A stretch of DNA of 64,000 nt from Opitutales bacterium (GTDB lineage Bacteria; Verrucomicrobiota; Verrucomicrobiia; Opitutales; Intestinicryptomonadaceae): assembly GCA_015061945.1 (NCBI GenBank), contig SUVP01000004.1, positions 244,094 through 308,093 on the forward strand, in the 5' to 3' direction. Numbering within the stretch: the first letter of the stretch is position 1; each line of letters starts with the position of its first letter. This document shows, piece by piece, positions 1 through 64,000 of this stretch. Below the pieces are notes generated by a model. That model was not told the origin of the DNA and searched no databases. It saw only the letters and a list, made by a program, of their open reading frames with translations. Both the position numbers and the translations under genes were made by a program.

Positions 1-1
1 C

Positions 2-715
2 GCACTCACTCGTATTTCAGAACGTCTGATACGCAATGTAAAAAAAGAAAACGATTACTGCTCGCTCCGTGCCGACGGCAAGCCATGTGCTTTGCGTATT
101 AGTCGTTTCACATTTGAAAAGCCACACGCCGCCGCTCGCCAAGCTATGATTTATGGTGCAACTTGGCAAGCCACTGGCGACAAAAAATATTACGACCTTT
201 ATCGTAACTTGATTTACGATGCAATCAAGGTTTCGGAAGAAATAAAAATTACTGGCTGGACTCCCATTTGGGCGATGCTTCAAATGCAATTCTCACTCGA
301 AACTCTCCGTGATTTAGAACAAGACCAAGCACTAAAAAAACGCATAATCGACCTTATGCAAAAAGTCGCCGATTTATCAAACACACAATCGAAACGTGTC
401 GCAAAAAAATTTGAAAATTCTGAACTCGAAACACTCTATGGCGATTGGCGTAATCCACCAGAATGGCGAGACCAAATGGGATACTCTATTCCCAAGTTGG
501 GAAAATCTCGAGAAGTTTGGCGTGCAATCCGTGAGACTGGCGAACTGCCTTTGATTGCTTCGCATGCTCCATATAATTTCCCAAATGAAATTTTAGCGAT
601 ATACAAAAATGCCCTCGAAAAAGTGGATCCCACTCGTTGTGCAAGTTGCGGAATAATTTTCCACTGGGCAACCTATTGGAGCTTGCAGGCAAATAAAAAA
701 GGCGTCATCGAGTAA
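2..715 (+). CDS. Uncharacterised protein, C-terminal part
   Basis: The frame is open from base 2, so the gene starts left of the window; the first possible in-window start, a TTG at 92, is not needed. The 237 visible residues are rich in helices with aromatic pairs (for example YGATWQATGDKKYYDLYR), as in alpha/alpha-barrel sugar-degrading enzymes or heparinase-like proteins. I recognise no catalytic motif, so no function is assigned. No membrane segment is visible. It ends inside a hairpin that terminates the convergent eda gene. The frame is confident; the function is unknown. Confidence 0.7.
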   Translation, partial: ALTRISERLIRNVKKENDYCSLRADGKPCALRISRFTFEKPHAAARQAMIYGATWQATGDKKYYDLYRNLIYDAIKVSEEIKITGWTPIWAMLQMQFSLETLRDLEQDQALKKRIIDLMQKVADLSNTQSKRVAKKFENSELETLYGDWRNPPEWRDQMGYSIPKLGKSREVWRAIRETGELPLIASHAPYNFPNEILAIYKNALEKVDPTRCASCGIIFHWATYWSLQANKKGVIE

Positions 716-735
716 TCGACAACGCCTTAAAAAAT
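696..735 (-). terminator. Intrinsic terminator of eda, overlapping the end of the neighbouring gene
   Basis: Arms AAGGCGT (699-705) and ACGCCTT (722-728) enclose an inner TCGA-gtaa-TCGA pairing. On the minus strand a run of six T follows, as expected for the end of the eda transcript. The TAA of the plus-strand gene (713-715) sits in the loop, so the hairpin serves two converging genes. Confidence 0.75.
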
Positions 736-744
736 TTTCTTCAA

Positions 745-1374
745 TTAGATATTTGCAACTGCTTCTTCAGCATTCTTGCGGATAGCAACCCAATCACGTT
801 CCTTGATGAGATTTGCTGGTGCAATCCACGAACCGCCAATTGCTGCAACAAGTGGCGAGTTGAGATATTCGCACATATTTGCAAGCTTAAGACCACCGAG
901 TGGAATAAAGCTTACGCCCAAGTGCTTGTAAGGTGCTGCCATACTTTCGAGATGCTTCATACCACCAGTTGTACCTGCTGGGAAGAACTTCATCAAACGG
1001 CAACCATGCTCGAGCGATTGTTCGATTTCGCTTGGAGTCATAATGCCAGGGGCAAATGGAAGACCTGCTTCCAACGCTGCATCGATAACACGAACGTTGC
1101 ATCCTGGGCTAACTGCGAAGTCTGCACCAACTTTCTTTGCTTGAACTGCTTGCTCTGGAGTAAGCACAGTGCCGATACCCAGCATAATGCCTTCAGCTTT
1201 TTGTGCGATTGCCTCTGCACATTCAAGTGCGTTAGGTGTACGCAATGTAAGCTCGATTGCCTTAATGCCTCCGTCTGCGAGTGCTTTAGCCAAGTCGACA
1301 GCGTCGTTCTTATCGTTTACACTTAATACCGCAACGATTCTTGCGGCTTTGATTTTTTCTGCCAAATTATTCAT
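745..1374 (-). CDS. eda: 2-dehydro-3-deoxy-phosphogluconate/4-hydroxy-2-oxoglutarate aldolase (KDPG aldolase)
   Basis: Class I aldolase that splits KDPG into pyruvate and glyceraldehyde 3-phosphate, the last step of the Entner-Doudoroff and hexuronate routes. The 209 residues match the family length. The Schiff-base lysine lies in LMKFFPAGTTGG, with the family motifs GIGTVLTPEQ and FAVSPG before it and FIPLGG after it. It probably shares a transcript with the DUF1805 gene 55 bp upstream. It fits the glucuronate genes uxaC and exuT found at 33-36 kb, whose carbon would reach this enzyme as KDPG. Cytoplasmic. Confidence 0.93.
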   Translation of the reverse strand: MNNLAEKIKAARIVAVLSVNDKNDAVDLAKALADGGIKAIELTLRTPNALECAEAIAQKAEGIMLGIGTVLTPEQAVQAKKVGADFAVSPGCNVRVIDAALEAGLPFAPGIMTPSEIEQSLEHGCRLMKFFPAGTTGGMKHLESMAAPYKHLGVSFIPLGGLKLANMCEYLNSPLVAAIGGSWIAPANLIKERDWVAIRKNAEEAVANI

Positions 1375-1429
1375 AGTATTTCGTATTTCAATATTGTTTA
1401 TTTTATTTCCGATTGCAACCGAAAATATT

Positions 1430-1714
1430 TTACGAACTCATTTTAACAAGTGCGTCTTTCCCCGACATCCCTATCTCGACGCCCATTGCCTCTGCACTTT
1501 TTGAAACCGCCACAACGCTCTTTTCAAGCATATCATCATAGCACGATACCCCTGTAACGATTGCGAGTGCATCGCCGAGTTTATCGGCTGTCTCAAGCTT
1601 TAAGTAGCCACATGCAAGCATCCCATTCTTCGCCGAGATTGCAAGCAACGACGCATTTGCTGTCGGGATACGATAAGCGTCGAATTCAATTCCGTTAATA
1701 TTTAACTTGTCCAT
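1430..1714 (-). CDS. DUF1805 (YunC-like) small protein
   Basis: 94 residues that match the compact DUF1805 fold seen in Bacillus YunC: an N-terminal strand, a GMLACGYLKLE core, then a conserved end GVEIGMSGKDALVKM. The family has no agreed biochemical role. It lies upstream of eda on the same strand with a 55 bp gap, so both may be co-transcribed. Upstream on the minus strand there is a TATAAT (1759-1764) and a TTGACA (1787-1792), but they are 22 bp apart, too far for one standard promoter. Confidence 0.75.
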   Translation of the reverse strand: MDKLNINGIEFDAYRIPTANASLLAISAKNGMLACGYLKLETADKLGDALAIVTGVSCYDDMLEKSVVAVSKSAEAMGVEIGMSGKDALVKMSS

Positions 1715-1802
1715 ATTATTTTTTTCCTAATTATGTAATGAATAAAAAATCTAAACAGATTATATCGAACTGCCGAATATAAAATTTGTCAAAAATATTA
1801 TT

Positions 1803-2312
1803 ATGAAAAAATTACTCTTACCAACACTTGCATCAATATTAATCGGCGCTTGCACGAGCTCAACAGAAGAAATGTTGAAAGAAAATCCAATCGCTGAAAC
1901 TGCGACCCAAGCAAGCTCATGCCCTGTCGAAGAACCGTACAAGAGCGATTTAATAAACACTACTTGGAGACCAGTATTCCTTAAAGATCAAGAAAACGCA
2001 CCTATGCCAAACGGTAAAGAAGACGGATTTGTTTACATCCGTTTTAACGATAAGCTTGAAGTAAATGGAATGTCGGGAGACAATCTTTTTGGCGGTTCTG
2101 TTATCATATCGAAAAATGGAAGCTTCAGAGCACTCAATCTTTTCTCGACTCGCCGTATGGGGAAATTTTCAGTCTATGAATACAAATTTATGCAAGCACT
2201 CCACAAGGCAAATCGCATCTACATTAGCTCGTCTGCAAAAACTATGAAGCTTATGAATGGCGACACTACCCTTCTTGAATTCGTAAAAACCGAACATATC
2301 AAAGACAAATGA
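1803..2312 (+). CDS. META-domain lipoprotein (HslJ-like)
   Basis: 169 residues. The signal peptide MKKLLLPTLASILIGAC ends in a lipobox (IGAC), so the protein should be lipid-anchored after Cys17. The body starts with LINTTWRPVFL and has the pattern of META/HslJ domains: Trp near the start, then a NGMSGDN segment in place of the usual GCN, then a G-S-F strand. Such domains are periplasmic or outer-membrane accessory modules of unclear function. The stop overlaps the next start (ATGA), which suggests coupled translation with the ABM monooxygenase. Confidence 0.7.
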   Translation: MKKLLLPTLASILIGACTSSTEEMLKENPIAETATQASSCPVEEPYKSDLINTTWRPVFLKDQENAPMPNGKEDGFVYIRFNDKLEVNGMSGDNLFGGSVIISKNGSFRALNLFSTRRMGKFSVYEYKFMQALHKANRIYISSSAKTMKLMNGDTTLLEFVKTEHIKDK

Positions 2313-2617
2313 GCAACTCGCAAACAACGGTCGTCTGGGCTGGATTAGTAATTAAAAACGGCTTTATCGAAAAATTTAAAGAGGCTGTCGAGCCTGTTGT
2401 GAAAGCGTCTCGTGAGGAAGTCGGTTGTCTCAAATACGATTTTCTTCAAGATGTTTACAACCCAAACACATTTTATTTTTTTGAAGAATACAAAGATGAA
2501 ACAGCCTTTCAAGAACATCGCACGATGCCATATATGCTCGATTTTCGCCCAAAACGCGAAGCTTGCGTAGAAAAATATCTTGGCGTTCGTGTGATGTCTG
2601 AAACTTATTCTCGATAA
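2309..2617 (+). CDS. Antibiotic biosynthesis monooxygenase (ABM/YgiN-like) family protein
   Basis: 102 residues, a single ferredoxin-like ABM domain. Visible family signs are the start VVWAGLVIKNG, EEVGCLKYDF and the FEEYKDETAFQEH stretch near the end. Members are small cofactor-free oxygenases, for example quinol monooxygenases, or uncharacterised dimers. Its start overlaps the META lipoprotein stop by 4 bp and a strong terminator follows, so these two genes make one short operon. No signal peptide; cytoplasmic. Confidence 0.8.
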   Translation: MSNSQTTVVWAGLVIKNGFIEKFKEAVEPVVKASREEVGCLKYDFLQDVYNPNTFYFFEEYKDETAFQEHRTMPYMLDFRPKREACVEKYLGVRVMSETYSR

Positions 2618-2640
2618 AACATCACAACAAAAAACGGAGG

Positions 2641-2679
2641 GAGAGAAGATTAACATTTGGTTAATCATCTCTTTTTTTA
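2641..2679 (+). terminator. Intrinsic terminator after the ABM gene
   Basis: A hairpin with arms 2641-2654 and 2660-2673 (core GATTAAC/GTTAATC, one mismatch) and loop ATTTG is followed directly by seven T. It ends the META-ABM operon and covers the most upstream in-frame TTG of lpxK (2657), which is therefore unlikely to be the real start. Confidence 0.85.
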
Positions 2680-2725
2680 TTTCCGATTGTTGACACTTTT
2701 AATTTTTTGTATTTTCATTCTAACA

Positions 2726-3937
2726 TTGAACACTTTTAAGAAAATAAAACGCAAAATCTCTAAGTTCGCTGAAAATTTTGCTCACCTGACAGCCGACGTC
2801 ATTTACGACCGCCGGACCGGTTGGGACGTATTCTTGTATGCCACTTTTTTGCGTGCACTCTCTTTCATTTTTGAAGCTATCGCACGCACAAGATATTGGC
2901 TCTACAACAAACGTATTTTGCGAGACGCTCCACTCGGATGTCTCGTAGTTGTCGTCGGCAACTTGACTGTCGGCGGAACAGGCAAAACGCCAATCGTAGA
3001 AAAATTCGCACGCACGTTGAGCGAACGTGGTCGAAAAGTTGCAATTCTCAGTCGTGGATACAAAAGTAAATCGGAAGGTTCGTTCAAAAAATTTTTGCGT
3101 TGGATAACTCATGGCGAAGCTCCTAAACCTCGTGTTGTTTCAGACGGAAAAAATGTTTTGCTCGACTCCGAAATCGCCGGCGACGAACCCTATATGCTCG
3201 CACGCAACTTGCCAAATGTAGTTGTTGTTGTCGACAAAAATAGAGTCCGTGCAGGACACTACGCAATCACAGAGTTTGGTGTCGATACCCTTATTCTCGA
3301 CGACGGTTTCCAATACCTTCCTCTAAAAGGACAAGTTCAACTTCTACTCGTCGATAAAACAAATCCGTTCGGCAATTTTTGTCTGCTCCCACGCGGTATT
3401 TTGCGTGAACCAGTCTCACACTTATCACGTGCGTCTTTCATCTTCTTAACAAAATCTGACGGAAAAAAAGACATCAAATTAGAGCAAGTTATACGCAAGT
3501 ACAATCCGTCCGTTGAAATAATCGAATGTGCCCACCGCCCGACTTGCCTCGCAAATTTCTCGACAAACCAACGCACAGAATTGGATATTCTCAAAGGTGC
3601 TAAAGTCGCTTGCTTCTCTGCCATTGCCGTCCCAGAGGGTTTTGAGAACTTCTTGACGCAACTCGGTGGTGAAATTGTTTACAAAAAACGCTTTCTCGAC
3701 CACCACCGCTTTGACGATATCGAGCTCGAAACTTTCTTCGACAACGCAGTAAAAGCTGGTGCCGATTTTGCTGTCTGCACAGAAAAGGACGCTGTTAGAA
3801 TCCGTACCGACCTCTCAACGCCGATCCCATTTTATTACACAAAACTCGAAATTGATATTATCGACGGCAACGAAGACTTTGAAGCAGCCGTAGAAAAAAT
3901 CTGCTTCCCAAAACGCCACTCTGATTCTTTTATATGA
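2726..3937 (+). CDS. lpxK: Tetraacyldisaccharide 4'-kinase
   Basis: Phosphorylates the 4' position of the lipid A precursor at the inner membrane. The P-loop reads [12 protein letters not shown] about 78 residues in, preceded by a hydrophobic amphipathic helix ([13 protein letters not shown]) as in known LpxK, and followed by ILSRGYKSK and a [10 protein letters not shown] motif. There is no in-frame ATG before the P-loop. The open frame begins with a TTG at 2657 inside a terminator loop, so I chose the TTG at 2726, giving 403 residues; an ATT start is also possible. A TTGACA at 2691 could be the -35 box of its own promoter. The start is uncertain, the function is not. Confidence 0.9.
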
Positions 3938-4035
3938 CGGGCACCGACAGGCGATTGGCATAGCCAATATCGCCTGTTGATTTCGGGTCGCCGAATTTTA
4001 CAGAAAAACTGCCAAAGCGTTGGCAGTTTTTCGTT
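3935..4035 (+). repeat. Bipartite intergenic repeat, copy A, ending in a terminator
   Basis: Starts at the lpxK stop with TATATGACGGGCACCG, goes on with a short hairpin (ATTGGC-at-AGCCAAT), then a CGGGTCGCCGAATTTTACAG block, then a strong terminator hairpin AAAAACTGCCAA-agcg-TTGGCAGTTTTT (4004-4031). The same order of blocks is found at 17240-17343 (inverted), 33020-33118 and 33183-33283 (inverted). The terminator stem sequence differs between copies while the outer blocks are kept. Confidence 0.7.
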
Positions 4036-4142
4036 TAGTGATTAAAATTTGATCTTTGGATATTTCTTTTTGTTGTAGGTATTTCTCTACTATAACATGC
4101 GGTTAAAAATATAACAAATCCTAGTATAAAAAGCCTATTCAT
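4035..4142 (-). pseudogene. Truncated lipoprotein gene (35 codons)
   Basis: Starts with MNRLFILGFVIFLTAC, a clear lipoprotein signal with lipobox LTAC, then YSREIPTT, and then diverges and stops. The first 24 codons are nearly identical to a small lipoprotein at 6229-6387. The break in similarity falls exactly at codon 24, so this looks like a 5' gene fragment left by recombination. Translation is possible but the product would be only about 19 residues after cleavage. Confidence 0.5.
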
Positions 4143-4226
4143 AATTATTCTGATAAGTAAATCATAAAATCTGAAATTTCATTTATAATAGATTTTCCTG
4201 TATCTTGCATATTCAAATACAACGCA
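4070..4226 (-). repeat. 157-bp direct repeat, copy 1 (copy 2 at 6315-6471)
   Basis: Compared by eye, the two copies differ at about two positions. Each holds the 3' end of one small reading frame (ending ISDFMIYLSE-stop), two spacer bases, and the 5' end of a lipoprotein frame (MNRLF...). The copies are 2245 bp apart and lie in the same orientation. Confidence 0.85.
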
Positions 4227-4500
4227 TGAGATTAGGTATTTCTTTTTCAATCTGACATCTTTATTTGTTTTTAATAGGCTTATAATCCCTCCAAACAAAA
4301 CCAAAGGGATAATTGAAGATATTATAAATAAATCTCATGATGTATACTATCGTTCGCATTTGTGTACAACTGATTTAGCAGAACTCGTAAGTACCGATAT
4401 CAATCCCGATACGTCTCCGTGGCTTTCTCCGTCGCAAGACGTTTTTTGCGTCGTAGATGCCTACTCTTGAGGAGGGGCATGTCTTTTGCGTTTAGCCTGT
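4227..4500. other. Gene-free stretch with remnants and a GC-richer structured segment
   Basis: No intact gene is visible. On the minus strand about 4179-4341 there is an open frame without ATG that reads like the end of a membrane protein (IIPLVLFGGIISLLK followed by a basic tail). From about 4390 the composition turns GC-richer, and ATGCC (4457-4461) pairs with GGCAT (4476-4480) around a CTC/GAG stem, followed by TTTT. This hairpin may end the minus-strand gene at 4501 or belong to a small RNA; I cannot decide. Confidence 0.35.
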
Positions 4501-5043
4501 TTATCTTATAATAAGACTGTATAGCCAGTAATGCTTACTGGCTATGTTGTAGCTTGATATGTATGTTACATCGGATTTTAAATCGTAACAATTTTTGCTT
4601 TCAATACGTTCAAAACTTCCTATTTTTGTCTGAATTTTGAAGGCGTATTTTCCCTGCGCTTCACGGGAAACAATCTCAATTTTTAAGTCGGAAGCCTGAA
4701 TCGTTGTTGTTGGCTGAAATTTGGCGATATCAACCAATGTCGGATTTTTATTTTCACTGGACATTAAAACCAAATAATGACCCGAATGCTTGTTTGAAAG
4801 TCTGTTAGACCACAGTCGCAGAAGTCTTTCGTTGCGCAAAATATCTTCAATATATCCACGTTGCACACAGGATTTGTCGTTTACCGCAAGCTGTATTGAA
4901 GGGTTGTAATCTATCGCATTTTGATCCTGTTTTGTAAGAAGCGTTACATTGTCATTAAAATCTTCCGCTAAATTTTTCTCATTTGCACATGCAAACGATA
5001 CGACAAAAATAGCGCAAGTAAACTGTATTATCGCTCTTTTCAT
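4501..5043 (-). CDS. Hypothetical secreted protein
   Basis: 180 residues with an N-terminal signal peptide (MKRAIIQFTCAIFVVSFACA, cleavage likely before NEK). The mature part is mixed alpha/beta with three cysteines (in KSCVQRG and KNCYDLK and at the signal end); two of them could form a disulfide. No known domain recognised. Its ATG overlaps the stop of an upstream truncated lipoprotein frame (ATGA), and CAGGGGG about 8 bases upstream is a good ribosome site. It is the last gene of the AT-rich locus before lpxK. Confidence 0.6.
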   Translation of the reverse strand: MKRAIIQFTCAIFVVSFACANEKNLAEDFNDNVTLLTKQDQNAIDYNPSIQLAVNDKSCVQRGYIEDILRNERLLRLWSNRLSNKHSGHYLVLMSSENKNPTLVDIAKFQPTTTIQASDLKIEIVSREAQGKYAFKIQTKIGSFERIESKNCYDLKSDVTYISSYNIASKHYWLYSLIIR

Positions 5044-5123
5044 TTTTCAACCCCCTGTAATGTGAATGATGTACACGCTAACAAGAATGCACTTGAAAGT
5101 GATAAAAGTATCGTAAATTTCAT
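5040..5123 (-). pseudogene. Truncated lipoprotein frame (27 codons) coupled to the next gene
   Basis: Begins MKFTILLSLSSAFLLAC with lipobox LLAC, nearly the same as the intact lipoprotein at 6521-7159 (one change in the first 17 residues), but after CTS it runs into unrelated sequence and stops. The stop overlaps the ATG of the secreted protein gene at 5043. It is either a decayed copy or now acts only as a leader frame. Confidence 0.55.
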
Positions 5124-5182
5124 AATTATTCCCATATTCCGCTTACATAATTTTCCATTACATCTAATATATCTTCTCCTGT
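5068..5182 (-). repeat. About 115-bp direct repeat, copy 1 (copy 2 at 7104-7217)
   Basis: Carries the end of a short frame (NYVSGIWE-stop here, KYVNGIWE-stop in copy 2), two bases, and the first 18 or so codons of a lipoprotein. The copies are about 85 percent identical by eye with one small indel and lie in the same direction, 2036 bp apart. Confidence 0.75.
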
Positions 5183-5212
5183 ATGATTTAGGTTCTTTAT
5201 CATGATTTTCAT
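5126..5212 (-). pseudogene. 28-codon remnant frame upstream of the truncated lipoprotein
   Basis: Reads MKIMIKNLNHTGEDILDVM and on to GIWE-stop. Its tail resembles the tail at 6390-6509 (NMQDTGKSIINEISDF...SE): both share N, TG, I, a hydrophobic heptad and a final E. I take both as the 3' ends of a duplicated gene family whose bodies are lost. From 5213 to 5407 I see no supported gene. Confidence 0.3.
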
Positions 5213-5407
5213 AGATGAAGAATGCGATGAATTATTCTAACAAAATATTAAAATTAAGAAATATGTATTTTATATTATTGTTGCATATTTTGTATTTTAT
5301 CTCGCATTTTGAGCTGTTCTTCAGAAAAAACTTTCCATTCATCATATTGCGTTTGAAGACATTGATTTTAAATACATGGATGAAACCTCCTAATGATAAA
5401 TTACATA

Positions 5408-6226
5408 TCATTTTATTTTATTTAATTTACGCTCTATCTCATTAAAATCTAAGGTTGAGTTTTTGTTTGGTGAGAACTCTGACTTTATTACGTTAGCTTC
5501 AAGTATATTACAAACTTCTGTATATATTTTAATACCTAATTTAGTTTGCAATCTAGATTTTATACCGTATAGATTTTCCAAGATACTTACATTTGAGGTA
5601 TCAATCTGTTTTGCACATAATACTGAAGACATTATTGCAATATCATCTACAAGCGTTGGCTTTTCCTGAATTATGTTACTAGGAATTTTAAAAAGGTCCT
5701 TATCCCATTGAAGACATACACCATTATTACATTGTGGATTAGGAATTGCAAATAATGTCTCTTTATTTATGAATTTATACTCTTTTAATGAGCTTATTTG
5801 TTTCTGTGTAAAAATATTTTCTGAATCGATGATTTTATTATCTCTATATTGGTTTTTTAAGATTAACAACCATTTAGTTTCACGTAGTAATGGAAGATAC
5901 GTATGTATATTGGATAAGCTAAAATTCTTTAGTCCAATAAATATAATAGAATCACTTACTGAACAGTATGAATGCAGAACAGTACTTCTTTGTAATGGAA
6001 AATATGATTTATAAAATTTCTGAATATTTGGTGCCTTAATATAATTATACTTTGATTTCGGAATATCTTTTGACGATCTATACGAATTAATATATACATA
6101 AGCTATATGTGTATCGGGTTCTAACCCCAATAAAACCTTTGCAAAATTTATACATAGCTTATCTGCGTGATTTGCATAAGTAGTAATAATAGTAAATAAG
6201 TAAACTATAAATAATTTTATCTTCAT
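5408..6226 (-). CDS. Hypothetical secreted protein
   Basis: 272 residues with a signal peptide (MKIKLFIVYLFTIITTYA, then NHADK). Very Ile/Lys/Asn-rich, with about five cysteines in the mature part, including a PQCNNGVCLQW motif that could form a disulfide loop. No known family recognised. The ATG lies two bases after the stop of the 52-codon lipoprotein upstream, so it is in the same operon. Base composition is far more AT-rich than the housekeeping genes nearby, which suggests lineage-specific or transferred DNA. Confidence 0.6.
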   Translation of the reverse strand: MKIKLFIVYLFTIITTYANHADKLCINFAKVLLGLEPDTHIAYVYINSYRSSKDIPKSKYNYIKAPNIQKFYKSYFPLQRSTVLHSYCSVSDSIIFIGLKNFSLSNIHTYLPLLRETKWLLILKNQYRDNKIIDSENIFTQKQISSLKEYKFINKETLFAIPNPQCNNGVCLQWDKDLFKIPSNIIQEKPTLVDDIAIMSSVLCAKQIDTSNVSILENLYGIKSRLQTKLGIKIYTEVCNILEANVIKSEFSPNKNSTLDFNEIERKLNKIK

Positions 6227-6228
6227 AT

Positions 6229-6387
6229 TTATTCACATGCAGGGTATGTACATTTTATTTTTGCTAAATGGGTTGACTTCGCAAAATTCCTCGCAGCACG
6301 TTCAAGAAGACCTCTTGTTGTAGGTATTTCTCTACTATAACATGCGGTTAAAAATATAACCAATCCTAGTATAAAAAGCCTATTCAT
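6229..6387 (-). CDS. Small lipoprotein (52 residues)
   Basis: MNRLFILGLVIFLTAC is a clear lipoprotein signal peptide with lipobox LTAC; the mature peptide of about 37 residues is basic with two further cysteines (IKCTYPACE end). Its stop is two bases before the next ATG. The first 24 codons are duplicated at 4035-4142. Small anchored lipoproteins of this size can be lysis, immunity or envelope peptides; nothing here decides between them. Confidence 0.5.
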   Translation of the reverse strand: MNRLFILGLVIFLTACYSREIPTTRGLLERAARNFAKSTHLAKIKCTYPACE

Positions 6388-6471
6388 AATTATTCTGATA
6401 AGTAAATCATAAAATCTGAAATTTCATCTATAATAGATTTTCCTGTATCTTGCATATTCAAATACAACGCA
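6315..6471 (-). repeat. 157-bp direct repeat, copy 2
   Basis: Partner of 4070-4226. The left edge lies inside codon 25 of the small lipoprotein and the right edge inside the chimeric 39-codon frame, so recombination has joined different gene bodies to the same internal block. Confidence 0.85.
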
Positions 6472-6509
6472 AGAACGAAAGTACATATGCATAACATTTG
6501 CTTATACAT
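6390..6509 (-). pseudogene. Chimeric 39-codon frame
   Basis: The first 14 codons (MYKQMLCICTFVLAL) match the signal peptide start of the secreted protein at 8574-9140 (MYKQILCICTFVLGL). The rest (YLNMQDTGKSIINEI...) belongs to the 157-bp repeat. The fusion of two gene pieces is seen directly in the sequence. Its stop is two bases before the small lipoprotein. Confidence 0.45.
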
Positions 6510-6520
6510 TTATTACTTTC

Positions 6521-7159
6521 TTATTTATAATGAGTGTAAATAGTAGTAAGTTGCTTTTCAGTAATTTTCTTTTTATGTGATAAATATTCTGAATATAAAA
6601 TATTACGAAATTCTTTGGGTTGTGCTTTATTATACATTTCAATATATTCATCTTCAAACTGTCCGTCTTTATATGAACGTATATCCATAAATTCCAATTT
6701 ATCTATATTAAAACTTCCAGACATAACTTCCTTTATTCGCATGTTAAGCCAATCTATCAATCTTTGATAGTAATATTTACTTTTTTCAAAATCTCCTTTT
6801 TTGAAATAATAATCAGCCAACAGTTCATATCGGTAAGGAAATAAATTTGATTTCTGTTCCGATTGTTCTAATAGATTTATTGCATCTAATGGCTTATCTT
6901 TTTTAAGCTCTATTTTTGCTAAATACATATATGCATATGCTTTTTGTTCATTTGTTGCAATATCTTTCAAATTACCATTTACGATTTCATTTAGGAAGAA
7001 AGTTGGACCATTAGATTGTTCCAAATCACGATAATTATGTCCGCCATAATGTATATAATACGCCTGAGTCGCTTTATGAACATAGCGTTCTACTTTGTGA
7101 CTTGATGTACACGCTAACAAGAATACACTTGAAAGTGATAAAAGTATCGTAAATTTCAT
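6521..7159 (-). CDS. TPR-like lipoprotein
   Basis: 212 residues from the chosen ATG at 7159; the frame stays open 22 codons further upstream, but only this start gives a lipoprotein signal (MKFTILLSLSSVFLLAC, lipobox LLAC). Residues about 55-125 form paired helices of TPR type (KAYAYMYLAKIELKKDKPLDA, YELLADYYFKKGDFEKSKYY), so it is probably a protein-binding scaffold on the periplasmic side. The first 17 codons are duplicated at 5040-5123. The gene sits in the AT-rich operon between a membrane protein and small-gene remnants. Confidence 0.65.
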   Translation of the reverse strand: MKFTILLSLSSVFLLACTSSHKVERYVHKATQAYYIHYGGHNYRDLEQSNGPTFFLNEIVNGNLKDIATNEQKAYAYMYLAKIELKKDKPLDAINLLEQSEQKSNLFPYRYELLADYYFKKGDFEKSKYYYQRLIDWLNMRIKEVMSGSFNIDKLEFMDIRSYKDGQFEDEYIEMYNKAQPKEFRNILYSEYLSHKKKITEKQLTTIYTHYK

Positions 7160-7231
7160 AACTATTCCCATATTCCATTTACATATTTTTCCATAATATT
7201 TAATATATCTTTTCTGTAAGTACAATAACTT

Positions 7232-7543
7232 CTACTTGAATTTATTTTTGATTTTGAGAATAAATACTTTAAATTCATTATTCGTTTTGTAAGATATATA
7301 AGATAAATTTATAAAAATTAATACATATATAATTATATGCATTATTTGTATCAAACTGTCTGAGGACAAATATGAACCATGAAAATTACATGCATATGAA
7401 CCATGAAAATTACATGCAATTTCTAATAATGTAATTAATGTCGCAATTAAGTTACAAATCAATATGCTAATATTTTTACGCATAATTTTAGAAAACATCG
7501 CTAAAACATATGCATATATTGAAAAAAGTATAATCATATTCAT
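7232..7543 (-). CDS. Small membrane protein with an internal tandem duplication
   Basis: 103 residues from the ATG at 7543, chosen because an AAAGG lies just upstream and a longer start would run into the upstream gene. Two to three hydrophobic segments are visible (MIILFSIYAYVLAMF, ISILICNLIATLITLL, IIIYVLIFINLSYI). Between them the 8-residue unit ACNFHGSY is repeated exactly because of a 24-bp tandem duplication. No family recognised. Confidence 0.5.
   Translation of the reverse strand: MNMIILFSIYAYVLAMFSKIMRKNISILICNLIATLITLLEIACNFHGSYACNFHGSYLSSDSLIQIMHIIIYVLIFINLSYISYKTNNEFKVFILKIKNKFK
7371..7418. repeat. 24-bp perfect tandem duplication (two units)
   Basis: The unit TATGAACCATGAAAATTACA plus TGCA occurs at 7371-7394 and again at 7395-7418 with no mismatch. 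It is in frame, so the protein gains one ACNFHGSY repeat. This is a recent slippage event or a variable-number locus. Confidence 0.9.
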
Positions 7544-7589
7544 TTCCACATGCCTTTCTATTCTTTTTGTTCGGAATCTTCTTGTAACT

Positions 7590-8540
7590 TTAGTATCTGC
7601 GTAGAAGACGTTCGTCAACTTTTAGTTCTTGTAACAATCTTAAATATTTTTGCTCTTTTTTCTTATCATTTATTGTTCTACTGTAGTTGAGTAATACGAA
7701 ATATTTTTCAAATCCGTCTATTAATCGAATATTCTTTTTTATGATATCCACGAATAAATCAGTAGAATTTACACAATAAGTTTTCATTAGTTTTTTTGCA
7801 TCTTCATTCCCTAATAAAGCTGATATATAAATCCAAAGATCTCTCATGTAAGGCTGATAAACTTTATCAGGATCTTCATATCTATAATATACCATCAACA
7901 GCAAGGCTGATTTTTCATCGCCTTTAAATGCAAAATTTACATATATTGGAATCTCATCAAGCCATATAGGTGGTTTTGAAGAAAATCCTATTGGATAATT
8001 TTTATCTATATACTCAAAAGGACGTAACAGACGAGGGCTCACCTTACCTTTCAAAAGTAATTTGTACTTCTGAGCCAATACATCTTCTCTTATATTTCGG
8101 TAATAGTTAAAAAGAATAAAATTGGATAACACATCAGTGCGATTTTTTAATGCATCGAGTTCGGGTTGTGAAAATGTATTAAATATTTTAAATTCGTTTC
8201 CTTGTTTAAAATCTTCAAAGGATTTATTAAGTATATCTGAAAGCTTTGTGTAAGCTGGGGCATGTTGAAAACATCTTGCAATGTAATAGAATACGCCCGC
8301 AATTTTTTTATCCTTTGGAGATGCAAGGCAATATTGATAATAACGTCCTAACTTATAAGCCGATTCAGGAGAACCTTCAAACGCTTCAATTTCCAACAAC
8401 GAAATCTTATTCGACAGAATATTAAACTTTGATTCTCTATAAACCTGTAACATCTCATCGTATTCTAGAGCAGACGCTATTGTAGCTATAAAAAATAACG
8501 ACAAAAAAGATATGATGTAATTTTTCATATATTTATTCAT
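7590..8540 (-). CDS. Secreted Sel1-like repeat protein
   Basis: 316 residues from the ATG at 8540 (8528 is also possible). The signal peptide NYIISFLSLFFIATIASA is clear. Sel1/TPR-like helices are seen near the start (GSPESAYKLGRYYQYCLASP, then FYYIARCFQHAPAY) and near the end (YISALLGNEDAKKLMKTYC). Such solenoids usually bind other proteins outside or in the periplasm. The 3' end lies 46 bp before the small membrane protein. Start choice is uncertain, the secreted nature is well supported. Confidence 0.6.
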   Translation of the reverse strand: MNKYMKNYIISFLSLFFIATIASALEYDEMLQVYRESKFNILSNKISLLEIEAFEGSPESAYKLGRYYQYCLASPKDKKIAGVFYYIARCFQHAPAYTKLSDILNKSFEDFKQGNEFKIFNTFSQPELDALKNRTDVLSNFILFNYYRNIREDVLAQKYKLLLKGKVSPRLLRPFEYIDKNYPIGFSSKPPIWLDEIPIYVNFAFKGDEKSALLLMVYYRYEDPDKVYQPYMRDLWIYISALLGNEDAKKLMKTYCVNSTDLFVDIIKKNIRLIDGFEKYFVLLNYSRTINDKKKEQKYLRLLQELKVDERLLRRY

Positions 8541-8573
8541 ATGTAACATATTTTCCATTCGGATCATATGATG

Positions 8574-9140
8574 TTAAGGGTAGTCCAATCTTGGGGAAAA
8601 GCAATCCAATGCTTTCATTGCTTTATAAGTCTCTAAAATATCAATATATTCTCTCAAAAATTTGTTTATCTTATTTATTTCTTTATTATTTGTCTCCGTA
8701 TGCCGTTGGTTCCATATGTAATGTACTTCATATAAATTTAATACAAGCTTTTCTTTGCCATTAAAAATAATTATTCTAATATATACATGTGGTAATCCAG
8801 GTCTGGAATCAGGAATTACATGTATACCAGAAATTACATCACGTCCGATATTTTTACCTAATGATATTAACGTAGATAAATGAGCAACAAATTTCTCTTT
8901 ATCCCCACAATTAATAAAATCAACGTTTTTAAGCTGCTTATGAGGAAGCACAATCAACGCTTTATTGGTATTTTGAGGGTTGGACCATGAGCACTCCGTA
9001 AGGATATATGGAATTGATTGGTTCTCTAGTTCATTTACTTCTATAAAATATTTACTGCTATAGTTATCTGTTGTTTGGGCTAAAAGAAGATTAGCCAAAC
9101 CAAGAACGAAAGTACATATGCATAATATTTGCTTATACAT
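8574..9140 (-). CDS. Hypothetical secreted protein
   Basis: 188 residues with signal peptide MYKQILCICTFVLGLANLLL, then AQTTDN. The mature domain has a beta-rich middle (HVYIRIIIFNGKEKLVLNLY) and a helical end. No known domain recognised. The ATG follows the TAA of the PH-like gene with no gap, so both are translated from one message. Its signal peptide coding start has been copied to 6473-6509. Confidence 0.6.
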   Translation of the reverse strand: MYKQILCICTFVLGLANLLLAQTTDNYSSKYFIEVNELENQSIPYILTECSWSNPQNTNKALIVLPHKQLKNVDFINCGDKEKFVAHLSTLISLGKNIGRDVISGIHVIPDSRPGLPHVYIRIIIFNGKEKLVLNLYEVHYIWNQRHTETNNKEINKINKFLREYIDILETYKAMKALDCFSPRLDYP

Positions 9141-9482
9141 TTATTTGTTGCTTTGTAGACGTACTTTTATACCCATGTTTTCTAACACACTACATATTTT
9201 TTGCGGTTTAAAAGTCCAAAATAATAAAAATTGTGGAACATTTTTGTTTTTATGCACAAATAAAATTCCCTTATTAAATAAAAAGGACTGTATGGTTACA
9301 TACTCAATGTCAGACCAAGACAATCTATACATAGCAAGTTTTAATCCGAAAAACGTTCTAGTTATAATACAATGCTCGTTTGTTATTTCTAAAGTTGCAA
9401 ATGGTATTGTAGCATTACCATAGCTACCTTTGTTGCTCCAAAAGGCATTGCCCCATCTTAATCCACCTATAAATTTTATCAT
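9141..9482 (-). CDS. Small PH-like (bacterial pleckstrin-type) domain protein
   Basis: 113 residues, no signal peptide. The pattern of strands (NATIPFATLEITNEHCIITR, YRLSWSDIEYVTIQS, GILFVHKN, PQFLLFWTF) and a closing helix (KICSVLENMGIKV) looks like a bacterial PH domain; the assignment is by pattern only. It is the first gene of the AT-rich operon that runs down to about 4.5 kb. It may be cytoplasmic or bound to the inner membrane. Confidence 0.5.
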   Translation of the reverse strand: MIKFIGGLRWGNAFWSNKGSYGNATIPFATLEITNEHCIITRTFFGLKLAMYRLSWSDIEYVTIQSFLFNKGILFVHKNKNVPQFLLFWTFKPQKICSVLENMGIKVRLQSNK

Positions 9483-9564
9483 TACTTTATTCTGTTATGG
9501 AGTCAGCTGAGATTCCCTTATCTCTCATTCCCTCATGCTAATCGCTCGCAGAGGTCCGTCAAAC

Positions 9565-9600
9565 AAAAAAACTCTCCAATGTTTTGGAGAGTTTTCATTA
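9565..9600. terminator. Intrinsic terminator after the skp-like gene
   Basis: AAAACTCTCCAA-tgtt-TTGGAGAGTTTT (9568-9595) with A-rich left and T-rich right flanks. The same stem is used at 17240-17267 and 33186-33213. It lies between the operon that ends with the skp-like gene and the start of the AT-rich locus. Confidence 0.8.
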
Positions 9601-9670
9601 AAGTTCGTTATCCTGCAATCAGCGAACGATATTGTCTTTGCCAATCGCTCGCCGATGTTCGTGTGGCAAA

Positions 9671-10216
9671 TTATTTGCCAGCTGGAGCTGATGCGTTGAT
9701 ACGCTTGATGAGCTCGTCAGTGAGATCTGCTTTTGGATCTGCAAAGTGGCAAGCGTTCTTTTCGAGAATGAAGTCTGCCTTCTTATCTGAAGCGAGCTTC
9801 TTCACGATTTCTGCAATTTCTTGCATATGAACTTTGCGAATGTTATTTGCGTTTTGTTGGAGTCTTTCATTAGCTTGTTGGCTAATGTTACGCATATTTG
9901 CTTCGATTTGTTGGATTTCTGCAATCTTTGGTTGAGCTTCTTCTGCGAGCTTCTTCTTCGCATCTTCTGTGAGTGCTGGATTCTTCAACTTTTCTTGAAC
10001 TGCTTGAATATCCTTGATGAGAGCTTGACGGTTTTTGTCCATCTTTGCGATTTCAGCTTTTGTTGTATCGATAGACGCTTGGATTTGTTCTGCCGCTGCT
10101 TTTGCCTTATAGTATTGGCTATAAGCTTTTGCCATATCGACATAGAAAATCGAAGGTGCTGCGTTAAGGATTGCGCAAGTTGCGAGACCTGCAATGAGTG
10201 CTGCTATTTTTTTCAT
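9671..10216 (-). CDS. OmpH/Skp-family periplasmic chaperone
   Basis: 181 residues. The signal peptide (IAALIAGLATCAILNA) is followed by IFYVDMAKAYSQY, a typical OmpH start, then a long charged coiled coil (about residues 35-135) and a compact end (KKADFILEKN). Skp proteins hold unfolded outer-membrane proteins in the periplasm. It lies 70 bp downstream of bamA, the classic bamA-skp order, which supports the call. Confidence 0.88.
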   Translation of the reverse strand: MKKIAALIAGLATCAILNAAPSIFYVDMAKAYSQYYKAKAAAEQIQASIDTTKAEIAKMDKNRQALIKDIQAVQEKLKNPALTEDAKKKLAEEAQPKIAEIQQIEANMRNISQQANERLQQNANNIRKVHMQEIAEIVKKLASDKKADFILEKNACHFADPKADLTDELIKRINASAPAGK

Positions 10217-10286
10217 ATTTTTATTTTTTTATTGTTAGTATTATTAGTAAAATTTTTTTCAATAAAGTTCCAAATTTTTTTATAAA

Positions 10287-12785
10287 TTAGAATACTGTAC
10301 CGAACGAGAAGTTGAACTGCATACCGTCGTCGTTATAATCGCCTGTTTTAAGCGGGAAACCGAGGTCTATACGCATCGGTGCACCCATAAGTAATACACG
10401 CAAACCAAAACCGAAGTCGGAATTATAATCTGACGGTTTCCAATCCCAGTCGCCCGAGTTGATATAACCGATATCATAGAATGTCGCAAAGCGAACTGGA
10501 TTAAACAATTCAATCGAGTACTCGATAGAAAGGAATGCGAATGTATTGCCACCAAATGGTTCCTCTGTATCTGGGTCGATTGGTCCAACCTTACGATATT
10601 TGAAACCACGCATATTGTAGCCACCACCGAGGAAGTAGCGTTCAAAGTATGGCACTTCTTTGCCACCATACCCCATAACAGTACCTGTTCTGCCGACAAA
10701 TGACAACACTTGTGTACCTGTTTCAAATGTAGGAATCCACCAACCTGCACGAGCTTCTACACGATAGAAGTTTGTATCGCCCATAAATGGTCCACCTGCG
10801 ATGTCTTGGATAATCTCGAAACGTGTACCTTCTGTTGGAATCAACAAGCTATCGCGTGTATCACGGAGGAATGAGAGGCTGACCATTGAAAGCGTACGTT
10901 CGCCGACGTCGCCACGAGAAGGAATCATAACTTGGTTATCAATCAACTTTTGGTCGACATCGTAAATATCGACGAGTTCAAGCTTATAAGCCAAGCGAGC
11001 TTCGATAAGCTCATAGACACGTTTTCTCAAATAATTATTTACGCCCAAACGCATTTCCGAGTAATAGTCGGAATAATAGCCAGTGTCTGTTCTGTACAAG
11101 TCGATACCATATGCGAGGTTGCGGTTGAACACCCATGGTTCTTCAAAGCTGACGATAACTTGATTACTTTCCAAACCAATCGACGCACGGATACGGAATT
11201 TTTGTCCAGCACCTTGGAAATAATCTTTATAATTTTTGTAGTCAAAATTACTTTGTGTAAGTTCGACAGTTGCTACCAAACTTTCCACAGTACTGAAACC
11301 TGCACCAAAGGTCAAATTACCTGTTCTTCCTTCTTTGACGACAACTCTCAAATTGCGTCTATTTGGGATATTTGTAGCTTCTGGCGAAAGTGTAACTTCG
11401 TCAAAAAATCTTGTTTCTTTGAGACGGTTTTCCGACGATTTCATTCTCGCAAGGTCGAACACATCGCCTGGGGCAAGTGCGAGTTCACGGATAATTACTT
11501 CGCTCTTTGTTTTTGTGTTGCCTTGTATATTGATTGATTCGAGATAGAATTTTTTACTTTCGATTATATCGATAACCAAATCGATATCGCCTGTTTCGAC
11601 ATTTGGTTTGCGAAGTGCGCGCACGATTGTATCAATATATCCGTATTCGCCATAGTAGATTCTGATTTTATCAATCATTTCTTCTACTTTTGCCGGCGAG
11701 AACACGTTGCCTGTTGTCATATCAAAATACTCGACGAACGGCATAAGTTTTTCGTCGCTAAAAAGAGTGTTGCCCTTGAACGAAACTTTACCGACTTTAT
11801 ATTGACGGTTTGGCACAACGTTGATAACGATATCCATATCGCCAGTGTTATCTTCATCGGGGAACTCGAACTTTACTTTTGTTTCGTCGATTTCAACATC
11901 AAGATAACCATGGTTGCGATAGAATTTTCGGAGCGTTTCGATGTCTGCTTGGAATTCTTCGTCTTTAAATCTTCCGTTATCGGTCAAGTGAGAAATGACA
12001 GGAATCCAAGTATCAGTTTTCATTTCTCTCAAAAGTTTTATTGAATTTATTTCGGCTGGATCTTCTTTTGCGAACATCTTTTTGCCGAGTCTACCCCAAA
12101 AGCCGTATTGTTTTTCTGCTGATGGATCGCCTGTAAAACGGATATTTTGAATCTTAATATCTCCGCCTTCTTCGATTTCAAAAATCACTGCACCCTTACC
12201 GAGTTCATCGTTTCGCTCTATTGAAAAATTCACTTTTGCGAGCGAGTATCCTTTTTTCTGATAAAATTCTTTAATCTTATCTGCGTCGCGTTTTACTTGC
12301 ACTTCGCTCAAAGTAGAGCCAGCGTACGATGTTATTTCTTCTTGGATTCGACGTGCCGAAAATTCTTTATTACCCTTGAAGACAATTTGACTAATGCGAT
12401 ATTTTGGAACGATGAGAAAATCGATATCCATTTGTCCGTTCGACGCCATACTTCTTGTTGCATCGATAACATCGTAAAGACCTGTTTGGTAAAGTGAACG
12501 AATCGATTGGTCGAGCGATTTTTGGTCGAACTTCATCCCTTTGCGAAGTCTGACGTGTGCTGTAATTGCGTCTTCAGAGATGCTCTTGGGACCTTCGATT
12601 TTGTAATTGATGCGATTGATTATCAGCGATTGCTCATCGACTTTTTTGCCTGCCAACTGTGCGTAAGAGGTCGCACCAAAGGCGATTAAAGACAATATTA
12701 TTGCCGACAATTTCGCAAAATCGGAAAGCACTTTTGCCACCGATTTTGTCGCTCGGATTATTTTATTTTTAAAGTTGTGAATCAT
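10287..12785 (-). CDS. bamA: Outer membrane protein assembly factor BamA
   Basis: 832 residues. After a long N-terminal part with signal peptide (AIILSLIAFGATSYA, ending near residue 42) come five POTRA repeats (about 55-470; for example IVFKGNKEFSARRIQEE and INIQGNTKTKSEVIIRE) and a 16-strand barrel. The barrel carries the RGF lid motif (GGYNMRGFKYRKVGP) and ends in aromatic FGTVF as outer-membrane proteins do. The ATG lies 17 bp inside the dnaB end, so the two are translationally linked. Confidence 0.95.
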   Translation of the reverse strand: MIHNFKNKIIRATKSVAKVLSDFAKLSAIILSLIAFGATSYAQLAGKKVDEQSLIINRINYKIEGPKSISEDAITAHVRLRKGMKFDQKSLDQSIRSLYQTGLYDVIDATRSMASNGQMDIDFLIVPKYRISQIVFKGNKEFSARRIQEEITSYAGSTLSEVQVKRDADKIKEFYQKKGYSLAKVNFSIERNDELGKGAVIFEIEEGGDIKIQNIRFTGDPSAEKQYGFWGRLGKKMFAKEDPAEINSIKLLREMKTDTWIPVISHLTDNGRFKDEEFQADIETLRKFYRNHGYLDVEIDETKVKFEFPDEDNTGDMDIVINVVPNRQYKVGKVSFKGNTLFSDEKLMPFVEYFDMTTGNVFSPAKVEEMIDKIRIYYGEYGYIDTIVRALRKPNVETGDIDLVIDIIESKKFYLESINIQGNTKTKSEVIIRELALAPGDVFDLARMKSSENRLKETRFFDEVTLSPEATNIPNRRNLRVVVKEGRTGNLTFGAGFSTVESLVATVELTQSNFDYKNYKDYFQGAGQKFRIRASIGLESNQVIVSFEEPWVFNRNLAYGIDLYRTDTGYYSDYYSEMRLGVNNYLRKRVYELIEARLAYKLELVDIYDVDQKLIDNQVMIPSRGDVGERTLSMVSLSFLRDTRDSLLIPTEGTRFEIIQDIAGGPFMGDTNFYRVEARAGWWIPTFETGTQVLSFVGRTGTVMGYGGKEVPYFERYFLGGGYNMRGFKYRKVGPIDPDTEEPFGGNTFAFLSIEYSIELFNPVRFATFYDIGYINSGDWDWKPSDYNSDFGFGLRVLLMGAPMRIDLGFPLKTGDYNDDGMQFNFSFGTVF

Positions 12786-14205
12786 CGATATCGATGTAAT
12801 TTTCGTAGCGTGTATAACTGCGGTTAAACAGGAGTTTTACAGGACCTGTCGGACCATTTCTTTGTTTTGCCAAGTCAACTCTAATCAGCCAATTCTGATT
12901 TGAATTGTCATCTTCTGTTGTGGCAGATTTTCTCTCTCTACTCAAGAGTAAAATTGCGTCGGCGTCTTGTTCGATTGAACCCGATTCACGCAAGTCGCTC
13001 GCACGTGGTGGGCGGTACTCGCCTTTTTCGGATTCACGATTGAGCTGTGCCAACACGATAACCGGTGCACGAAGCTCTTTTGACATCGCTTTCATACCAC
13101 GAGAAATTTCTGCGACTTCTTGTTCACGTGGCTTTGATGGATCTGAACCTCGCAACAACTGCAAGTAGTCGACAATAACTAAACCGAGTTTGCCGTCGAG
13201 CTGTTGATTTAACCTTCTCGCCTTTGCACGAACTTCGAGAATAGAAAGTCCTGCCGTGTCGTCAATCCAAAGTGGAGCTCCTTTCAATTCAGATGCAACC
13301 ATATTTATGTTTTGCAACTCCTCATTTGTGATACGCCCCGACGACAATTTATGTTGGTCGACCCTCGCACGCGATGCAATCATACGTTGATAAAGTTGCT
13401 CGCCCAACATTTCCAAAGAGAAAATCAACGTTGGCACTTGTGTCTTACCAAACAAAGCCGACTCTGCGATGTTCAATGCGATTGATGTCTTACCTGTACC
13501 TGGGCGACCCGCAATAACAATCATTTCATTCTCGTGCAAGCCTCGCATCATTTTATCGAGCGACTTAAAACCTGTTGGCACGCCCATAAGCTCGCCCTTA
13601 CTCATTATCATTTTATCTATCAATGACAATGCTCCGTCGACCTGCTCGCTGGCTTTTTTTACTGAATCACCAACTCTGTCTTGGCTTATCCCTAAAATCC
13701 GTTCTTCGACGCTTTCGATAAATGAATCAATATCCCCATTATTCGATTCTGCCTTTGCGATTGTATCAGAACAAGTCTTGATAATTTCTCGCATAAAATA
13801 TTTTTCACGGACAATTTCTACCCAGTGGCGATAATGTGTCCACGTTTCAATGCGTTGGGCGATTTCATTTATCGCAGTGATATCACCTGCTTGTTTTAGC
13901 TTGCCTCGCTTATTCAAATATTCGGCAAGCACAATTTCGTCAATCGGGATACCATCATTAAACAATGCAAGTGCCGCACTATAAATAAGACGATGTTGAG
14001 GCTTGAAAAAATAGTCTTCACGTATTTTTTCTGCAATACACGCATTTATAACTTCGTTTGTACCGTCGATGAGAATACTTGCCAAAACACCTTCCTCCGC
14101 ATCAAAATTGTGCGGAAGTATACGCCCCTCAACCTTACCTTCGCTCGCCGAAGTTTTCGTTTTGCGTGGTGCTTTCTCTTCTTTTCCTGAAATTCTTTCA
14201 GCCAT
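12769..14205 (-). CDS. dnaB: Replicative DNA helicase DnaB
   Basis: 478 residues. A basic 30-residue lead is followed by the N-terminal helical domain (LPHNFDAEEGVLASIL), a linker, and the RecA-like motor with Walker A GRPGTGKT (about 233-240), Walker B LGLVIVDYLQLL (about 337) and DLRESGSIEQDADAI near the end. It unwinds DNA at the replication fork. It follows rplI after a terminator and 241 bp, so it may have its own promoter there. It overlaps bamA by 17 bp. Confidence 0.96.
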   Translation of the reverse strand: MAERISGKEEKAPRKTKTSASEGKVEGRILPHNFDAEEGVLASILIDGTNEVINACIAEKIREDYFFKPQHRLIYSAALALFNDGIPIDEIVLAEYLNKRGKLKQAGDITAINEIAQRIETWTHYRHWVEIVREKYFMREIIKTCSDTIAKAESNNGDIDSFIESVEERILGISQDRVGDSVKKASEQVDGALSLIDKMIMSKGELMGVPTGFKSLDKMMRGLHENEMIVIAGRPGTGKTSIALNIAESALFGKTQVPTLIFSLEMLGEQLYQRMIASRARVDQHKLSSGRITNEELQNINMVASELKGAPLWIDDTAGLSILEVRAKARRLNQQLDGKLGLVIVDYLQLLRGSDPSKPREQEVAEISRGMKAMSKELRAPVIVLAQLNRESEKGEYRPPRASDLRESGSIEQDADAILLLSRERKSATTEDDNSNQNWLIRVDLAKQRNGPTGPVKLLFNRSYTRYENYIDIDDSQL

Positions 14206-14365
14206 TTTTCTCTCTTTCCTTTGAAATATTATCGATATTAAAACTCATACAATATTTCAAATTCGCGACGATATAAGACTATGTATATTATAAATTTTTC
14301 TGCAAGATTTATAGTGTAAAATTTTGCCAAAAGTATGACAAAATCAATCACCTTTATTGACTGCA

Positions 14366-14398
14366 AAACTCGGCACAACAACGCTGTACCGAGTTCAC
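14366..14398 (-). terminator. Intrinsic terminator after rplI
   Basis: Stem ACTCGGcACA (14368-14377) with TGTaCCGAGT (14385-14394). Read on the minus strand the stem is followed by TTTTG. It separates rplI from dnaB, possibly as a partial terminator. The rest of 14206-14446 holds no gene that I can see. Confidence 0.65.
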
Positions 14399-14446
14399 AC
14401 TATAAAAGCTTATGCAACTTTAGCGACTGTGTCGCCTTGCTTGCTT

Positions 14447-14914
14447 TTAGTCTTCAATCGGATTTTCCGATACGACTTCAAAAGCAAATTCAACCTTAAC
14501 GTCTTTGTGAAGCTTGATTTGTGCAGTATGTTTGCCAAGTTCCTTAACAGGTGCTGCCAACTGAACTGCCTTCTTTGGAAGTTCAATACCGCCTTCAGCA
14601 ATCTTTGCTACGAGGTCTGCAACTGTGATTGAACCAAACATCTTGCCACCTTCGCCTGTCTTAACTGCAAATGCAATCGACATACCTTCGAGAGCCTTTG
14701 AAAGTGCTTGTGCATTTTCAAGTTCTTTTGCTTCACGAAGCTCACGTGCCTTGATGAGTGCTTCAATTTGCTTCTTGTTAGCCTTGTTTACAGGCATTGC
14801 AACTTTCTGTGGGAAAAGAAAATTGCGTGCATAACCAGCCTTGACTACTACTTGTTCGCCTTCTCCGCCGAGATTTTCAACGGGCTTTACCAATAATACT
14901 TTGCTTGTTGCCAT
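14447..14914 (-). CDS. rplI: 50S ribosomal protein L9
   Basis: 155 residues. The N-terminal domain shows VLLVKPVENLGGEGEQVVVKAGYARNFLFP in pieces typical of L9, followed by the long connecting helix and the C-terminal domain (GEGGKMFGSITVADL). Binds 23S rRNA near the L1 stalk. It follows ssb by 45 bp. The usual rpsR gene (S18) between ssb and rplI is absent. Confidence 0.96.
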   Translation of the reverse strand: MATSKVLLVKPVENLGGEGEQVVVKAGYARNFLFPQKVAMPVNKANKKQIEALIKARELREAKELENAQALSKALEGMSIAFAVKTGEGGKMFGSITVADLVAKIAEGGIELPKKAVQLAAPVKELGKHTAQIKLHKDVKVEFAFEVVSENPIED

Positions 14915-14959
14915 AATATTGTTGTTTTGATTTAAATGTTATTGTCTCTTAGATTGATT

Positions 14960-15430
14960 TTAGAATGGTACGTCGTCGTCTTCAATGTCGTCATTTCGTG
15001 GACGCGATTGTTGACGGACCCCACCTCTTGGTTGTGGTGCCGAATATTCTGAATCGTACCCGCCAGAATTTCCACCAGCGAACCCGCCATTAGAATCACG
15101 ACTACCAACAAATTCAAAACGTTCGAGAACTACCATCAACTTTGTACGCTTTTGACCTGTTTGCTTGTCTTCCCATGAGTCTTGACGCAAACGACCTTCT
15201 ACAAGAATCGGCTTACCTTTGCTGAAATATCTTGCAACATTTTCGGCAGATTTGCCAAAGCAATCAATTTCCACAAAGCATGTTTCGTCGCGCAAAGATC
15301 CGTCTTGTGAGTTGTACGAACGATTTACCGCTATCGAAAATCGACAAACGCTTGTGCCGCTCTGAGTTTGTCTCAACTCTGGATCACGAGTGAGATTACC
15401 CATCAAGATTACTTTGTTGAACGACGACAT
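14960..15430 (-). CDS. ssb: Single-stranded DNA-binding protein
   Basis: 156 residues. OB fold at 1-107 (FNKVILMGNLTRDPELRQTQ, FSIAVNRSY, then the KGKPILVEGRL strand), then a flexible Gly/Ser/Arg-rich linker and the acidic end DIEDDDVPF that binds partner proteins. It lies between rpsF and rplI as is common in bacteria, with 27 bp to rpsF. Confidence 0.96.
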   Translation of the reverse strand: MSSFNKVILMGNLTRDPELRQTQSGTSVCRFSIAVNRSYNSQDGSLRDETCFVEIDCFGKSAENVARYFSKGKPILVEGRLRQDSWEDKQTGQKRTKLMVVLERFEFVGSRDSNGGFAGGNSGGYDSEYSAPQPRGGVRQQSRPRNDDIEDDDVPF

Positions 15431-15457
15431 ATTTTTCTCCGTCTTTCTAAAAAACTA

Positions 15458-15748
15458 TTATTCCGCTTGAACCAAAACGCGATTTACGGTTTTGTCGAGA
15501 CGGAGCTTTTCCTTGATTACAGAATTTGCTGTTGAAGGACCTTCAAAGCTGTATTCTACATAGATACCTGCAGGGAATGCACGGTCTGTTGTACGGGCAA
15601 ATGTCTTCTGTCCGAGGTTTTCGACCGAAAGAACTTTGCAGTTTGCGGATTCGATTACACCCTTGACTTTTTCAATGAGTGTTTCAACAGGATCGTTATA
15701 ACCTCTTGTGTCGAGGATAAACGTTGCTTTGTACTTTTTGTTATTCAT
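15458..15748 (-). CDS. rpsF: 30S ribosomal protein S6
   Basis: 96 residues. The chain follows the S6 ferredoxin-like fold: KATFILDTRG strand, a long helix with VETLIEKVKGVI, the LGQKTFARTTDR turn and the ending strand VNRVLVQAE. S6 normally binds S18; no rpsR is found here, so it must lie elsewhere in the genome. Confidence 0.93.
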   Translation of the reverse strand: MNNKKYKATFILDTRGYNDPVETLIEKVKGVIESANCKVLSVENLGQKTFARTTDRAFPAGIYVEYSFEGPSTANSVIKEKLRLDKTVNRVLVQAE

Positions 15749-15788
15749 ATTCTTCTGTCTTTGTTAAATTTTTTTATAAAAATATCAT

Positions 15789-16361
15789 TTAGCTGTCGCG
15801 TCTATTATATATATTCTGAGCCGACTCAAAACCCCTCGACACTGAAAGTGCAAGCACTCCCTTCACGTCGAGCGACTTTATCGCCGATAAATCGCTTTCA
15901 GAAAATTTGCCTAATACATAATCAGCCAAATCCATACGCTTGTCGGGCTTTGCTCCGATACCGAGCCTTATTCTCATAAAAGAGTTCCCGCATTTCTGCA
16001 TAATATCGGCAACCCCATTATGTCCGCCAGCAGATCCGCCAAGCGAAAGTTTCATCCGCCCAACATCTAAATTGATATCGTCATACAAAACGGCAGTTTC
16101 GGATATATCCAAATTGTGATATTTTAAAATCTTCACAATTGCCGACCCACTCAGATTCATATAACCATCAGCATACGCTAACAGCAACGGATTCGCCCCA
16201 ACCTTTAACTTTGCAATGTATGCAGAACAATATTTTGAATATACAAAACTTGCACCACAACTTAACGCTATTTCATTTAGTGCTATAAAACCTGCGTTAT
16301 GGCGTGTACCAATGTAATCCACACCTGTATTGCAAAGTCCGATTGCGATTTTTAATGACAT
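15789..16361 (-). CDS. pth: Peptidyl-tRNA hydrolase
   Basis: 190 residues. Recycles tRNA from dropped-off peptidyl-tRNA. Motifs seen are GLCNTGVDYIGTRHNAGF with the catalytic His in RHNAGF, DDINLDVGRMKLSLGGSAGGHNG, and RIRLGIGAKP. The typical GLGNPG start is GLCNTG here, a mild variation. It lies 50 bp after rplY and 40 bp before rpsF. Confidence 0.94.
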   Translation of the reverse strand: MSLKIAIGLCNTGVDYIGTRHNAGFIALNEIALSCGASFVYSKYCSAYIAKLKVGANPLLLAYADGYMNLSGSAIVKILKYHNLDISETAVLYDDINLDVGRMKLSLGGSAGGHNGVADIMQKCGNSFMRIRLGIGAKPDKRMDLADYVLGKFSESDLSAIKSLDVKGVLALSVSRGFESAQNIYNRRDS

Positions 16362-16411
16362 TTTTAAAGAACAACTCTTTGCACACTAATTAGTATGCAA
16401 AGAAATCAAAA

Positions 16412-17008
16412 TTACTTTGCTTCTTCTGCTGGAGCTTCTTCTTCAGCACCTTCGAGAGCATTGCATGTTACGAGAAGTTCGTCAGCATTTGAAACAAATT
16501 CTACGCCTTCTGGAGCAACAACGTCTTTAACGCGGATTGCTTGGTCAACGTGCAAGTCAGAAAGATCGACAACGATAGCTTCAGGCAAGTCGCGAGGACG
16601 GCACTTGATGCGAACTTCGTCTTGGTGAATTTCGATAACACCATTTTCGTTCTTAACGCCAACTGATTCGCCACTGAAGTGAACAGGGAGTGTAGCCAAC
16701 ATAGGCTTACCGCGAACAACTTCAATGAAATCAACGTGCAATACCTTATCCGAAACTGGATTGCGTTCTACGTCTTTGAGCATTGCATAACGTGATTCTG
16801 TTCCGTCTGAGAATGCCATTTCAATGAGAACTGCCTTGCCAACAATCTGCTTAAGTGCAACTGTGAGCTCTTTTTCATCGATGAGCAGATTCTTTTCGCC
16901 GCTTTCGCCGTAAATCACAGCCGGAATCTGACCGTTTTTGCGATAACGTTTTGCAGAATTTCCGCCAACGTCGGTTCTTGTGGTTGTGTTGAGATTTATC
17001 TGTTTCAT
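16412..17008 (-). CDS. rplY: 50S ribosomal protein L25 (Ctc form)
   Basis: 198 residues, the two-domain Ctc/TL5 form: an N-terminal 5S-rRNA-binding domain (about 1-90, RYRKNGQIPAVIYGESGEKN) and a C-terminal beta domain ending in an acidic Glu/Ala-rich tail. It is the first gene of the rplY-pth-rpsF-ssb-rplI cluster. A weak TTGACG (17048-17053) stands about 40 bp upstream, but no good -10 box goes with it. Confidence 0.93.
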   Translation of the reverse strand: MKQINLNTTTRTDVGGNSAKRYRKNGQIPAVIYGESGEKNLLIDEKELTVALKQIVGKAVLIEMAFSDGTESRYAMLKDVERNPVSDKVLHVDFIEVVRGKPMLATLPVHFSGESVGVKNENGVIEIHQDEVRIKCRPRDLPEAIVVDLSDLHVDQAIRVKDVVAPEGVEFVSNADELLVTCNALEGAEEEAPAEEAK

Positions 17009-17239
17009 TTTCGTATATTTATGTGTAAATTCTTATGCAAACTCAAGCGTCAAATTTTACAATTCGACACAAAGTCATTGAATAAAAAGAGATACACTTT
17101 ACTTGCATCTAAATTAATTGCAACAAAAATTTTCACTTTTTTTTCATCAAAATAAAAAATTACAAATTTACTATCTTCTGAAAAGATTTTTCTTTTCCCA
17201 AAAATCATCCCCATTTCCCCTCATTATAATACTAAAACG

Positions 17240-17343
17240 AAAACTCTCCAACGCCTTGGAGAGTTTTCTGTATAATTGTGCAACCCGTTTCAAAGGACGA
17301 TTGCGTCAGCAATGTCCGCCGGTGCCCGTCATATAAAAGGCGT
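17240..17343 (-). repeat. Bipartite intergenic repeat, copy B, with terminator
   Basis: Inverted copy of the element at 3935. Read on the minus strand it starts TATATGACGGGCACCGGCGG, holds a small hairpin ATTGC-tgac-GCAAT, the GAAACGGGTTGCAC and TATACAG blocks, and ends in the terminator GAAAACTCTCCAA / TTGGAGAGTTTTC (17240-17268). It lies just beyond the 3' end of the acetylesterase operon. The upstream part of the gap (17009-17239) holds only AT-rich sequence. Confidence 0.7.
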
Positions 17344-17458
17344 CAAAGTGCGCCTCAGGCGAGTATTCGATATGAAGAACGGGTGCGTGGCGTACTGACG
17401 TACGCGAGCAGTCGGGCTTCATATCGAAACGGAGCATCAGGCGTGCTTTCACGCCTTT
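17336..17458. repeat. 123-bp near-palindromic element
   Basis: The outer arms 17336-17355 and 17439-17458 pair over 20 bases with two mismatches (AAAGGCGTCAAAGTGCGCCT against its reverse complement). Middle arms TTCGATATGAAG (17366-17377) and CTTCATATCGAA (17417-17428) pair perfectly. The inner arms GCGTAC-tgac-GTACGC (17390-17405) also pair perfectly. The segment is clearly more GC-rich than its surroundings. It could be a structured RNA, a miniature mobile element or the terminator of the operon that ends 4 bp away. Confidence 0.8.
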
Positions 17459-17462
17459 AAAA

Positions 17463-19004
17463 CTATTTTTGGTGGATAAAAGATAAAGCTGGTAGTTGAT
17501 TTTGGTTGAAGAGCCAAACATCATCCATACACCAATTTTTCCAAAGGTATCTTACTCCTTCGATTTTACCATTTGATTTTTCGGCAACAACTTTTACTTT
17601 TTTACCGACAAGTTCTGCCTTAGCAGGTTTCCATTCGCCATTTACTTTAACATCGAAACCGCGAGGTTCGCCTTTACCAATTAGTTTTTGACCAAATAGG
17701 TTGAAAGAAATTTCGGCTGAATCGGCACTATATTTTACAGAATTCATAATAGGTCCGTATGGGCGGATATTTTTCTGACCATAGATTTCGTAGAGAGCGA
17801 TATTTTCCATTCTGTTTGCGACAGTAGTTTTGTCTTTTGGGTGAATATCTTTTTCTTCGCCACAATCGATGATATTTGCCATATAACATTTTGAAATCGA
17901 CTTTGTGGCGAGATATTGTTTCCAGCGGGTCAATGGCCAATCGTTTTTGGGAGTAGATGTGTATTGTGCGAGTTGAACTTGGATAAACGCCAAATCTGGA
18001 TTTTCAAATTTTTCACGCCACGATTTTACGATAAGCTCAAATTGTTCGCCAAAGAATTTTAGAGAATTCGGGTTTGCGTCAGATTCGCCTTGGTACCACA
18101 CTACACCACGAGCAGAGAGTCCAACCAAGGGAGCTACAACTGCATTGTACAAATATACAGGCGTTGCTTGTACAGACATATAACTAACTGGATTCGGAGC
18201 TTTAGGTGCACGTGGAACTTTTTTATTTTTAGCCTTTAGAAGCTTTGCTTTTTCATCCCATTTTTTCTTTGCGATTTTCCAATTTGCACGAGCTTTATTG
18301 ATATCGTAGTTTGCATTTTTTTGAAGGAAGTTTTTGTAAAGATTTTTTGTGAACTCGAGATCGTTAATTTTGTCTTCAGGAATCCAAGCAACCATTCTCG
18401 ATCCACCGAGAGCAGTGAATACTATGCCTACTGGAACATCTAAATCTTTTTGAAGTTTTTCAGCAAAGAGATATCCAACGGCACTATATCCGCCTGCGAC
18501 TTTTGGAGATGGTTTTGTCCATTTGCCTTTTGTTGTATCAAACGCTGGAGTCTTTGAAAGACTACGAGTATATTGGCTGTAATAACGGATAAGTGGATTG
18601 TTTGCTTGTGCGACATACTTTGCACCATTAGTTGCATTTGCGAGTGTCCACCCCATATTACTTTGTCCACCTGCAATCCACACTTCGCCGACAAGAATAT
18701 CTTTGATTGTCTTACCGAGTTTTCCGTTCTCATAAATCATCATTTGTTGATGATTTTTATTTGCGGGCATCTTATTTAACTTGAGCGACCAGTTTCCATT
18801 TGCGTCGGCTTGCGTCGATTTTTTCTGTCCTGCAAATGCTACATCAACTTTTGCGTTAGCGTCTGCCTTGCCCCAGATTTTCACAGCCATATCGCGTTGC
18901 AAAAGCATATTGTCGCCAAAGATACTCGGCATTTTAATTTCTGCGTACGACATCGAACTGAATATCGACGCAAATATAATCATCAATGATATTTTCTTTT
19001 TCAT
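17463..19004 (-). CDS. Secreted sialate O-acetylesterase-family protein, paralog 1
   Basis: 513 residues, last gene of the seven-gene operon. Signal peptide (ends SMSYA), a beta-sandwich about 22-105, then the SGNH-type catalytic domain with nucleophile Ser115 in GGQSNM, block WYQGESD (303-309) and the Asp386/His388 pair in DIHPKDK. A Lys/Ala-rich insert (about 235-272) interrupts the catalytic domain. It is closest to paralog 2: both share the NGAKYVAQANNPLIRYY and FDTT-GKWTKPSPKVAG stretches. Eight bases separate it from paralog 2. All catalytic motifs are intact. Confidence 0.9.
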   Translation of the reverse strand: MKKKISLMIIFASIFSSMSYAEIKMPSIFGDNMLLQRDMAVKIWGKADANAKVDVAFAGQKKSTQADANGNWSLKLNKMPANKNHQQMMIYENGKLGKTIKDILVGEVWIAGGQSNMGWTLANATNGAKYVAQANNPLIRYYSQYTRSLSKTPAFDTTKGKWTKPSPKVAGGYSAVGYLFAEKLQKDLDVPVGIVFTALGGSRMVAWIPEDKINDLEFTKNLYKNFLQKNANYDINKARANWKIAKKKWDEKAKLLKAKNKKVPRAPKAPNPVSYMSVQATPVYLYNAVVAPLVGLSARGVVWYQGESDANPNSLKFFGEQFELIVKSWREKFENPDLAFIQVQLAQYTSTPKNDWPLTRWKQYLATKSISKCYMANIIDCGEEKDIHPKDKTTVANRMENIALYEIYGQKNIRPYGPIMNSVKYSADSAEISFNLFGQKLIGKGEPRGFDVKVNGEWKPAKAELVGKKVKVVAEKSNGKIEGVRYLWKNWCMDDVWLFNQNQLPALSFIHQK

Positions 19005-19012
19005 ATTTTTTA

Positions 19013-20593
19013 TTAGTTATTTTTTTCGTTTGTAAATGAGACTGCAGGCAAACCGTCTTCGCTAAAAAGCCAAACATTTGGACGAGCCCAATCCTTCCAA
19101 AGATAACGTACGCCTGAAATTTCTTTGCCGTTTAGCGACGATACTTTCACTTTATTGCCCATAAATTCGGCTTTTGCTGGAGTCCATTTCTTGCCAACTC
19201 TTACGACAAATCCTTGAGGCTCTCCCTTGCCGATAAGCTTTTTGCCAAATGTGTTGAACGAAACTAACGCAGAATCTTTGTCGTATTGAACAGACGACAT
19301 TTCTGGTCCGTACGGACGTATATCTTTTTTGCCGTACACTTCGCAAAGTGCGATATTACACATTCTATTTGCGACAGTAGTTTTGTCTTTTGGATGAATA
19401 TCTTTTTCTTCACCACAGTCGATTAGGTTAGCCATATAACAATATGGAACACGTTTTGTTGTTTGATATTGTTCCCAGCGAGCTCTCCCCCAATCGCGGT
19501 CATATTGCTTCATATACGACGCCAACTGAGCTTGTATAAAAGGCATATTTGGATTATCAAATTTTTCACGCCACGATTGAATCAACAATTCCATTTGCTT
19601 TGAAAAATGTTGCAAAGAATAACCTAATGGCGACGCAATTTCTGTCGGGAACAATCCGCCCGAATCGGCTTCGCCCTGATACCATATCACACCACGAACG
19701 CTGTAATTCACCAATGGAGCAACGATACCATTATAAAGCCATGACGGCGTAAATGTGACGCGTATGGAAGTTAACTCATTTGGTTTTTCCGGAAGTTTAG
19801 TTTTTATTTTTTTATTCTGCGCTTTGAGAGAATCTCTTTCTTTTTTCCAATCGTTAAAATCTTTTTCCCATTTTTTCAATGCGTCTTCGTAAGAGTATGT
19901 CGCATTCTTTTTCTTGAATCCTTCGAGGACACTTTTTGTGTAATCGAGTCTTTCAAGATTTTCTTCAGGAATCCACGCAATCATTTTCGAGCCACCGAGA
20001 GCTGTGAAAATTATGCCCACTGGAACATCTAAATCTTTTTGAAGTTTTTTAGCAAAGAGATAGCCGACTGCACTATAATTCCCCGCAACCTTTGGCGATG
20101 GTTTTGTCCATTTGCCATTCGTTGTGTCGAACGCTGGAGTTTTAGAAAGTGCACGAGTATTTTGATTGTAATAGCGGATAAGTGGATTATTTGCCTGTGC
20201 AACATACTTCGCCCCATTAGTTGATTTTGCGAGTCTCCACTGCATATTGCTTTGTCCGCCTGCAATCCACACTTCGCCGACGAGAATATCTTTGATTGTC
20301 TTGCCGAGTTTCCCATTCTCAGAAATTTTCATTTCCTGCGGATTTTTATTTGCGGGCATCTTGTCTAAACGGAGCGACCAGTTTCCGTTTGCGTCGGCTT
20401 GCGTCGATTTTTTCTGCGACGCAAATTCGACATCAACTTTTGCGTTAGCATCTGCCTTGCCCCAGATTTTCACATTGCTATTGCGTTGCAAAAGCATATT
20501 GTCGCCGAAGATACTCGGCATTTTAATTTTTGCGTCAGATATAAAAGACATCAACGCAACAAACATAATTGTTAGGTATATTTTCTTTTTCAT
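19013..20593 (-). CDS. Secreted sialate O-acetylesterase-family protein, paralog 2
   Basis: 526 residues. Signal peptide MKKKIYLTIMFVALMSFISDA. Nucleophile in GGQSNMQW, Asp/His in DIHPKDKTT; the middle block reads WYQGEADSG, with Ala where most paralogs have Ser or Gly. The Lys-rich insert (WEKDFNDWKKERDSLKAQNK) is longer and has coiled-coil character. Compared with paralog 1 the acceptor-side loop near SLGYSLQHF is new, which could alter substrate choice. One base separates its start from the paralog 3 stop. Confidence 0.9.
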   Translation of the reverse strand: MKKKIYLTIMFVALMSFISDAKIKMPSIFGDNMLLQRNSNVKIWGKADANAKVDVEFASQKKSTQADANGNWSLRLDKMPANKNPQEMKISENGKLGKTIKDILVGEVWIAGGQSNMQWRLAKSTNGAKYVAQANNPLIRYYNQNTRALSKTPAFDTTNGKWTKPSPKVAGNYSAVGYLFAKKLQKDLDVPVGIIFTALGGSKMIAWIPEENLERLDYTKSVLEGFKKKNATYSYEDALKKWEKDFNDWKKERDSLKAQNKKIKTKLPEKPNELTSIRVTFTPSWLYNGIVAPLVNYSVRGVIWYQGEADSGGLFPTEIASPLGYSLQHFSKQMELLIQSWREKFDNPNMPFIQAQLASYMKQYDRDWGRARWEQYQTTKRVPYCYMANLIDCGEEKDIHPKDKTTVANRMCNIALCEVYGKKDIRPYGPEMSSVQYDKDSALVSFNTFGKKLIGKGEPQGFVVRVGKKWTPAKAEFMGNKVKVSSLNGKEISGVRYLWKDWARPNVWLFSEDGLPAVSFTNEKNN

Positions 20594-20594
20594 T

Positions 20595-22148
20595 TTATCT
20601 TAAAGATGCAAGATTTTCAGGGTCTGTAAAAGAGAAGACTGGCAAACCATCTTTGTTGAAAAGCCAGACATCAGGCTTTGCCCAATTCTTCCAAAGATAA
20701 CGTACGGCTTCGATTTTTTCAGCATTCGGAGATTTCACAATCACACGTTCGCCCGACAAACTCGCTGTTGCTTTTTGCCACTTTCCGTTTGTCCGAATTT
20801 CAAAACCACGAGGTTCTCCCTTGCCGATGATTCCACGTCCGTAAGTGTTAAATTTGATTGTTGCAGTATCGTTGTTGTAGACAACGCTTTTTAATTCGGG
20901 ACAAAGTCCATTCACTTTTTTGTTATAAACTTTTTCGAGTGCAACTTTTGCGAAACGCTCGCCAACTAAATCTTTGTCTCGTGAGTGAACATCGTCTGCT
21001 TGCCCGAGGTCGATGATATTCACAACGCTCGCATTTTTCAAACTCTTGGAAGAAAGATATTGTTTCCAACGAGTCAAGCCCCAACTACCGCCAGTTCCAA
21101 AGGACGTCAACTGAGAGTAAACAAAATGCAAACTTGGATTCCCAAATTTTTCTCGCCACGTTTTGACAATCAAGTCGAATTGATACTGGAAATTATCGAG
21201 CGTTCCGCCGTAGGAGTCAGACTCGCCCTGATACCAAATTACGCCACGCAAAGTATAATTTGCAATCGGTGCAATCAACGCATTGTACAAATACACTGGC
21301 GTTTGATTCATCAATTTTAAGCACGAGTGTTTGTGTGGTTCAAAAGGTTTTTTTGTATTAAAGGGTTTCTTTTGTTTCTTTGCAAGCTGTGCGTCTTTTT
21401 CCCATTGGGCGACATCTTCTTTCCACTTTGAATAGGCTTTTTGATAGTCGTATGTTGCCATATCTGTTTTGAATTTTTCCCATTCACTTTTGAGATATGG
21501 CAAACTTTCCATTTTTTCTTCTGGAAGCCAACATATCATTTTAGATGCCCCCAACGCTGTGAAAACTATTGCGACTGGAACATCTAATTCAAGAGATAAT
21601 TTTTCAGCAAAATATAATCCAGTAGCACTAAACCAACCTACTTTTTCAGCCGACGCAATATCTGTCCACTTTGCATCTTCTGGACAATCCCAAGCAGGTG
21701 TTAAAGACAACGATTTCGTATTTTGGTTGAAATAGCGAATCGACAAACGATTTTTACGCGCAAGAAAATTTTTGTATTCGTTTGTATGATAAATCGACCA
21801 CTGCATATTGCTTTGTCCACCCGCAACCCACACTTCGCCAACGAGAATATTTTTGATTGTCTTGCCGAGTTTCCCGTTTTCAGAAATTTTCATTTCTTGA
21901 GGATTTTTATTCGCTGGCATTTTATCTAAACGGAGCGACCAATTCCCTTTTGCGTCGGCTTTTGCCGATTTCTGCTGTCCAGCAAACTCGACATCTACTT
22001 TTGCATTTGCGTCTGCTTTGCCCCATATTTTCACATATGCGTGGCGTTGCAAAAGCATATTATCCGAAAAAATTTTCGGCATTTTGATTTCTGCAAAACT
22101 CGCAATGGAAAATGCGAGCGACAAAAATAACAGTGTAATTTTTTTCAT
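20595..22148 (-). CDS. Secreted sialate O-acetylesterase-family protein, paralog 3
   Basis: 517 residues. Signal peptide MKKITLLFLSLAFSIASFA. Nucleophile in GGQSNMQW and WYQGESDSYGG are normal, but the His motif is DVHSRDK, with Ser in place of the usual Pro after His. The first part of the gene (22125 back to 21804) is identical over 322 bp to paralog 4, while the rest differs, so one has been overwritten by the other. Ends in SFTDPENLASLR, slightly longer than its relatives. Confidence 0.9.
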   Translation of the reverse strand: MKKITLLFLSLAFSIASFAEIKMPKIFSDNMLLQRHAYVKIWGKADANAKVDVEFAGQQKSAKADAKGNWSLRLDKMPANKNPQEMKISENGKLGKTIKNILVGEVWVAGGQSNMQWSIYHTNEYKNFLARKNRLSIRYFNQNTKSLSLTPAWDCPEDAKWTDIASAEKVGWFSATGLYFAEKLSLELDVPVAIVFTALGASKMICWLPEEKMESLPYLKSEWEKFKTDMATYDYQKAYSKWKEDVAQWEKDAQLAKKQKKPFNTKKPFEPHKHSCLKLMNQTPVYLYNALIAPIANYTLRGVIWYQGESDSYGGTLDNFQYQFDLIVKTWREKFGNPSLHFVYSQLTSFGTGGSWGLTRWKQYLSSKSLKNASVVNIIDLGQADDVHSRDKDLVGERFAKVALEKVYNKKVNGLCPELKSVVYNNDTATIKFNTYGRGIIGKGEPRGFEIRTNGKWQKATASLSGERVIVKSPNAEKIEAVRYLWKNWAKPDVWLFNKDGLPVFSFTDPENLASLR

Positions 22149-22149
22149 A

Positions 22150-23685
22150 TTATTTTTCGTTTATAAATGAGAACGCTGGCAAGCCGTCTTGATTGTATAG
22201 GCATACATCTGGCTTTGCCCACGCCTTCCAAAGATAGCGTACGCCTTCAACTTTTTCGCCATTGAGAGATTTTACAAATACGCATTGGTTTGAAAAAACT
22301 GCCTTTGCGTTGCTCCATTTACCATTTGATTTTACTTCAAAAGCACGAGGTTCGCCACGCATCTCGAGAGTACGACCAAACGTATTGAATTCGATTTTCA
22401 CAGTATCGCCATTGTACAATACTCTTTTTAATTCAGGTGCACGTGCATTCACCTTTTTATTGTAGACTTTCTCAAGTGCGAGATTTGCAAAACGCGCACC
22501 AACAATATCCTTATCGCGAGGATGTACATCATCTTTTTGTCCAAGGTCAATAATGTTTACAACAGAAACATTTTTTAAACTTTTCGATGAAAGAAATTGC
22601 TTCCATCGAATCAATGCCCATGTGCTTGCTTCACCAATCGAGGTTAATTGAGAATGGATAAAATATAAATTTGGATTCTCAAATTTTTCACGCCATGTTT
22701 GAACAAGCAAATCGTATTGTTGTTGGAAGTTATCAAGTGTTCCACCGTGAGAATCAGATTCGCCTTGATACCATATAACACCACGACAAGTATAACTTGC
22801 AATTGGTGCAACAACGCCATTGTAAAGATATACTGGCGTTTGATACTTCAAATTAAGACATGAAAGTTCATGGGGTTCAAATGGACACTTTTCTTTAAAT
22901 TCTTTTTTTTGTTCTTTAGCTAACCTTTCTCTTTCTTTCCAATCTGCTACATCCTTTTTCCACTTGGCATGCGCCTTTGAATAATCATATTTTTCCATAT
23001 CCGACTTGAATTTTTCCCACTCTTTTTTCAGATATGGCAAAGACTCCATTTTTTCTTCAGAAAGCCAACAAATCATTTTTGATGCACCTAAAGCAGTGTG
23101 AATAATTCCCACAGGAACATCTAAATCTAAGTGTAGTTTTTCAGCAAAATACATTCCGACTGCACTGAATCCTGCAGCTGTCTTTGCGTTGGTTATATCA
23201 TACCACATCGCATATTTCGGACAATCAAAACTTGGTTGCTTGGTTAATGTACACGTATTCTGCCTGAAATAACGAATTGCTGGATAATTTGCACGTTTGG
23301 CAAAATCTTTATAGCCATCAGTGTTATAAATACCCCAATTCATATTGCTTTGTCCACCCGCAACCCACACTTCGCCAACGAGAATATTTTTGATTGTCTT
23401 GCCGAGTTTCCCGTTTTCAGAAATTTTCATTTCTTGAGGATTTTTATTCGCTGGCATTTTATCTAAACGGAGCGACCAATTCCCTTTTGCGTCGGCTTTT
23501 GCCGATTTCTGCTGTCCAGCAAACTCGACATCTACTTTTGCATTTGCGTCTGCTTTGCCCCATATTTTCACATATGCGTGGCGTTGCAAAAGCATATTAT
23601 CCGAAAAAATTTTCGGCATTTTGATTTCTGCAAAACTCGCAATGGAAAATGCGAGCGACAAAGATATCAGTGTTATTTTTTTCAT
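22150..23685 (-). CDS. Secreted sialate O-acetylesterase-family protein, paralog 4
   Basis: 511 residues. The N-terminal third is shared with paralog 3, while the C-terminal end (FNTFGRTLEMRGEPRAFEV, and the end CLYNQDGLPAFSFINEK) is nearly that of paralog 5. It is therefore a visible mosaic. GGQSNMNW, WYQGESDSHGG and DVHPRDK are intact. The insert carries KDVADWKERERLAKEQKKEF. Starts one base before the paralog 5 stop in transcription order, so translation is probably coupled. Confidence 0.9.
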   Translation of the reverse strand: MKKITLISLSLAFSIASFAEIKMPKIFSDNMLLQRHAYVKIWGKADANAKVDVEFAGQQKSAKADAKGNWSLRLDKMPANKNPQEMKISENGKLGKTIKNILVGEVWVAGGQSNMNWGIYNTDGYKDFAKRANYPAIRYFRQNTCTLTKQPSFDCPKYAMWYDITNAKTAAGFSAVGMYFAEKLHLDLDVPVGIIHTALGASKMICWLSEEKMESLPYLKKEWEKFKSDMEKYDYSKAHAKWKKDVADWKERERLAKEQKKEFKEKCPFEPHELSCLNLKYQTPVYLYNGVVAPIASYTCRGVIWYQGESDSHGGTLDNFQQQYDLLVQTWREKFENPNLYFIHSQLTSIGEASTWALIRWKQFLSSKSLKNVSVVNIIDLGQKDDVHPRDKDIVGARFANLALEKVYNKKVNARAPELKRVLYNGDTVKIEFNTFGRTLEMRGEPRAFEVKSNGKWSNAKAVFSNQCVFVKSLNGEKVEGVRYLWKAWAKPDVCLYNQDGLPAFSFINEK

Positions 23686-23686
23686 T

Positions 23687-25222
23687 TTATTTTTCGTTTA
23701 TGAATGAGAACGCTGGCAATCCGTCTTGGTTGTACAAGCAAACATCTGGCTTTGTCCAAGCTTTCCAAAGATAACGCACACCTTCGACTTTTTCGCCTTT
23801 TGGAGATTTTGCTATTACATTTTTCCCCGACAATACCGCATTTGCTTTTATCCATTTACCATTTGCCTTAACTTCAAAACCTCGTGGAGCACCACGCATT
23901 TCGAGAGTTCTACCAAATGTGTTAAATTCAACCACTGCTGTGTCGCCATCGTATTTTGCCGATTTAAATTCAGGTGAGTAAGGGTGTACATCTTTGCGAT
24001 TATAAACTTCACGCATCGCCAAACCTTCAAACCGCAAACCAACTTCAGTTTTGAATTGTGGATGAATTTCGTTAATCTCGCCAAGCTCGGTAATATTTAT
24101 CACGCCCGATTTTTCGATTGAATTGCGAGCGTTAAGTTGACGCCAACGCACTCCCGCCCAATCGCTGCGGAACGCTGGCAACTGTGCCCAATAAAAATAC
24201 ATATTTTTATTTTCAAAAGCATCACGCCATGCATCGACAACCTGTTTCATTTGTATTTCAAAATTTTCACGAGATTTACCGCCCGAGTCGCCCTCGCCTT
24301 GATACCATATCGTTCCACGAACTGTGTACCCACGAACTGGATGAACCATCAAGTTGTACATAAAACTTGGTGTTGTACCAATCGACCATGGTGTATTTGG
24401 CAATGGTGGCAAATGGAAATCCCAAGGGCGTTGAGCTTTCGGTTTACCTTCGGCTTTACGCTTTGCGTCTTCAACTTTTGCATCTGCCATTTTTTTGTTA
24501 TGCTTTGCCAATTTCGCTTTGTAGTCGTATTTTGCAAGCTCCTTCAAAAATTGTGCCTTACGATTTTTTGTGTATTCTTGCAAACCGAGTCGTTCATCGG
24601 GGAGCCATGCAATCATCGACGTTGCACCACGCGACGCATAGACAATACCGACTGGCACATCTAAATCTTTCATCAATTTTTCGGCAAAGTAGAAACCTGC
24701 AGCACTCCAACCGCCGACGTCATTGTTTGCAACAAGCCAATGTCCGTTTGTCGATTCTTCTTGCTTGATATGACCTTTTTTTGTGTCGTACCCATGCTGA
24801 CCAAAATATCGCAAGTTTGGGTATTTTGCTCGGGCGATAGCTTCTTTAGCATCTGATGTTCGACGCACTGGCCACTCCATATTACTTTGTCCACCTGCAA
24901 CCCACACTTCGCCGACGAGAACATTTTTGATTATCTTGCCGAGCTTCCCATTCTCAAAAATTATCATTTGTTGATGATTTTTATTTGCGGGCATCTTATC
25001 TAAACGGAGCGACCAATTACCATTTGCGTCGGCTTTCGTCGATTTTTTCTGCCCTGCAAATTCGACATCTACTTTTGCATTTGCCGATGCTGTGCCTCTA
25101 ATTTTCACTCGAGCGTTGCGTTGCAAAAGCATATTATCAGAATAGATTGCAGGAGTCCAAATATCAGCGAACGAAAGCGATGATACTGCAATTAAAAACG
25201 CTACTATTAAATTTTTTCTCAT
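23687..25222 (-). CDS. Secreted sialate O-acetylesterase-family protein, paralog 5
   Basis: 511 residues. Signal peptide MRKNLIVAFLIAVSSLSFA. GGQSNMEW is intact, the middle block is WYQGEGDSGG, and the His motif is EIHPQFK: Glu replaces the Asp that stands two residues before the catalytic His in most paralogs. That may slow or retune the enzyme. It shares the KNHQQMIIFENGKLGKIIKN block with paralog 6. It is the most divergent in the region after the nucleophile (TSDAKEAIARAKYPNLRYF). Confidence 0.9.
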   Translation of the reverse strand: MRKNLIVAFLIAVSSLSFADIWTPAIYSDNMLLQRNARVKIRGTASANAKVDVEFAGQKKSTKADANGNWSLRLDKMPANKNHQQMIIFENGKLGKIIKNVLVGEVWVAGGQSNMEWPVRRTSDAKEAIARAKYPNLRYFGQHGYDTKKGHIKQEESTNGHWLVANNDVGGWSAAGFYFAEKLMKDLDVPVGIVYASRGATSMIAWLPDERLGLQEYTKNRKAQFLKELAKYDYKAKLAKHNKKMADAKVEDAKRKAEGKPKAQRPWDFHLPPLPNTPWSIGTTPSFMYNLMVHPVRGYTVRGTIWYQGEGDSGGKSRENFEIQMKQVVDAWRDAFENKNMYFYWAQLPAFRSDWAGVRWRQLNARNSIEKSGVINITELGEINEIHPQFKTEVGLRFEGLAMREVYNRKDVHPYSPEFKSAKYDGDTAVVEFNTFGRTLEMRGAPRGFEVKANGKWIKANAVLSGKNVIAKSPKGEKVEGVRYLWKAWTKPDVCLYNQDGLPAFSFINEK

Positions 25223-25229
25223 AATATTT

Positions 25230-26750
25230 TTATTTTAAATTGATAAATGAGAATGCTGGCAAACCGTCTTCGTTGTAAAGCCATACATCTGGTGTCGCCC
25301 AATTTTTCCAGAGATAACGCACGCCTGTTATATCAGAACATTCTGGCGATTTTACAATAAGTTTGCCCTTTTCAAGCGATGCATTTGCGTTAATCCAAAC
25401 ACCATTTACTTTAACTTCAAAACCTCTCGCATAGCCTTTTGTTTCAAGACGTCTGCCGTAGGTTTCCAAAGTGATTGTTGCGGTATCGCCTTCATATTTT
25501 ATAGATTTAAATTCAGGTGCATGTGCATTCACATCTTTGCCGTAAACATCTTTGAGTGCCAAGTCTGCAAGACGCAAACCGACTGTCGTTTTGTTGCGTG
25601 GATGAATTTCTTTTTCTTCGCCACAATCAATGATGTTTGCTATCCCTGAATTTTTAATCATATCGCGTGCTTTAAGTTGTTGCCAACGACCAGTTGCCCA
25701 ATCGCGTTTTGTTGAATAGCCAGTGAGTTGAACCCACAAGAATGCCATATCTTTGTTTTCAAATTTATCACGCCATGAATCGACGAGTACAGAAAGTTTT
25801 TCTGCAAAGAAATTTACTTCATCTTCCATTGTGTCAGCTTCGCCTTGATACCAAATTGTACCACGAATGGTGTAGCCTGCTATTGGTGCAACCATCCCAT
25901 TGTAGAGGTACGACGGCGTTCTGAAATCGTGCCATGGCGATGTTGGGTTCGGTGGAATTTTGTAGAACCAATCACTTGGACGTGGACGTTTCTTTGCCTG
26001 TACGTCTTTCAATAATTGAGCGTGATCTGCAAAGCGTTTTTTATAAATTTCTTTATTATATCCGTTTTCATCTTTTTCAAAATTTGCCAAGTATTCTTTG
26101 TAATGCTTATGCTTTGCGTGATATTCTCGAGGGAGCCAACAAGACATTTTTGTAGCACCACGCGACGCATACAAAATTGCGACAGGCACATCTAAATCTT
26201 TCATCAATTTTTCGGCAAAGTAAAAACCGACAGCACTTGTCATCGCCATATTTTTGCCGTCTGCGACAATCCAGTGCGATTTTTCGGGAGAATCAAATTG
26301 TGGTGTTTTTCCCATTTTTATCGGCTGATGAAAATAACGCATCAACGGATATTTTGCACGGGCCATTGCTTTTGTCGCATCGCTGGATTGGAATAAACGC
26401 CACTCCATATTACTTTGTCCACCTGCAACCCACACTTCGCCGACAAGAATATTTTTGATTATCTTGCCGAGCTTCCCATTCTCAAAAATTATCATTTGTT
26501 GATGATTTTTGTTTGCTGACATCTTATCTAATCGAAGCGACCAATTACCATTTGCGTCGGCTTTCGTCGATTTTTTCTGCGATGCAAATTCGACATCAAC
26601 CTTTGCGTTAGCATCGGCTTTGCCCCAGATTTTTACAGGCATTTCACGTTGCAACAGCATATCATCCGAAAAGATTTTCGGCATCTTAATTTCAGCAAAG
26701 AGCGGAGATGCTACAATCACTGCAATGGAACATAATTTCAATAATTTCAT
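25230..26750 (-). CDS. Secreted sialate O-acetylesterase-family protein, paralog 6
   Basis: 506 residues. Signal peptide MKLLKLCSIAVIVASPLFA. GGQSNMEW, WYQGEADTM and EIHPRNK; like paralog 5 it has Glu before the His. The segment RGATKMSCWLPREYH shows that paralogs 5 and 6 form a pair (both RGAT, against GALG or ALGG in paralogs 1-4). It begins directly after the paralog 7 stop, with no spacer. Confidence 0.9.
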   Translation of the reverse strand: MKLLKLCSIAVIVASPLFAEIKMPKIFSDDMLLQREMPVKIWGKADANAKVDVEFASQKKSTKADANGNWSLRLDKMSANKNHQQMIIFENGKLGKIIKNILVGEVWVAGGQSNMEWRLFQSSDATKAMARAKYPLMRYFHQPIKMGKTPQFDSPEKSHWIVADGKNMAMTSAVGFYFAEKLMKDLDVPVAILYASRGATKMSCWLPREYHAKHKHYKEYLANFEKDENGYNKEIYKKRFADHAQLLKDVQAKKRPRPSDWFYKIPPNPTSPWHDFRTPSYLYNGMVAPIAGYTIRGTIWYQGEADTMEDEVNFFAEKLSVLVDSWRDKFENKDMAFLWVQLTGYSTKRDWATGRWQQLKARDMIKNSGIANIIDCGEEKEIHPRNKTTVGLRLADLALKDVYGKDVNAHAPEFKSIKYEGDTATITLETYGRRLETKGYARGFEVKVNGVWINANASLEKGKLIVKSPECSDITGVRYLWKNWATPDVWLYNEDGLPAFSFINLK

Positions 26751-28331
26751 TTATTTTCCTCGTTTAGTTTTGTTAAAAAATGAATACGCTGGTAAACCTG
26801 TTTCGTCATACAACGATACTAATGGTTTCGCCCAGGGCGTGTATAAATAACGTACACCAGAAATTTTTGCGGATTTTTCTGGAGCGACAAGCACTACACT
26901 CTTGCCTTGTATTTCGGCAGTTGCCGGAGTTATCCAGTTGCCGTCGACACAAATTTCAAATCCTCGTGGCTTACCTTTAAATGCGAGTCGTCCGTCGGTA
27001 TTAAATTTAACAACCGCACTATTCTCGTTGTAAGATACGCTTGAAAGCTTTGGTGCATTCGCACGCACATCTTTGAATTTGTAGACGTTTGCCAAGGCGA
27101 GTTTTGCGAGTCTTTCGGCGACAGGCAGTTTATCATTTGGGTGAATATCATTTTTTTCGCCCGTATCGGTTGTTGTCGCCATATAAACATTCTTCGTTGA
27201 ATCGGCAACAGCCTGTTGTTTGAGGCGTATTTTATGCCACGTCTTACCGCTATACGACGGCAACTCGACAAACAAAAACGGCATATCGGGCTTGTTAAAT
27301 TCTTTACGCCATACTTCGATAAAACCTTTAAAATATGTTTGGAATGCATCAACAAATTGAGAATCCGACTCACCTTGATACCAAATTATTCCACGTGCCG
27401 TAAAATCTTTGATTGGATATATTCTGATGTTATAAAGCAAAACTGGCGACGTACGTTTGTCGGGAGAATCTTTCCACGGACGCATTTCTTTTGCAACGGT
27501 CCATGCAGGCGGAATTTTTTTTCCTTCGGCTTTTGCTTTTGCGACTCTCGCAGGATATGTTCGCACTTTCTCTTCAAACTTTGCAAGTTCCTTTTGGTAA
27601 TCGTAAGCTTTCAATCTTCTTTCAAAATTTTTTTTGGGAACTTCAAAAGCTGGATTTTTTTCAAAATCATTGCGTGGAATCCAAGCAGTCATTGTTGTAC
27701 CTGGGATTGCAGTGTAGATGATTGCTACTGGCACATTGAGTTTTTTTGCGACTTCACGAGCAAAAATATATGGAACTGCCTTAAAAGAATATTGAGCATT
27801 TGTAGGCGAACACACAAGCCAACGACATCCCTTTTGAACATCATCGAGAGAATCTTTACCAAGACCATTTATACTATTCATTGGTGGCTGATACCCCTGA
27901 TCAAAATATCTAATCAATGAATTATTTGCATTTGCGATTATTTCTTTTGAGTCTTTGACGCCCGTCAAGCCAAAAGCCATATTGCTTTGTCCGCCTGCAA
28001 TCCAAACTTCGCCAACGAGAATATTTTTAATAGTCTTGCCGAGTACACCGTTTTCAAAAATACGCATTTCACGACCTTGCGTAGAGGCTTTCATCGGATT
28101 GAGCGACAATTTCCAGCGACCATTTTTGTCGGCAATAGCAGATACTTTTTGCCCTGCAAATTCTACATCTACTTTTGCGTTTGCATCTGCCCAGCCCCAT
28201 ATATTGACTTTTTCTTCACGCTGAAGAATCATTGAATTTGAAAATATCCTTGGCATACGCAACTCTGCAAAACAGTCGCAAACAAACATTGCCAATGACA
28301 ATACAAATAATTTTACAATTTTTATGTGCAT
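26751..28331 (-). CDS. Secreted sialate O-acetylesterase-family protein, paralog 7 (first gene of the operon)
   Basis: 526 residues from the ATG at 28331; the frame is open 14 codons further but only this start gives a signal peptide (LFVLSLAMFVCDCFA). Family members remove O-acetyl groups from sialic acids or other glycans in the periplasm or outside. Nucleophile Ser116 in GGQSNMAF, then WYQGESDS and DIHPNDK. It is the most distant of the seven (STQGREMRIFENG, no KNHQQ or KNPQE), so it may be the ancestral gene. All seven lie head to tail with gaps of 0-8 bp and form one operon. Confidence 0.9.
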   Translation of the reverse strand: MHIKIVKLFVLSLAMFVCDCFAELRMPRIFSNSMILQREEKVNIWGWADANAKVDVEFAGQKVSAIADKNGRWKLSLNPMKASTQGREMRIFENGVLGKTIKNILVGEVWIAGGQSNMAFGLTGVKDSKEIIANANNSLIRYFDQGYQPPMNSINGLGKDSLDDVQKGCRWLVCSPTNAQYSFKAVPYIFAREVAKKLNVPVAIIYTAIPGTTMTAWIPRNDFEKNPAFEVPKKNFERRLKAYDYQKELAKFEEKVRTYPARVAKAKAEGKKIPPAWTVAKEMRPWKDSPDKRTSPVLLYNIRIYPIKDFTARGIIWYQGESDSQFVDAFQTYFKGFIEVWRKEFNKPDMPFLFVELPSYSGKTWHKIRLKQQAVADSTKNVYMATTTDTGEKNDIHPNDKLPVAERLAKLALANVYKFKDVRANAPKLSSVSYNENSAVVKFNTDGRLAFKGKPRGFEICVDGNWITPATAEIQGKSVVLVAPEKSAKISGVRYLYTPWAKPLVSLYDETGLPAYSFFNKTKRGK

Positions 28332-28410
28332 ATTTTTTGTGAAACTACAATCTTGCAGACGAAGAAAAACCACCTCTGCCTACAATGAAACGCTAAAGAA
28401 TTAGCAAAAA

Positions 28411-28438
28411 TTGTCAAACTCTCTTTTAGCTTGATACA
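28411..28438. promoter_or_regulatory. Divergent promoter region between the esterase operon and the tlyA operon
   Basis: Plus strand: TTGTCA (28411-28416), 16 bp, GATACA (28433-28438). Minus strand: a perfect TTGACA on 28412-28417, sharing the same bases, which could serve the esterase operon although I see no good -10 box for it. Because the plus promoter covers a TTG at 28431, the gene downstream probably starts at the ATG at 28467. Confidence 0.45.
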
Positions 28439-28466
28439 TTTGAGATTTTTCCGATTATTTACAGCG

Positions 28467-28745
28467 ATGATTATCGACGAACAGAAAGTTATAAAAAAAT
28501 CAAAATCGTACTCGAAAGGCTACAAAGGTATGATGCCGTCTTTCGACAGAAGCTCGCAAAAAAATAATAAAATGCGTGATATACAAATTGCGATAAATGT
28601 TGCAATAGTACTATCATTTCTTGCGGGCTTGATTGCGTTGATTTATACTCTCGTTTCTGAAGGAGCAACTGCTGTCGAAAGAATCACCGACCAGTCGAAA
28701 CAACCTACTCAATATTTAGAAGTAACCTTTAAACCTAAAAAATAA
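28467..28745 (+). CDS. Small single-pass membrane protein
   Basis: 92 residues from the ATG at 28467; a TTG at 28431 would add 12 residues but lies in the likely promoter. The N-terminal half is basic and polar (KKSKSYSKGYKGMMPSF), followed by one membrane helix (IAINVAIVLSFLAGLIALIYTLV) and a short outer tail. No family recognised. The stop TAA is directly followed by the tlyA ATG, so the two are co-translated. Confidence 0.55.
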   Translation: MIIDEQKVIKKSKSYSKGYKGMMPSFDRSSQKNNKMRDIQIAINVAIVLSFLAGLIALIYTLVSEGATAVERITDQSKQPTQYLEVTFKPKK

Positions 28746-29492
28746 ATGAGCCGTGCTGACGAACTTTTATTCTTGCGTGGACTTGTCGAAAGTCGGACTA
28801 AGGCACGAGCTCTAATCGAAGAAGGTAAAGTTTTTGTCGATGGAAAACTTATCGACAAACCATCACGAAAGCTCCCTGACGATGCCAACATATCTATTGC
28901 CGACAACTGTGCGTCGACACGTTTCGTATCACGGGCTGGCCTCAAATTAGAAGCGTTCCTCGATGCGTTCAATATCGACTTAACAAATGCACATATTCTC
29001 GACGCCGGTGCGTCAACTGGTGGATTCACCGATTGTGCGTTGTCGCGTGGTGCAACGCTCGCATATTGCGTAGATGTGGGCATAGGGCAACTCCACAAAA
29101 AACTTCTCGACGACTTGCGTGTGAAAAATTTTGAAAAGACCGATATTCGAGACGTGTCCCCAGAATTTCTCGAGCATCCGCCATTCGATTTTATCTGTGC
29201 AGACCTCTCATTTATTTCTCTCGAAAAAGTATTTGATATACTTTGGAATTGCCTGAAAATTAACGGAGAAATTGTGTGCTTGGTAAAACCACAATTTGAA
29301 ACCGATCCAGCAATTATGCGAAGAAACAAAGGTGTTATCCGAGACGATTCCACTCGCACTCAAGCTCTCGATAAAATTAAAAATTTTATATCCGAAAATT
29401 TTTCAACTGCCAAATTTATTGGCGAAATTCAATCTCCTATAAAAGGTGGAGACGGCAATATCGAGTACTTAATCGGATATAAAAAAATTTAA
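28746..29492 (+). CDS. tlyA: TlyA-family rRNA 2'-O-methyltransferase
   Basis: 248 residues. An S4 RNA-binding domain (about 3-60, LVESRTKARALIEEGKVFVDG) is followed by an FtsJ-like Rossmann domain: LDAGASTGGFTDC is the SAM site and the catalytic Lys lies in LVKPQFE. TlyA proteins methylate 16S and/or 23S rRNA; the older name hemolysin A is misleading. A terminator follows within a few bases. Confidence 0.92.
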   Translation: MSRADELLFLRGLVESRTKARALIEEGKVFVDGKLIDKPSRKLPDDANISIADNCASTRFVSRAGLKLEAFLDAFNIDLTNAHILDAGASTGGFTDCALSRGATLAYCVDVGIGQLHKKLLDDLRVKNFEKTDIRDVSPEFLEHPPFDFICADLSFISLEKVFDILWNCLKINGEIVCLVKPQFETDPAIMRRNKGVIRDDSTRTQALDKIKNFISENFSTAKFIGEIQSPIKGGDGNIEYLIGYKKI

Positions 29493-29494
29493 AA

Positions 29495-29530
29495 TAAAAA
29501 AGGACACACAAATTTGTGCGTCCTTTTTTG
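29495..29530. terminator. Bidirectional terminator between tlyA and rhaB
   Basis: AAAAAGGAC-a-CACAAA directly followed by TTTGTG-c-GTCCTTTTTT (about 29496-29529). A-run on the left and T-run on the right serve both converging genes. Confidence 0.85.
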
Positions 29531-29546
29531 TAGTTGTCCGAAAACC

Positions 29547-31019
29547 TTATTTTGCCGACGCAAAACGCTCACGGGCTTCTGCCCACATTTGCGATTCCGC
29601 CTTGCATGGTTCAAATATTTTTGGTTCGCAACTTGCCGATATTATTGCACGGGCTTCTGCCAAGTTAGATACAACTCCGTCGGCTTTCATTTGCATCATC
29701 GTGTTGCCGAGAGCAGTTGATTCAGTTGGTCCTGCGAGAACAACTCTACCTGTCGCATTTGCCGTAAATTGATTGAGCATTGCGTCTCGAGAACCACCAC
29801 CCATAACATTGATTTCAGAAACGTTTACGCCCGTCAATTTTTCGATTGTATTGAATACATACGCATATTTAAGTGCGATACTTTCTTGAATTGTACGGAA
29901 AATTTGTCCATGCGTTTCAGGAACTGGCAAGCCTTTGTTTTTCGCATAATTTGCAATAGCTTGTGGCATATCTTCAGGCATAACAAAGTCGGGAGCATCG
30001 GGATCGATAATTGTTCGCATAGGTTCAATTGTTGATGCTTCGGCTTCGAGCTCGGCGTATGATTTGTCGATTCCTTTCGCTTTCCAAACTTCTTTTGATT
30101 TTTGGACAAGCCACATTCCTGTTACATTTTTCAAGAATCTAATTGTATTTTCTGCACCAACCTCGTTTGTGAAATTTTCAGCAAACGATGCATCAGTTGC
30201 AACAGGCGATTTCAATTCTACACCAGGCAAAGACCACGTCCCACTGTTAATGTATGCCGCAAGCGATGTTCTTGCCGGAGTCGCCGCAACTGCCGACGCA
30301 GTGTCGTGGCTGGCAACTGCAACAACTTTCAAGTCGCCCAACTCTGCACGGAGTTCTTCACGAACAAGACCGATTACATCGCCACATTCTGCAAAACCAT
30401 TTTTGAAAATGTCTTCCGGAGCACCAATTTTCGCGATAATTTCATCCGACCAATCACGCTTGAACGGATTGTACATTTGCGTTGTCGACGCATTTGTACG
30501 CTCGTTAACCTTTACGCCTGTGAGCATAAATGCGAGCAAGTCGGGCATCATCAAAAAGCTTTTTGCTTTGCCGATATTTCCGCCTTTTTCAACTTCAGAA
30601 GCGATTTGGAAAATCGTGTTAAAGAACATAAACTGAATGCCAGTTTGTTCGTAAATATCTTTCTTTGAAATTTTCGCAAACACGCTATCCATCATACCGT
30701 CTGTGCGAGAATCTCGATAGATATAAGGCATATTCAAAAGGTTGTCAGATTCATCCAACAAACCATAGTCCACACCCCAAGTGTCGATACCGAGCGACAC
30801 AATGGCATCGCCATAAATTGAGCGTGCTTTTTTTACTGCCGAAACAATCTCATTGAAGATTGCTTGAACATCCCAATGATACGAATTGCCGACCTTTACA
30901 GGTGCACTTGCCCAACGTGAGACTTCTTCAAGTTGGATTGTTTTTGAATCGAAAACAGCCGCCATCAAACGACCACTTCCAGCACCTAAATCAACTGCAA
31001 GATATACTTTGTTTGCCAT
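29547..31019 (-). CDS. rhaB: Rhamnulokinase-type FGGY sugar kinase
   Basis: 490 residues, two actin-like FGGY halves. N-terminal phosphate loop DLGAGSGRLMA, the GIDTWGVDYGLLD stretch typical of rhamnulokinase, the DTASAVAATPA loop, and VMGGGSRDAMLNQFTANATG near the end. It phosphorylates L-rhamnulose or a related ketodeoxysugar such as L-fuculose. The GH42-like gene ends 27 bp upstream on the same strand, so they form a two-gene operon for deoxysugar-containing glycans. No rhamnose isomerase or aldolase gene is nearby, so the substrate is not certain. Confidence 0.87.
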   Translation of the reverse strand: MANKVYLAVDLGAGSGRLMAAVFDSKTIQLEEVSRWASAPVKVGNSYHWDVQAIFNEIVSAVKKARSIYGDAIVSLGIDTWGVDYGLLDESDNLLNMPYIYRDSRTDGMMDSVFAKISKKDIYEQTGIQFMFFNTIFQIASEVEKGGNIGKAKSFLMMPDLLAFMLTGVKVNERTNASTTQMYNPFKRDWSDEIIAKIGAPEDIFKNGFAECGDVIGLVREELRAELGDLKVVAVASHDTASAVAATPARTSLAAYINSGTWSLPGVELKSPVATDASFAENFTNEVGAENTIRFLKNVTGMWLVQKSKEVWKAKGIDKSYAELEAEASTIEPMRTIIDPDAPDFVMPEDMPQAIANYAKNKGLPVPETHGQIFRTIQESIALKYAYVFNTIEKLTGVNVSEINVMGGGSRDAMLNQFTANATGRVVLAGPTESTALGNTMMQMKADGVVSNLAEARAIISASCEPKIFEPCKAESQMWAEARERFASAK

Positions 31020-31046
31020 AATTCTAATTTTTAATTGGTTATTATT

Positions 31047-32948
31047 TTATTCAAAAAGTTCAAAAAGTGCAGTGTCGGGCGTTGCAAATTCATACTCGAA
31101 ACTATCGGTATTTTGCCCGACAACTTTGTTTGTGTAAACTTCAACAATCTTTGAATATTTCTTTGCAAGCGACACTTTTTTCTTTCCGCCATCTGCAACG
31201 TGAATCGCAACAAGCTTGTCATTTGCGTACACTGGTGCGTAATCTTCTATGTAAATTTTTACATTTGCCGATTTCGCAACTTCTCGCAAAACTTGTGGTG
31301 TTGCATCGGTATATTCGCAAATATAAGCACGCTTGTGGTCGTCGTATTGTTTATAGTTTACGCCTTTTGTTTTGTAATCAAAACCTGTCAATTCTTTCAC
31401 ACGCAACACATCAAGAGTCTTGCCGTCGGATATTCCCGAAGCCCCCATAAATAGTGCCGTTGCTCCATTTGCAAATACATACTTTTCCAAAATAGCTTTA
31501 CGCTCTGCGGTCAAGTGGAACATCGCAGGAAAAATGAACAACTTGATTTTACTCATATCGCATTTACCGATATCGTTGAAAGAATAAACCTCAAACGGAG
31601 CACCCAAATTATTGAGTTTTGTACGCATATTCACAAAGAGTTCTTTGCACTTTTTGTTGTTATCGTTGACATACACTGCACTTTGCGGATCGACAACCAA
31701 CGCCACTTCTGCCTGACTTTTTGCAGATATATTTGCGTATTTATCCCAAAGTTTTTTGCTTTGCCCAATGACTTTCATCGTCTCTGACGGAGTGAAAAAT
31801 CCGCCCCACATATCAAAACACCAAAGCGATGTTTGGTTGACAATCGTCAACGCAAATTCACGCTTCAATCCAGCGTCAACTTCTGCCTGATTCTTCCATG
31901 GAGAATTAAAGCCTGCCACATTTAAACTCGGATTCGGATTACGAGTCGTTGGCGTGCGGTGATCAATCTCGTGCAACCACCCTTTCCCACTTCTCAAACG
32001 AGAGCCGTTTGGACACATAAATCCACTGCCTTGCCCCATTTTTCTATCATAATACGTTCCTGGGGAAACAAAGAAATCAATGTTAGGCGATGAGAAAATT
32101 CTTTCATAACTCAAGTGTCCTGCCGACACCATTCGACCTTTTGTCAACTGCAAAATGTAGCCGAAAAACATCCCGATTTGCTTATCTTTCGAGATTCTCG
32201 CACGAACTGTCGATGCAAATTCTTCAATCGTATCGGCGATAATATCGCTCGAGAACGTGCAGTAATCGATAATATCCGATTCAGACTGTGGATCGCGTAT
32301 AAAATCTTCAAACGATGCCTTTGTGATTCGCTCAAACAATGGAACTTCTACAACTGGCTTACTATGTTTTTTCAACCACCTTTTCCACGCAAATGTCTTA
32401 AACTTTCCAGCAAAATAATGGCTGTAATCCATCCACTCATCCGTCTGACCACACGCCATTAAGTATGCCTTAATTCTATCGCCATACTTCTTTTCCGTAT
32501 GTTCGACAAACGCTTTTAAATAATTCGACACTGCCTTACGCCAATCGGGATTCGCAACAGCATTTGAAAGCTGTGTGAAACTATCGCTTTCCATAGACTG
32601 ATTTCTCAACGCAAGCTGACGTGTCATCCAAAGTGGACTATTCAAGTCTATTATACATACAAATTTTACATTCGGATTCGCCTTGATTATATCATCAAAT
32701 TGCTTATCCAAATTTTCCCACTTATATTGATCAAACCATATCCAATTATTCGGATAGCGACTATATTGGTCGCCAAGCGAGTTCGCCGTATTGCCTGGAA
32801 GAAATGCGACCATATCAACCCCAGCTTTCGCAAAATCCTTCATCGTCTCAAACTCAGGATTAAACGATCGATATGTAAAGTATTTCTCACCGCCAAACGA
32901 CATCAAAACTGACATCGCAAATATTATACCCGCTACTACAAACTTCAT
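31047..32948 (-). CDS. Secreted GH42-like (clan GH-A) glycoside hydrolase
   Basis: 633 residues from the ATG at 32948, chosen over an upstream start because it gives a signal peptide (VVAGIIFAMSVLMSFGG). A TIM-barrel-like part (about 25-400) has a candidate acid/base Glu in GQTDEWMDY, followed by a YC/WL-type helix (FAWKRWLKKH), and a candidate nucleophile Glu in GWLHEIDHR. A flavodoxin-like domain like the GH42 trimerisation domain follows (AEVALVVDPQSAVYV). Most likely a beta-galactosidase-type enzyme; the exact family needs a search. Confidence 0.7.
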   Translation of the reverse strand: MKFVVAGIIFAMSVLMSFGGEKYFTYRSFNPEFETMKDFAKAGVDMVAFLPGNTANSLGDQYSRYPNNWIWFDQYKWENLDKQFDDIIKANPNVKFVCIIDLNSPLWMTRQLALRNQSMESDSFTQLSNAVANPDWRKAVSNYLKAFVEHTEKKYGDRIKAYLMACGQTDEWMDYSHYFAGKFKTFAWKRWLKKHSKPVVEVPLFERITKASFEDFIRDPQSESDIIDYCTFSSDIIADTIEEFASTVRARISKDKQIGMFFGYILQLTKGRMVSAGHLSYERIFSSPNIDFFVSPGTYYDRKMGQGSGFMCPNGSRLRSGKGWLHEIDHRTPTTRNPNPSLNVAGFNSPWKNQAEVDAGLKREFALTIVNQTSLWCFDMWGGFFTPSETMKVIGQSKKLWDKYANISAKSQAEVALVVDPQSAVYVNDNNKKCKELFVNMRTKLNNLGAPFEVYSFNDIGKCDMSKIKLFIFPAMFHLTAERKAILEKYVFANGATALFMGASGISDGKTLDVLRVKELTGFDYKTKGVNYKQYDDHKRAYICEYTDATPQVLREVAKSANVKIYIEDYAPVYANDKLVAIHVADGGKKKVSLAKKYSKIVEVYTNKVVGQNTDSFEYEFATPDTALFELFE

Positions 32949-33019
32949 ACTTATTTTACCTAAAAAATTAACCTTTTCCAAATCAAAACTTTTACTCAAA
33001 ATCCCACTCAAGTCAATCT

Positions 33020-33118
33020 TTTATATGACCGATAGTCGATTGTCGTAGGCAATATTGCCTGCTAGTTATGGGTTGCCGATTTTACAGAAAATCCACTAAC
33101 ACTTTGGTGGATTTTCGG
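33020..33118 (+). repeat. Bipartite intergenic repeat, copy C, with terminator
   Basis: TATATGACCGATAGTCGATT, a weak hairpin (ATTGTC...GGCAAT), then GGGTTGCCGATTTTACAG, then terminator GAAAATCCAC/GTGGATTTTC (33087-33116). Same block order as copies A, B and D. It lies upstream of the GH42-like gene and, in the opposite direction, after exuT. Confidence 0.65.
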
Positions 33119-33182
33119 GTAGTGTTTGAGACAAATGTTTTAATATTACGCAGAAAGTTGATATTTCCTTTGAAAACTAAAA

Positions 33183-33283
33183 CGAAAAACTCTCCAACGC
33201 TTTGGAGAGTTTTCACTAAAATCCGGCAATGAGTTTCAAAGGACGATTGCGTTAGCAATGTCCGCCGATACCCGTCAAACAAA
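33183..33283 (-). repeat. Bipartite intergenic repeat, copy D, with terminator
   Basis: Inverted relative to copy C and 65 bp from it. On the minus strand it runs GACGGGTATCGGCGGACATT, hairpin ATTGC-taac-GCAAT, TCCTTTGAAAC, then terminator AAAACTCTCCAA/TTGGAGAGTTTT (33186-33213). It follows the exuT stop directly. Copies B and D share the block CGGACATTGCT-ACGCAATCGTCC almost base for base. Confidence 0.7.
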
Positions 33284-34576
33284 TTAATTCATTTTTGGGA
33301 GACGTGGTGAGATTGCGTGCATAAGGGCTGTTGCGAGGAGATACGCCATTGATGCGAACGCAAAAATGAGAGTATAGTTGTTGTTTGTTGCGTCGAGAAT
33401 ATATCCGATACATTTTGAAAGCACGAGAGCACCGACTGCCGCACAAGTTGTACCCAAACCAGTGATAGATGCGATAGTATTTTTGGGAGCTACATCGCCA
33501 ACAACTGAGTAGAGGTTTGCAGAGTATCCTTGGTGAGCAGCACCTGCGAAGCCGACGAGGATAGCAACTACCCATGGGCTACTTGTCAACGGAGCAAAGA
33601 ATACAGGGCAAACAAAGAGTGCACAAATAAACAACCCCATTTTGCGTGAGAAATTCAGCGATTTTCCCATCGCAATCAACTTTGATGAAATCCAACCGCC
33701 TGCGACGCTACCGAAGCCTGCCATCAAATAGATAGTTGCCAAGAGAGGCGTTTGATCTTTAACAGGCATATCAAATTTTGCGTGGAGAAAGCTTGGCATC
33801 CAGAAAAGATAGAACCACCAAATTGGCGAGGTCATAAACATACCGACCGAGAACGCACGAACTTGTGGATATTTGAGCAATGAAATCCAAGGAATTTTCT
33901 TTTGTTCGGTATCGCCTTGTCCGGCTGGATCCTTCTTGATGTAATCGAGTTCTGCTTGAGAAATGAATTTTGATTTTTCGGGAGTTGTATAGAATATCAA
34001 CCAAAAGAAAATCCACGCAACTCCGATAATACCGAGAGTTACGAACGACATTCTCCAACCTAATTGAAGTGCCAAAAGTGGAACGATAATCGGAGCGACA
34101 ACCGCACCGATATTACTGCCCGTATTGAACAATCCAGTAGCCAACGCTACTTCTTTGCGAGGGAACCAAGTTGAGACAGAACGAATCGCCGCTGGAAAGT
34201 TTCCGCCTTCAAAAATACCCAAACCTACACGAGCAACCATAAAGCCCATTGCACTTGTTATAGTTAAGCCCCAAATATCAAAAGGATGAACGAGTCCGTG
34301 TACGGCGGTTGCGACACTCCAAAAGAATGCGACAGTTACCATACCCCAGCGAACTCCTATTTTATCGATGAGCATACCCATCAACACAGAGCCGATTGCG
34401 TATGCAATTTGGAACGCTGCCACGATATTTGAGTAGTCTACTTCCGACCACTTAAATTCTTCGGCAAGTTCTGGTTTCAGCAAGCCGATAATCTGTCTAT
34501 CCATATAGTTAATTGCGGTGATTGCGAACAACAACGCACAGATTATCCATCTAAAATATCCGACTTTAGTTTTCAT
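33284..34576 (-). CDS. exuT: Hexuronate MFS transporter (ExuT-like)
   Basis: 430 residues, twelve predicted membrane segments. N-terminal ITAINYMDRQIIGLLKPEL and the loop GMLIDKIGVRWGM mark the anion:cation symporter branch of the MFS to which ExuT belongs. It would take up glucuronate and/or galacturonate with protons. It begins 5 bp after uxaC, so both are co-transcribed, which supports the substrate call. Confidence 0.88.
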   Translation of the reverse strand: MKTKVGYFRWIICALLFAITAINYMDRQIIGLLKPELAEEFKWSEVDYSNIVAAFQIAYAIGSVLMGMLIDKIGVRWGMVTVAFFWSVATAVHGLVHPFDIWGLTITSAMGFMVARVGLGIFEGGNFPAAIRSVSTWFPRKEVALATGLFNTGSNIGAVVAPIIVPLLALQLGWRMSFVTLGIIGVAWIFFWLIFYTTPEKSKFISQAELDYIKKDPAGQGDTEQKKIPWISLLKYPQVRAFSVGMFMTSPIWWFYLFWMPSFLHAKFDMPVKDQTPLLATIYLMAGFGSVAGGWISSKLIAMGKSLNFSRKMGLFICALFVCPVFFAPLTSSPWVVAILVGFAGAAHQGYSANLYSVVGDVAPKNTIASITGLGTTCAAVGALVLSKCIGYILDATNNNYTLIFAFASMAYLLATALMHAISPRLPKMN

Positions 34577-34581
34577 ATAAT

Positions 34582-35991
34582 TTAGAATTTAAAATATTTT
34601 TTTGCGTTTTGGTAAGATACACGAACAACGACATCGCCAACGAGTTCGATATCGTCAGGCAATTCTCCACCTTCTATTTCATTGCCGAGAATTTGGCAAA
34701 GTATTCTACGGAAATATTCATGGCGTGGGTACGACAAGAACGAACGTGAATCTGTAACCATACCGACAAAATTTGCAAGAACCGACAACTGCGAAAGTGC
34801 TTCGAGTTGATTTTTAATACCGTTGCTTTGGTCGAGGAACCACCAGCCCGAGCCGATTTGCAATTTACCTTCGCAAGTTGCGTCTTGAAAATTGCCGAGC
34901 ATTGTTGCCAAAACTTCGTTATCTTTTGGATGCAAGTTGTAAAGAATAGTTCTGCCGAGTTCACCACGTTGATCGAGCATATCGAGATGTTTTGAAAGTG
35001 CCGTTGCAAAATTGAATTCGCCGATTGAGTCAAAGCCAGTGTCGGGACCGAGCAATTTAAACATCTTCGAGTTATTGTTGCGAAGAGCACCAATGTGCAT
35101 TTGGCGAGTCCAGCCCGAGCGAGCATCCATAGCACCACATTCCAAGAGAACTGCCGATTTAAACTTTTCGACTTCATCAACAGTTGGGACATTGCCCGAC
35201 AAAACTTTTGCGAGAATTGCGTCGAGTTCAGATTCTGTCGTTTGTGCAAAGAACACAGTATCGATTCCGTTATCAGAGAGTTTGCAACCGACAGAATCAA
35301 AGTAATCGTGGCGTTGTTGTAATGCGTTAATTAGATCTTGATATTTTGAAATTTCAATTCCCGAGACTTGTGAAAGTGTTGCGATATAATCTTTATAAGC
35401 TTGTGGATTATCGATTGCGTGTGCCTTGTCGGGACGGAATGTCGGCAACACTTTAATTTCAAAATTTTCTTCTTTTAATTTTTTGTGAGCCGAAAGGTCT
35501 GATATGGGGTCGTCAGTCGTACATACGGCTTCAACGCCAGAACGTTTCATACATTCGCGAGCAGTGAGACCACCTTGCAGAACGGCATTTGCACGTTCCC
35601 AAACTTCGTCAGCTGTTTTTGGCGAAAGGAGGATGTCGTCTATACCGAAGAAGCGAGCCATTTCCAAATGAGTCCAATGGTAGATTGGGTTGCGTAAAAG
35701 ACGTGGCATTGTTTCGGCAAATTTGTCAAATTTTTCTTTGTCGGTAGTATCTTTGCCTGTACAGAATTTTTCATCTATACCGTTGCTACGCATAGCACGC
35801 CATTTGTAGTGGTCGCCCCCAAGCCACACTTGTGCGACATTATCCCACTTTTTATCCATAAGAATTTCGTTTGGGTCGAGGTGGCAGTGGAAGTCGATAA
35901 TCGGGGCGTTTTTGGCGTATTTGTCAAAAAGTTCCTGCGAGTATTTGTTCTTCAGAAGAAATGAATCGTTAATAAATTTTTTCATTATCAT
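34582..35991 (-). CDS. uxaC: Glucuronate (uronate) isomerase
   Basis: 469 residues, the usual length. Metal-binding HCHLDP near residue 36, the SGVEAVCTTDDP block, the MDARSGWTRQMHIGALRNNN block and DSRSFLSYPRHEYFRR near the end are family signatures. It turns D-glucuronate to D-fructuronate and D-galacturonate to D-tagaturonate. First gene of the uxaC-exuT operon, divergent from a GntR-type regulator. UxuA/UxuB-type enzymes and KDG kinase, needed to reach Eda, are not in the window. Confidence 0.95.
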   Translation of the reverse strand: MIMKKFINDSFLLKNKYSQELFDKYAKNAPIIDFHCHLDPNEILMDKKWDNVAQVWLGGDHYKWRAMRSNGIDEKFCTGKDTTDKEKFDKFAETMPRLLRNPIYHWTHLEMARFFGIDDILLSPKTADEVWERANAVLQGGLTARECMKRSGVEAVCTTDDPISDLSAHKKLKEENFEIKVLPTFRPDKAHAIDNPQAYKDYIATLSQVSGIEISKYQDLINALQQRHDYFDSVGCKLSDNGIDTVFFAQTTESELDAILAKVLSGNVPTVDEVEKFKSAVLLECGAMDARSGWTRQMHIGALRNNNSKMFKLLGPDTGFDSIGEFNFATALSKHLDMLDQRGELGRTILYNLHPKDNEVLATMLGNFQDATCEGKLQIGSGWWFLDQSNGIKNQLEALSQLSVLANFVGMVTDSRSFLSYPRHEYFRRILCQILGNEIEGGELPDDIELVGDVVVRVSYQNAKKYFKF

Positions 35992-36013
35992 TAAGTAGTT
36001 TTAGAAAATTCGA

Positions 36014-36075
36014 TTATTACATTCAAAATTTATCCCCTGTCAACAAAATAGTATTGTTTAGTATTGTGTACAAAA
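36014..36075. promoter_or_regulatory. uxaC promoter and probable operators of the divergent regulator
   Basis: Minus strand: TTGACA (36038-36043) and TAATAA (36014-36019), 18 bp apart. Just upstream of the -35 box the 9-mer TAGTATTGT is repeated with a 10-bp period (36049-36057, 36059-36067), and the second copy overlaps TATTGTGTACAAAA (36062-36075), whose arms TTGT/ACAA resemble operators of AraR-type GntR regulators. Repression or activation of uxaC-exuT from here is inferred. Confidence 0.55.
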
Positions 36076-36150
36076 AACAAACCACCACATTTATTTTGTG
36101 CTTGAGAAGAAACGTGTTTTCTTTACGATATTCTATACTTTATTTGCAAA

Positions 36151-37185
36151 ATGAATTCCCATAAGACATTTTTAAAGACACTTTCCAATAATCTAAAAAA
36201 ATCTAACCTTAACAAACCACAGATTATTGCAAATACTGTTATAGACTCTGTAAACGCCGGCATATTCAAACTTGGCGAGCCAATCCCGTCTATACACAAA
36301 GTTGCCAACACTTGCACAATCGCAAAAGAAACAATTCGCCAAGCATATAATATTTTAAAGTGCAAAGGTGTTGTCGATGCACGTCGTGGACGTTCATACT
36401 ATACGATTGTTGAAAAATATACAGATACGCCAAATGTCTTTTTGATGTTCAACTATTTTGGTACGCCTCATAAAGTTGAAACTTTGCGTGGAATAATGGA
36501 CGGTGTCGGCAATAAGGCAAGGCTCTCATTTTTTTCACATCATAAAAATCCCGACACTTTTGTAAAGACACTCGAAGAAGCAAAAGGCAAATACGATTAC
36601 TATGTTGTGATGCCACTTCGCGATGAAAAATGTGCAAAGGCACTTTCTGAATTTGATCAATCGAAGTTGCTGTTAATCGATATTGATATCGACTATCCCA
36701 ACAAAAACTGCCCGAAAATTATTCAAAACTTTAATGAGAATTTCTATGCGATTCTAAAAGAGCTGTCTAACGATATCAAAAAATATAAAGATTTCACGTT
36801 TACAATGGTGCTAAACAACGCACCAAGCGAACATAAAATTGCATTCCAAAAATTCTGCAAAGAAGAAAAAGTTAAAAGTAAGATTTTGCAAAAAAAGATT
36901 GTCGAAGACGATGTGAACGACAAAACCATTTGGATTATCTTTGATGATGACGACCTTGTTACCGTCATAAAGAAATCAAACGATATGAAATGGCAAATTA
37001 AAAAGGATTATGCCGTTATCAGCTATAACGATATTCCCGTAAAACGTATTATCTGTGGTGGAATCACAACCATTTCAATTGATTTTTTTGGACTGGGGAA
37101 ACGTGTTGCCAAACAAATTCTAAACTGGAATCCGAGTTGCGAAGAAACCGTAAAAACCTTCCTTGTACAAGGAAACACACTGTAA
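36151..37185 (+). CDS. GntR-type transcription regulator with sugar-binding-like C-terminal domain
   Basis: 344 residues. The winged helix (about 22-90) carries IIANTVIDSVNAGIFKLGEP, TIAKETIRQAYNILKCKGV and RRGRSYYT, the GntR pattern. The rest (95-344) looks like a LacI-type periplasmic-binding fold (YYVVMPLRDEKCAKAL, DYAVISYNDIPVKRI, ISIDFFGLGKRVAKQIL), the AraR-like arrangement. It lies opposite uxaC-exuT with 159 bp between, so it most probably controls uronate use and binds a uronate or derivative. Confidence 0.85.
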   Translation: MNSHKTFLKTLSNNLKKSNLNKPQIIANTVIDSVNAGIFKLGEPIPSIHKVANTCTIAKETIRQAYNILKCKGVVDARRGRSYYTIVEKYTDTPNVFLMFNYFGTPHKVETLRGIMDGVGNKARLSFFSHHKNPDTFVKTLEEAKGKYDYYVVMPLRDEKCAKALSEFDQSKLLLIDIDIDYPNKNCPKIIQNFNENFYAILKELSNDIKKYKDFTFTMVLNNAPSEHKIAFQKFCKEEKVKSKILQKKIVEDDVNDKTIWIIFDDDDLVTVIKKSNDMKWQIKKDYAVISYNDIPVKRIICGGITTISIDFFGLGKRVAKQILNWNPSCEETVKTFLVQGNTL

Positions 37186-37232
37186 AGAGTCGACCATTTT
37201 TCAGAAAAATGATATTTTTTTGAAAAAAAATG

Positions 37233-37260
37233 TTGACGAAATAAAAAACGACCATAAAGT
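37233..37260 (+). promoter_or_regulatory. Promoter of rpmJ-rpmE
   Basis: TTGACG (37233-37238), 16 bp, TAAAGT (37255-37260), 35 bp before the rpmJ ATG. A small inverted repeat CGAC-cataaa-GTCG covers the -10 box. No palindrome like a Zur box was found. Confidence 0.5.
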
Positions 37261-37294
37261 CGGTACTTTTCATTAAATTAGAAACGAGGACGAG

Positions 37295-37420
37295 ATGAAA
37301 GTTGTATCATCAATTAAATCTTTGAAAAGCCGTCACCCAGACTGCAAAGTAGTACGCAGAAAGGGACGCGTTTATATCATTAACAAAACTAATCCCCGCT
37401 TCAAAGCGAAGCAGGGCTAA
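37295..37420 (+). CDS. rpmJ: 50S ribosomal protein L36, zinc-free (YkgO-like) type
   Basis: 41 residues, starting [20 protein letters not shown] and ending NPRFKAKQG. It keeps the [11 protein letters not shown] core of L36 but has a single Cys and lacks the zinc-ribbon set of three Cys and one His, so it is the C-minus form. A GAGGA ribosome site lies 6 bp upstream. rpmE follows after 23 bp. It is too short for most gene finders but unmistakable. Confidence 0.93.
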
Positions 37421-37443
37421 TTACCCTTTGGAGCAATACAAGT

Positions 37444-37692
37444 ATGAAAGATAATATTCATCCTGAAGTACATCCCGTATGCTTTGTTGACGTTTCGTCA
37501 GGTGCACGATTCGTTACAACATCGACAATGAAGAGCAAGAACGTCGAAAATATCGACGGTGTTGATTGCTTTATGATTACAAGAGACGTAACTGCTGACT
37601 CACACCCTGCATACACAGGCGAAAAGCGTTTCGTTGACACTGCTGGACGTGTTGAAAAGTTCCAGAAGAAGTTCTCTCGTGTAAGAAAGTAA
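37444..37692 (+). CDS. rpmE2: 50S ribosomal protein L31, type B
   Basis: 82 residues. MKDNIHPEVHPVCFVDVSSG, the RFVTTSTM block, SHPAYTGEKRFVDTAGRVEKF and the KKFS end match L31 type B, which lacks the CxxC zinc site of type A. Paired with the zinc-free L36 in one transcript and closed by a terminator. Confidence 0.94.
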   Translation: MKDNIHPEVHPVCFVDVSSGARFVTTSTMKSKNVENIDGVDCFMITRDVTADSHPAYTGEKRFVDTAGRVEKFQKKFSRVRK

Positions 37693-37718
37693 TCTGCTTT
37701 CTCCCATACATTTTATTA

Positions 37719-37750
37719 AGCGTTCATCCTCTGGGTAGAACGCTTTTTTG
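37719..37750 (+). terminator. Intrinsic terminator after rpmE2
   Basis: AAGCGTTC (37718-37725) pairs with GAACGCTT (37738-37745) and is followed by a T-run. It lies just before mtaB. Confidence 0.75.
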
Positions 37751-37761
37751 TCTTAAATATA

Positions 37762-39066
37762 ATGACCAAAAAAGTCGCAATTTTCACTTTAGGATGCCGA
37801 GTCAATAGCTATGAATCGGCAACTTTGGCGGATTCTGCACGTTCGTCGGGGTACGAAGTTGTCGACTGGGGCGAACAAGCAGACATCGCAATAGTGAATT
37901 CTTGTGCATTGACAGTGCTGGCAGAAGCAAAGACACGCCAAGCCGTTAGAATCTTTGCGAGAAATAATCCCGACGCATCAATCGCAATCACTGGTTGCTA
38001 CGCACAAACGTCTCCGCTTGATTTGCTCAAACTTGAAAATGTCAAATGGGTTATCGGTAATTCACTCAAAGCTCGAACTATCGATATAATAAATGCAAAC
38101 CCACCACTCGATTTCCCACACATTTTTGTCGATAAGACCATTACGGCAAGCAGAGAAATTTTAAATTGCGACACACCTCTTTCAGATAGAATGAATCTGA
38201 AAATCCAAGATGGTTGCGACAACGCATGTTCATATTGTATCATTCCACGAGCAAGAGGTCTGCCACGAAGTCGCAACTTTGACGAAATCATCGCCGATGC
38301 CGAAAACTTGGTATTGCGTGGAGTTCGTGAAATCATCATCACTGGTATAAATATTTCTAAATTTTCAAGCAATGATAAAACCCTTGCCGATTTAACTGAC
38401 GCTCTCAATTCTATCAAAGACCTTTTGCGTATCAGAATTGGGAGTATAGAACCGCCAGACTTTGGGGTCGAAGCACTGCTTGAAAGAATTGCTGATTCTT
38501 CACATAAACTCTGTCCGCATTTGCACATATCATCGCAAAGTTTGTCAGACAATGTACTATCGGCAATGCGTCGCAAATACACGACTACCGACTTCTTCAA
38601 AATGCTCGAAAAAATTTATAATCGAGCTCCAAATATTTCAGTTGGCACGGATATAATTTGCGGGCATCCATACGAAACCGACGAAGACTTTAAGCTCACA
38701 CAAGAACGTCTTTTGAATTCTGGGATGTCTTACGCACACGTTTTCACCTACTCGCCACGCCCTAAAACATTGGCATTTACAATGCCACAAGTACCAGTTG
38801 AAATACGCAAAGCAAGAGCAAACGAGCTACGCAAAGACGCATCAAAACTCCACAGTAATTTCATAAAGAAAAATTCACACAAGCCAATTCAAGTACTTTT
38901 GGAAAATGAAATTTGCGAAGGCACATACCTTGCATATACCGATAATTATATCCAAACAGAAATAGAAATCGGGCAACGCAACTTGAAAAATCGCCTCGCA
39001 CTTGTCGAGATAACATCTCAATCTTCTGACGACAGAGCCAAAGCAAAATTTTTAGAGCTTCAATAA
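37762..39066 (+). CDS. mtaB: tRNA methylthiotransferase of the MtaB type
   Basis: 434 residues. N-terminal UPF0004 domain with three cluster-binding Cys (TLGCRVNSYES, NSCALT, TGCYAQ), then the radical SAM domain with DGCDNACSYCIIPRARG (CxxxCxxC), and a C-terminal TRAM-like part. The TLGCRVN start and the lengths fit MtaB, which adds methylthio groups to t6A37 in tRNAs for ANN codons. Starts 12 bp after the rpmE2 terminator. Confidence 0.92.
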   Translation: MTKKVAIFTLGCRVNSYESATLADSARSSGYEVVDWGEQADIAIVNSCALTVLAEAKTRQAVRIFARNNPDASIAITGCYAQTSPLDLLKLENVKWVIGNSLKARTIDIINANPPLDFPHIFVDKTITASREILNCDTPLSDRMNLKIQDGCDNACSYCIIPRARGLPRSRNFDEIIADAENLVLRGVREIIITGINISKFSSNDKTLADLTDALNSIKDLLRIRIGSIEPPDFGVEALLERIADSSHKLCPHLHISSQSLSDNVLSAMRRKYTTTDFFKMLEKIYNRAPNISVGTDIICGHPYETDEDFKLTQERLLNSGMSYAHVFTYSPRPKTLAFTMPQVPVEIRKARANELRKDASKLHSNFIKKNSHKPIQVLLENEICEGTYLAYTDNYIQTEIEIGQRNLKNRLALVEITSQSSDDRAKAKFLELQ

Positions 39067-39069
39067 ATT

Positions 39070-40362
39070 TTACGGGAAAATAAATCCCTTATTGCGATAA
39101 ACTATACGCGATTTCACCTTTGCGAACAACTTGCCATTTCTGTAAACTTCTCGTGAGAATGGCATCTTTATGCCTGAATCATCTGGCTTATAATCGGCAT
39201 ATTTAATAGATATATTGCCGTCGGGCGATACAATATCTATCGAAAGAAGTTCGCCTGTTTGCAACGAGAAAGTATATGTAAATTCGTTATTTTCTTTGTT
39301 AGAAGACAAAACTTCAACTTCGACAGAATCTACATTTTTTCTGCCTACAAATTTAAAAGAATTTACATTTTCATGGAGCGAACGCATATCAGTTATAAAA
39401 GCCAGCTGAAACATTTGTTCATCGAAAAATACCAAAGAACGCAATGCGAGAGCTTCTTTATCCGATACATCGATTCGTCTTCCAGACGTACGCAAGTCGA
39501 CCAATTTTGAAACACCTTCCGTCGCATTGCCGATAAAGTAGGCACGCTCGTTATTCCCAGTTTCACCAATCTTGATATACGATGCCCCGTTCGCACGACG
39601 GATACAGTAAAACTCTTCTTCTTTGCCACCCATTTCAATGCTTCCTTTTATGAGCATATCATTTAGTCCAGAAACTTCGGAAATAGTACCGAGCGACTCA
39701 AAGAAACGTTTTATTATGTTGTTTGAATTCGACTCTGGCAAACGCCAGCCGATATTCATACGCTTGTATTCTTCTTGAATCTTCTCATCACGTTCTGATA
39801 TCTGAGAATGATTCCAAATAATAAACAGATAACACAATCCGCATAAACCTGCGAAAACCGACAAGCCCAAAAGAATTTTGAAAAAAGCACGAACTCGAGA
39901 GAGTCCATTTTCTTTTCTAATTAGTACCGATTGCTCCATCCCAACGCTTGCCATAGCGTGTGCTTGGGCAGTATTCATTTGTGCATAAGTTTGGTGATGC
40001 TCTGGCTTGTCGGAATTTTCTTCGGTAATTTCAGATTGCGATTCTACTAAAACTTCTTCCTCATATGAAGATTCATACTCAACATCGTATTCCTCCGTTT
40101 CCACTTCCTCTACTTCTATCTCCTCCGCAAAAGGAGGTGGCGGTGGTGGTGGGAACGCTCCAAAATGATTTGGTGGGAATGGGAATGGTGGCGGTGGGAA
40201 CGCTTCGACAAATTCTAATTCTTCGTCTTCGTCGATTTCAATTTCTCCATTTGGCGAGAAATATTCTTCATAGACTTCGCTTTCTTCCAGATATTCATAC
40301 TCGTAAAGCACATCTTCTTCGATGTGCTCACTCGATTTTTCCTCTGTATGCTTGTCTATCAT
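39070..40362 (-). CDS. Membrane-anchored protein with acidic, proline-rich cytoplasmic arm
   Basis: 430 residues. Residues 1-115 are very acidic (runs of Glu with Tyr) and contain two proline-rich stretches (about 55-64 and 70-78, up to seven Pro in a row). One membrane helix at about 160-183 follows, then an outer domain of about 245 residues (GNISIKYADYKPDDSG, KSRIVYRNKGFIFP end) that may have a lipoprotein-carrier-like beta fold. The start overlaps the proA stop by one base (TAATG), so it is translated after proA, but I see no metabolic link. Function unknown. Confidence 0.7.
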   Translation of the reverse strand: MIDKHTEEKSSEHIEEDVLYEYEYLEESEVYEEYFSPNGEIEIDEDEELEFVEAFPPPPFPFPPNHFGAFPPPPPPPFAEEIEVEEVETEEYDVEYESSYEEEVLVESQSEITEENSDKPEHHQTYAQMNTAQAHAMASVGMEQSVLIRKENGLSRVRAFFKILLGLSVFAGLCGLCYLFIIWNHSQISERDEKIQEEYKRMNIGWRLPESNSNNIIKRFFESLGTISEVSGLNDMLIKGSIEMGGKEEEFYCIRRANGASYIKIGETGNNERAYFIGNATEGVSKLVDLRTSGRRIDVSDKEALALRSLVFFDEQMFQLAFITDMRSLHENVNSFKFVGRKNVDSVEVEVLSSNKENNEFTYTFSLQTGELLSIDIVSPDGNISIKYADYKPDDSGIKMPFSREVYRNGKLFAKVKSRIVYRNKGFIFP

Positions 40363-41618
40363 TAACCTCTAATTTGTCCGTTGCCGTAAACTTTGTATTT
40401 ATAAGAACAAAGTTCTTTTAATCCCATCGGACCTCTCGCATGGAGCTTGTCGGTCGAGATACCGATTTCGGCACCGAAACCAAATTCAAAACCGTCGGTA
40501 AAACGTGTCGACACGTTCCAATAGACAGTGGAAGAATCGGCTCCGTTCATAAATATTTCGGCTGAAGAATTGTCGGTTGTTATGATTAAATCGGAATGTC
40601 CCGAACCATTTTTATTGATAAATTCAACTGCGTCTTCGACTGAATCGACGACATCTACTGATATGATAAGGTCGGTATATTCTGTTGAAAAATCTTCGTC
40701 GGTAGCTGGATTAAAAGCAATTCCTGTGCGAGACAAAACCTGCCCTGCCTTTTCTGACGCTCTTATTTCTACTCCATTTTCGATAAGTGCCGAACACAAC
40801 TTTGGCAACATCGATTCCGCCACATTGCTATGTACAATCAAATTTTCAGCCGCATTACATACGCTTGGACGCTGGCATTTTGCGTTCACCAACAACTTCT
40901 GTGCTACATCTGCATCAGCCGATTTATCAACATAAACCGTACAAACGCCTTTATAATGCTTGATTACAGGTATTGATGAATTTTCCACAACAAAGCGAAT
41001 GAGTTTTTCGCCACCTCTGGGGATTATACAATCCACATATTTGTCGAGCTTCAATAGTTCGCCAAATGCAGAACGATCCGTTGTTGGAATCATTTGCACA
41101 CAATCAGCATCGAGACCACATTGTGCCAACGCATCACTAACCAAACTTGCGAGAACTTTGTTTGTTTCAAAACACTCGCTACCACCACGAAGAATCGACG
41201 CATTGCCACTTTTCAAGCACAACACTGCACAATCGATTGTTACATTTGGACGGCTTTCGTAAATGATACCAATCACACCGATTGGCACACGAACTTTGTC
41301 GATACGCATTCCATTTGGGCGTGTTGATGTTTCGATAATCTCGCCAACTGGGTCGCCCAATTCGGCAACTTGGCGGACACCTTCTGCCATCGATGCGATT
41401 TTTTTATCATTCAAAGTCAAGCGTTCAAGCATCGGTTTAGAAAGTTTGCCTTGTGCATTCTGCACATCAATCGCATTTGCCGATTTTATTTCTTCTGCAC
41501 GCAATTCGATTAAATCGGCGAGTTTTTGCAACGCTTGATTTTTTATTTCAGCCGAGTACGACGCTATTTTGTGCGACGCTTTTCGTGCTTGTTGTGCAAT
41601 CTCTAAAACTGTTTTCAT
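40362..41618 (-). CDS. proA: Gamma-glutamyl phosphate reductase
   Basis: 418 residues. ALDH-like fold; catalytic Cys in QRPSVCNAAENLIVH, NADPH-site IGVIGIIYESRPNVT and SGNASILRGGSE, and HARGPMGLKELCSYKY at the end are ProA signatures. Second step of proline synthesis. proB is not in the window. It is downstream of a PfkB kinase with 12 bp between, and shares one base with the next gene. Confidence 0.96.
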   Translation of the reverse strand: MKTVLEIAQQARKASHKIASYSAEIKNQALQKLADLIELRAEEIKSANAIDVQNAQGKLSKPMLERLTLNDKKIASMAEGVRQVAELGDPVGEIIETSTRPNGMRIDKVRVPIGVIGIIYESRPNVTIDCAVLCLKSGNASILRGGSECFETNKVLASLVSDALAQCGLDADCVQMIPTTDRSAFGELLKLDKYVDCIIPRGGEKLIRFVVENSSIPVIKHYKGVCTVYVDKSADADVAQKLLVNAKCQRPSVCNAAENLIVHSNVAESMLPKLCSALIENGVEIRASEKAGQVLSRTGIAFNPATDEDFSTEYTDLIISVDVVDSVEDAVEFINKNGSGHSDLIITTDNSSAEIFMNGADSSTVYWNVSTRFTDGFEFGFGAEIGISTDKLHARGPMGLKELCSYKYKVYGNGQIRG

Positions 41619-41630
41619 TTTTGCTGAATT

Positions 41631-42542
41631 TTAATCAGAACAAGAAATCTTTTTGATATAATCACGACGACGATTTATTTCGTCGAGCCCATTTTCTTCG
41701 AGCTTATAGCAAGAGAAAGATTCGACAGTCATCGACGCTGTTGCCGACGCTACGACCATACCTTTGCGGATTGCCTCAAAACTTGTGTCATCGCAACCAG
41801 CCAAGTATCCAGCCAATGCACCTGCAAAAGAGTCTCCCGCACCTGTCGGGTCGTGGAGCGATTCAATCGGGAAAGCTGGCACGACAAAGAATCCGTCTTT
41901 ATGGAAAAGCATTGCACCATATTCGCCTGTTTTGATTATCACGCTCTTTGCTCCAAAGCCCATCAATTTTTTGCCTGCACAAATGATATTTCTTTCGCCT
42001 GAAAATAACTTTGCTTCAGAATCGTTGAGGATAAGTAAGTCGGCACGTTTGACAATGGCTTCGAGTGCTTGACGCTCGATATTTATCCACAAGTCCATCG
42101 TATCAACGATTACAAACTTTGGCGACTCAATCATATCGAGAACTGCTGTCTGAACGACTGGAGAAATATTGCCTAACAATACATATTTTGCCGAGCGAGC
42201 TTCTGCATTGAGTTCGGGCTTGTAGTCTTCGTAAACATTCACTTGAACGTCGAGCGTCTCACGTGAGTTAAAGTTGTCGTGATATTTTCCACGCCAAAAG
42301 AATGTCGGTTTAGACTGCTCAAATTTGATATTAGAAATATCGATTGCTCGAGCTGTCAAACGCTTTACATCCGACTCCTTAAAATCGTTGCCGACAATCC
42401 CAGAGATGAGTGTAGGTGCAAAATACGACGATGCCAACGACGCATAGCTTGCCGAGCCACCGAGAATATAATCTGCCTTATCCAGTGGTGTTTCTATACA
42501 ATCGTATGCAATCGAACCCGATACGAGAAGTTTTTCAGCCAT
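41631..42542 (-). CDS. PfkB-family carbohydrate kinase
   Basis: 303 residues. The PfkB signature DPTGAGDSFAGALAG lies near residue 238, and GGSASYASLASSYF near residue 28 forms the sugar site. No lid motif of ribokinase, fructokinase or adenosine kinase is clear, so the sugar is open. Lies directly after icd (one base gap) and before proA; all three are on one strand and probably one transcript. Confidence 0.85.
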   Translation of the reverse strand: MAEKLLVSGSIAYDCIETPLDKADYILGGSASYASLASSYFAPTLISGIVGNDFKESDVKRLTARAIDISNIKFEQSKPTFFWRGKYHDNFNSRETLDVQVNVYEDYKPELNAEARSAKYVLLGNISPVVQTAVLDMIESPKFVIVDTMDLWINIERQALEAIVKRADLLILNDSEAKLFSGERNIICAGKKLMGFGAKSVIIKTGEYGAMLFHKDGFFVVPAFPIESLHDPTGAGDSFAGALAGYLAGCDDTSFEAIRKGMVVASATASMTVESFSCYKLEENGLDEINRRRDYIKKISCSD

Positions 42543-42543
42543 A

Positions 42544-43767
42544 TTATTTGTTCAACTGTGAAATAATTTCGTCAGCAAATTCAGAGCATTTTACTTCTTT
42601 TGAACCTTCGATAAGGCGAGCGAGGTCGTATGTAACAACCTTTGCACTGATTGCGTTTTCGAGACCTTTGATGATGAGGTCGGCAACTTCGTTCCAACCC
42701 ATATATCTGAACATCATTTCGCCCGAAAGAATTACTGAACCAGGGTTTACCTTGTCGAGATTTGCATACTTTGGAGCTGTTCCGTGTGTTGCTTCAAAAA
42801 TTGCGTGTCCTGTTGTGTAGTTGATATTTCCGCCAGGGGCAATACCAATACCGCCAACTTGTGCTGCGAGTGCGTCCGAGATATAGTCGCCATTGAGGTT
42901 GAGAGTTGCTACTACATCGTACTCTGCTGGACGTGTCAAAATCTGTTGGAGGAATGCATCGGCAATAACGTCTTTGATAACTATTCCGTTTGGAAGTTTG
43001 CACCATGGACCGCCGTCGATTAACTCTGCACCAAATTCTTCACGTGCGACCTTGTAGCCCCAGTCTCTAAACGCACCTTCGGTGAACTTCATAATATTGC
43101 CCTTGTGGACAAGCGTTACGCTCTTGCGATTCTGTGCAATTGCATAATTGATTGCCGAACGGACCAAGCGTGCTGTACCTTCTTCCGACACTGGCTTAAT
43201 GCCGATACCACACGATTCTGGGAAACGAATCTTTCCGAATCTTTGTGGGAATGCTTCTTTGAAATATGCCTTGAATTTTTCGACATCTTCCGAGCCACGT
43301 TCAAACTCGATACCAGCGTAAATGTCTTCTGTATTTTCACGGAAGATTACCATATCGACCAAATCAGGACGCTTTACTGGGCTATCGACACCTTTGAAGT
43401 ATCTGACTGGACGTTGGCATACATACAAGTCGAGCTCTTGGCGGAGTGCAACGTTGAGCGAACGGATACCGCCACCGATTGGTGTTGTGAGCGGACCTTT
43501 TATACCGACCAAATACTTTTTGAACGCTTCGAGCGTTTCAGCTGGCAACCACGAACCAGTTTTCTTGAAAGCCTTTTCACCAGCGAGAACTTCAAACCAC
43601 TGGATTTTTCTTTCGCCATTATATGCTTTTTCAACAGCTGCGTCAAAAACTCTAACTGACGCTGCCCAAATGTCAGGACCGATTCCATCGCCTTCGATAA
43701 AAGGCATAAGTGGCTTGTTCGGCACGATTAACTTTCCGTTTTCTATTCTGATAATATCTTTTTCCAT
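42544..43767 (-). CDS. icd: Isocitrate dehydrogenase (NADP+)
   Basis: 407 residues. [22 protein letters not shown] includes the Ser and Arg residues that bind isocitrate; [17 protein letters not shown]-type [17 protein letters not shown], and [21 protein letters not shown] are typical of the bacterial homodimeric enzyme. Makes 2-oxoglutarate in the TCA cycle, which feeds glutamate and proline, in line with proA downstream. Confidence 0.95.
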
Positions 43768-43908
43768 ATTCCTTAAAAAATTCTGTATAAAAATTTATAG
43801 AAATCGCCATTTCCCTCAAGCAAAAAGAAAAAAAATCTATGCAAAAAAATTTCTACTTTTCGACAGAATTTTGTTTTCTTTTTGGCAATGTTGCATTCTA
43901 CTAATCCT

Positions 43909-44703
43909 ATGATTGATACTCACGCACACTTCGACCACTTTATATCGGACAACACTGTCGCCGATGTTATATTGCGTGCAAAACAAGCAGGCGTACAGAA
44001 AATCATAACTTGCTCGACTTGCCCTGAAGATTGGTCGGTTTACGCAAAACTCGCAAAAGATTTTCCAGAAGTTAAATGGCAAGCGGGAATACATCCGACA
44101 GAAATTAAAGATACCGACGACCTCGCACTCGACGCTCTCGCATCGTTATTTATCCCAACTTCCGACACGCCAACCCCTGTGGCAATCGGCGAAATTGGGC
44201 TCGATTTCTATTGGCTCCCCAAAGACCCTGCTGAAGTCGAAAAAGTCAAAGCCCGACAACTCGAGATTTTTATGCGACAACTCAATATTGCGTCCGACCT
44301 AAACACAAAAGTATGTGTCCACGCTCGCAACGCTGTGAGAGAAGCAATCGACGCAATCGAGAAATCGAACCTGCCATTTTCAAATGTCGTTTTCCACTGC
44401 TTCAGCGGAACTAAAGATGAAATAATCGAACTCAATGAGCGTGGTGCAAGAGCATCCTTTACAGGCATAATAACATACAAGAATGCCGAAGAAATGCGTC
44501 AAGCTATGCGTGCCCAACCGCTCGAATTACTTATGTTTGAAACCGATTGTCCATACCTCGCACCAGTTCCGCACCGTGGCAAAAAATGTGAGCCGTCTAT
44601 GCTCCCGATTACAATCGAGACAGCTTCGCAAATTCTCGAAAAGCCCGTAGGCTACATAAAAGACTTATCAACCCAAAACGCCACTACTTTTTTTGATTGC
44701 TAA
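43909..44703 (+). CDS. tatD: TatD-family metal-dependent hydrolase
   Basis: 264 residues from the ATG at 43909, which gives the usual start MIDTHAHFDH; an open frame runs 9 codons further up but would spoil it. Metal ligands are seen in DTHAHFDH, GEIGLDFYW, VCVHARNA, VFHCFSG and FETDCPYLAP. TatD proteins are 3'-5' DNases or D-aminoacyl-tRNA deacylase-like enzymes. The family label is safe, the substrate is not. Confidence 0.92.
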   Translation: MIDTHAHFDHFISDNTVADVILRAKQAGVQKIITCSTCPEDWSVYAKLAKDFPEVKWQAGIHPTEIKDTDDLALDALASLFIPTSDTPTPVAIGEIGLDFYWLPKDPAEVEKVKARQLEIFMRQLNIASDLNTKVCVHARNAVREAIDAIEKSNLPFSNVVFHCFSGTKDEIIELNERGARASFTGIITYKNAEEMRQAMRAQPLELLMFETDCPYLAPVPHRGKKCEPSMLPITIETASQILEKPVGYIKDLSTQNATTFFDC

Positions 44704-44756
44704 CACTATGTCGCACGCTGATTTCAGCTTGCCGATTTTAGATATTTTTTATATAC

Positions 44757-44850
44757 AAAAAAGACCACCAGTTTCGATAGTCTTTCTGTATTACCAAATG
44801 AGTGTTAGTTAGTTTGAAAAAAAGACCACCTTTTTCGGTGGTCTTTCTAT
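44757..44850. terminator. Two tandem terminators between tatD and a PEP-CTERM gene
   Basis: First hairpin AAAAAGACcACc...GaTaGTCTTTc (44757-44786) has mismatches. The second, AAAGACCACC-ttttc-type loop-GGTGGTCTTT (44821-44846), is perfect and works in both directions. Their stems are related (AAAGACCACC in both), so one is a decayed copy. The block GCTTGCCGATTTTAG just upstream (44728-44741) resembles part of the bipartite repeat. Confidence 0.8.
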
Positions 44851-44869
44851 ATTTGTTAATTTTGAAATT

Positions 44870-46507
44870 TTACTTTCTTTTGCGATACACTGCCAAGCCG
44901 AGTGCCAACGCTCCTAAAATCATCGCCCATTCTGCTGGCTCTGGAACTGCTGAATTGATTGCAGAAAGCCAACCATTGTTGATGTAAAGATTATCAACTT
45001 TTACATATTCGCCATCTACATTGTAATATGCGTCAAAGAAATCATTTGGGCTTGTAATATCATCATTCAAAACAAAAACGCGATTTTCTTCAAAGTTATA
45101 AATTATGTGTTTCCCTGTTGAAATTGTACCAAATTCGGCTGTCAATGTATCGGTTGCATCTTCGCCAAGGTAGTATTTTATACCTATTGTGTGTGCTACA
45201 ATCTTTTTAAATTCTTGTGATTCGTTAATTCTGAAAATTACATTTGTAGCTTTATCCACTGATACAAGCTGTACTGCATCGCCATTTGAATTTGTGATAG
45301 CATTTTTCTTGTTCAATACAAATTCGCCATTTTTCAAAGTAATAGCACTACCAGCATCACTCTTTCCATCAACGTAGAAATTTGCACCTTCGTTAATTGT
45401 AATTGTTGCCCACTTTGCATCGCTTGCATCTGTAGAACCTGCTTCAACAGCCAAAACACCTTTTGTTAAGAATGTGCCATCAACAGTGAAATCTCTTGCT
45501 ATTTTTGTTCCACCTGTCGATGTTTGTTTTACAATACCCCCTGTCTTAATTATCGTGTTTGCAAAAGTTGTCGCACTTTGTGTTTCAAATTGACCACTTA
45601 CGGTTAAATCGGAACCATTTTGGTGTTCAAACTTTTTTGTGGTAATTACTGCATTATCGTTAACAGTTAAGACAGCATTCATATCTAATGTGCCTGCAAT
45701 ATTAACAGTAGCTTTACTTGTAGCACCAGCTTTACCAAATCTCGAACCTTTGTCTATTACAAGTTTTGATGTTTCGTCAACTGTGAGTGTTCCTGATTCA
45801 AAAGCAAGTGTCTTTTTGATGTTCATTGTTGAACCATTTACAAGCGAAATAGTTGGGGTTGTTTCACCATCACCTACACGCAAATTTGCATCGAATGTCA
45901 CTGTCGAACCATCAATGTTGAACGCTGTATTTCTGTAGATATAAATTGGGAACTTAGTTCCACCGCCATTTTCTGCAGTTGTAACAAATTCTGTATCTGT
46001 ATTTATGTTAACATTTATAGTTTGACCATCGCCATTGAACATAAGGCTTGTCGTATTTGAGCCTAAATCAAAATATGCGACAGGTGCAACTGCGCCTTCT
46101 TCTTGTGAAGGAGTTGCTGAATTTGATACTGTCAATGTTCCAGCTTGATAATAAAAGCGTTTGAGCGACTCATTTTTAATAATAGTCTTCTTACCCGATT
46201 CTGTCGCAATATCAAAAGTGTAATTCCCTCTGAAATACCATTCTTTTGCTGGATTAGTGGATAAAACACCTTCTGCTTCGCCAGGAACTTGCAAGCCAGC
46301 ACCTTTCAAAGTGATACTACTAACGTCATACGACTCTGTATCTTCACCAATTGTTGGACTACCCGACGAGAGCGTGTAATACAAATTATAATCTTTTTTT
46401 GAGCCTGTTAATGTTGCAGTTTCAGTCTTTATAACAACATCTTCAGCGTACACTGATGCCACTGAAAGCCCTAAAATTGTAGAGATATAGAGTAATTGCT
46501 TTTTCAT
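44870..46507 (-). CDS. PEP-CTERM surface protein with autotransporter-like repeats
   Basis: 545 residues from the ATG at 46507 (signal peptide LLYISTILGLSVASVYA). The middle is a long beta-helix-like series of Thr/Asn/Val strands with phrases such as VNGSTMNIKKTLAFESGTLT and INEGANFYVDG, typical of adhesin passenger parts. The C-terminus has the sorting tail VPEPAEWAMILGALALGLA then YRKRK. Such proteins are cut and anchored or released at the surface by an exosortase, which is not in the window. A terminator pair follows. Confidence 0.85.
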   Translation of the reverse strand: MKKQLLYISTILGLSVASVYAEDVVIKTETATLTGSKKDYNLYYTLSSGSPTIGEDTESYDVSSITLKGAGLQVPGEAEGVLSTNPAKEWYFRGNYTFDIATESGKKTIIKNESLKRFYYQAGTLTVSNSATPSQEEGAVAPVAYFDLGSNTTSLMFNGDGQTINVNINTDTEFVTTAENGGGTKFPIYIYRNTAFNIDGSTVTFDANLRVGDGETTPTISLVNGSTMNIKKTLAFESGTLTVDETSKLVIDKGSRFGKAGATSKATVNIAGTLDMNAVLTVNDNAVITTKKFEHQNGSDLTVSGQFETQSATTFANTIIKTGGIVKQTSTGGTKIARDFTVDGTFLTKGVLAVEAGSTDASDAKWATITINEGANFYVDGKSDAGSAITLKNGEFVLNKKNAITNSNGDAVQLVSVDKATNVIFRINESQEFKKIVAHTIGIKYYLGEDATDTLTAEFGTISTGKHIIYNFEENRVFVLNDDITSPNDFFDAYYNVDGEYVKVDNLYINNGWLSAINSAVPEPAEWAMILGALALGLAVYRKRK

Positions 46508-46679
46508 AAATATCCTTTTATAAAGTAAGTAAATATATTCATAAATCAAAACGCAGAATAATGTCAAAGCAAAAAATACTATTTATTTTTCCTTAAACCA
46601 CTTATCTAAACTATTAAAAATTACAAACGCTTTTAATTTTTTGAATAATTTACTGCGATAAACCTACACCATAAAACAA

Positions 46680-46708
46680 CAAAAACCCACCATTTTGGGT
46701 GGGTTTTT
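46680..46708. terminator. Bidirectional terminator between the PEP-CTERM genes
   Basis: AAAAACCCACC-atttt-GGGTGGGTTTTT. On the minus strand it ends the upstream PEP-CTERM gene, so the two PEP-CTERM genes are separate transcripts. Confidence 0.85.
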
Positions 46709-46728
46709 GTTCAATAGTTTAATCCTGC

Positions 46729-48447
46729 TTATTTTCTACGGCGGTACACTGCCAAGCCGAGTGCCAACGCTCCTAAAATCATCGCCCATTCTGCTGGCTC
46801 TGGAACTGCAAGAGCAATCCAGCCATTTGAGAGTGTTGCATTGCCGAGTAAAGTCCCGTTATCATCATAAAGTTTTACATATTTTTCAATACCAGCCAAA
46901 ACACTGCTTTCTTTTCCAGAAACTTTAATTGTTTCTTCTTTAAAATTGTGGATACGCAATTCGCCATCACCAGCACCGTCGACCGCCCAACTCGTTACGA
47001 CAGCAGTCAATTCGAGCATCACATCGTCAGACATATAGAGATTCAGAATTGAATTATTTACATAGAATGAGTTTAATTTTTGGTCTGCTTGAACGTAGAT
47101 ATTTGCAACTTCTGCAGTATTCATAGTTGCAATTTTCAAGTAATACAAATCGCCCATTGATGTGCAATTTTCTGCATTCAAATATACGTTTGAATTTTTA
47201 TAAAGAATCAATCTACCATTTTTTGCATTTGAAGCGGGGGCGTTGACAGTAAGCTTTGCACCTTCGTTGATAGTCAGTGTTGCATTTTCGTATACTTCTA
47301 CTTTGCCATCTACAGACCAATCTGCTCCAGAGTTAAGGGTCAATGAATTAGTAATTCTGACGCCTTTATCGGTTGCCAACGACTGTTCAAAATCGCACGA
47401 TGTTGTCAAAGCAGAATTTATAGTAAGACGCGAATCGTTATTATAGGTAAATTTTCCCGTATAGTTGAGCTTTGAATTTGCTGAATCAGAATATGCACCA
47501 TTAAGAGTGATATCACCACCAATCGACAGATTTGCTGTGTCTTTCAAAGTCAATGCACCGAGTGTTACGCCTGAATTGATTTGTGTTTCGTTCCCAATTA
47601 CCAATGCAACATTACTACCTGTTGTAAGGTTGTTGATTGTTGTTTTGAGTGCAGTTGATGTTGTTTCAAACGATGCGTTATCGCCAAGTTTCAATGTTCC
47701 ATTTACAGTGAACGATACATCTGTCCCGACAAGGTTTTTCGCCCCTTTCAAATAAAGAGTCGAACCTTCGGCAACGTTGATAGTAGGGCTAGTTTTAGTT
47801 TCATCACCTCCTGGGGCATAAGCATATTTTGTTCCACCTTCGATTGTAAGTGTCGCATTATTGCTAACATTCAAACGTGATCTTCTTTCGAAAGCAACCA
47901 TATACTCTTCGCTATAATTTTCTGCAGTAGTACCGATTGTTGTATCAGCTTGGATATCAAAACCAGGTGTTTGTGCACTTGCAGATTTCCCACCTGTATT
48001 TACCCAATACGATGCACCCAAATCGATAAATGCCGACGGCGAACCACCAGTTGAATCAGCTTTTACCGATATAAAACTTGTTTGGTTGTAAATATATGCC
48101 GATGTTTCGTTTGTGATTATAGTTTGCTCACCTTTTGTTGCATCGAGAGTAAAGTAGAATTCACCAAGCAAATTCCAGTTTACTGGGTTTGTTGATGTCA
48201 TTTCATCTACAGTATAGCCTGCACCTTTGAATGTTAAGCTAATTGGGGTGTGATCTTTACCAGAAACATTACCCATGCGAGCACTACCACCTGCCGCTGC
48301 AGTATAGTAAATGTCAAACTCAGCAACTGTGTTTTGTGGAAATGGTTTAGTTTTATAGTCGCTTGCTTTATCAATAACATAGTCCATTTTTTCTGCAAAA
48401 GTAGACAATGTTGCGAGAGCAAAAATAGGGAGAATTAAATTTTTCAT
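46729..48447 (-). CDS. PEP-CTERM surface protein, second copy
   Basis: 572 residues. Signal peptide MKNLILPIFALATLSTFA. Beta-helix-like passenger (LTIEGGTKYAYAPGG, INEGAKLTVNAPASN) and tail VPEPAEWAMILGALALGLA then YRRRK. The bodies of the two proteins are only loosely alike, but their last 65 bp before the basic tail (44886-44950 and 46745-46809) are identical DNA. Probably cell-surface or extracellular matrix protein. Confidence 0.85.
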   Translation of the reverse strand: MKNLILPIFALATLSTFAEKMDYVIDKASDYKTKPFPQNTVAEFDIYYTAAAGGSARMGNVSGKDHTPISLTFKGAGYTVDEMTSTNPVNWNLLGEFYFTLDATKGEQTIITNETSAYIYNQTSFISVKADSTGGSPSAFIDLGASYWVNTGGKSASAQTPGFDIQADTTIGTTAENYSEEYMVAFERRSRLNVSNNATLTIEGGTKYAYAPGGDETKTSPTINVAEGSTLYLKGAKNLVGTDVSFTVNGTLKLGDNASFETTSTALKTTINNLTTGSNVALVIGNETQINSGVTLGALTLKDTANLSIGGDITLNGAYSDSANSKLNYTGKFTYNNDSRLTINSALTTSCDFEQSLATDKGVRITNSLTLNSGADWSVDGKVEVYENATLTINEGAKLTVNAPASNAKNGRLILYKNSNVYLNAENCTSMGDLYYLKIATMNTAEVANIYVQADQKLNSFYVNNSILNLYMSDDVMLELTAVVTSWAVDGAGDGELRIHNFKEETIKVSGKESSVLAGIEKYVKLYDDNGTLLGNATLSNGWIALAVPEPAEWAMILGALALGLAVYRRRK

Positions 48448-48524
48448 ATTCGTAAATAAATGTTAAAAACTAATAACCTGAATAACAAGACATTTACGAT
48501 TGTCAAATAAAATATTTAGCTACG

Positions 48525-50024
48525 CTATATATTTTTTTCAATCGAGTAGTGCGATACCCCAAGTTTATCGCATGCTTCGCGTAATTCTTCGACATCGTCG
48601 CTAATTACAAGCAATTTATCGCCTATTTGGAGTTCTGTTTCGCCTCTTGGAATAAAATATTGCGTATTGCGTTTAATCATTATCACGAGTGTTTTTGCGG
48701 GCAAATTCAAACTCATCATCGTATTACCTTCCGACAAAAGAGTTTCGGTTACATCGATTTCTGTCATTGCCGATTTAATTTCATCGGGCAATTCCACGCC
48801 AAAATCAGAGGGCTTTGTTTCGTCATCATACCCTACACCGAGACGTTTTGCCATAAATGCGACAGTCATACCTTGGATAATCAGCGACATAATCGAGATA
48901 AAAAATACGGCGTCGAAAATCAGCTTTGCGTCGGGAATTTTTGCCACAAGTGGATAAGTTGCAAAAATGATTGGAACAGCTCCACGCAATCCCACCCACG
49001 ATACATACGTTAAGCCCTTTTTAGAGTATGACTTAAATGGGAACAAACACATCAACACGCTAACTGGGCGACCTATTAAAATCATAAATGCCCCGACAAA
49101 TAATCCGAAGCCCGAAACTACAACTAAATCGCTGGGGTTCACGAGCAACCCGAGAGTCATAAACATCACAATTTGCCAAAGCCATGCGAAGCCGTCAAAG
49201 AATCGTGCAGTATTTTTGCGTTGAATAACACGAGAATTTCCAAAAATCAAACCAGCAATGTAAACTGCCAAATATCCATTTCCACCAACGCCATCAGTAC
49301 ACGAAAATATGAGGAACACGCACGCAACAACCATCACCGAGTAAAGCGATGTATTTGAAAATGATATTTTGTTTACAAACCAAACTGCCGAATACCCCAG
49401 CAAAATACCAAATGCCGAACCTAACAGAATCTGTTGCGTAAAAGTCATTATCGGCGATGTATCGCCTGTTGTTCCGCTGATGTACTGGATAAGCACAATC
49501 GTCAAGATATATGCCATGGGGTCATTACTTCCGCTCTCAAGCTCGAGAGTCGGACGCAAATTTTCTTGAAGTTTTAATCCTTTTGAACGGAGCAACGCAA
49601 ACACCGACGCTGAATCGGTTGAAGACATCACCGAAGCCATCAAGAGCGATTCAGGAAAGCCGAGATTAAAACCGAACAAATTGCCGACTCCCCAAATAAA
49701 TCCACCAGTTAGCAGTGCCGTTATGAGAACTCCGAATGTCGCAAGTACAAGACCTTGTCCTAAAACTGGGCGAATTTCTGAAAACTTGGTATCCATACCA
49801 CCCGAGAACAAAATTACGCTCAATGCCATCATACCGATGAATTGTGCGATTTTTGGGCTATCGAAAGCAAAGCCCAAACCTTCTGTACCGACAAACATCC
49901 CCACTAACAGAAAAAGCAACAATGACGGCACACCGAAACGTGAGCTCATTTTACCAGCGAGCAAGCCAAGTAAAATCATCAAAGAGCCGATAAACAAAAT
50001 GTTTTCAGGGGTGAATGTTCTCAT
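48525..50024 (-). CDS. nhaP2: Potassium/proton antiporter (NhaP2/CvrA-like)
   Basis: 499 residues. About 12 membrane segments; LLAGKMSSRFGVPSLLLFLLVG at the start and the ion-site region STDSASVFALLRSKGLKL followed by LESGSNDPMAYILT are typical of NhaP2. The soluble end (about 400-499) is a TrkA-C-like domain (QIGDKLLVISDDVEEL). It exports K+ in exchange for protons at the inner membrane. Lies opposite the esterase cluster with 114 bp between. Confidence 0.9.
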   Translation of the reverse strand: MRTFTPENILFIGSLMILLGLLAGKMSSRFGVPSLLLFLLVGMFVGTEGLGFAFDSPKIAQFIGMMALSVILFSGGMDTKFSEIRPVLGQGLVLATFGVLITALLTGGFIWGVGNLFGFNLGFPESLLMASVMSSTDSASVFALLRSKGLKLQENLRPTLELESGSNDPMAYILTIVLIQYISGTTGDTSPIMTFTQQILLGSAFGILLGYSAVWFVNKISFSNTSLYSVMVVACVFLIFSCTDGVGGNGYLAVYIAGLIFGNSRVIQRKNTARFFDGFAWLWQIVMFMTLGLLVNPSDLVVVSGFGLFVGAFMILIGRPVSVLMCLFPFKSYSKKGLTYVSWVGLRGAVPIIFATYPLVAKIPDAKLIFDAVFFISIMSLIIQGMTVAFMAKRLGVGYDDETKPSDFGVELPDEIKSAMTEIDVTETLLSEGNTMMSLNLPAKTLVIMIKRNTQYFIPRGETELQIGDKLLVISDDVEELREACDKLGVSHYSIEKNI

Positions 50025-50138
50025 CGTTTCTTACTATTGAGTTTCGGAAAATTTTTTTCAAACCTAATTTTATAATTTATACAATAAATCTATAAAAATT
50101 TATTTGATAAAAATCTGATTATCGATTTTATTTTCCGA

Positions 50139-50948
50139 ATGAAACAAATATTCCTTTTAATAATCTCTCTGTTTTTTACACTCTCTTGCTATGCGAAGAA
50201 AATCAGTATCGATGTCCCCAGTGCGTCGATGAATAAAAATCTTCCCATACATGTAATCACTCCTGATTCATACGATACCGATACAAACAAGCTCTACCCA
50301 TGTGTGTATTTATTGCACGGATACGGTGGAAGCAGAAATACTTGGCTTTATGTGAAGAAAGATCTTCAGGAAATATCATCGAAATACAACTTTGTATTTG
50401 TCATGCCCGATGTTGCCAAATCTTGGTATATCGATAGCCCCATAAACAAAAACTCCAAGTACGAAACTTACGTCACAAAAGAACTCGTTGAATATATCGA
50501 TAAAAATTTTAGAGTGATAAAAGATCGCACTGGTCGTGGAATAGCGGGCATTAGTATGGGTGGACATGGCGCAATATCGCTGGCATTTAAACATCCAGAA
50601 ACATACGGCGCATGTGCCTCGACAAGTGGCGCACTCAATATTGTCGACTTGGTTCACACAAAATTTCTCAACGATGTTATCGCAAAAGGCGATGTCGAAG
50701 AATTTAAGAAACATTCTGCTCTTTACCTCGCTGATAAGGTCGAAGCAGGTAAGTTAAAAATCCATATCGACTGTGGCTCCGAAGACTTCTTATTTAAAGA
50801 AAACAAGGCTATCCACAAAAAACTTTTACAACGTAAAATTCCACACAACTATTTTGTTTTCCCAGGGGCACACAAAGTGCCATACTGGAGAAACTCAATC
50901 AACTATATTATGATTTTCTTCGATCAATATTTTAAAGAAAAGAAATAG
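50139..50948 (+). CDS. Secreted CE1-like esterase, paralog 1
   Basis: 269 residues. Signal peptide ending SCYA. Alpha/beta hydrolase of the esterase D/CE1 group: oxyanion HGYGG, nucleophile Ser139 in GISMGG, Asp in DCGSEDFLF, His in PGAHKVPYW. CE1 members are feruloyl or acetylxylan esterases. It is the most distant of four paralogs in tandem and the first of the operon; 3 bp separate it from the next. Confidence 0.87.
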   Translation: MKQIFLLIISLFFTLSCYAKKISIDVPSASMNKNLPIHVITPDSYDTDTNKLYPCVYLLHGYGGSRNTWLYVKKDLQEISSKYNFVFVMPDVAKSWYIDSPINKNSKYETYVTKELVEYIDKNFRVIKDRTGRGIAGISMGGHGAISLAFKHPETYGACASTSGALNIVDLVHTKFLNDVIAKGDVEEFKKHSALYLADKVEAGKLKIHIDCGSEDFLFKENKAIHKKLLQRKIPHNYFVFPGAHKVPYWRNSINYIMIFFDQYFKEKK

Positions 50949-50951
50949 TTT

Positions 50952-51806
50952 ATGACACTATTAAAAGTATTTATCGCACTTGTTGTACTCGCATCTACAT
51001 CGCTTGCAGATGTACAAAAAAACAAAAAAGAACTTACGTTTCCCGAAAACGTAAAGCAGATAAAAATTCATAGTACATCGATGAAAAAAGACATCGATAC
51101 GATTGTCGTATTGCCCGAAAGCTACGAAAAAATCAAAGATAAACGCTATCCTGTAATTTATCTTTTACATGGCTTCGGTGGCAATCATACAACTTGGGCT
51201 TTTAAAACAAAACCAGAACTCCCAAAAATCGCATCAGAAAAAAACATCATATTTGTTTGTCCAAATGGAGAAAATTATTGGTATGCCGATATACCAACAA
51301 ATCCAGAAATTAAATACGAAACTTTTGTATCAAAAGAACTCGTCGAATATATCGACAAAACATATCGTACAATCGCCAACAAAAACGGCAGAGCTATCAC
51401 TGGCTTTAGTATGGGCGGACATGGTGCCATTTTGACATGCATAAAACATCAAGATATTTTTGGTGCGTGTGGCTCGATGAGTGGTGTACTCGACTTGCGT
51501 ATGTCGGTCAACAACGGGAAAATTAAAGTCTTTGGCGAGTATTCAAAAAATAAATCGCTATGGGACGATAATAGCGTACGAGCACAATTATATCGTCTCT
51601 ATAGACGCGATATGCCCGCTATGATTATCGATTGCGGGACAGAAGATAAACTTTTTAGAACAAACGAGAAATGTCACCAAGATATGATGGATATGCAACT
51701 CCCTCACGAGTATATTACTCGCCCAGGGAAGCATAACCACGCCTACTGGAATAACGCTGTTGACACTCATATTGCATTTTTCCTAAAACATTTCTCGAAA
51801 AAGTAA
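50952..51806 (+). CDS. Secreted CE1-like esterase, paralog 2
   Basis: 284 residues. Signal MTLLKVFIALVVLASTSLA. HGFGGNHTTW, nucleophile GFSMGGHGA, Asp in DCGTEDKLF, His in PGKHNHAYW. A longer insert before the Asp (NNGKIKVFGEYSKNKSLWDDN) sets it and the two following genes apart from paralog 1. Position and motifs suggest it acts on the same polysaccharide, perhaps on a different acyl group. Confidence 0.87.
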   Translation: MTLLKVFIALVVLASTSLADVQKNKKELTFPENVKQIKIHSTSMKKDIDTIVVLPESYEKIKDKRYPVIYLLHGFGGNHTTWAFKTKPELPKIASEKNIIFVCPNGENYWYADIPTNPEIKYETFVSKELVEYIDKTYRTIANKNGRAITGFSMGGHGAILTCIKHQDIFGACGSMSGVLDLRMSVNNGKIKVFGEYSKNKSLWDDNSVRAQLYRLYRRDMPAMIIDCGTEDKLFRTNEKCHQDMMDMQLPHEYITRPGKHNHAYWNNAVDTHIAFFLKHFSKK

Positions 51807-51827
51807 CTCTTAAATCGATAAACAAAA

Positions 51828-52673
51828 ATGAAGTTCATAAAACTAATCACATTTGTATTACTCGCATTTTCAGCGACAATTTTATCGGCACAACAAGTGT
51901 CGATTCCGTCAAACATCAAAGCGATAACAACACAAAGTGCATCGATGAATAAAGATGTTAACGTGTTTGTTGTCCTCCCCGAAGATTACGACAAAAATAA
52001 AGAAACACGCTACCCTGTAATTTATCTTTTGCACGGCTTTGGTGGTAATCACACAACTTGGGCAGTTAAAACAAAGCCAAATTTGGACAGACTCGCAACA
52101 AAACATCAAGTAATCTTTGTCTGTCCAGACGGTTCTACAAGCTGGTATTGGGACGCTCCAAATAATCCAGCATTCAAATACGAAACTTTTGTTTCTAAAG
52201 AATTGATTGAGTTTATCGACAAAAACTATCGCACAATCGCAACAAAACAATCTCGTGCTATCACTGGCTTTAGTATGGGCGGGCATGGTAGTCTTTGGCT
52301 TGCTTTTAGACACACAGATGTATTCGGCTCATGTGGTTCGATGAGTGGTGCTGTTGATATCCGTATATTTCCATTTGGATGGAAAATACCAGAATTACTC
52401 GGCGACTATGCAAACAATGAAGATACTTGGGACAAACACATGGTTATAAACCAACTCCACAAACTTAATCCACAAAACATGCCGTCTATTATCATCGATT
52501 GTGGGACAAAAGACTTCCTGTACAATGTCAATCAAGCCCTTCATAAAAAGATGCTTTATATGAGAATTCCACACGAGTACATCACTCGACCAGGAGGACA
52601 TACCCATGCCTACTGGAATAACGCTGTTGACTCTCATATCGCATTTTTCCTAAAACGCTTTGCACAAAAATAA
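51828..52673 (+). CDS. Secreted CE1-like esterase, paralog 3
   Basis: 281 residues. Signal MKFIKLITFVLLAFSATILSA. Nearly identical to paralog 4 in the first 130 residues (only a few changes), then the two differ around the active site: here TKQSRAITGFSMGGHGSLWL, RHTDVFG and IRIFPFGWKIPELLG. Catalytic motifs GFSMGG, DCGTKDFLY and PGGHTHAYW are intact. Confidence 0.88.
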   Translation: MKFIKLITFVLLAFSATILSAQQVSIPSNIKAITTQSASMNKDVNVFVVLPEDYDKNKETRYPVIYLLHGFGGNHTTWAVKTKPNLDRLATKHQVIFVCPDGSTSWYWDAPNNPAFKYETFVSKELIEFIDKNYRTIATKQSRAITGFSMGGHGSLWLAFRHTDVFGSCGSMSGAVDIRIFPFGWKIPELLGDYANNEDTWDKHMVINQLHKLNPQNMPSIIIDCGTKDFLYNVNQALHKKMLYMRIPHEYITRPGGHTHAYWNNAVDSHIAFFLKRFAQK

Positions 52674-52693
52674 TCCTTTAAATTGATAGAAAA

Positions 52694-53539
52694 ATGAAGC
52701 TCATAAAACTAATTACATTCGCATTAGCCGTATTTTCGGCGACAATTTTGTCGGCACAACAAGTGTCGATTCCGTCAAACATCAAAGCAATAACAGCGCA
52801 AAGTACATCGATGAATAAAGATGTTAACGTGTTTGTTGTCCTCCCCGAAGATTACGACAAAAATAAAGAAACACGCTACCCTGTAATTTATCTTTTGCAC
52901 GGCTTTGGCGGTAATCACACAACTTGGGCGGTTAAAACAAAACCAAATTTGGACAGACTCGCAACAAAACATCAAGTAATCTTTGTCTGCCCAGACGGTT
53001 CTACAAGCTGGTATTGGGACGCTCCAAATAATCCAGCATTTAAATACGAAACCTTTGTATCAAAAGAACTCATTGAATATATCGATAAAAATTATCGCAC
53101 TATCGCAAACAAAAACGGCAGAGCAATCACTGGTTTCAGCATGGGTGGGCACGGCGGACTTTGGCTCGGCTTCCGCCATCCAGATGTATTCGGCTCGTGC
53201 GGATCAATGAGTGGCGGTGTAGATATTCGCCCATTCCCACTCAGCTGGAAAATGGCAGAATCGCTCGGCGACTATGCGTCAAACGAAAGCGTATGGGATT
53301 CACACACAGTCATAAACCAGCTCCACAAACTTCATCCTAAAAATATGCCCTCAATTATTATCGATTGTGGAACAAGCGACTTCTTTTTTGAAGTAAACGA
53401 AGCCCTCCATAAAAAGATGCTTTATATGAGAATTCCACACGAATATATTACTCGCCCAGGGGCTCACACACACAAATATTGGAACAATGCAGTTGACACA
53501 CAAATCGCATTTTTCCTAAAACGATTTCAAAGAAATTAA
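52694..53539 (+). CDS. Secreted CE1-like esterase, paralog 4
   Basis: 281 residues. Signal MKLIKLITFALAVFSATILSA. The middle (KELIEYIDKNYRTIANKNGRAITGFSM in pieces) is closer to paralog 2 (TYRTIANKNGRAITGFSM) than to paralog 3, while the first half is that of paralog 3: another mosaic. Asp in DCGTSDFFF and His in PGAHTHKYW. Followed after 22 bp by the GH5-like gene. Confidence 0.88.
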   Translation: MKLIKLITFALAVFSATILSAQQVSIPSNIKAITAQSTSMNKDVNVFVVLPEDYDKNKETRYPVIYLLHGFGGNHTTWAVKTKPNLDRLATKHQVIFVCPDGSTSWYWDAPNNPAFKYETFVSKELIEYIDKNYRTIANKNGRAITGFSMGGHGGLWLGFRHPDVFGSCGSMSGGVDIRPFPLSWKMAESLGDYASNESVWDSHTVINQLHKLHPKNMPSIIIDCGTSDFFFEVNEALHKKMLYMRIPHEYITRPGAHTHKYWNNAVDTQIAFFLKRFQRN

Positions 53540-53561
53540 CAACTAACAAAACAACATTATT

Positions 53562-54665
53562 ATGAAAAAGAAAATCGCAACAATCCTCGCACTATGCGTC
53601 GCAACATCATTGTTTGCACGCGATAAGTGGACAGAACAACAAGCTAAATCATGGTACGACGCCCAGCCATTCTATGCAGGGGCAAACTTCATTCCATCAA
53701 ACGCAATCAATCAGATTGAAATGTGGAGCTCGGACACTTTCAGCCCTGATGTTATCGACCGCGAACTCGGTTGGGCATCGGCAATCGGCTTCAACGTTAT
53801 GCGTGTATATTTGAGCGACCTCGTATGGAAACACGAAGGCGAAAAATTCTTCAAGAATGTCGAAAAATACCTTGAAATCGCCGATAAGCACGGAATCAAA
53901 ACTTTGTTTGTAATTTTCGATAGTTGCTGGGACCCTGTCTCAAAATACGGCAAACAACCTGAACCAAAACTTTGCAAACATAATTCAGGCTGGGTAAAAT
54001 CGCCATCGCTCGATATCGTCAAGGATGAGTCGCAATGGGGATACCTCGAACAGTATGTAAAAGCGACAATCTCACGCTTTAAGGACGACCCTCGTATTAT
54101 CGGCTGGGATATCTATAACGAACCTGGAAATGTCGGCTATACCGTTATCGACGGCAACGAAAAAGGCGATTCAAAAGCATTCTACGGCACAAAGAAACTT
54201 CTCGAAAAAACATTCCAATGGGCAAGATGGGCAAACCCATCACAACCTATCACTGCAGGCGTTTGGGTTCACGACCAACATACAGTTGGCAAAGAATTCA
54301 ATGCGTTGCAATTGAATGAATCGGATATCATCACATTCCACTGCTATTCAAATCCACAAAAACTCAAAGCGCTAATTGCTCGCTTGAAAAAACTCAATCG
54401 CCCGATGATTTGCACAGAATATATGGCACGTCCAGATAGCAAATTCAATCCAAGTTTGGGCATTATGAAAGCTGAAAAAGTTGGTGCAATTAACTGGGGC
54501 TTGGTCAGTGGCAAGACACAAACAATATACTCGTGGAAATTTAATAAGATGGACGCAACACCTGATATGCTCAAAGTTTGGTTCCACGATATATTCTACG
54601 ATAGCGGAATTCCATATAACCAAGATGAAGTTGATTATATCAAGAAAATAATGGGCAAGAAATAA
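53562..54665 (+). CDS. Secreted GH5-like (clan GH-A) endoglycosidase
   Basis: 367 residues with signal peptide (KKIATILALCVATSLFA). TIM barrel with acid/base Glu187 in GWDIYNEPGN and nucleophile Glu286 in MICTEYMARP, the expected strand 4 and 7 positions. FNVMRVYLSDLVW and WARWANPSQPITAGVW are also typical. Similar proteins are labelled cellulase or 1,4-beta-xylanase; with four CE1-like esterases in front, a decorated xylan or similar hemicellulose is a fair guess. Last gene of the operon. Confidence 0.82.
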   Translation: MKKKIATILALCVATSLFARDKWTEQQAKSWYDAQPFYAGANFIPSNAINQIEMWSSDTFSPDVIDRELGWASAIGFNVMRVYLSDLVWKHEGEKFFKNVEKYLEIADKHGIKTLFVIFDSCWDPVSKYGKQPEPKLCKHNSGWVKSPSLDIVKDESQWGYLEQYVKATISRFKDDPRIIGWDIYNEPGNVGYTVIDGNEKGDSKAFYGTKKLLEKTFQWARWANPSQPITAGVWVHDQHTVGKEFNALQLNESDIITFHCYSNPQKLKALIARLKKLNRPMICTEYMARPDSKFNPSLGIMKAEKVGAINWGLVSGKTQTIYSWKFNKMDATPDMLKVWFHDIFYDSGIPYNQDEVDYIKKIMGKK

Positions 54666-54685
54666 TCGCCTATTTCATTGATTTA

Positions 54686-54719
54686 AAAGGGCTTGCCAAA
54701 ACCTCGACAAGCTCTTTTT
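54686..54719 (+). terminator. Intrinsic terminator of the esterase-GH5 operon
   Basis: GGGCTTG (54689-54695) pairs with CAAGCTC (54708-54714, one G-T pair), then TTTTTATTTTTT. Confidence 0.7.
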
Positions 54720-54795
54720 ATTTTTTTACAAAAAAATCGAAAAAAAGTCTTGCCAACGAGTAAAAAATACCTACAAATATGGGGCTTTAAAAATC

Positions 54796-54880
<85 letters not shown>

Positions 54881-54882
54881 AA

Positions 54883-54918
54883 AAAATCTAACACGAACCG
54901 TGTTAGATTTTTTTTGTT
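54883..54918. terminator. Terminator after tRNA-Leu
   Basis: Perfect 13-bp stem AAAATCTAACACG / CGTGTTAGATTTT (54883-54895, 54899-54911), loop AAC, T-run. Confidence 0.9.
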
Positions 54919-55089
54919 TTATAATAATCAATCCTTTTATTTATCAAGGTTTGCAGATTTTACACTGTCTAACGCAGGTTCGTAATAAGAGCCTTGTTAA
55001 AAGTCTCAAAAAGTCGATATTTGGTCGAAACTCGGCTAATTTTCTGGAAGAAGTGTTAGACACTTATCAGCAACTTACGTAATTTGGAA
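54919..55089. other. Gap that probably holds the left junction of the mobile element
   Basis: No gene is visible. It separates the tRNA from the end of a large serine recombinase gene, where an att junction usually sits. AAGTGT-tag-ACACTT (55051-55065) is an imperfect inverted repeat of the size expected in such sites. Without the other junction or an empty-site sequence this cannot be fixed. Confidence 0.35.
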
Positions 55090-57045
55090 TCATCTCAAAT
55101 TTGCCAACTTTTTTATGAGTTTAACTTGGTTGGCTTGTGGTTGTTTTGAAATCTCCTCAAGCTTACGAAACGTCAATTGCTTTGTTTGGCGTTCATATCG
55201 AAGTTTGAGAATCAATTCGATTGCACTTGCTGAAAGTCTATCAAGCATTTTGAGCTGTCTACCTATCATTCCGTGTTTGAGGTTTTCTCTTTTGGCTAGC
55301 TCACGAATACTTAATCCTTCATCGTCTAAAAGTCTTTTCATTTTTACAATATCGTGCAAAAAGTGTTGTTTCCTCTTTGTACTTTTGGGTAATGGCTTTT
55401 TATAGCCACTCGAAAGTTCAAATGGAGAAAGAATTTCCCAAATACCGCGGCCTAACGAATTATCTACTGAAAATTCAATTACAATAGGAGTTTGATTTTC
55501 AGTGGGTGGATATATCGTAAGTTGGCAAATTCGCATGTAACCTTTTCGCTTTTTAACGGAAAGAACCATTTTAGAAATCGTCTCTTTGATAATTTCGCTT
55601 TTTTCTTCAGGAGTAAGCATATCCTTGCAGAAATCCAAATTATCAATCGAAGCTTTTATCTGAAAGTCTGAAAGATTAACCTTATTTTTAAAATAAGATA
55701 ATTCTGAATTCACTTCAGAAAGTCTATTTCTCAAAGTCGTTAACTTTTGCGACTTTGCTTTCAGATGCTTTTCTATCGAGGATTTCAAACTGGGGTCATC
55801 GGATAATTCCAAGAATTTTTCCAGCGAAGATTGAACGGCTTTATCCAAGATAGTAATTTCATTGCGAAGCTTTAACTGTTCTTTTTCTAATGACTCTTTA
55901 TACTCTCTATTGGAATCCTTGACTTCTTTCAATGAGACATCTTGCGTTGCCATATACCCGATTGCTGAAAACACAATTTCTTCAACAATCTTCTTAGCGA
56001 TTGCAGTATCACAGCTACATTGACTTCGCTCGTGTTGTTTCCGAGTACATGTATAATATAAATAAGGTGTGCCATCTTTGTGTTTTTTACCGCTACCACC
56101 AACGGTCATGTTGGCACCGCAAGAACAAAACAAAATCTTTTTGAGAAGATAAGGATTTCGCATTCGAACCTCAGGCGGAGCATCAACAGGTTTTTCGACA
56201 GGTGTGTTTAAACGACGTTGAACTTCTTCCCAATCGGAACGTTTTATTATTGATTCATGCCTACCTTCAAACAATTCTTTGTTCCCATTATTATTCCGGA
56301 ATACATACCCGGCATATGTGGGATTTTCAAGAATACGCTTTATTAGAATCTCAGTATAATAGCGACCACGATGAGTTTTACCTGACTTAGAAATCCATTC
56401 TGGCGTCATACCGTGTACAGCGGACATGTGTTTAGCAATGGCTGCAGGCTTTTGACCATCGAGATACATTTTATAAATTTCTTTTATCAAATGTGCATGT
56501 TCTGAAAATTCCAATGACTTTGCTGTTGCCCCTATTTTATAGCCTAACGGGGCGTAACCACCTGCATGATAACCAGCCTTAAGTGATTCACGATACTTAT
56601 CCTTAATCCGCATCGACGTTGTTTCCCGTTCATATTGGGCCGTCGCAATCACAACGCCCTTAGCGAGATTACCAGAAGGATTGTCCTCAAAGTTGATATC
56701 ATTTGTGTAAATCAGATTAACATTGTAGGATTTCAACAATGCTTCAAACTCGTAGAAACTGAGCTTCTCTCGTGATACCCTATCTAATCGATATGATAGA
56801 ACCACACGAATGTCACTCTGTTTTATGCGCTCAATAAGTTGCCGAATTGCTGGACGATTCATGTTTTTAGCGGATCGTCCACGGTCAGCAAAACTCTCTA
56901 CGAGCACATATTCAGGGTGATTGGCAACGTAGTCACGAATTATTTTTTCTTGCACTTCTATGCTCGAAAACTCTTTGTTGGCTTGCATATCTGTCGATAC
57001 ACGAACATAACTAACGCATTTGATTTTACCACCACAAACGGACAT
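55090..57045 (-). CDS. Large serine recombinase (integrase)
   Basis: 651 residues. Resolvase domain with catalytic Ser17 (YVRVSTDMQ) and the Arg motifs YRLDRVSRE, a recombinase domain (about 165-280), a zinc ribbon (Cys307/309, 333, 343/345), a long coiled coil (about 375-465) used for synapsis control, and a late HTH-like piece (GLSIRELAKRENLKHGMIG). It should integrate and excise the element. An AAAGGAGG site stands ahead of the ATG, much stronger than in host genes nearby. The start overlaps a small upstream gene by 20 bp. Confidence 0.93.
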   Translation of the reverse strand: MSVCGGKIKCVSYVRVSTDMQANKEFSSIEVQEKIIRDYVANHPEYVLVESFADRGRSAKNMNRPAIRQLIERIKQSDIRVVLSYRLDRVSREKLSFYEFEALLKSYNVNLIYTNDINFEDNPSGNLAKGVVIATAQYERETTSMRIKDKYRESLKAGYHAGGYAPLGYKIGATAKSLEFSEHAHLIKEIYKMYLDGQKPAAIAKHMSAVHGMTPEWISKSGKTHRGRYYTEILIKRILENPTYAGYVFRNNNGNKELFEGRHESIIKRSDWEEVQRRLNTPVEKPVDAPPEVRMRNPYLLKKILFCSCGANMTVGGSGKKHKDGTPYLYYTCTRKQHERSQCSCDTAIAKKIVEEIVFSAIGYMATQDVSLKEVKDSNREYKESLEKEQLKLRNEITILDKAVQSSLEKFLELSDDPSLKSSIEKHLKAKSQKLTTLRNRLSEVNSELSYFKNKVNLSDFQIKASIDNLDFCKDMLTPEEKSEIIKETISKMVLSVKKRKGYMRICQLTIYPPTENQTPIVIEFSVDNSLGRGIWEILSPFELSSGYKKPLPKSTKRKQHFLHDIVKMKRLLDDEGLSIRELAKRENLKHGMIGRQLKMLDRLSASAIELILKLRYERQTKQLTFRKLEEISKQPQANQVKLIKKLANLR

Positions 57046-57250
57046 AAAAGAAACCTCCTTTCATGCGTTTGATGGCATTACGTTTTGTTCGGCGACAACC
57101 ACAAAGTTTAGATGTTAAACTTTCGTCATCAAGAGTCTGCAATTTATTAGCATGCCGACAGAATGCTTTTAGATATATCTGTTTTATTTTATCCACATTT
57201 GATAGTTTATAATGGATAAAATTTACCGGAGGTTGTGGATCATCTACCAT
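57026..57250 (-). CDS. Small basic protein between relaxase and recombinase
   Basis: 74 residues. AAAGGAGGTG lies at 57257-57266, 8 bp before the ATG at 57250, the best ribosome site in its neighbourhood, so I take the gene as real although short. It overlaps the relaxase end by 11 bp and the recombinase start by 20 bp. The middle (SLTSKLCGCRRTKRNAIKRM) is basic and could be a helix-turn-helix; a recombination directionality factor is possible by position only. Confidence 0.6.
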   Translation of the reverse strand: MVDDPQPPVNFIHYKLSNVDKIKQIYLKAFCRHANKLQTLDDESLTSKLCGCRRTKRNAIKRMKGGFFYVRLWW

Positions 57251-58511
57251 ATCCATCACCTCCTTTATCTTTAGAATGTGTAGATTTATTACGTTTTGAT
57301 AGAGCAGAAATCAGACTTAAAATAAATTGGATAAGTATTTGTAGCATGTTTGAAATTTGGTTGAAATCTCTTTTAGAATAGATCGCTGCTCTTCCAAAAA
57401 CTCGTTCAATCTTCGTTCGATTGTGTATGAAATTTGATTTAAATCTTTTCGAAGTACTTCGAGATTTGTTTGCATACCTTCCAATTGATTTTTCATTTCT
57501 GTCGTTGTCTCTTGAAGTTCTTTGCATTCTGTCTGAAGCTTCGTTATCTCTTTGCGTAATTCTAGATTCGTCTCTTGAAGTTGATCGTATTTCATCTCTG
57601 CTGATGTGCGGATTTCCGCTAACATTTGATCTAACATGTGTAACATATTTATATTGTTTAAGTCTTTTGTCTTCATAATTTAATTCCTTTAAATGTTTAT
57701 ACTTGTCTATTAACTTTCTGTTTCTTTTTTGGTTTTCGGTTTGCCATAACGTTGCCCAATCTTTTTTTTCAGATGCACGATTTTGAAATTTAGCGATATC
57801 ATTCACATTGAAAGATTGTTCGGCAGCTCTACCATAAAATCGTACTTTGGTATCATTTTTTTTGACCGTAAAATATTCCAACCCTTTACGACAAATTGCA
57901 TAACCTTTAGATTCTAATTTGTCTAAAAAATCATTACGATTGTTTATGGTTTTATTCGCAATTCCATCATCTAGGATTTTATTAACTTCCGTTGCAAAAA
58001 CTTTAGTTTTTTGACCTTTAGATTTTGTTGCCAAAAGTCTAAATGACATATCGGAAAAAGGATCTGTAAGCTCTTTATTTTGGCAGTGCAGCATCCTACC
58101 CATGTATTCATGTGCTTTACGGTCACGCCAATCTAAATATGGTGTAAATTGCTTACCATTTGCTATGCAAACACAATAAAAATTAAGTTCATAACTATTA
58201 TCTTTATTGTGGTGGCGAATAAACAAATAATTAAATTGTTCACGATCTAACCCAGGAAAAAACGTTTCCAAAATACACTCTTGTAAGTGTGTTTCGAATT
58301 CTTTTCCGCCGAGTTCATCTAAGGATTTAGGATCGCGATAAACATAAACAAAAGAGGGTTCTTTGAACTTGGCAGCGTCTTTGCGTGCAGTAATTACAAC
58401 CGGCAAAAAACTACCTCCAACAATTTCAGAAGGACGCTCTTGCTTTTTACTATCGACATTACCAAGTAGATATACCAAATCATTGCGAGGAGTAATACGT
58501 TTAGCGAGCAT
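57240..58511 (-). CDS. HEN-type relaxase (ColE1 MbeA-like)
   Basis: 423 residues from the ATG at 58511, which has AGAAGGGGG ahead of it. No classic HxDxxNxHxH motif is present; instead His101, Glu108 and Asn110 in RHHNKDNSYELNF match the HEN triad spacing of ColE1-type relaxases, followed by GKQFTPYLDWRDRKAHEYMG, like the QPYYDRADR block of MbeA. It would nick the transfer origin. The Arg/Ser-rich tail (about 320-400) overlaps a second gene in another frame. MobC ends 11 bp inside its start. Confidence 0.82.
   Translation of the reverse strand: MLAKRITPRNDLVYLLGNVDSKKQERPSEIVGGSFLPVVITARKDAAKFKEPSFVYVYRDPKSLDELGGKEFETHLQECILETFFPGLDREQFNYLFIRHHNKDNSYELNFYCVCIANGKQFTPYLDWRDRKAHEYMGRMLHCQNKELTDPFSDMSFRLLATKSKGQKTKVFATEVNKILDDGIANKTINNRNDFLDKLESKGYAICRKGLEYFTVKKNDTKVRFYGRAAEQSFNVNDIAKFQNRASEKKDWATLWQTENQKRNRKLIDKYKHLKELNYEDKRLKQYKYVTHVRSNVSGNPHISRDEIRSTSRDESRITQRDNEASDRMQRTSRDNDRNEKSIGRYANKSRSTSKRFKSNFIHNRTKIERVFGRAAIYSKRDFNQISNMLQILIQFILSLISALSKRNKSTHSKDKGGDGYGR
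57317..57676 (-). CDS. Nested coiled-coil mobilization protein (MbeB/MbeD-like position)
   Basis: 119 residues encoded wholly inside the relaxase gene in another frame. An AAGGA lies 8 bp before the ATG at 57676. Residues about 20-95 form a continuous heptad coiled coil (LQETNLELRKEITKLQTECK), far from random composition. ColE1 plasmids carry mbeB and mbeD in the same way inside mbeA, so this is very probably a true overlapping gene that helps mobilization. Confidence 0.75.
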   Translation of the reverse strand: MKTKDLNNINMLHMLDQMLAEIRTSAEMKYDQLQETNLELRKEITKLQTECKELQETTTEMKNQLEGMQTNLEVLRKDLNQISYTIERRLNEFLEEQRSILKEISTKFQTCYKYLSNLF

Positions 58512-58989
58512 TTGAACCCCCTTCTGCAATAATATTCAGGTCATAATGAATAGCAATTAGAACGGAGTATATTCGTCCCCAATCAACATGCATTCCAAGT
58601 AGGATTGAACTATTTACATTTTTGGCGATTTGATTTATGTTTATGCCAATTGCATTAATTGTACGAATTAAACAAGGATCTGCGACAAATACTTTCGTTG
58701 TCTTTGGGAAACTATGTGTCTTCTCAAAAACAAGGAATCGCATAAAATCTGATACATTATATCCAGCTTCTTTTGCTTTCTTTTTGATAGTCTTTTTCTC
58801 GGCATCAGTACAACGGATTTTTAAGAATGATTCCCTTTTGTTTTTTACCTTTTTTTGCGTAGCACAAGGGGTGGTTTGAAGGAGGGGCGTTTGCCCCTCC
58901 TCACGAGCTGGCGTGTTGTCACTTTGTGGCCACACGCCTGAGCTCGCCCTAGCCCTGTATCTAATATTACTATTACGAAACGAAAACAT
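58501..58989 (-). CDS. MobC/MbeC-like relaxosome accessory protein
   Basis: 162 residues. The ATG at 58989 has GGAGG 7 bp before it. After a 50-residue lead encoded over the oriT-like inverted repeat comes a ribbon-helix-helix segment (FLKIRCTDAEKKTIKKKAKE, YNVSDFMRFLV) and the MobC signature INAIGININQIAKNVN. It should bind oriT and help the relaxase. It starts on the last base of the gene upstream (TAATG). Confidence 0.82.
   Translation of the reverse strand: MFSFRNSNIRYRARASSGVWPQSDNTPAREEGQTPLLQTTPCATQKKVKNKRESFLKIRCTDAEKKTIKKKAKEAGYNVSDFMRFLVFEKTHSFPKTTKVFVADPCLIRTINAIGININQIAKNVNSSILLGMHVDWGRIYSVLIAIHYDLNIIAEGGSNAR
58880..58946. other. Candidate transfer origin (oriT)
   Basis: Two GC-rich inverted repeats in an AT-rich element. 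The first is GGAGGGGC-gttt-GCCCCTCC (58881-58900). The second has arms CGAGCTGGCGTGT (58904-58916) and ACACGCC-tg-AGCTCG (58932-58946) around a 15-base loop. It lies within the 5' part of mobC and near the relaxase, the usual place of oriT. The nick site cannot be read from sequence alone. Confidence 0.5.
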
Positions 58990-59744
58990 TATTTACCTCC
59001 TTTCGGTGTATCTAATAATGAAATTACAGCTTCAATATTTGCGATGGTAGTAACATCAAATTCAGGGATACTTTTGAGATATTCAACAACGACTTTTAAG
59101 TTGGATTTTTGATCTCTTACTGAACGCTTTGTCGGATTCCATTTTAGTGTGCGTACAATAGGTCTTGATTTCTGCTTCTTTGCAGATATGGCACGCGTGC
59201 CATGATCTTTATTTTTTGCGGTGAAAACAAAATCCTTAACCTCTGATTCAGTTGGATTTTTACCATCATAAAGTTGAGATAATTTACTATTTATTTCTGG
59301 TTCTTCAGCAAATTGAACTAAATGACGGACACAAGAAACTGATGACAACATCAATTTGTTTTTTAGGTTATTGTCATCTATGTGATCTATGAAACAAACA
59401 ACATCACGAGTTTGCTCGTAAGTTCTTCGTGTACAAAAAGGTTGTCCAGAACAAAAATCAGAAATAAATATATCATATTTTATTTCCAGGTTTTTGGGAT
59501 CGTCTCTAAAGTATGCCCAAAGAAGCCTACTTTTGATCAATTGGGTTTTTAGTTGGAAACACGCTATTGTTTTGCGTATTCCAAGTTCAGCGATAGATTT
59601 ATGAATAATCGCATCGCAAATCTCGATCGGATTCTTTGAGACATGGTAAAGGGGTAATTCAAGCTGATTTGAATCACCTGCGTTATTGGTTGATGGCACT
59701 ACTGCCCGATTCGTGCCGTTTGTATGTTCTATGGGATTATCCAT
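58989..59744 (-). CDS. Element protein of unknown function
   Basis: 251 residues, no signal or membrane segment. First of the minus-strand mobilization operon. Helical middle (IAELGIRKTIACFQLKTQLIK, YEQTRDVVCFIDHIDDNN) and a basic stretch (SAKKQKSRPIVRTLKWNPTKRS) suggest DNA binding. Its last codons (PKGGK-stop) encode the AGGAGG ribosome site of mobC. A 16-bp palindrome lies in the gene. It could be a replication, partition or mobilization helper; I recognise no family. Confidence 0.65.
   Translation of the reverse strand: MDNPIEHTNGTNRAVVPSTNNAGDSNQLELPLYHVSKNPIEICDAIIHKSIAELGIRKTIACFQLKTQLIKSRLLWAYFRDDPKNLEIKYDIFISDFCSGQPFCTRRTYEQTRDVVCFIDHIDDNNLKNKLMLSSVSCVRHLVQFAEEPEINSKLSQLYDGKNPTESEVKDFVFTAKNKDHGTRAISAKKQKSRPIVRTLKWNPTKRSVRDQKSNLKVVVEYLKSIPEFDVTTIANIEAVISLLDTPKGGK
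59188..59203. repeat. Perfect 16-bp palindrome, copy 1
   Basis: ATGGCACGCGTGCCAT, inside the 251-residue gene. The core GGCACGCGTGCC is repeated in the intergenic region at 60781-60792. Confidence 0.85.
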
Positions 59745-59863
59745 AGTTCATAGTTTTGTCCTTTTTTTCTTTCTTATTTATATATAGGTACTGTCAACTT
59801 TTGCATTTGTCGCAACTTGCTAATAATACGCTAAATAAAACTTTTTAAAAAATACATTTGCGT

Positions 59864-59892
59864 TTGCGATATTAAAATAATTATTATATTAT
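59864..59892 (+). promoter_or_regulatory. Promoter of the 287-residue element gene
   Basis: TTGCGA (59864-59869), exactly 17 bp, TATTAT (59887-59892). The -10 box covers an ATG at 59891, so translation should begin further down at 59912. The rest of 59745-59911 has only short repeats of TTTGCG/TTGC type, perhaps operators. Confidence 0.5.
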
Positions 59893-59911
59893 GTCAAAAA
59901 GAGAGGTATAT

Positions 59912-60775
59912 ATGGCACGTAAAAGATCAGATATCGTAACCAAAAATTGCGAAGCTATTATTCGCAAATCAATATGTCGCAATAAGGTTCTATGTATGGA
60001 ACGGGTAAAAAAATATTTATCAGGAACACCTCTTGCCGAATTGCAATATTACTTAAAAAGGTACAAAAACGAATCTTTCGCGAAATTTATGCGAGGCGTA
60101 TATTTGAAAGGTGTGAACATTAAAAATGTACTTGAATATATTGATGCGTTAATGGAAGCTCTGAACAAGAAATATTATGTTTGGCCACTAAAAATAAATC
60201 ATACTTACGTTGTTGCCATTGAAGGCAAAAATAAATCAATACGCTCTATCTACTATAATGGGACCTGTCTAATAAAATTTGTTCAAACAGCAAAAATAAA
60301 TGAAAAATTTATTCGCAGAATTAGGAATCAAAAGAATGTATACAACTCAATTAATTTTGCGGCAATACTGCTTGATTTGGTGAAGTATTCATATTGGTTA
60401 AAAAAATATACAATTGGATGGATGGAAAAACATTTTCTACTTTTTGCCCCTTCATTTGGAGTGCATTTTCTTAACTTTTTGGAAGAAAATGACATTTCAA
60501 TTTTAGATAAATATATAGGGGCAATATTTGGACTATTAATAACATTCGATTCATATTTAACGAAAGGTTATGTTTCAATACACGCTATAAAACTTACATT
60601 GGCATGTCTTGAACTTGCAGTAGATGACGATCAAATAATAGATGCAATACATATATTTTTGGACTCAGAATTATGTGTGAATTTGAAAAAATCTATTGTC
60701 AATAGCCCTCCAACAAAATTTACAATTGAAGATGTAGAAGATGAATTTCTAAAAAAATGGAATCTTTATAGATAA
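59912..60775 (+). CDS. Element protein of unknown function
   Basis: 287 residues. Start chosen at the ATG 59912, with AGAGAGG 5 bp before it; an upstream in-frame ATG (59891) overlaps the -10 box. Basic N-terminus (MARKRSDIVTKNC), then mixed helices; hydrophobic segments such as YIGAIFGLLITFDSYL are not clear membrane helices. No family recognised. Divergent from the mobilization operon. May be a regulator or a cargo protein. Confidence 0.6.
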   Translation: MARKRSDIVTKNCEAIIRKSICRNKVLCMERVKKYLSGTPLAELQYYLKRYKNESFAKFMRGVYLKGVNIKNVLEYIDALMEALNKKYYVWPLKINHTYVVAIEGKNKSIRSIYYNGTCLIKFVQTAKINEKFIRRIRNQKNVYNSINFAAILLDLVKYSYWLKKYTIGWMEKHFLLFAPSFGVHFLNFLEENDISILDKYIGAIFGLLITFDSYLTKGYVSIHAIKLTLACLELAVDDDQIIDAIHIFLDSELCVNLKKSIVNSPPTKFTIEDVEDEFLKKWNLYR

Positions 60776-60778
60776 TTA

Positions 60779-60794
60779 TTGGCACGCGTGCCAA
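60779..60794. repeat. Perfect 16-bp palindrome, copy 2
   Basis: TTGGCACGCGTGCCAA, directly after the gene that ends at 60775. Shares the 12-bp core with copy 1. The remaining gap up to 60908 has a TATAAT (60893-60898) that could drive the next operon. Confidence 0.85.
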
Positions 60795-60908
60795 GTCATA
60801 AAAACAATAACTAAAAAAATGGAAATTATAAATTTACCATTCATATTTTTCAATTACTCTTTACAAGTTAACATAATTTGTTTTAATCTGTCTTATAATA
60901 GGATGTAA

Positions 60909-61484
60909 ATGTGGTACAAGGATGAATATTTTAGGCGAAACATGCTTCTGTGCATGACTTCAGTAATGTTAACTCTTTTAACACTTACTGCATTTTTGGT
61001 GCTTTTTAAGCCAAAAATTGAATCAATTTATGGACATCATTACGTTGTTATTGCAGAAGATCCTATGTCAATATCTCAAAAAGATGAACAATATATTTCA
61101 TATCTTTTAAATAGAAATAGAATTATTCCGATTTCAACAGTTTATGAGAATACGCTAGCATATTATGATAGTATCATTACAATTTTGTTGGGGCTATTTG
61201 GATTGTTTGCACTTTTGTCATATTTTTCATTTAAAAGAAAAATAAAAGAAGACCTCGACGAACATTTTGAGACCTATAAATCTGATATGAATGAACATCT
61301 TTATAATAAATTTACTGAAGAAATAACAGGTGGGAATGTCGATCTTGAAGATTATATAAAACATATTGTATCAGAAGAAGTTAAGAGGCAGTGGGAACTA
61401 AAGGAAAATGAAACTTCTGATATAATAAGAGAACAATTAACATCTGAAATAAAAACAGACGATATTAAATCAAATGGCAACTAA
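60909..61484 (+). CDS. Two-TM membrane protein with cytoplasmic helical tail
   Basis: 191 residues. Membrane helices at about 12-34 (LLCMTSVMLTLLTLTAFLVLF) and 87-108 (IITILLGLFGLFALLSYFSF) enclose a small outer loop; the last 80 residues are charged and helical. First gene of a tight operon: its last 11 bp overlap the ImmA/IrrE gene. No family recognised. In such a setting it could be a membrane sensor or pore-type effector held back by its partners; that is inference. Confidence 0.7.
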   Translation: MWYKDEYFRRNMLLCMTSVMLTLLTLTAFLVLFKPKIESIYGHHYVVIAEDPMSISQKDEQYISYLLNRNRIIPISTVYENTLAYYDSIITILLGLFGLFALLSYFSFKRKIKEDLDEHFETYKSDMNEHLYNKFTEEITGGNVDLEDYIKHIVSEEVKRQWELKENETSDIIREQLTSEIKTDDIKSNGN

Positions 61485-62049
61485 TTTAAAAAATATAGAA
61501 AATTTTTTTGAAGAGAACATTAATATTACGGTTCCTGCGTCGACAAATGTATCTTTATATCCAAAAACTCCAGATGAAATTATCAAAAAGGCAAAAGATC
61601 TTGGCATCGGAATTTTTCCTTTGGACATATATTGCGTTATAAAGAAAATCTTTTCTATTAAAATATACGAAACAGATATCGGTAAAGACGTTTCAGGCTT
61701 TTTAGAAAAAATAGGAAATACATGGGCAATTTATGTAAATCGTAATGAAAGCGAATATAGAAAACGTTTTACGCTCGCTCACGAATTAGGACATTATATT
61801 CTTCATAGAGAAATTCCAAATAATTCTTTGGCATTCCGAGATCAGATTTTTTTTAGAGATGAAAACACGTCTCCCCAAGAAAAAGAAGCAAATAAGTTTG
61901 CCGCAAATCTTTTAATGCCTCAAGATGACTTTCTCAAAGCGATAAAAGACGGCGACAATACAATATTGAAATTAGCTGATAAATTTAAACTTTCTACAGC
62001 TGCTGTTCGTTATAGAGCATATCAATTAGGACTTATAAAAAGCTATTAA
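61474..62049 (+). CDS. ImmA/IrrE-family metallo-endopeptidase
   Basis: 191 residues. Zinc motif HELGHYILH at about 107-115, with the third ligand likely the Glu in EKEANKFAANLLMP, the standard ImmA/IrrE pattern. The N-terminus (PDEIIKKAKDLGIGIFPLDI) and the end (LADKFKLSTAAVRYRAYQLGLI, HTH-like) are also typical. Such proteases cut repressors or partner proteins on stress or phage signals. Overlaps the membrane-protein gene by 11 bp and is followed 1 bp later by the beta-family gene. Confidence 0.92.
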   Translation: MATNLKNIENFFEENINITVPASTNVSLYPKTPDEIIKKAKDLGIGIFPLDIYCVIKKIFSIKIYETDIGKDVSGFLEKIGNTWAIYVNRNESEYRKRFTLAHELGHYILHREIPNNSLAFRDQIFFRDENTSPQEKEANKFAANLLMPQDDFLKAIKDGDNTILKLADKFKLSTAAVRYRAYQLGLIKSY

Positions 62050-62050
62050 A

Positions 62051-63181
62051 ATGAATGAATACGTATATTTTCCTGTTTTAAAAACGCGTCCTTCTGAAAT
62101 TAAAGCTTTTTCCTTATTGGATGAGAAAATTAAGGATGCGATTCTACCAATTATAGAATTAACTGGCGCAATTGGATATACACTTCCTAAAACATGTAAA
62201 GATGAGTCAAAGAGAGGTATTAGGGTAAAAGGAAATATAAATAGCAAGATAGAAAAAATTCTATCGTTTATGGAAGATAGACGTTTTATTCTCGATATAA
62301 CAGATGATGATTCGCTTAAATATGATGGATTAAGCTCGAGTAATGGGGGATTATTAGATCCGGCAGATGGATACAAATCTTGGATTTCTTTTTTGACACA
62401 AGATTCCAAATTTAAAGAACTTGTTATTCCTACGATACAATTTGACTCTACTCAGAGAGTAAATGTTGAAAAACAAATAATTTCATTATCCAAAGATTTT
62501 GATACATTATCCATAAAATTACCTTTTGACGCTGGAATGGAGACAATTGAAATGATTGTTTCATGGATTGTTCGCATTATAGGATCCTCTAAGAAGTTGA
62601 TATTAATAATAGATTTTGGATATGCAAAATCATTAGATTTAACATTAGAAAGAATAAAAAATAATTTTAAAAAATCATCGACACTTTCTAACATCAAGGC
62701 AGTCATTCCTGTCTCTTCTAGTTTCCCTAGATTTGTAAACGATGTTGAACGCCCAATAAAAATATCGGAAAACTCTGTTTATGAAACATTGAGTTCAATA
62801 CTATCCTCAAATAATGTTTATATGGGAGATTTTGCATCTCTTCATCCTACAAAATATGAAATGGGTGGAGGTGGTTGGATTCCAAGAATTGATTACATTA
62901 TTACAAATGAAGAAGGGAAACCCATTTTTTACGATTATAAACGCGGTAAAAACAGAAATACAAGTTCAGAATATGTATCAATAGCTCAACAAATAGTTGC
63001 ATCGAGTGACTATAAACCCATAAATGATATTGAAATCGAAGGAATTAAAGAGATTGAACTAAAGGCACAAGATACTTCTACTGGAAAATCTCCTAGTTTC
63101 TGGATCGCAATGCGAGCAAATATATATATGACCCTACAAGTATTATATCTTAAAAAAGATAATCATTTCTTAACTTTGTAA
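62051..63181 (+). CDS. T4-beta-like (beta family) protein
   Basis: 376 residues. YFPVLKTRPSEIKAFSLLDE at the start, IIELTG, FILDITDD, VIPTIQFDST, LIIDFGYAKS and the late GDFASLHPTKYEMGGGGWIPR / ISYAQ-type region (EYVSIAQQIVAS) follow the beta-protein family (PF14350), found in phages and defence islands. Biochemical role unknown. It is coupled to the ImmA/IrrE gene and its 3' end overlaps the convergent sce7726-like gene by 32 bp. Confidence 0.8.
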   Translation: MNEYVYFPVLKTRPSEIKAFSLLDEKIKDAILPIIELTGAIGYTLPKTCKDESKRGIRVKGNINSKIEKILSFMEDRRFILDITDDDSLKYDGLSSSNGGLLDPADGYKSWISFLTQDSKFKELVIPTIQFDSTQRVNVEKQIISLSKDFDTLSIKLPFDAGMETIEMIVSWIVRIIGSSKKLILIIDFGYAKSLDLTLERIKNNFKKSSTLSNIKAVIPVSSSFPRFVNDVERPIKISENSVYETLSSILSSNNVYMGDFASLHPTKYEMGGGGWIPRIDYIITNEEGKPIFYDYKRGKNRNTSSEYVSIAQQIVASSDYKPINDIEIEGIKEIELKAQDTSTGKSPSFWIAMRANIYMTLQVLYLKKDNHFLTL

Positions 63182-63797
63182 TAGTTTTAATATCTTCGAT
63201 TGTTGTATAATTATTTTGGCAATCTCTTAAGAACTGTTGATATGATTTGCCATATCGAGAGATTAGTGACTTTAAGACGTAATTTTGAATTTTTTTAAGT
63301 GATAATTTTCTTATAGCTAGCTTGTCTAGTTCTTCTCGGGTTTGCTTCTTTCTTAATAAGATTTCAAGATCTTTACGCCATAAAAAGGATAACAAAGCTT
63401 CTTTATTTAATCTTATTTTGCTTTTTGGCTTTCTTAATAGTTCTACTTTTTTTTCTTTCTCTATAAACTTTATTATTCCTATAGATTTAGGAAGATTTTT
63501 TACTTCAGATGAATCTATGAATTTTTCAGCTAAAACGAGATAGACTTTATTGAAAACAATAGAATAATCTTGAATCTGTTCAGATAAAGTTTTTAAGGAA
63601 TCCAATTTGCTTTTAACTTCGAATCCAATAAGAGTTTTTTCTTTTATTGCTATTAAATCCGCCCATCTATTTTCTTGTAAAAAAGGGACTTCATTTGCAA
63701 TAAGATCATATCCCCCTTCTTTTAATAAAAAATCAATAAGGGTTGTTTTAATATAATTTGCATCAAACCTTTCTTCTCTCATTTTCGAAAACAACAA
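63150..63797 (-). CDS. sce7726-family, PD-(D/E)XK nuclease-like protein
   Basis: 215 residues. ANEVPFLQENRWADLIAIKE followed by LIGFEVKSKLDSL gives the E-x-D-x-ExK layout of PD-(D/E)XK nucleases; LSEQIQDYSIVFNKVYLVL is typical of the sce7726 family. The C-terminal part is helical and basic. It faces the beta-family gene, overlapping at the 3' ends. Proteins of these two families are often neighbours, as I recall, which points to one functional unit. Confidence 0.78.
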   Translation of the reverse strand: MLFSKMREERFDANYIKTTLIDFLLKEGGYDLIANEVPFLQENRWADLIAIKEKTLIGFEVKSKLDSLKTLSEQIQDYSIVFNKVYLVLAEKFIDSSEVKNLPKSIGIIKFIEKEKKVELLRKPKSKIRLNKEALLSFLWRKDLEILLRKKQTREELDKLAIRKLSLKKIQNYVLKSLISRYGKSYQQFLRDCQNNYTTIEDIKTITKLRNDYLF

Positions 63798-63863
63798 AAA
63801 TACGTAATCAAGCTTGTCTTGTTTTTATTGTTTTGTCGAGTTTATAGTTGAAATGATTTTATG

Positions 63864-64000
63864 TTAAATTTGTTTTCGTTTTATAAAATTATAAAGAGTC
63901 GAACGGCTAACTCCGAATTTTTCTCTGATTTCACGTTTAGAAAAGCCTTGTCGCATTAAAAATTCTATTTCTTTTTCTTTGCCGTTTAGTTTCAGAAAGA
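63864..64000 (-). CDS. Small serine recombinase/resolvase, C-terminal HTH (partial)
   Basis: 45 codons at the right window edge, gene continues beyond. Reads LNGKEKEIEFLMRQGFSKRE then IREKFGVSRSTLYNFIK and stops at 63864. This is the C-terminal helix-turn-helix of Hin/Tn3-type resolvases. It is a second recombinase of the region, different from the large one at 55-57 kb. Confidence 0.8.
   Translation of the reverse strand, partial: FLKLNGKEKEIEFLMRQGFSKREIREKFGVSRSTLYNFIKRKQI

Follow-up and report, generated by a model that had tools for sequence, protein, structure and literature searches.

A recurrent four-gene cassette encoding an ImmA/IrrE-type metalloprotease is related by sequence to gop-beta-cII of satellite phage P4

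For satellite phage P4, the portions of the source papers used here report that the gop-beta-cII genes give protection from both lambda and P1 and that gop becomes toxic when beta is missing, beta probably being the antitoxin of Gop; they describe the phenotype of the Gop/beta pair but offer no mechanism (PMC9122126). The system also appears, as 'gop beta cll', among listed defence systems in the part of a second paper that was used (PMC11291487). In P4, gop and beta lie on the plus strand and are faced by cII on the minus strand, P4 cII being annotated as sce7726 family. PD-lambda-2, as described in the corresponding part of its report, consists of a HigB-like protein, an XRE-peptidase and a P4-antitoxin-related protein, the last of which is needed for defence; the XRE-peptidase is itself toxic and is neutralised by the first gene, the beta-related protein being dispensable for that (PMC9519451). 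In RosmerTA of phage Kita, again from a partial source, the antitoxin is of the ImmA type and its partner toxin depolarizes the membrane; the pair blocks phages (PMC10440598).

The window, that is the whole stretch of 64,000 nucleotides of Opitutales DNA analysed here, carries four adjacent genes, which we call A to D and which are listed in Table 1 together with the mobile element around them. The figures given in the first-pass annotation agree with the ORF coordinates, with an 11-bp overlap between A and B, a 1-bp gap between B and C, and a 32-bp overlap of C and D at their 3' ends; the start codon of D is TTG as listed, with an ATG five codons further in. The HELGH motif of B and the E/D/ExK pattern of D (E36, D47, E60-x-K62) are both present as described there, and the reading of A as a two-TM protein agrees with hydrophobic stretches at residues 13-31 and 88-106 found with a hydropathy script. 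Profile searches of each protein, proposed in the same annotation, returned Peptidase_M78 for B, Beta_protein for C, and sce7726 for D, and no Pfam or NCBIfam family at a meaningful score for A. The proposal that B, C, and D belong to defence-type families is borne out by the matches of all three to PADLOC defence-gene profiles; the label 'T4-beta-like' for C is mistaken, the beta protein being that of satellite phage P4. The usual helix-turn-helix partner is absent as claimed, no such family being found at E≤1 in the four proteins or in the ORF preceding A. Judged by sequence, the cassette is a relative of gop-beta-cII that has a protease in addition and whose first gene shows no detectable similarity to Gop.

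Table 1 Features of the four-gene cassette and its mobile element. Positions are those of the window; L110 is the sister element in a genome of the same genus (G009).
Feature	Position	Strand	Remarks
tRNA-Leu next to the recombinase, where the DNA in common with the sister element has its left edge	54796..54880	+	
Large serine recombinase	55090..57045	-	PF00239, PF07508, PF13408; 94% in L110
Probable relaxase	57240..58529	-	weak MbeA match 8.3e-11; 73% in L110
NikA-like mobilisation protein	58501..58989	-	PF21983 2.3e-14; 85% in L110
251-aa backbone protein, no family	58989..59744	-	71% in L110
294-aa backbone protein	59891..60775	+	weak AbiEi-like stretch 1.8e-4; 51% in L110
Gene A: two-TM protein, predicted membrane toxin/effector, Gop position	60909..61484	+	191 aa
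Stretch without counterpart in the G009 sister element	60963..63827	.	edges approximate
Gene B: stand-alone ImmA/IrrE (M78) metalloprotease	61474..62049	+	191 aa; PF06114 6.5e-28
HELGH zinc motif (H103, E104, H107 in B)	61780..61794	+	
Gene C: beta-family protein, predicted TIM barrel	62051..63181	+	376 aa; Beta_protein 4.8e-39
Gene D: sce7726-family (P4 cII family) protein, predicted PD-(D/E)XK nuclease	63150..63797	-	215 aa; NF033832 5.8e-31
Predicted nuclease site of D: codons for E36, D47, E60-x-K62	63612..63692	-	

The same arrangement is found well beyond the window. Scans anchored on beta gave 29 loci on viral contigs, to which a further scan contributed no more, and 56 in named genomes, which together with P4, Pmp11, three plasmids, and the window make 91 beta loci, near-copies included; the scans rely on exact peptide patterns, so that these counts are lower bounds. 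In 69 of the 91, a B-family ORF lies directly before beta and another ORF occupies the place of A before it, and D is nearby in 66 of these 69 (all except L021, L036, and L072), which shows an arrangement more frequent than chance would give and supports the first-pass proposal of a single module. The outcome that was to have spoken against it, a consistent separation of these genes in related elements, is clearly contradicted by this recurrence, with D mostly facing C. Among the remaining beta loci, B is missing from 15 and present in two truncated or disrupted ones (L019, L090); in five of the 91, the region upstream of beta or the greater part of beta itself is not covered.

A non-redundant set (85% in C) comprises 59 loci, namely the window, 12 viral contigs, three plasmids, one unassigned bacterium, and 42 loci from nine phylum-level groups: Pseudomonadota (18), Bacteroidota (11), Melainabacteria, Elusimicrobiota, and Planctomycetota (three each), and Margulisiibacteriota, Omnitrophota, Campylobacterota, and Bacillota (one each). 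With ORFs taken from their first start, 57 of the 59 loci have an A-B junction between -50 and +30 bp, and all 59 have a B-C junction in this range. D faces C in 52 loci, with overlapping 3' ends in 51 of them, lies after C in the same orientation in three, precedes A in one, and is absent from three; the linkage of D thus persists even where the gene has moved. The distance matrices of A, B, C, and D correlate with r of 0.83-0.91 over 56 loci, a level reached in none of 999 permutations, in a comparison that does not control for shared descent and to which common descent alone would contribute a part. The genes flanking the cassette loci are mixed. The best plasmid match of the window B (37%) is the B of a Persicobacter plasmid, whose copy of the cassette has all four genes and a C/D overlap of 33 bp. 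The four genes are therefore one recurring unit.

This linkage appears to belong to one subfamily of B. Among the best 80 of 299 loci in a B-anchored scan, five score at least 188 bits. Two of these break off just after B, and the other three, with both C and D, lie on contigs already known through beta (L007, L014, and L019). C occurs in only two of the 75 lower-scoring loci, L123 and L171, both new; each has a two-TM ORF followed by B and C, with D present in L171, while the contig of L123 ends soon after C. In a further locus (L129), a TM protein and B are followed by an unrelated protein of 482 aa where C would be expected, and by a facing D. As far as seen, B-like proteins overall are mostly unlinked to beta, whereas the module's own B subfamily is linked to it.

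Peptidase_M78 is the only family above cut-off for B, covering residues 60-182. In PADLOC, B matches capP (2.2e-33) and, over the protease part only, RmrA models (up to 1e-20), and the only solved relative by sequence at E≤0.01 is CapP (7t5t, 5.5e-10). The residues H103, E104, H107, and E136 are kept in all 59 non-redundant loci, which gives every B the HExxH motif and downstream glutamate of an M78 metalloprotease; this full conservation points to cleavage.

For C, the PADLOC beta model (4.8e-38) is far ahead of PD-Lambda-2_C (1.8e-11), and C is 23% identical to P4 beta over 96% of its length (2e-12, tblastn). Its structural model has alternating strands and helices forming an eight-strand barrel, as in a TIM barrel. 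Six residues in or just after the predicted strands (E36, D82, D188, S224, D260, and D281) are conserved in 54-59 of the 59 loci. The PDB matches are generic barrels with identities of 4-13%, the two best having Foldseek TM-scores of 0.31-0.34 by query. Given conserved residues at the strand ends of a predicted TIM barrel, C would probably bind or process a small ligand and act as the sensor.

D matches the PADLOC cll model (3.2e-32), and its residues E36, D47, E60, and K62 are kept in all 56 non-redundant loci having D, as well as in 17 of 17 further rows, made up of the 15 loci without B, another copy of the same region as in the window (L001), and L019, a locus with B. In the AF2 model (pLDDT 93.0) these four residues lie on strands 32-39, 44-52, and 55-62. 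Foldseek gives XisH (6.3e-4), Bax1 (3.7e-3), and Hjc-type resolvases (2.6e-2 and weaker), with only two matches at E≤1e-3, and D is predicted from its model to be a nuclease of the PD-(D/E)XK fold.

The relatives of A have two TM stretches in 53 of the 59 non-redundant loci, one in five, and three in one, with a loop between the helices of median 60 residues; Y86, where the second TM stretch begins, is kept in 58 of the 59. Both A and Gop are short, with hydrophobic helices and a hydrophilic tail, and two helices are seen in 7 of 10 Gop-type proteins. The fastest-changing gene of the cassette is A, with a mean pairwise identity of 19% over 52 loci, compared to 39% for B, 34% for C, and 28% for D. 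The second helix and its entry are the best-conserved part (34%), and the loop reaches 12% and 21%. None of 36 A proteins matches the PADLOC gop model at 1e-3; the model itself is functional, matching six of 46 proteins in a set with seven Gop-type proteins (best 4.8e-70), the window A not among them. An hhalign comparison of 53 A rows with 10 Gop-type rows gives a probability of 2.7, and no HigB match is found for A at E≤1 in Pfam or NCBIfam. From its position and topology, A is predicted to be a membrane toxin.

The mobilizable setting proposed in the first-pass annotation is supported by a serine recombinase, a NikA-like mobilisation protein, and a protein weakly like the relaxase MbeA, the last scoring 41.7 bits against a cut-off of 500 and having no match in a Pfam search. 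A genome of the same genus (G009) carries a sister element beside a matching tRNA-Leu sequence; the DNA match begins at position 54791 of the window, and the DNA to the left of the tRNA has no match. In a gapped alignment, positions 60680-60962 and 63828-64000 of the window correspond to positions 431-193 and 170-1 of L110, and the 2.9 kb between these flanks, with nearly all of the four genes, are missing from the sister element. The first 54 bp of gene A are retained there, which looks like a deletion scar rather than a site that was never filled. The contig of the window and L110 end at one and the same point, and neither shows the element's right end. Among 178 related genomes, beta was found in two, the window's own genome and, as a fragment, one of another family.

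A second setting is a P2-like viral contig (L016), in which the cassette lies between the P2-type tail terminator/completion pair and the baseplate genes; L009 and L027 have the same layout, judged by ORF lengths only. This junction was compared in five of 95 phage records: it holds nothing in 186, the nonessential Orf30 in P2, other genes in two Yersinia phages, and in ENT90 only annotated opposite-strand ORFs over structural genes. The presence or absence of the cassette at a site of variable cargo, together with a sister element that does not have it, indicates that it travels as exchangeable cargo.

The four-gene form is both commoner and more widespread than the P4 form in these scans. 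A quickly computed tree comprises 73 beta proteins, from the 59 four-gene loci and 14 loci without B (12 gop-type and two with a repressor-like ORF before beta). In it, a single change separates the two forms (SH-aLRT 91, under the 95 mark), and two plasmid loci on the four-gene side (L004 and L036) branch beside the gop group (98). As the tree is unrooted, it fits a loss of B in the P4 line and a gain of B in the other line equally. It is conceivable, though we consider it rather doubtful, that the four-gene form is a widespread, ancestral, and hitherto unnamed beta-family defence, combining a protease-gated membrane toxin, a TIM-barrel beta protein that both restrains this toxin and senses a small molecule made during infection, and a nuclease, of which P4 gop-beta-cII would be a phage-borne offshoot minus the protease.

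Our preferred reading, put forward tentatively, is that this conserved relative of gop-beta-cII acts by abortive infection through the membrane toxin A, held by C and released by B once infection has activated it. The predicted toxin A would be kept inactive by the beta protein C, whose sensing role would involve the small ligand suggested above. Infection would switch on the metalloprotease B, breaking the restraint on A, and we infer that freed A would depolarize the inner membrane. D, on its own transcript, might provide a second arm by cutting the DNA of the phage or of the host; alternatively, it might make a DNA signal that activates B, as with CapP, which is activated by ssDNA. The first-pass annotation had proposed that the protease senses or releases a membrane effector and that the nuclease-like protein acts on DNA; the membrane part of this is plausible by analogy, since in one case the toxin beside the ImmA-type antitoxin of RosmerTA depolarizes the membrane. 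The roles given here to B and C are nevertheless one choice of several, in view of that antitoxin and of the toxic XRE-peptidase of PD-lambda-2.

One such choice, which we regard as somewhat unlikely, is that A and B form a toxin-antitoxin pair wired as in RosmerTA, in which B is the restraint, inactivated or diverted by infection, and C and D tune specificity. In the part of the RosmerTA paper used here, ImmA-domain proteins serve as antitoxins next to toxins of various kinds, and for one such toxin membrane depolarization was demonstrated (PMC10440598); both the RmrA matches of B and the tight A-B junction fit this wiring. It agrees less well with P4, which works without B and where beta is the likely antitoxin of Gop, as far as the P4 source was used (PMC9122126). 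Moreover, B has no helix-turn-helix family, which is frequent in RmrA-node proteins, and its fully conserved protease site points to cleavage.

It is less probable that A is the sensor, its interhelix loop feeling infection at the membrane, with B relaying the signal by cleavage and D destroying phage DNA, which would resemble membrane sensing of the Kiwa type. The length of the loop, the fast change of A, and the complete nuclease site of D are in line with this, but conservation in A peaks in the second helix and its entry rather than in the loop, and the small membrane protein in A's place in P4 is toxic without beta, according to the part of the paper used (PMC9122126).

Still less probably, the cassette would be an addiction or control module of its mobile element and not a defence system. 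It does sit on mobile elements in several settings, and the first ImmA, from a conjugative transposon of Bacillus subtilis, cleaves a repressor and thereby allows expression of the integrase, in the account given in the part of the source used (PMC10440598). However, the unit has no helix-turn-helix repressor, its carriers are very different (a P2-like contig, plasmids, and the element of the window), and the sister element is found without it. That the four genes are chance neighbours with unrelated housekeeping roles is hardly credible, being contradicted by the locus counts and by the same order in nine phylum-level groups.

By sequence, the nearest known system is P4 gop-beta-cII, which the first-pass annotation did not name. 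It shares with the window the beta family and a facing gene of the sce7726/cII family, a small membrane protein in first position, the gene order, and the strands, and the nuclease residues of D are conserved in both forms. As P4 has beta and a facing sce7726 gene (cII) in the same gene order, the sce7726 gene is no add-on in the window. The differences lie in the first two genes: P4 has no ImmA/IrrE gene, whereas in the window, as in 69 of the 91 beta loci, B stands between A and C; and Gop, with 133 aa, is a tight helix hairpin, whereas A, with 191 aa, has a long loop and no detectable homology to it. A defence-gene finder that demands Gop would miss the cassette as gop-beta-cII.

PD-lambda-2 resembles the window in combining, within a single operon, a peptidase of the ImmA/IrrE type with a protein related to the P4 antitoxin, and the first-pass annotation had given this make-up (three genes, such a peptidase, and a beta-type protein) correctly, as judged from the part of the report used (PMC9519451). 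Its first gene is HigB-like, whereas that of the window encodes the two-TM protein A, and its XRE domain is fused to the peptidase, whereas B has no helix-turn-helix family. The membrane protein was therefore wrongly said to stand in the place of the helix-turn-helix partner, which is instead the place of HigB. A sce7726 gene is not mentioned in that part of the PD-lambda-2 report (PMC9519451), whereas the window has D. CapPH includes the nearest solved relative of B by sequence, CapP, and differs in that the window unit has no helix-turn-helix (CapH-like) partner; CapPH is not known to include counterparts of A, C, or D.

RosmerTA (RmrT/RmrA) likewise has an ImmA-type protein beside a variable toxin, in one case membrane-depolarizing. 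It is a toxin-antitoxin pair, for which neither beta nor sce7726 is mentioned in the part of the source used, and RmrA-node proteins often have an N-terminal helix-turn-helix, none being found in the window B; A and B of the window, by comparison, continue into C and the facing D. The window cassette is not assigned to gop-beta-cII, PD-lambda-2, or RosmerTA, because at least one defining feature of each was not found in it. Beyond P4, it offers a protease with a fully conserved site, for which a substrate can be sought, and, in common with P4, the beta residues at the predicted barrel strand ends and an invariant nuclease site. Its shared parts connect three lines that have been kept apart: gop-beta-cII, PD-lambda-2, and RosmerTA.

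At one locus (L129), a 482-aa protein with no Pfam match occupies the position of the beta-family gene, between the ImmA/IrrE gene and the facing sce7726 gene, so the beta slot seems to be exchangeable. In the two Helicobacter-type loci, the sce7726 gene is found at the front of the operon, and not facing it.

The sister of the window's mobilizable element, in the same-genus genome G009, retains the stretch preceding the gene for the two-TM protein and a short remnant of the start of that gene. The sister copy of the 294-aa element protein is 51% identical, and the two esterase-like proteins, which are closely alike, adjoin the element on its left. The DNA at the right end of the window is 97% identical to the contig end of G009, which indicates that both assemblies break at one and the same sequence; the reading frame there resembles, by eye, the C-terminal helix-turn-helix of a resolvase.

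Features of the window and of the compared loci
Locus	Position	Feature	Remark
L129	2717-5960	Cassette-like locus	TM protein, ImmA/IrrE gene, 482-aa protein, facing sce7726 gene
L060	3564-6342	Helicobacter-type, sce7726 gene, two-TM, ImmA/IrrE, beta	sce7726 on operon strand
L069	4271-7065	Same order, Helicobacter-type	sce7726 on operon strand
L024	5194-7768	Beta, facing cII, upstream repressor-like ORF	ORF identity by eye
L033	5154-7789	Beta, facing cII, upstream repressor-like ORF	ORF identity by eye
L110	1-480	Sister element (same genus)	Four cassette genes absent
Window	59891-60775	294-aa element protein	Weak AbiEi-like stretch, 1.8e-4
Window	51828-53539	Two tandem esterase-like proteins, 281 aa each	By eye
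Window	63860-64000	Reading frame at contig end, minus strand	By eye

Three halomonad loci (L054, L057, L089) carry big ORFs (525-540 aa) in the left flank. The flank matches, pooled over the whole locus set, include the GMP synthase and IMP dehydrogenase families, and guaA/guaB may therefore be an insertion site in these halomonads.

In L024 and L033, neither gop, the first gene of the P4 gop-beta-cII cassette, nor an ImmA gene was seen between the upstream ORF and beta; by eye, this ORF resembles an XRE-S24 (LexA/CI-like) repressor.
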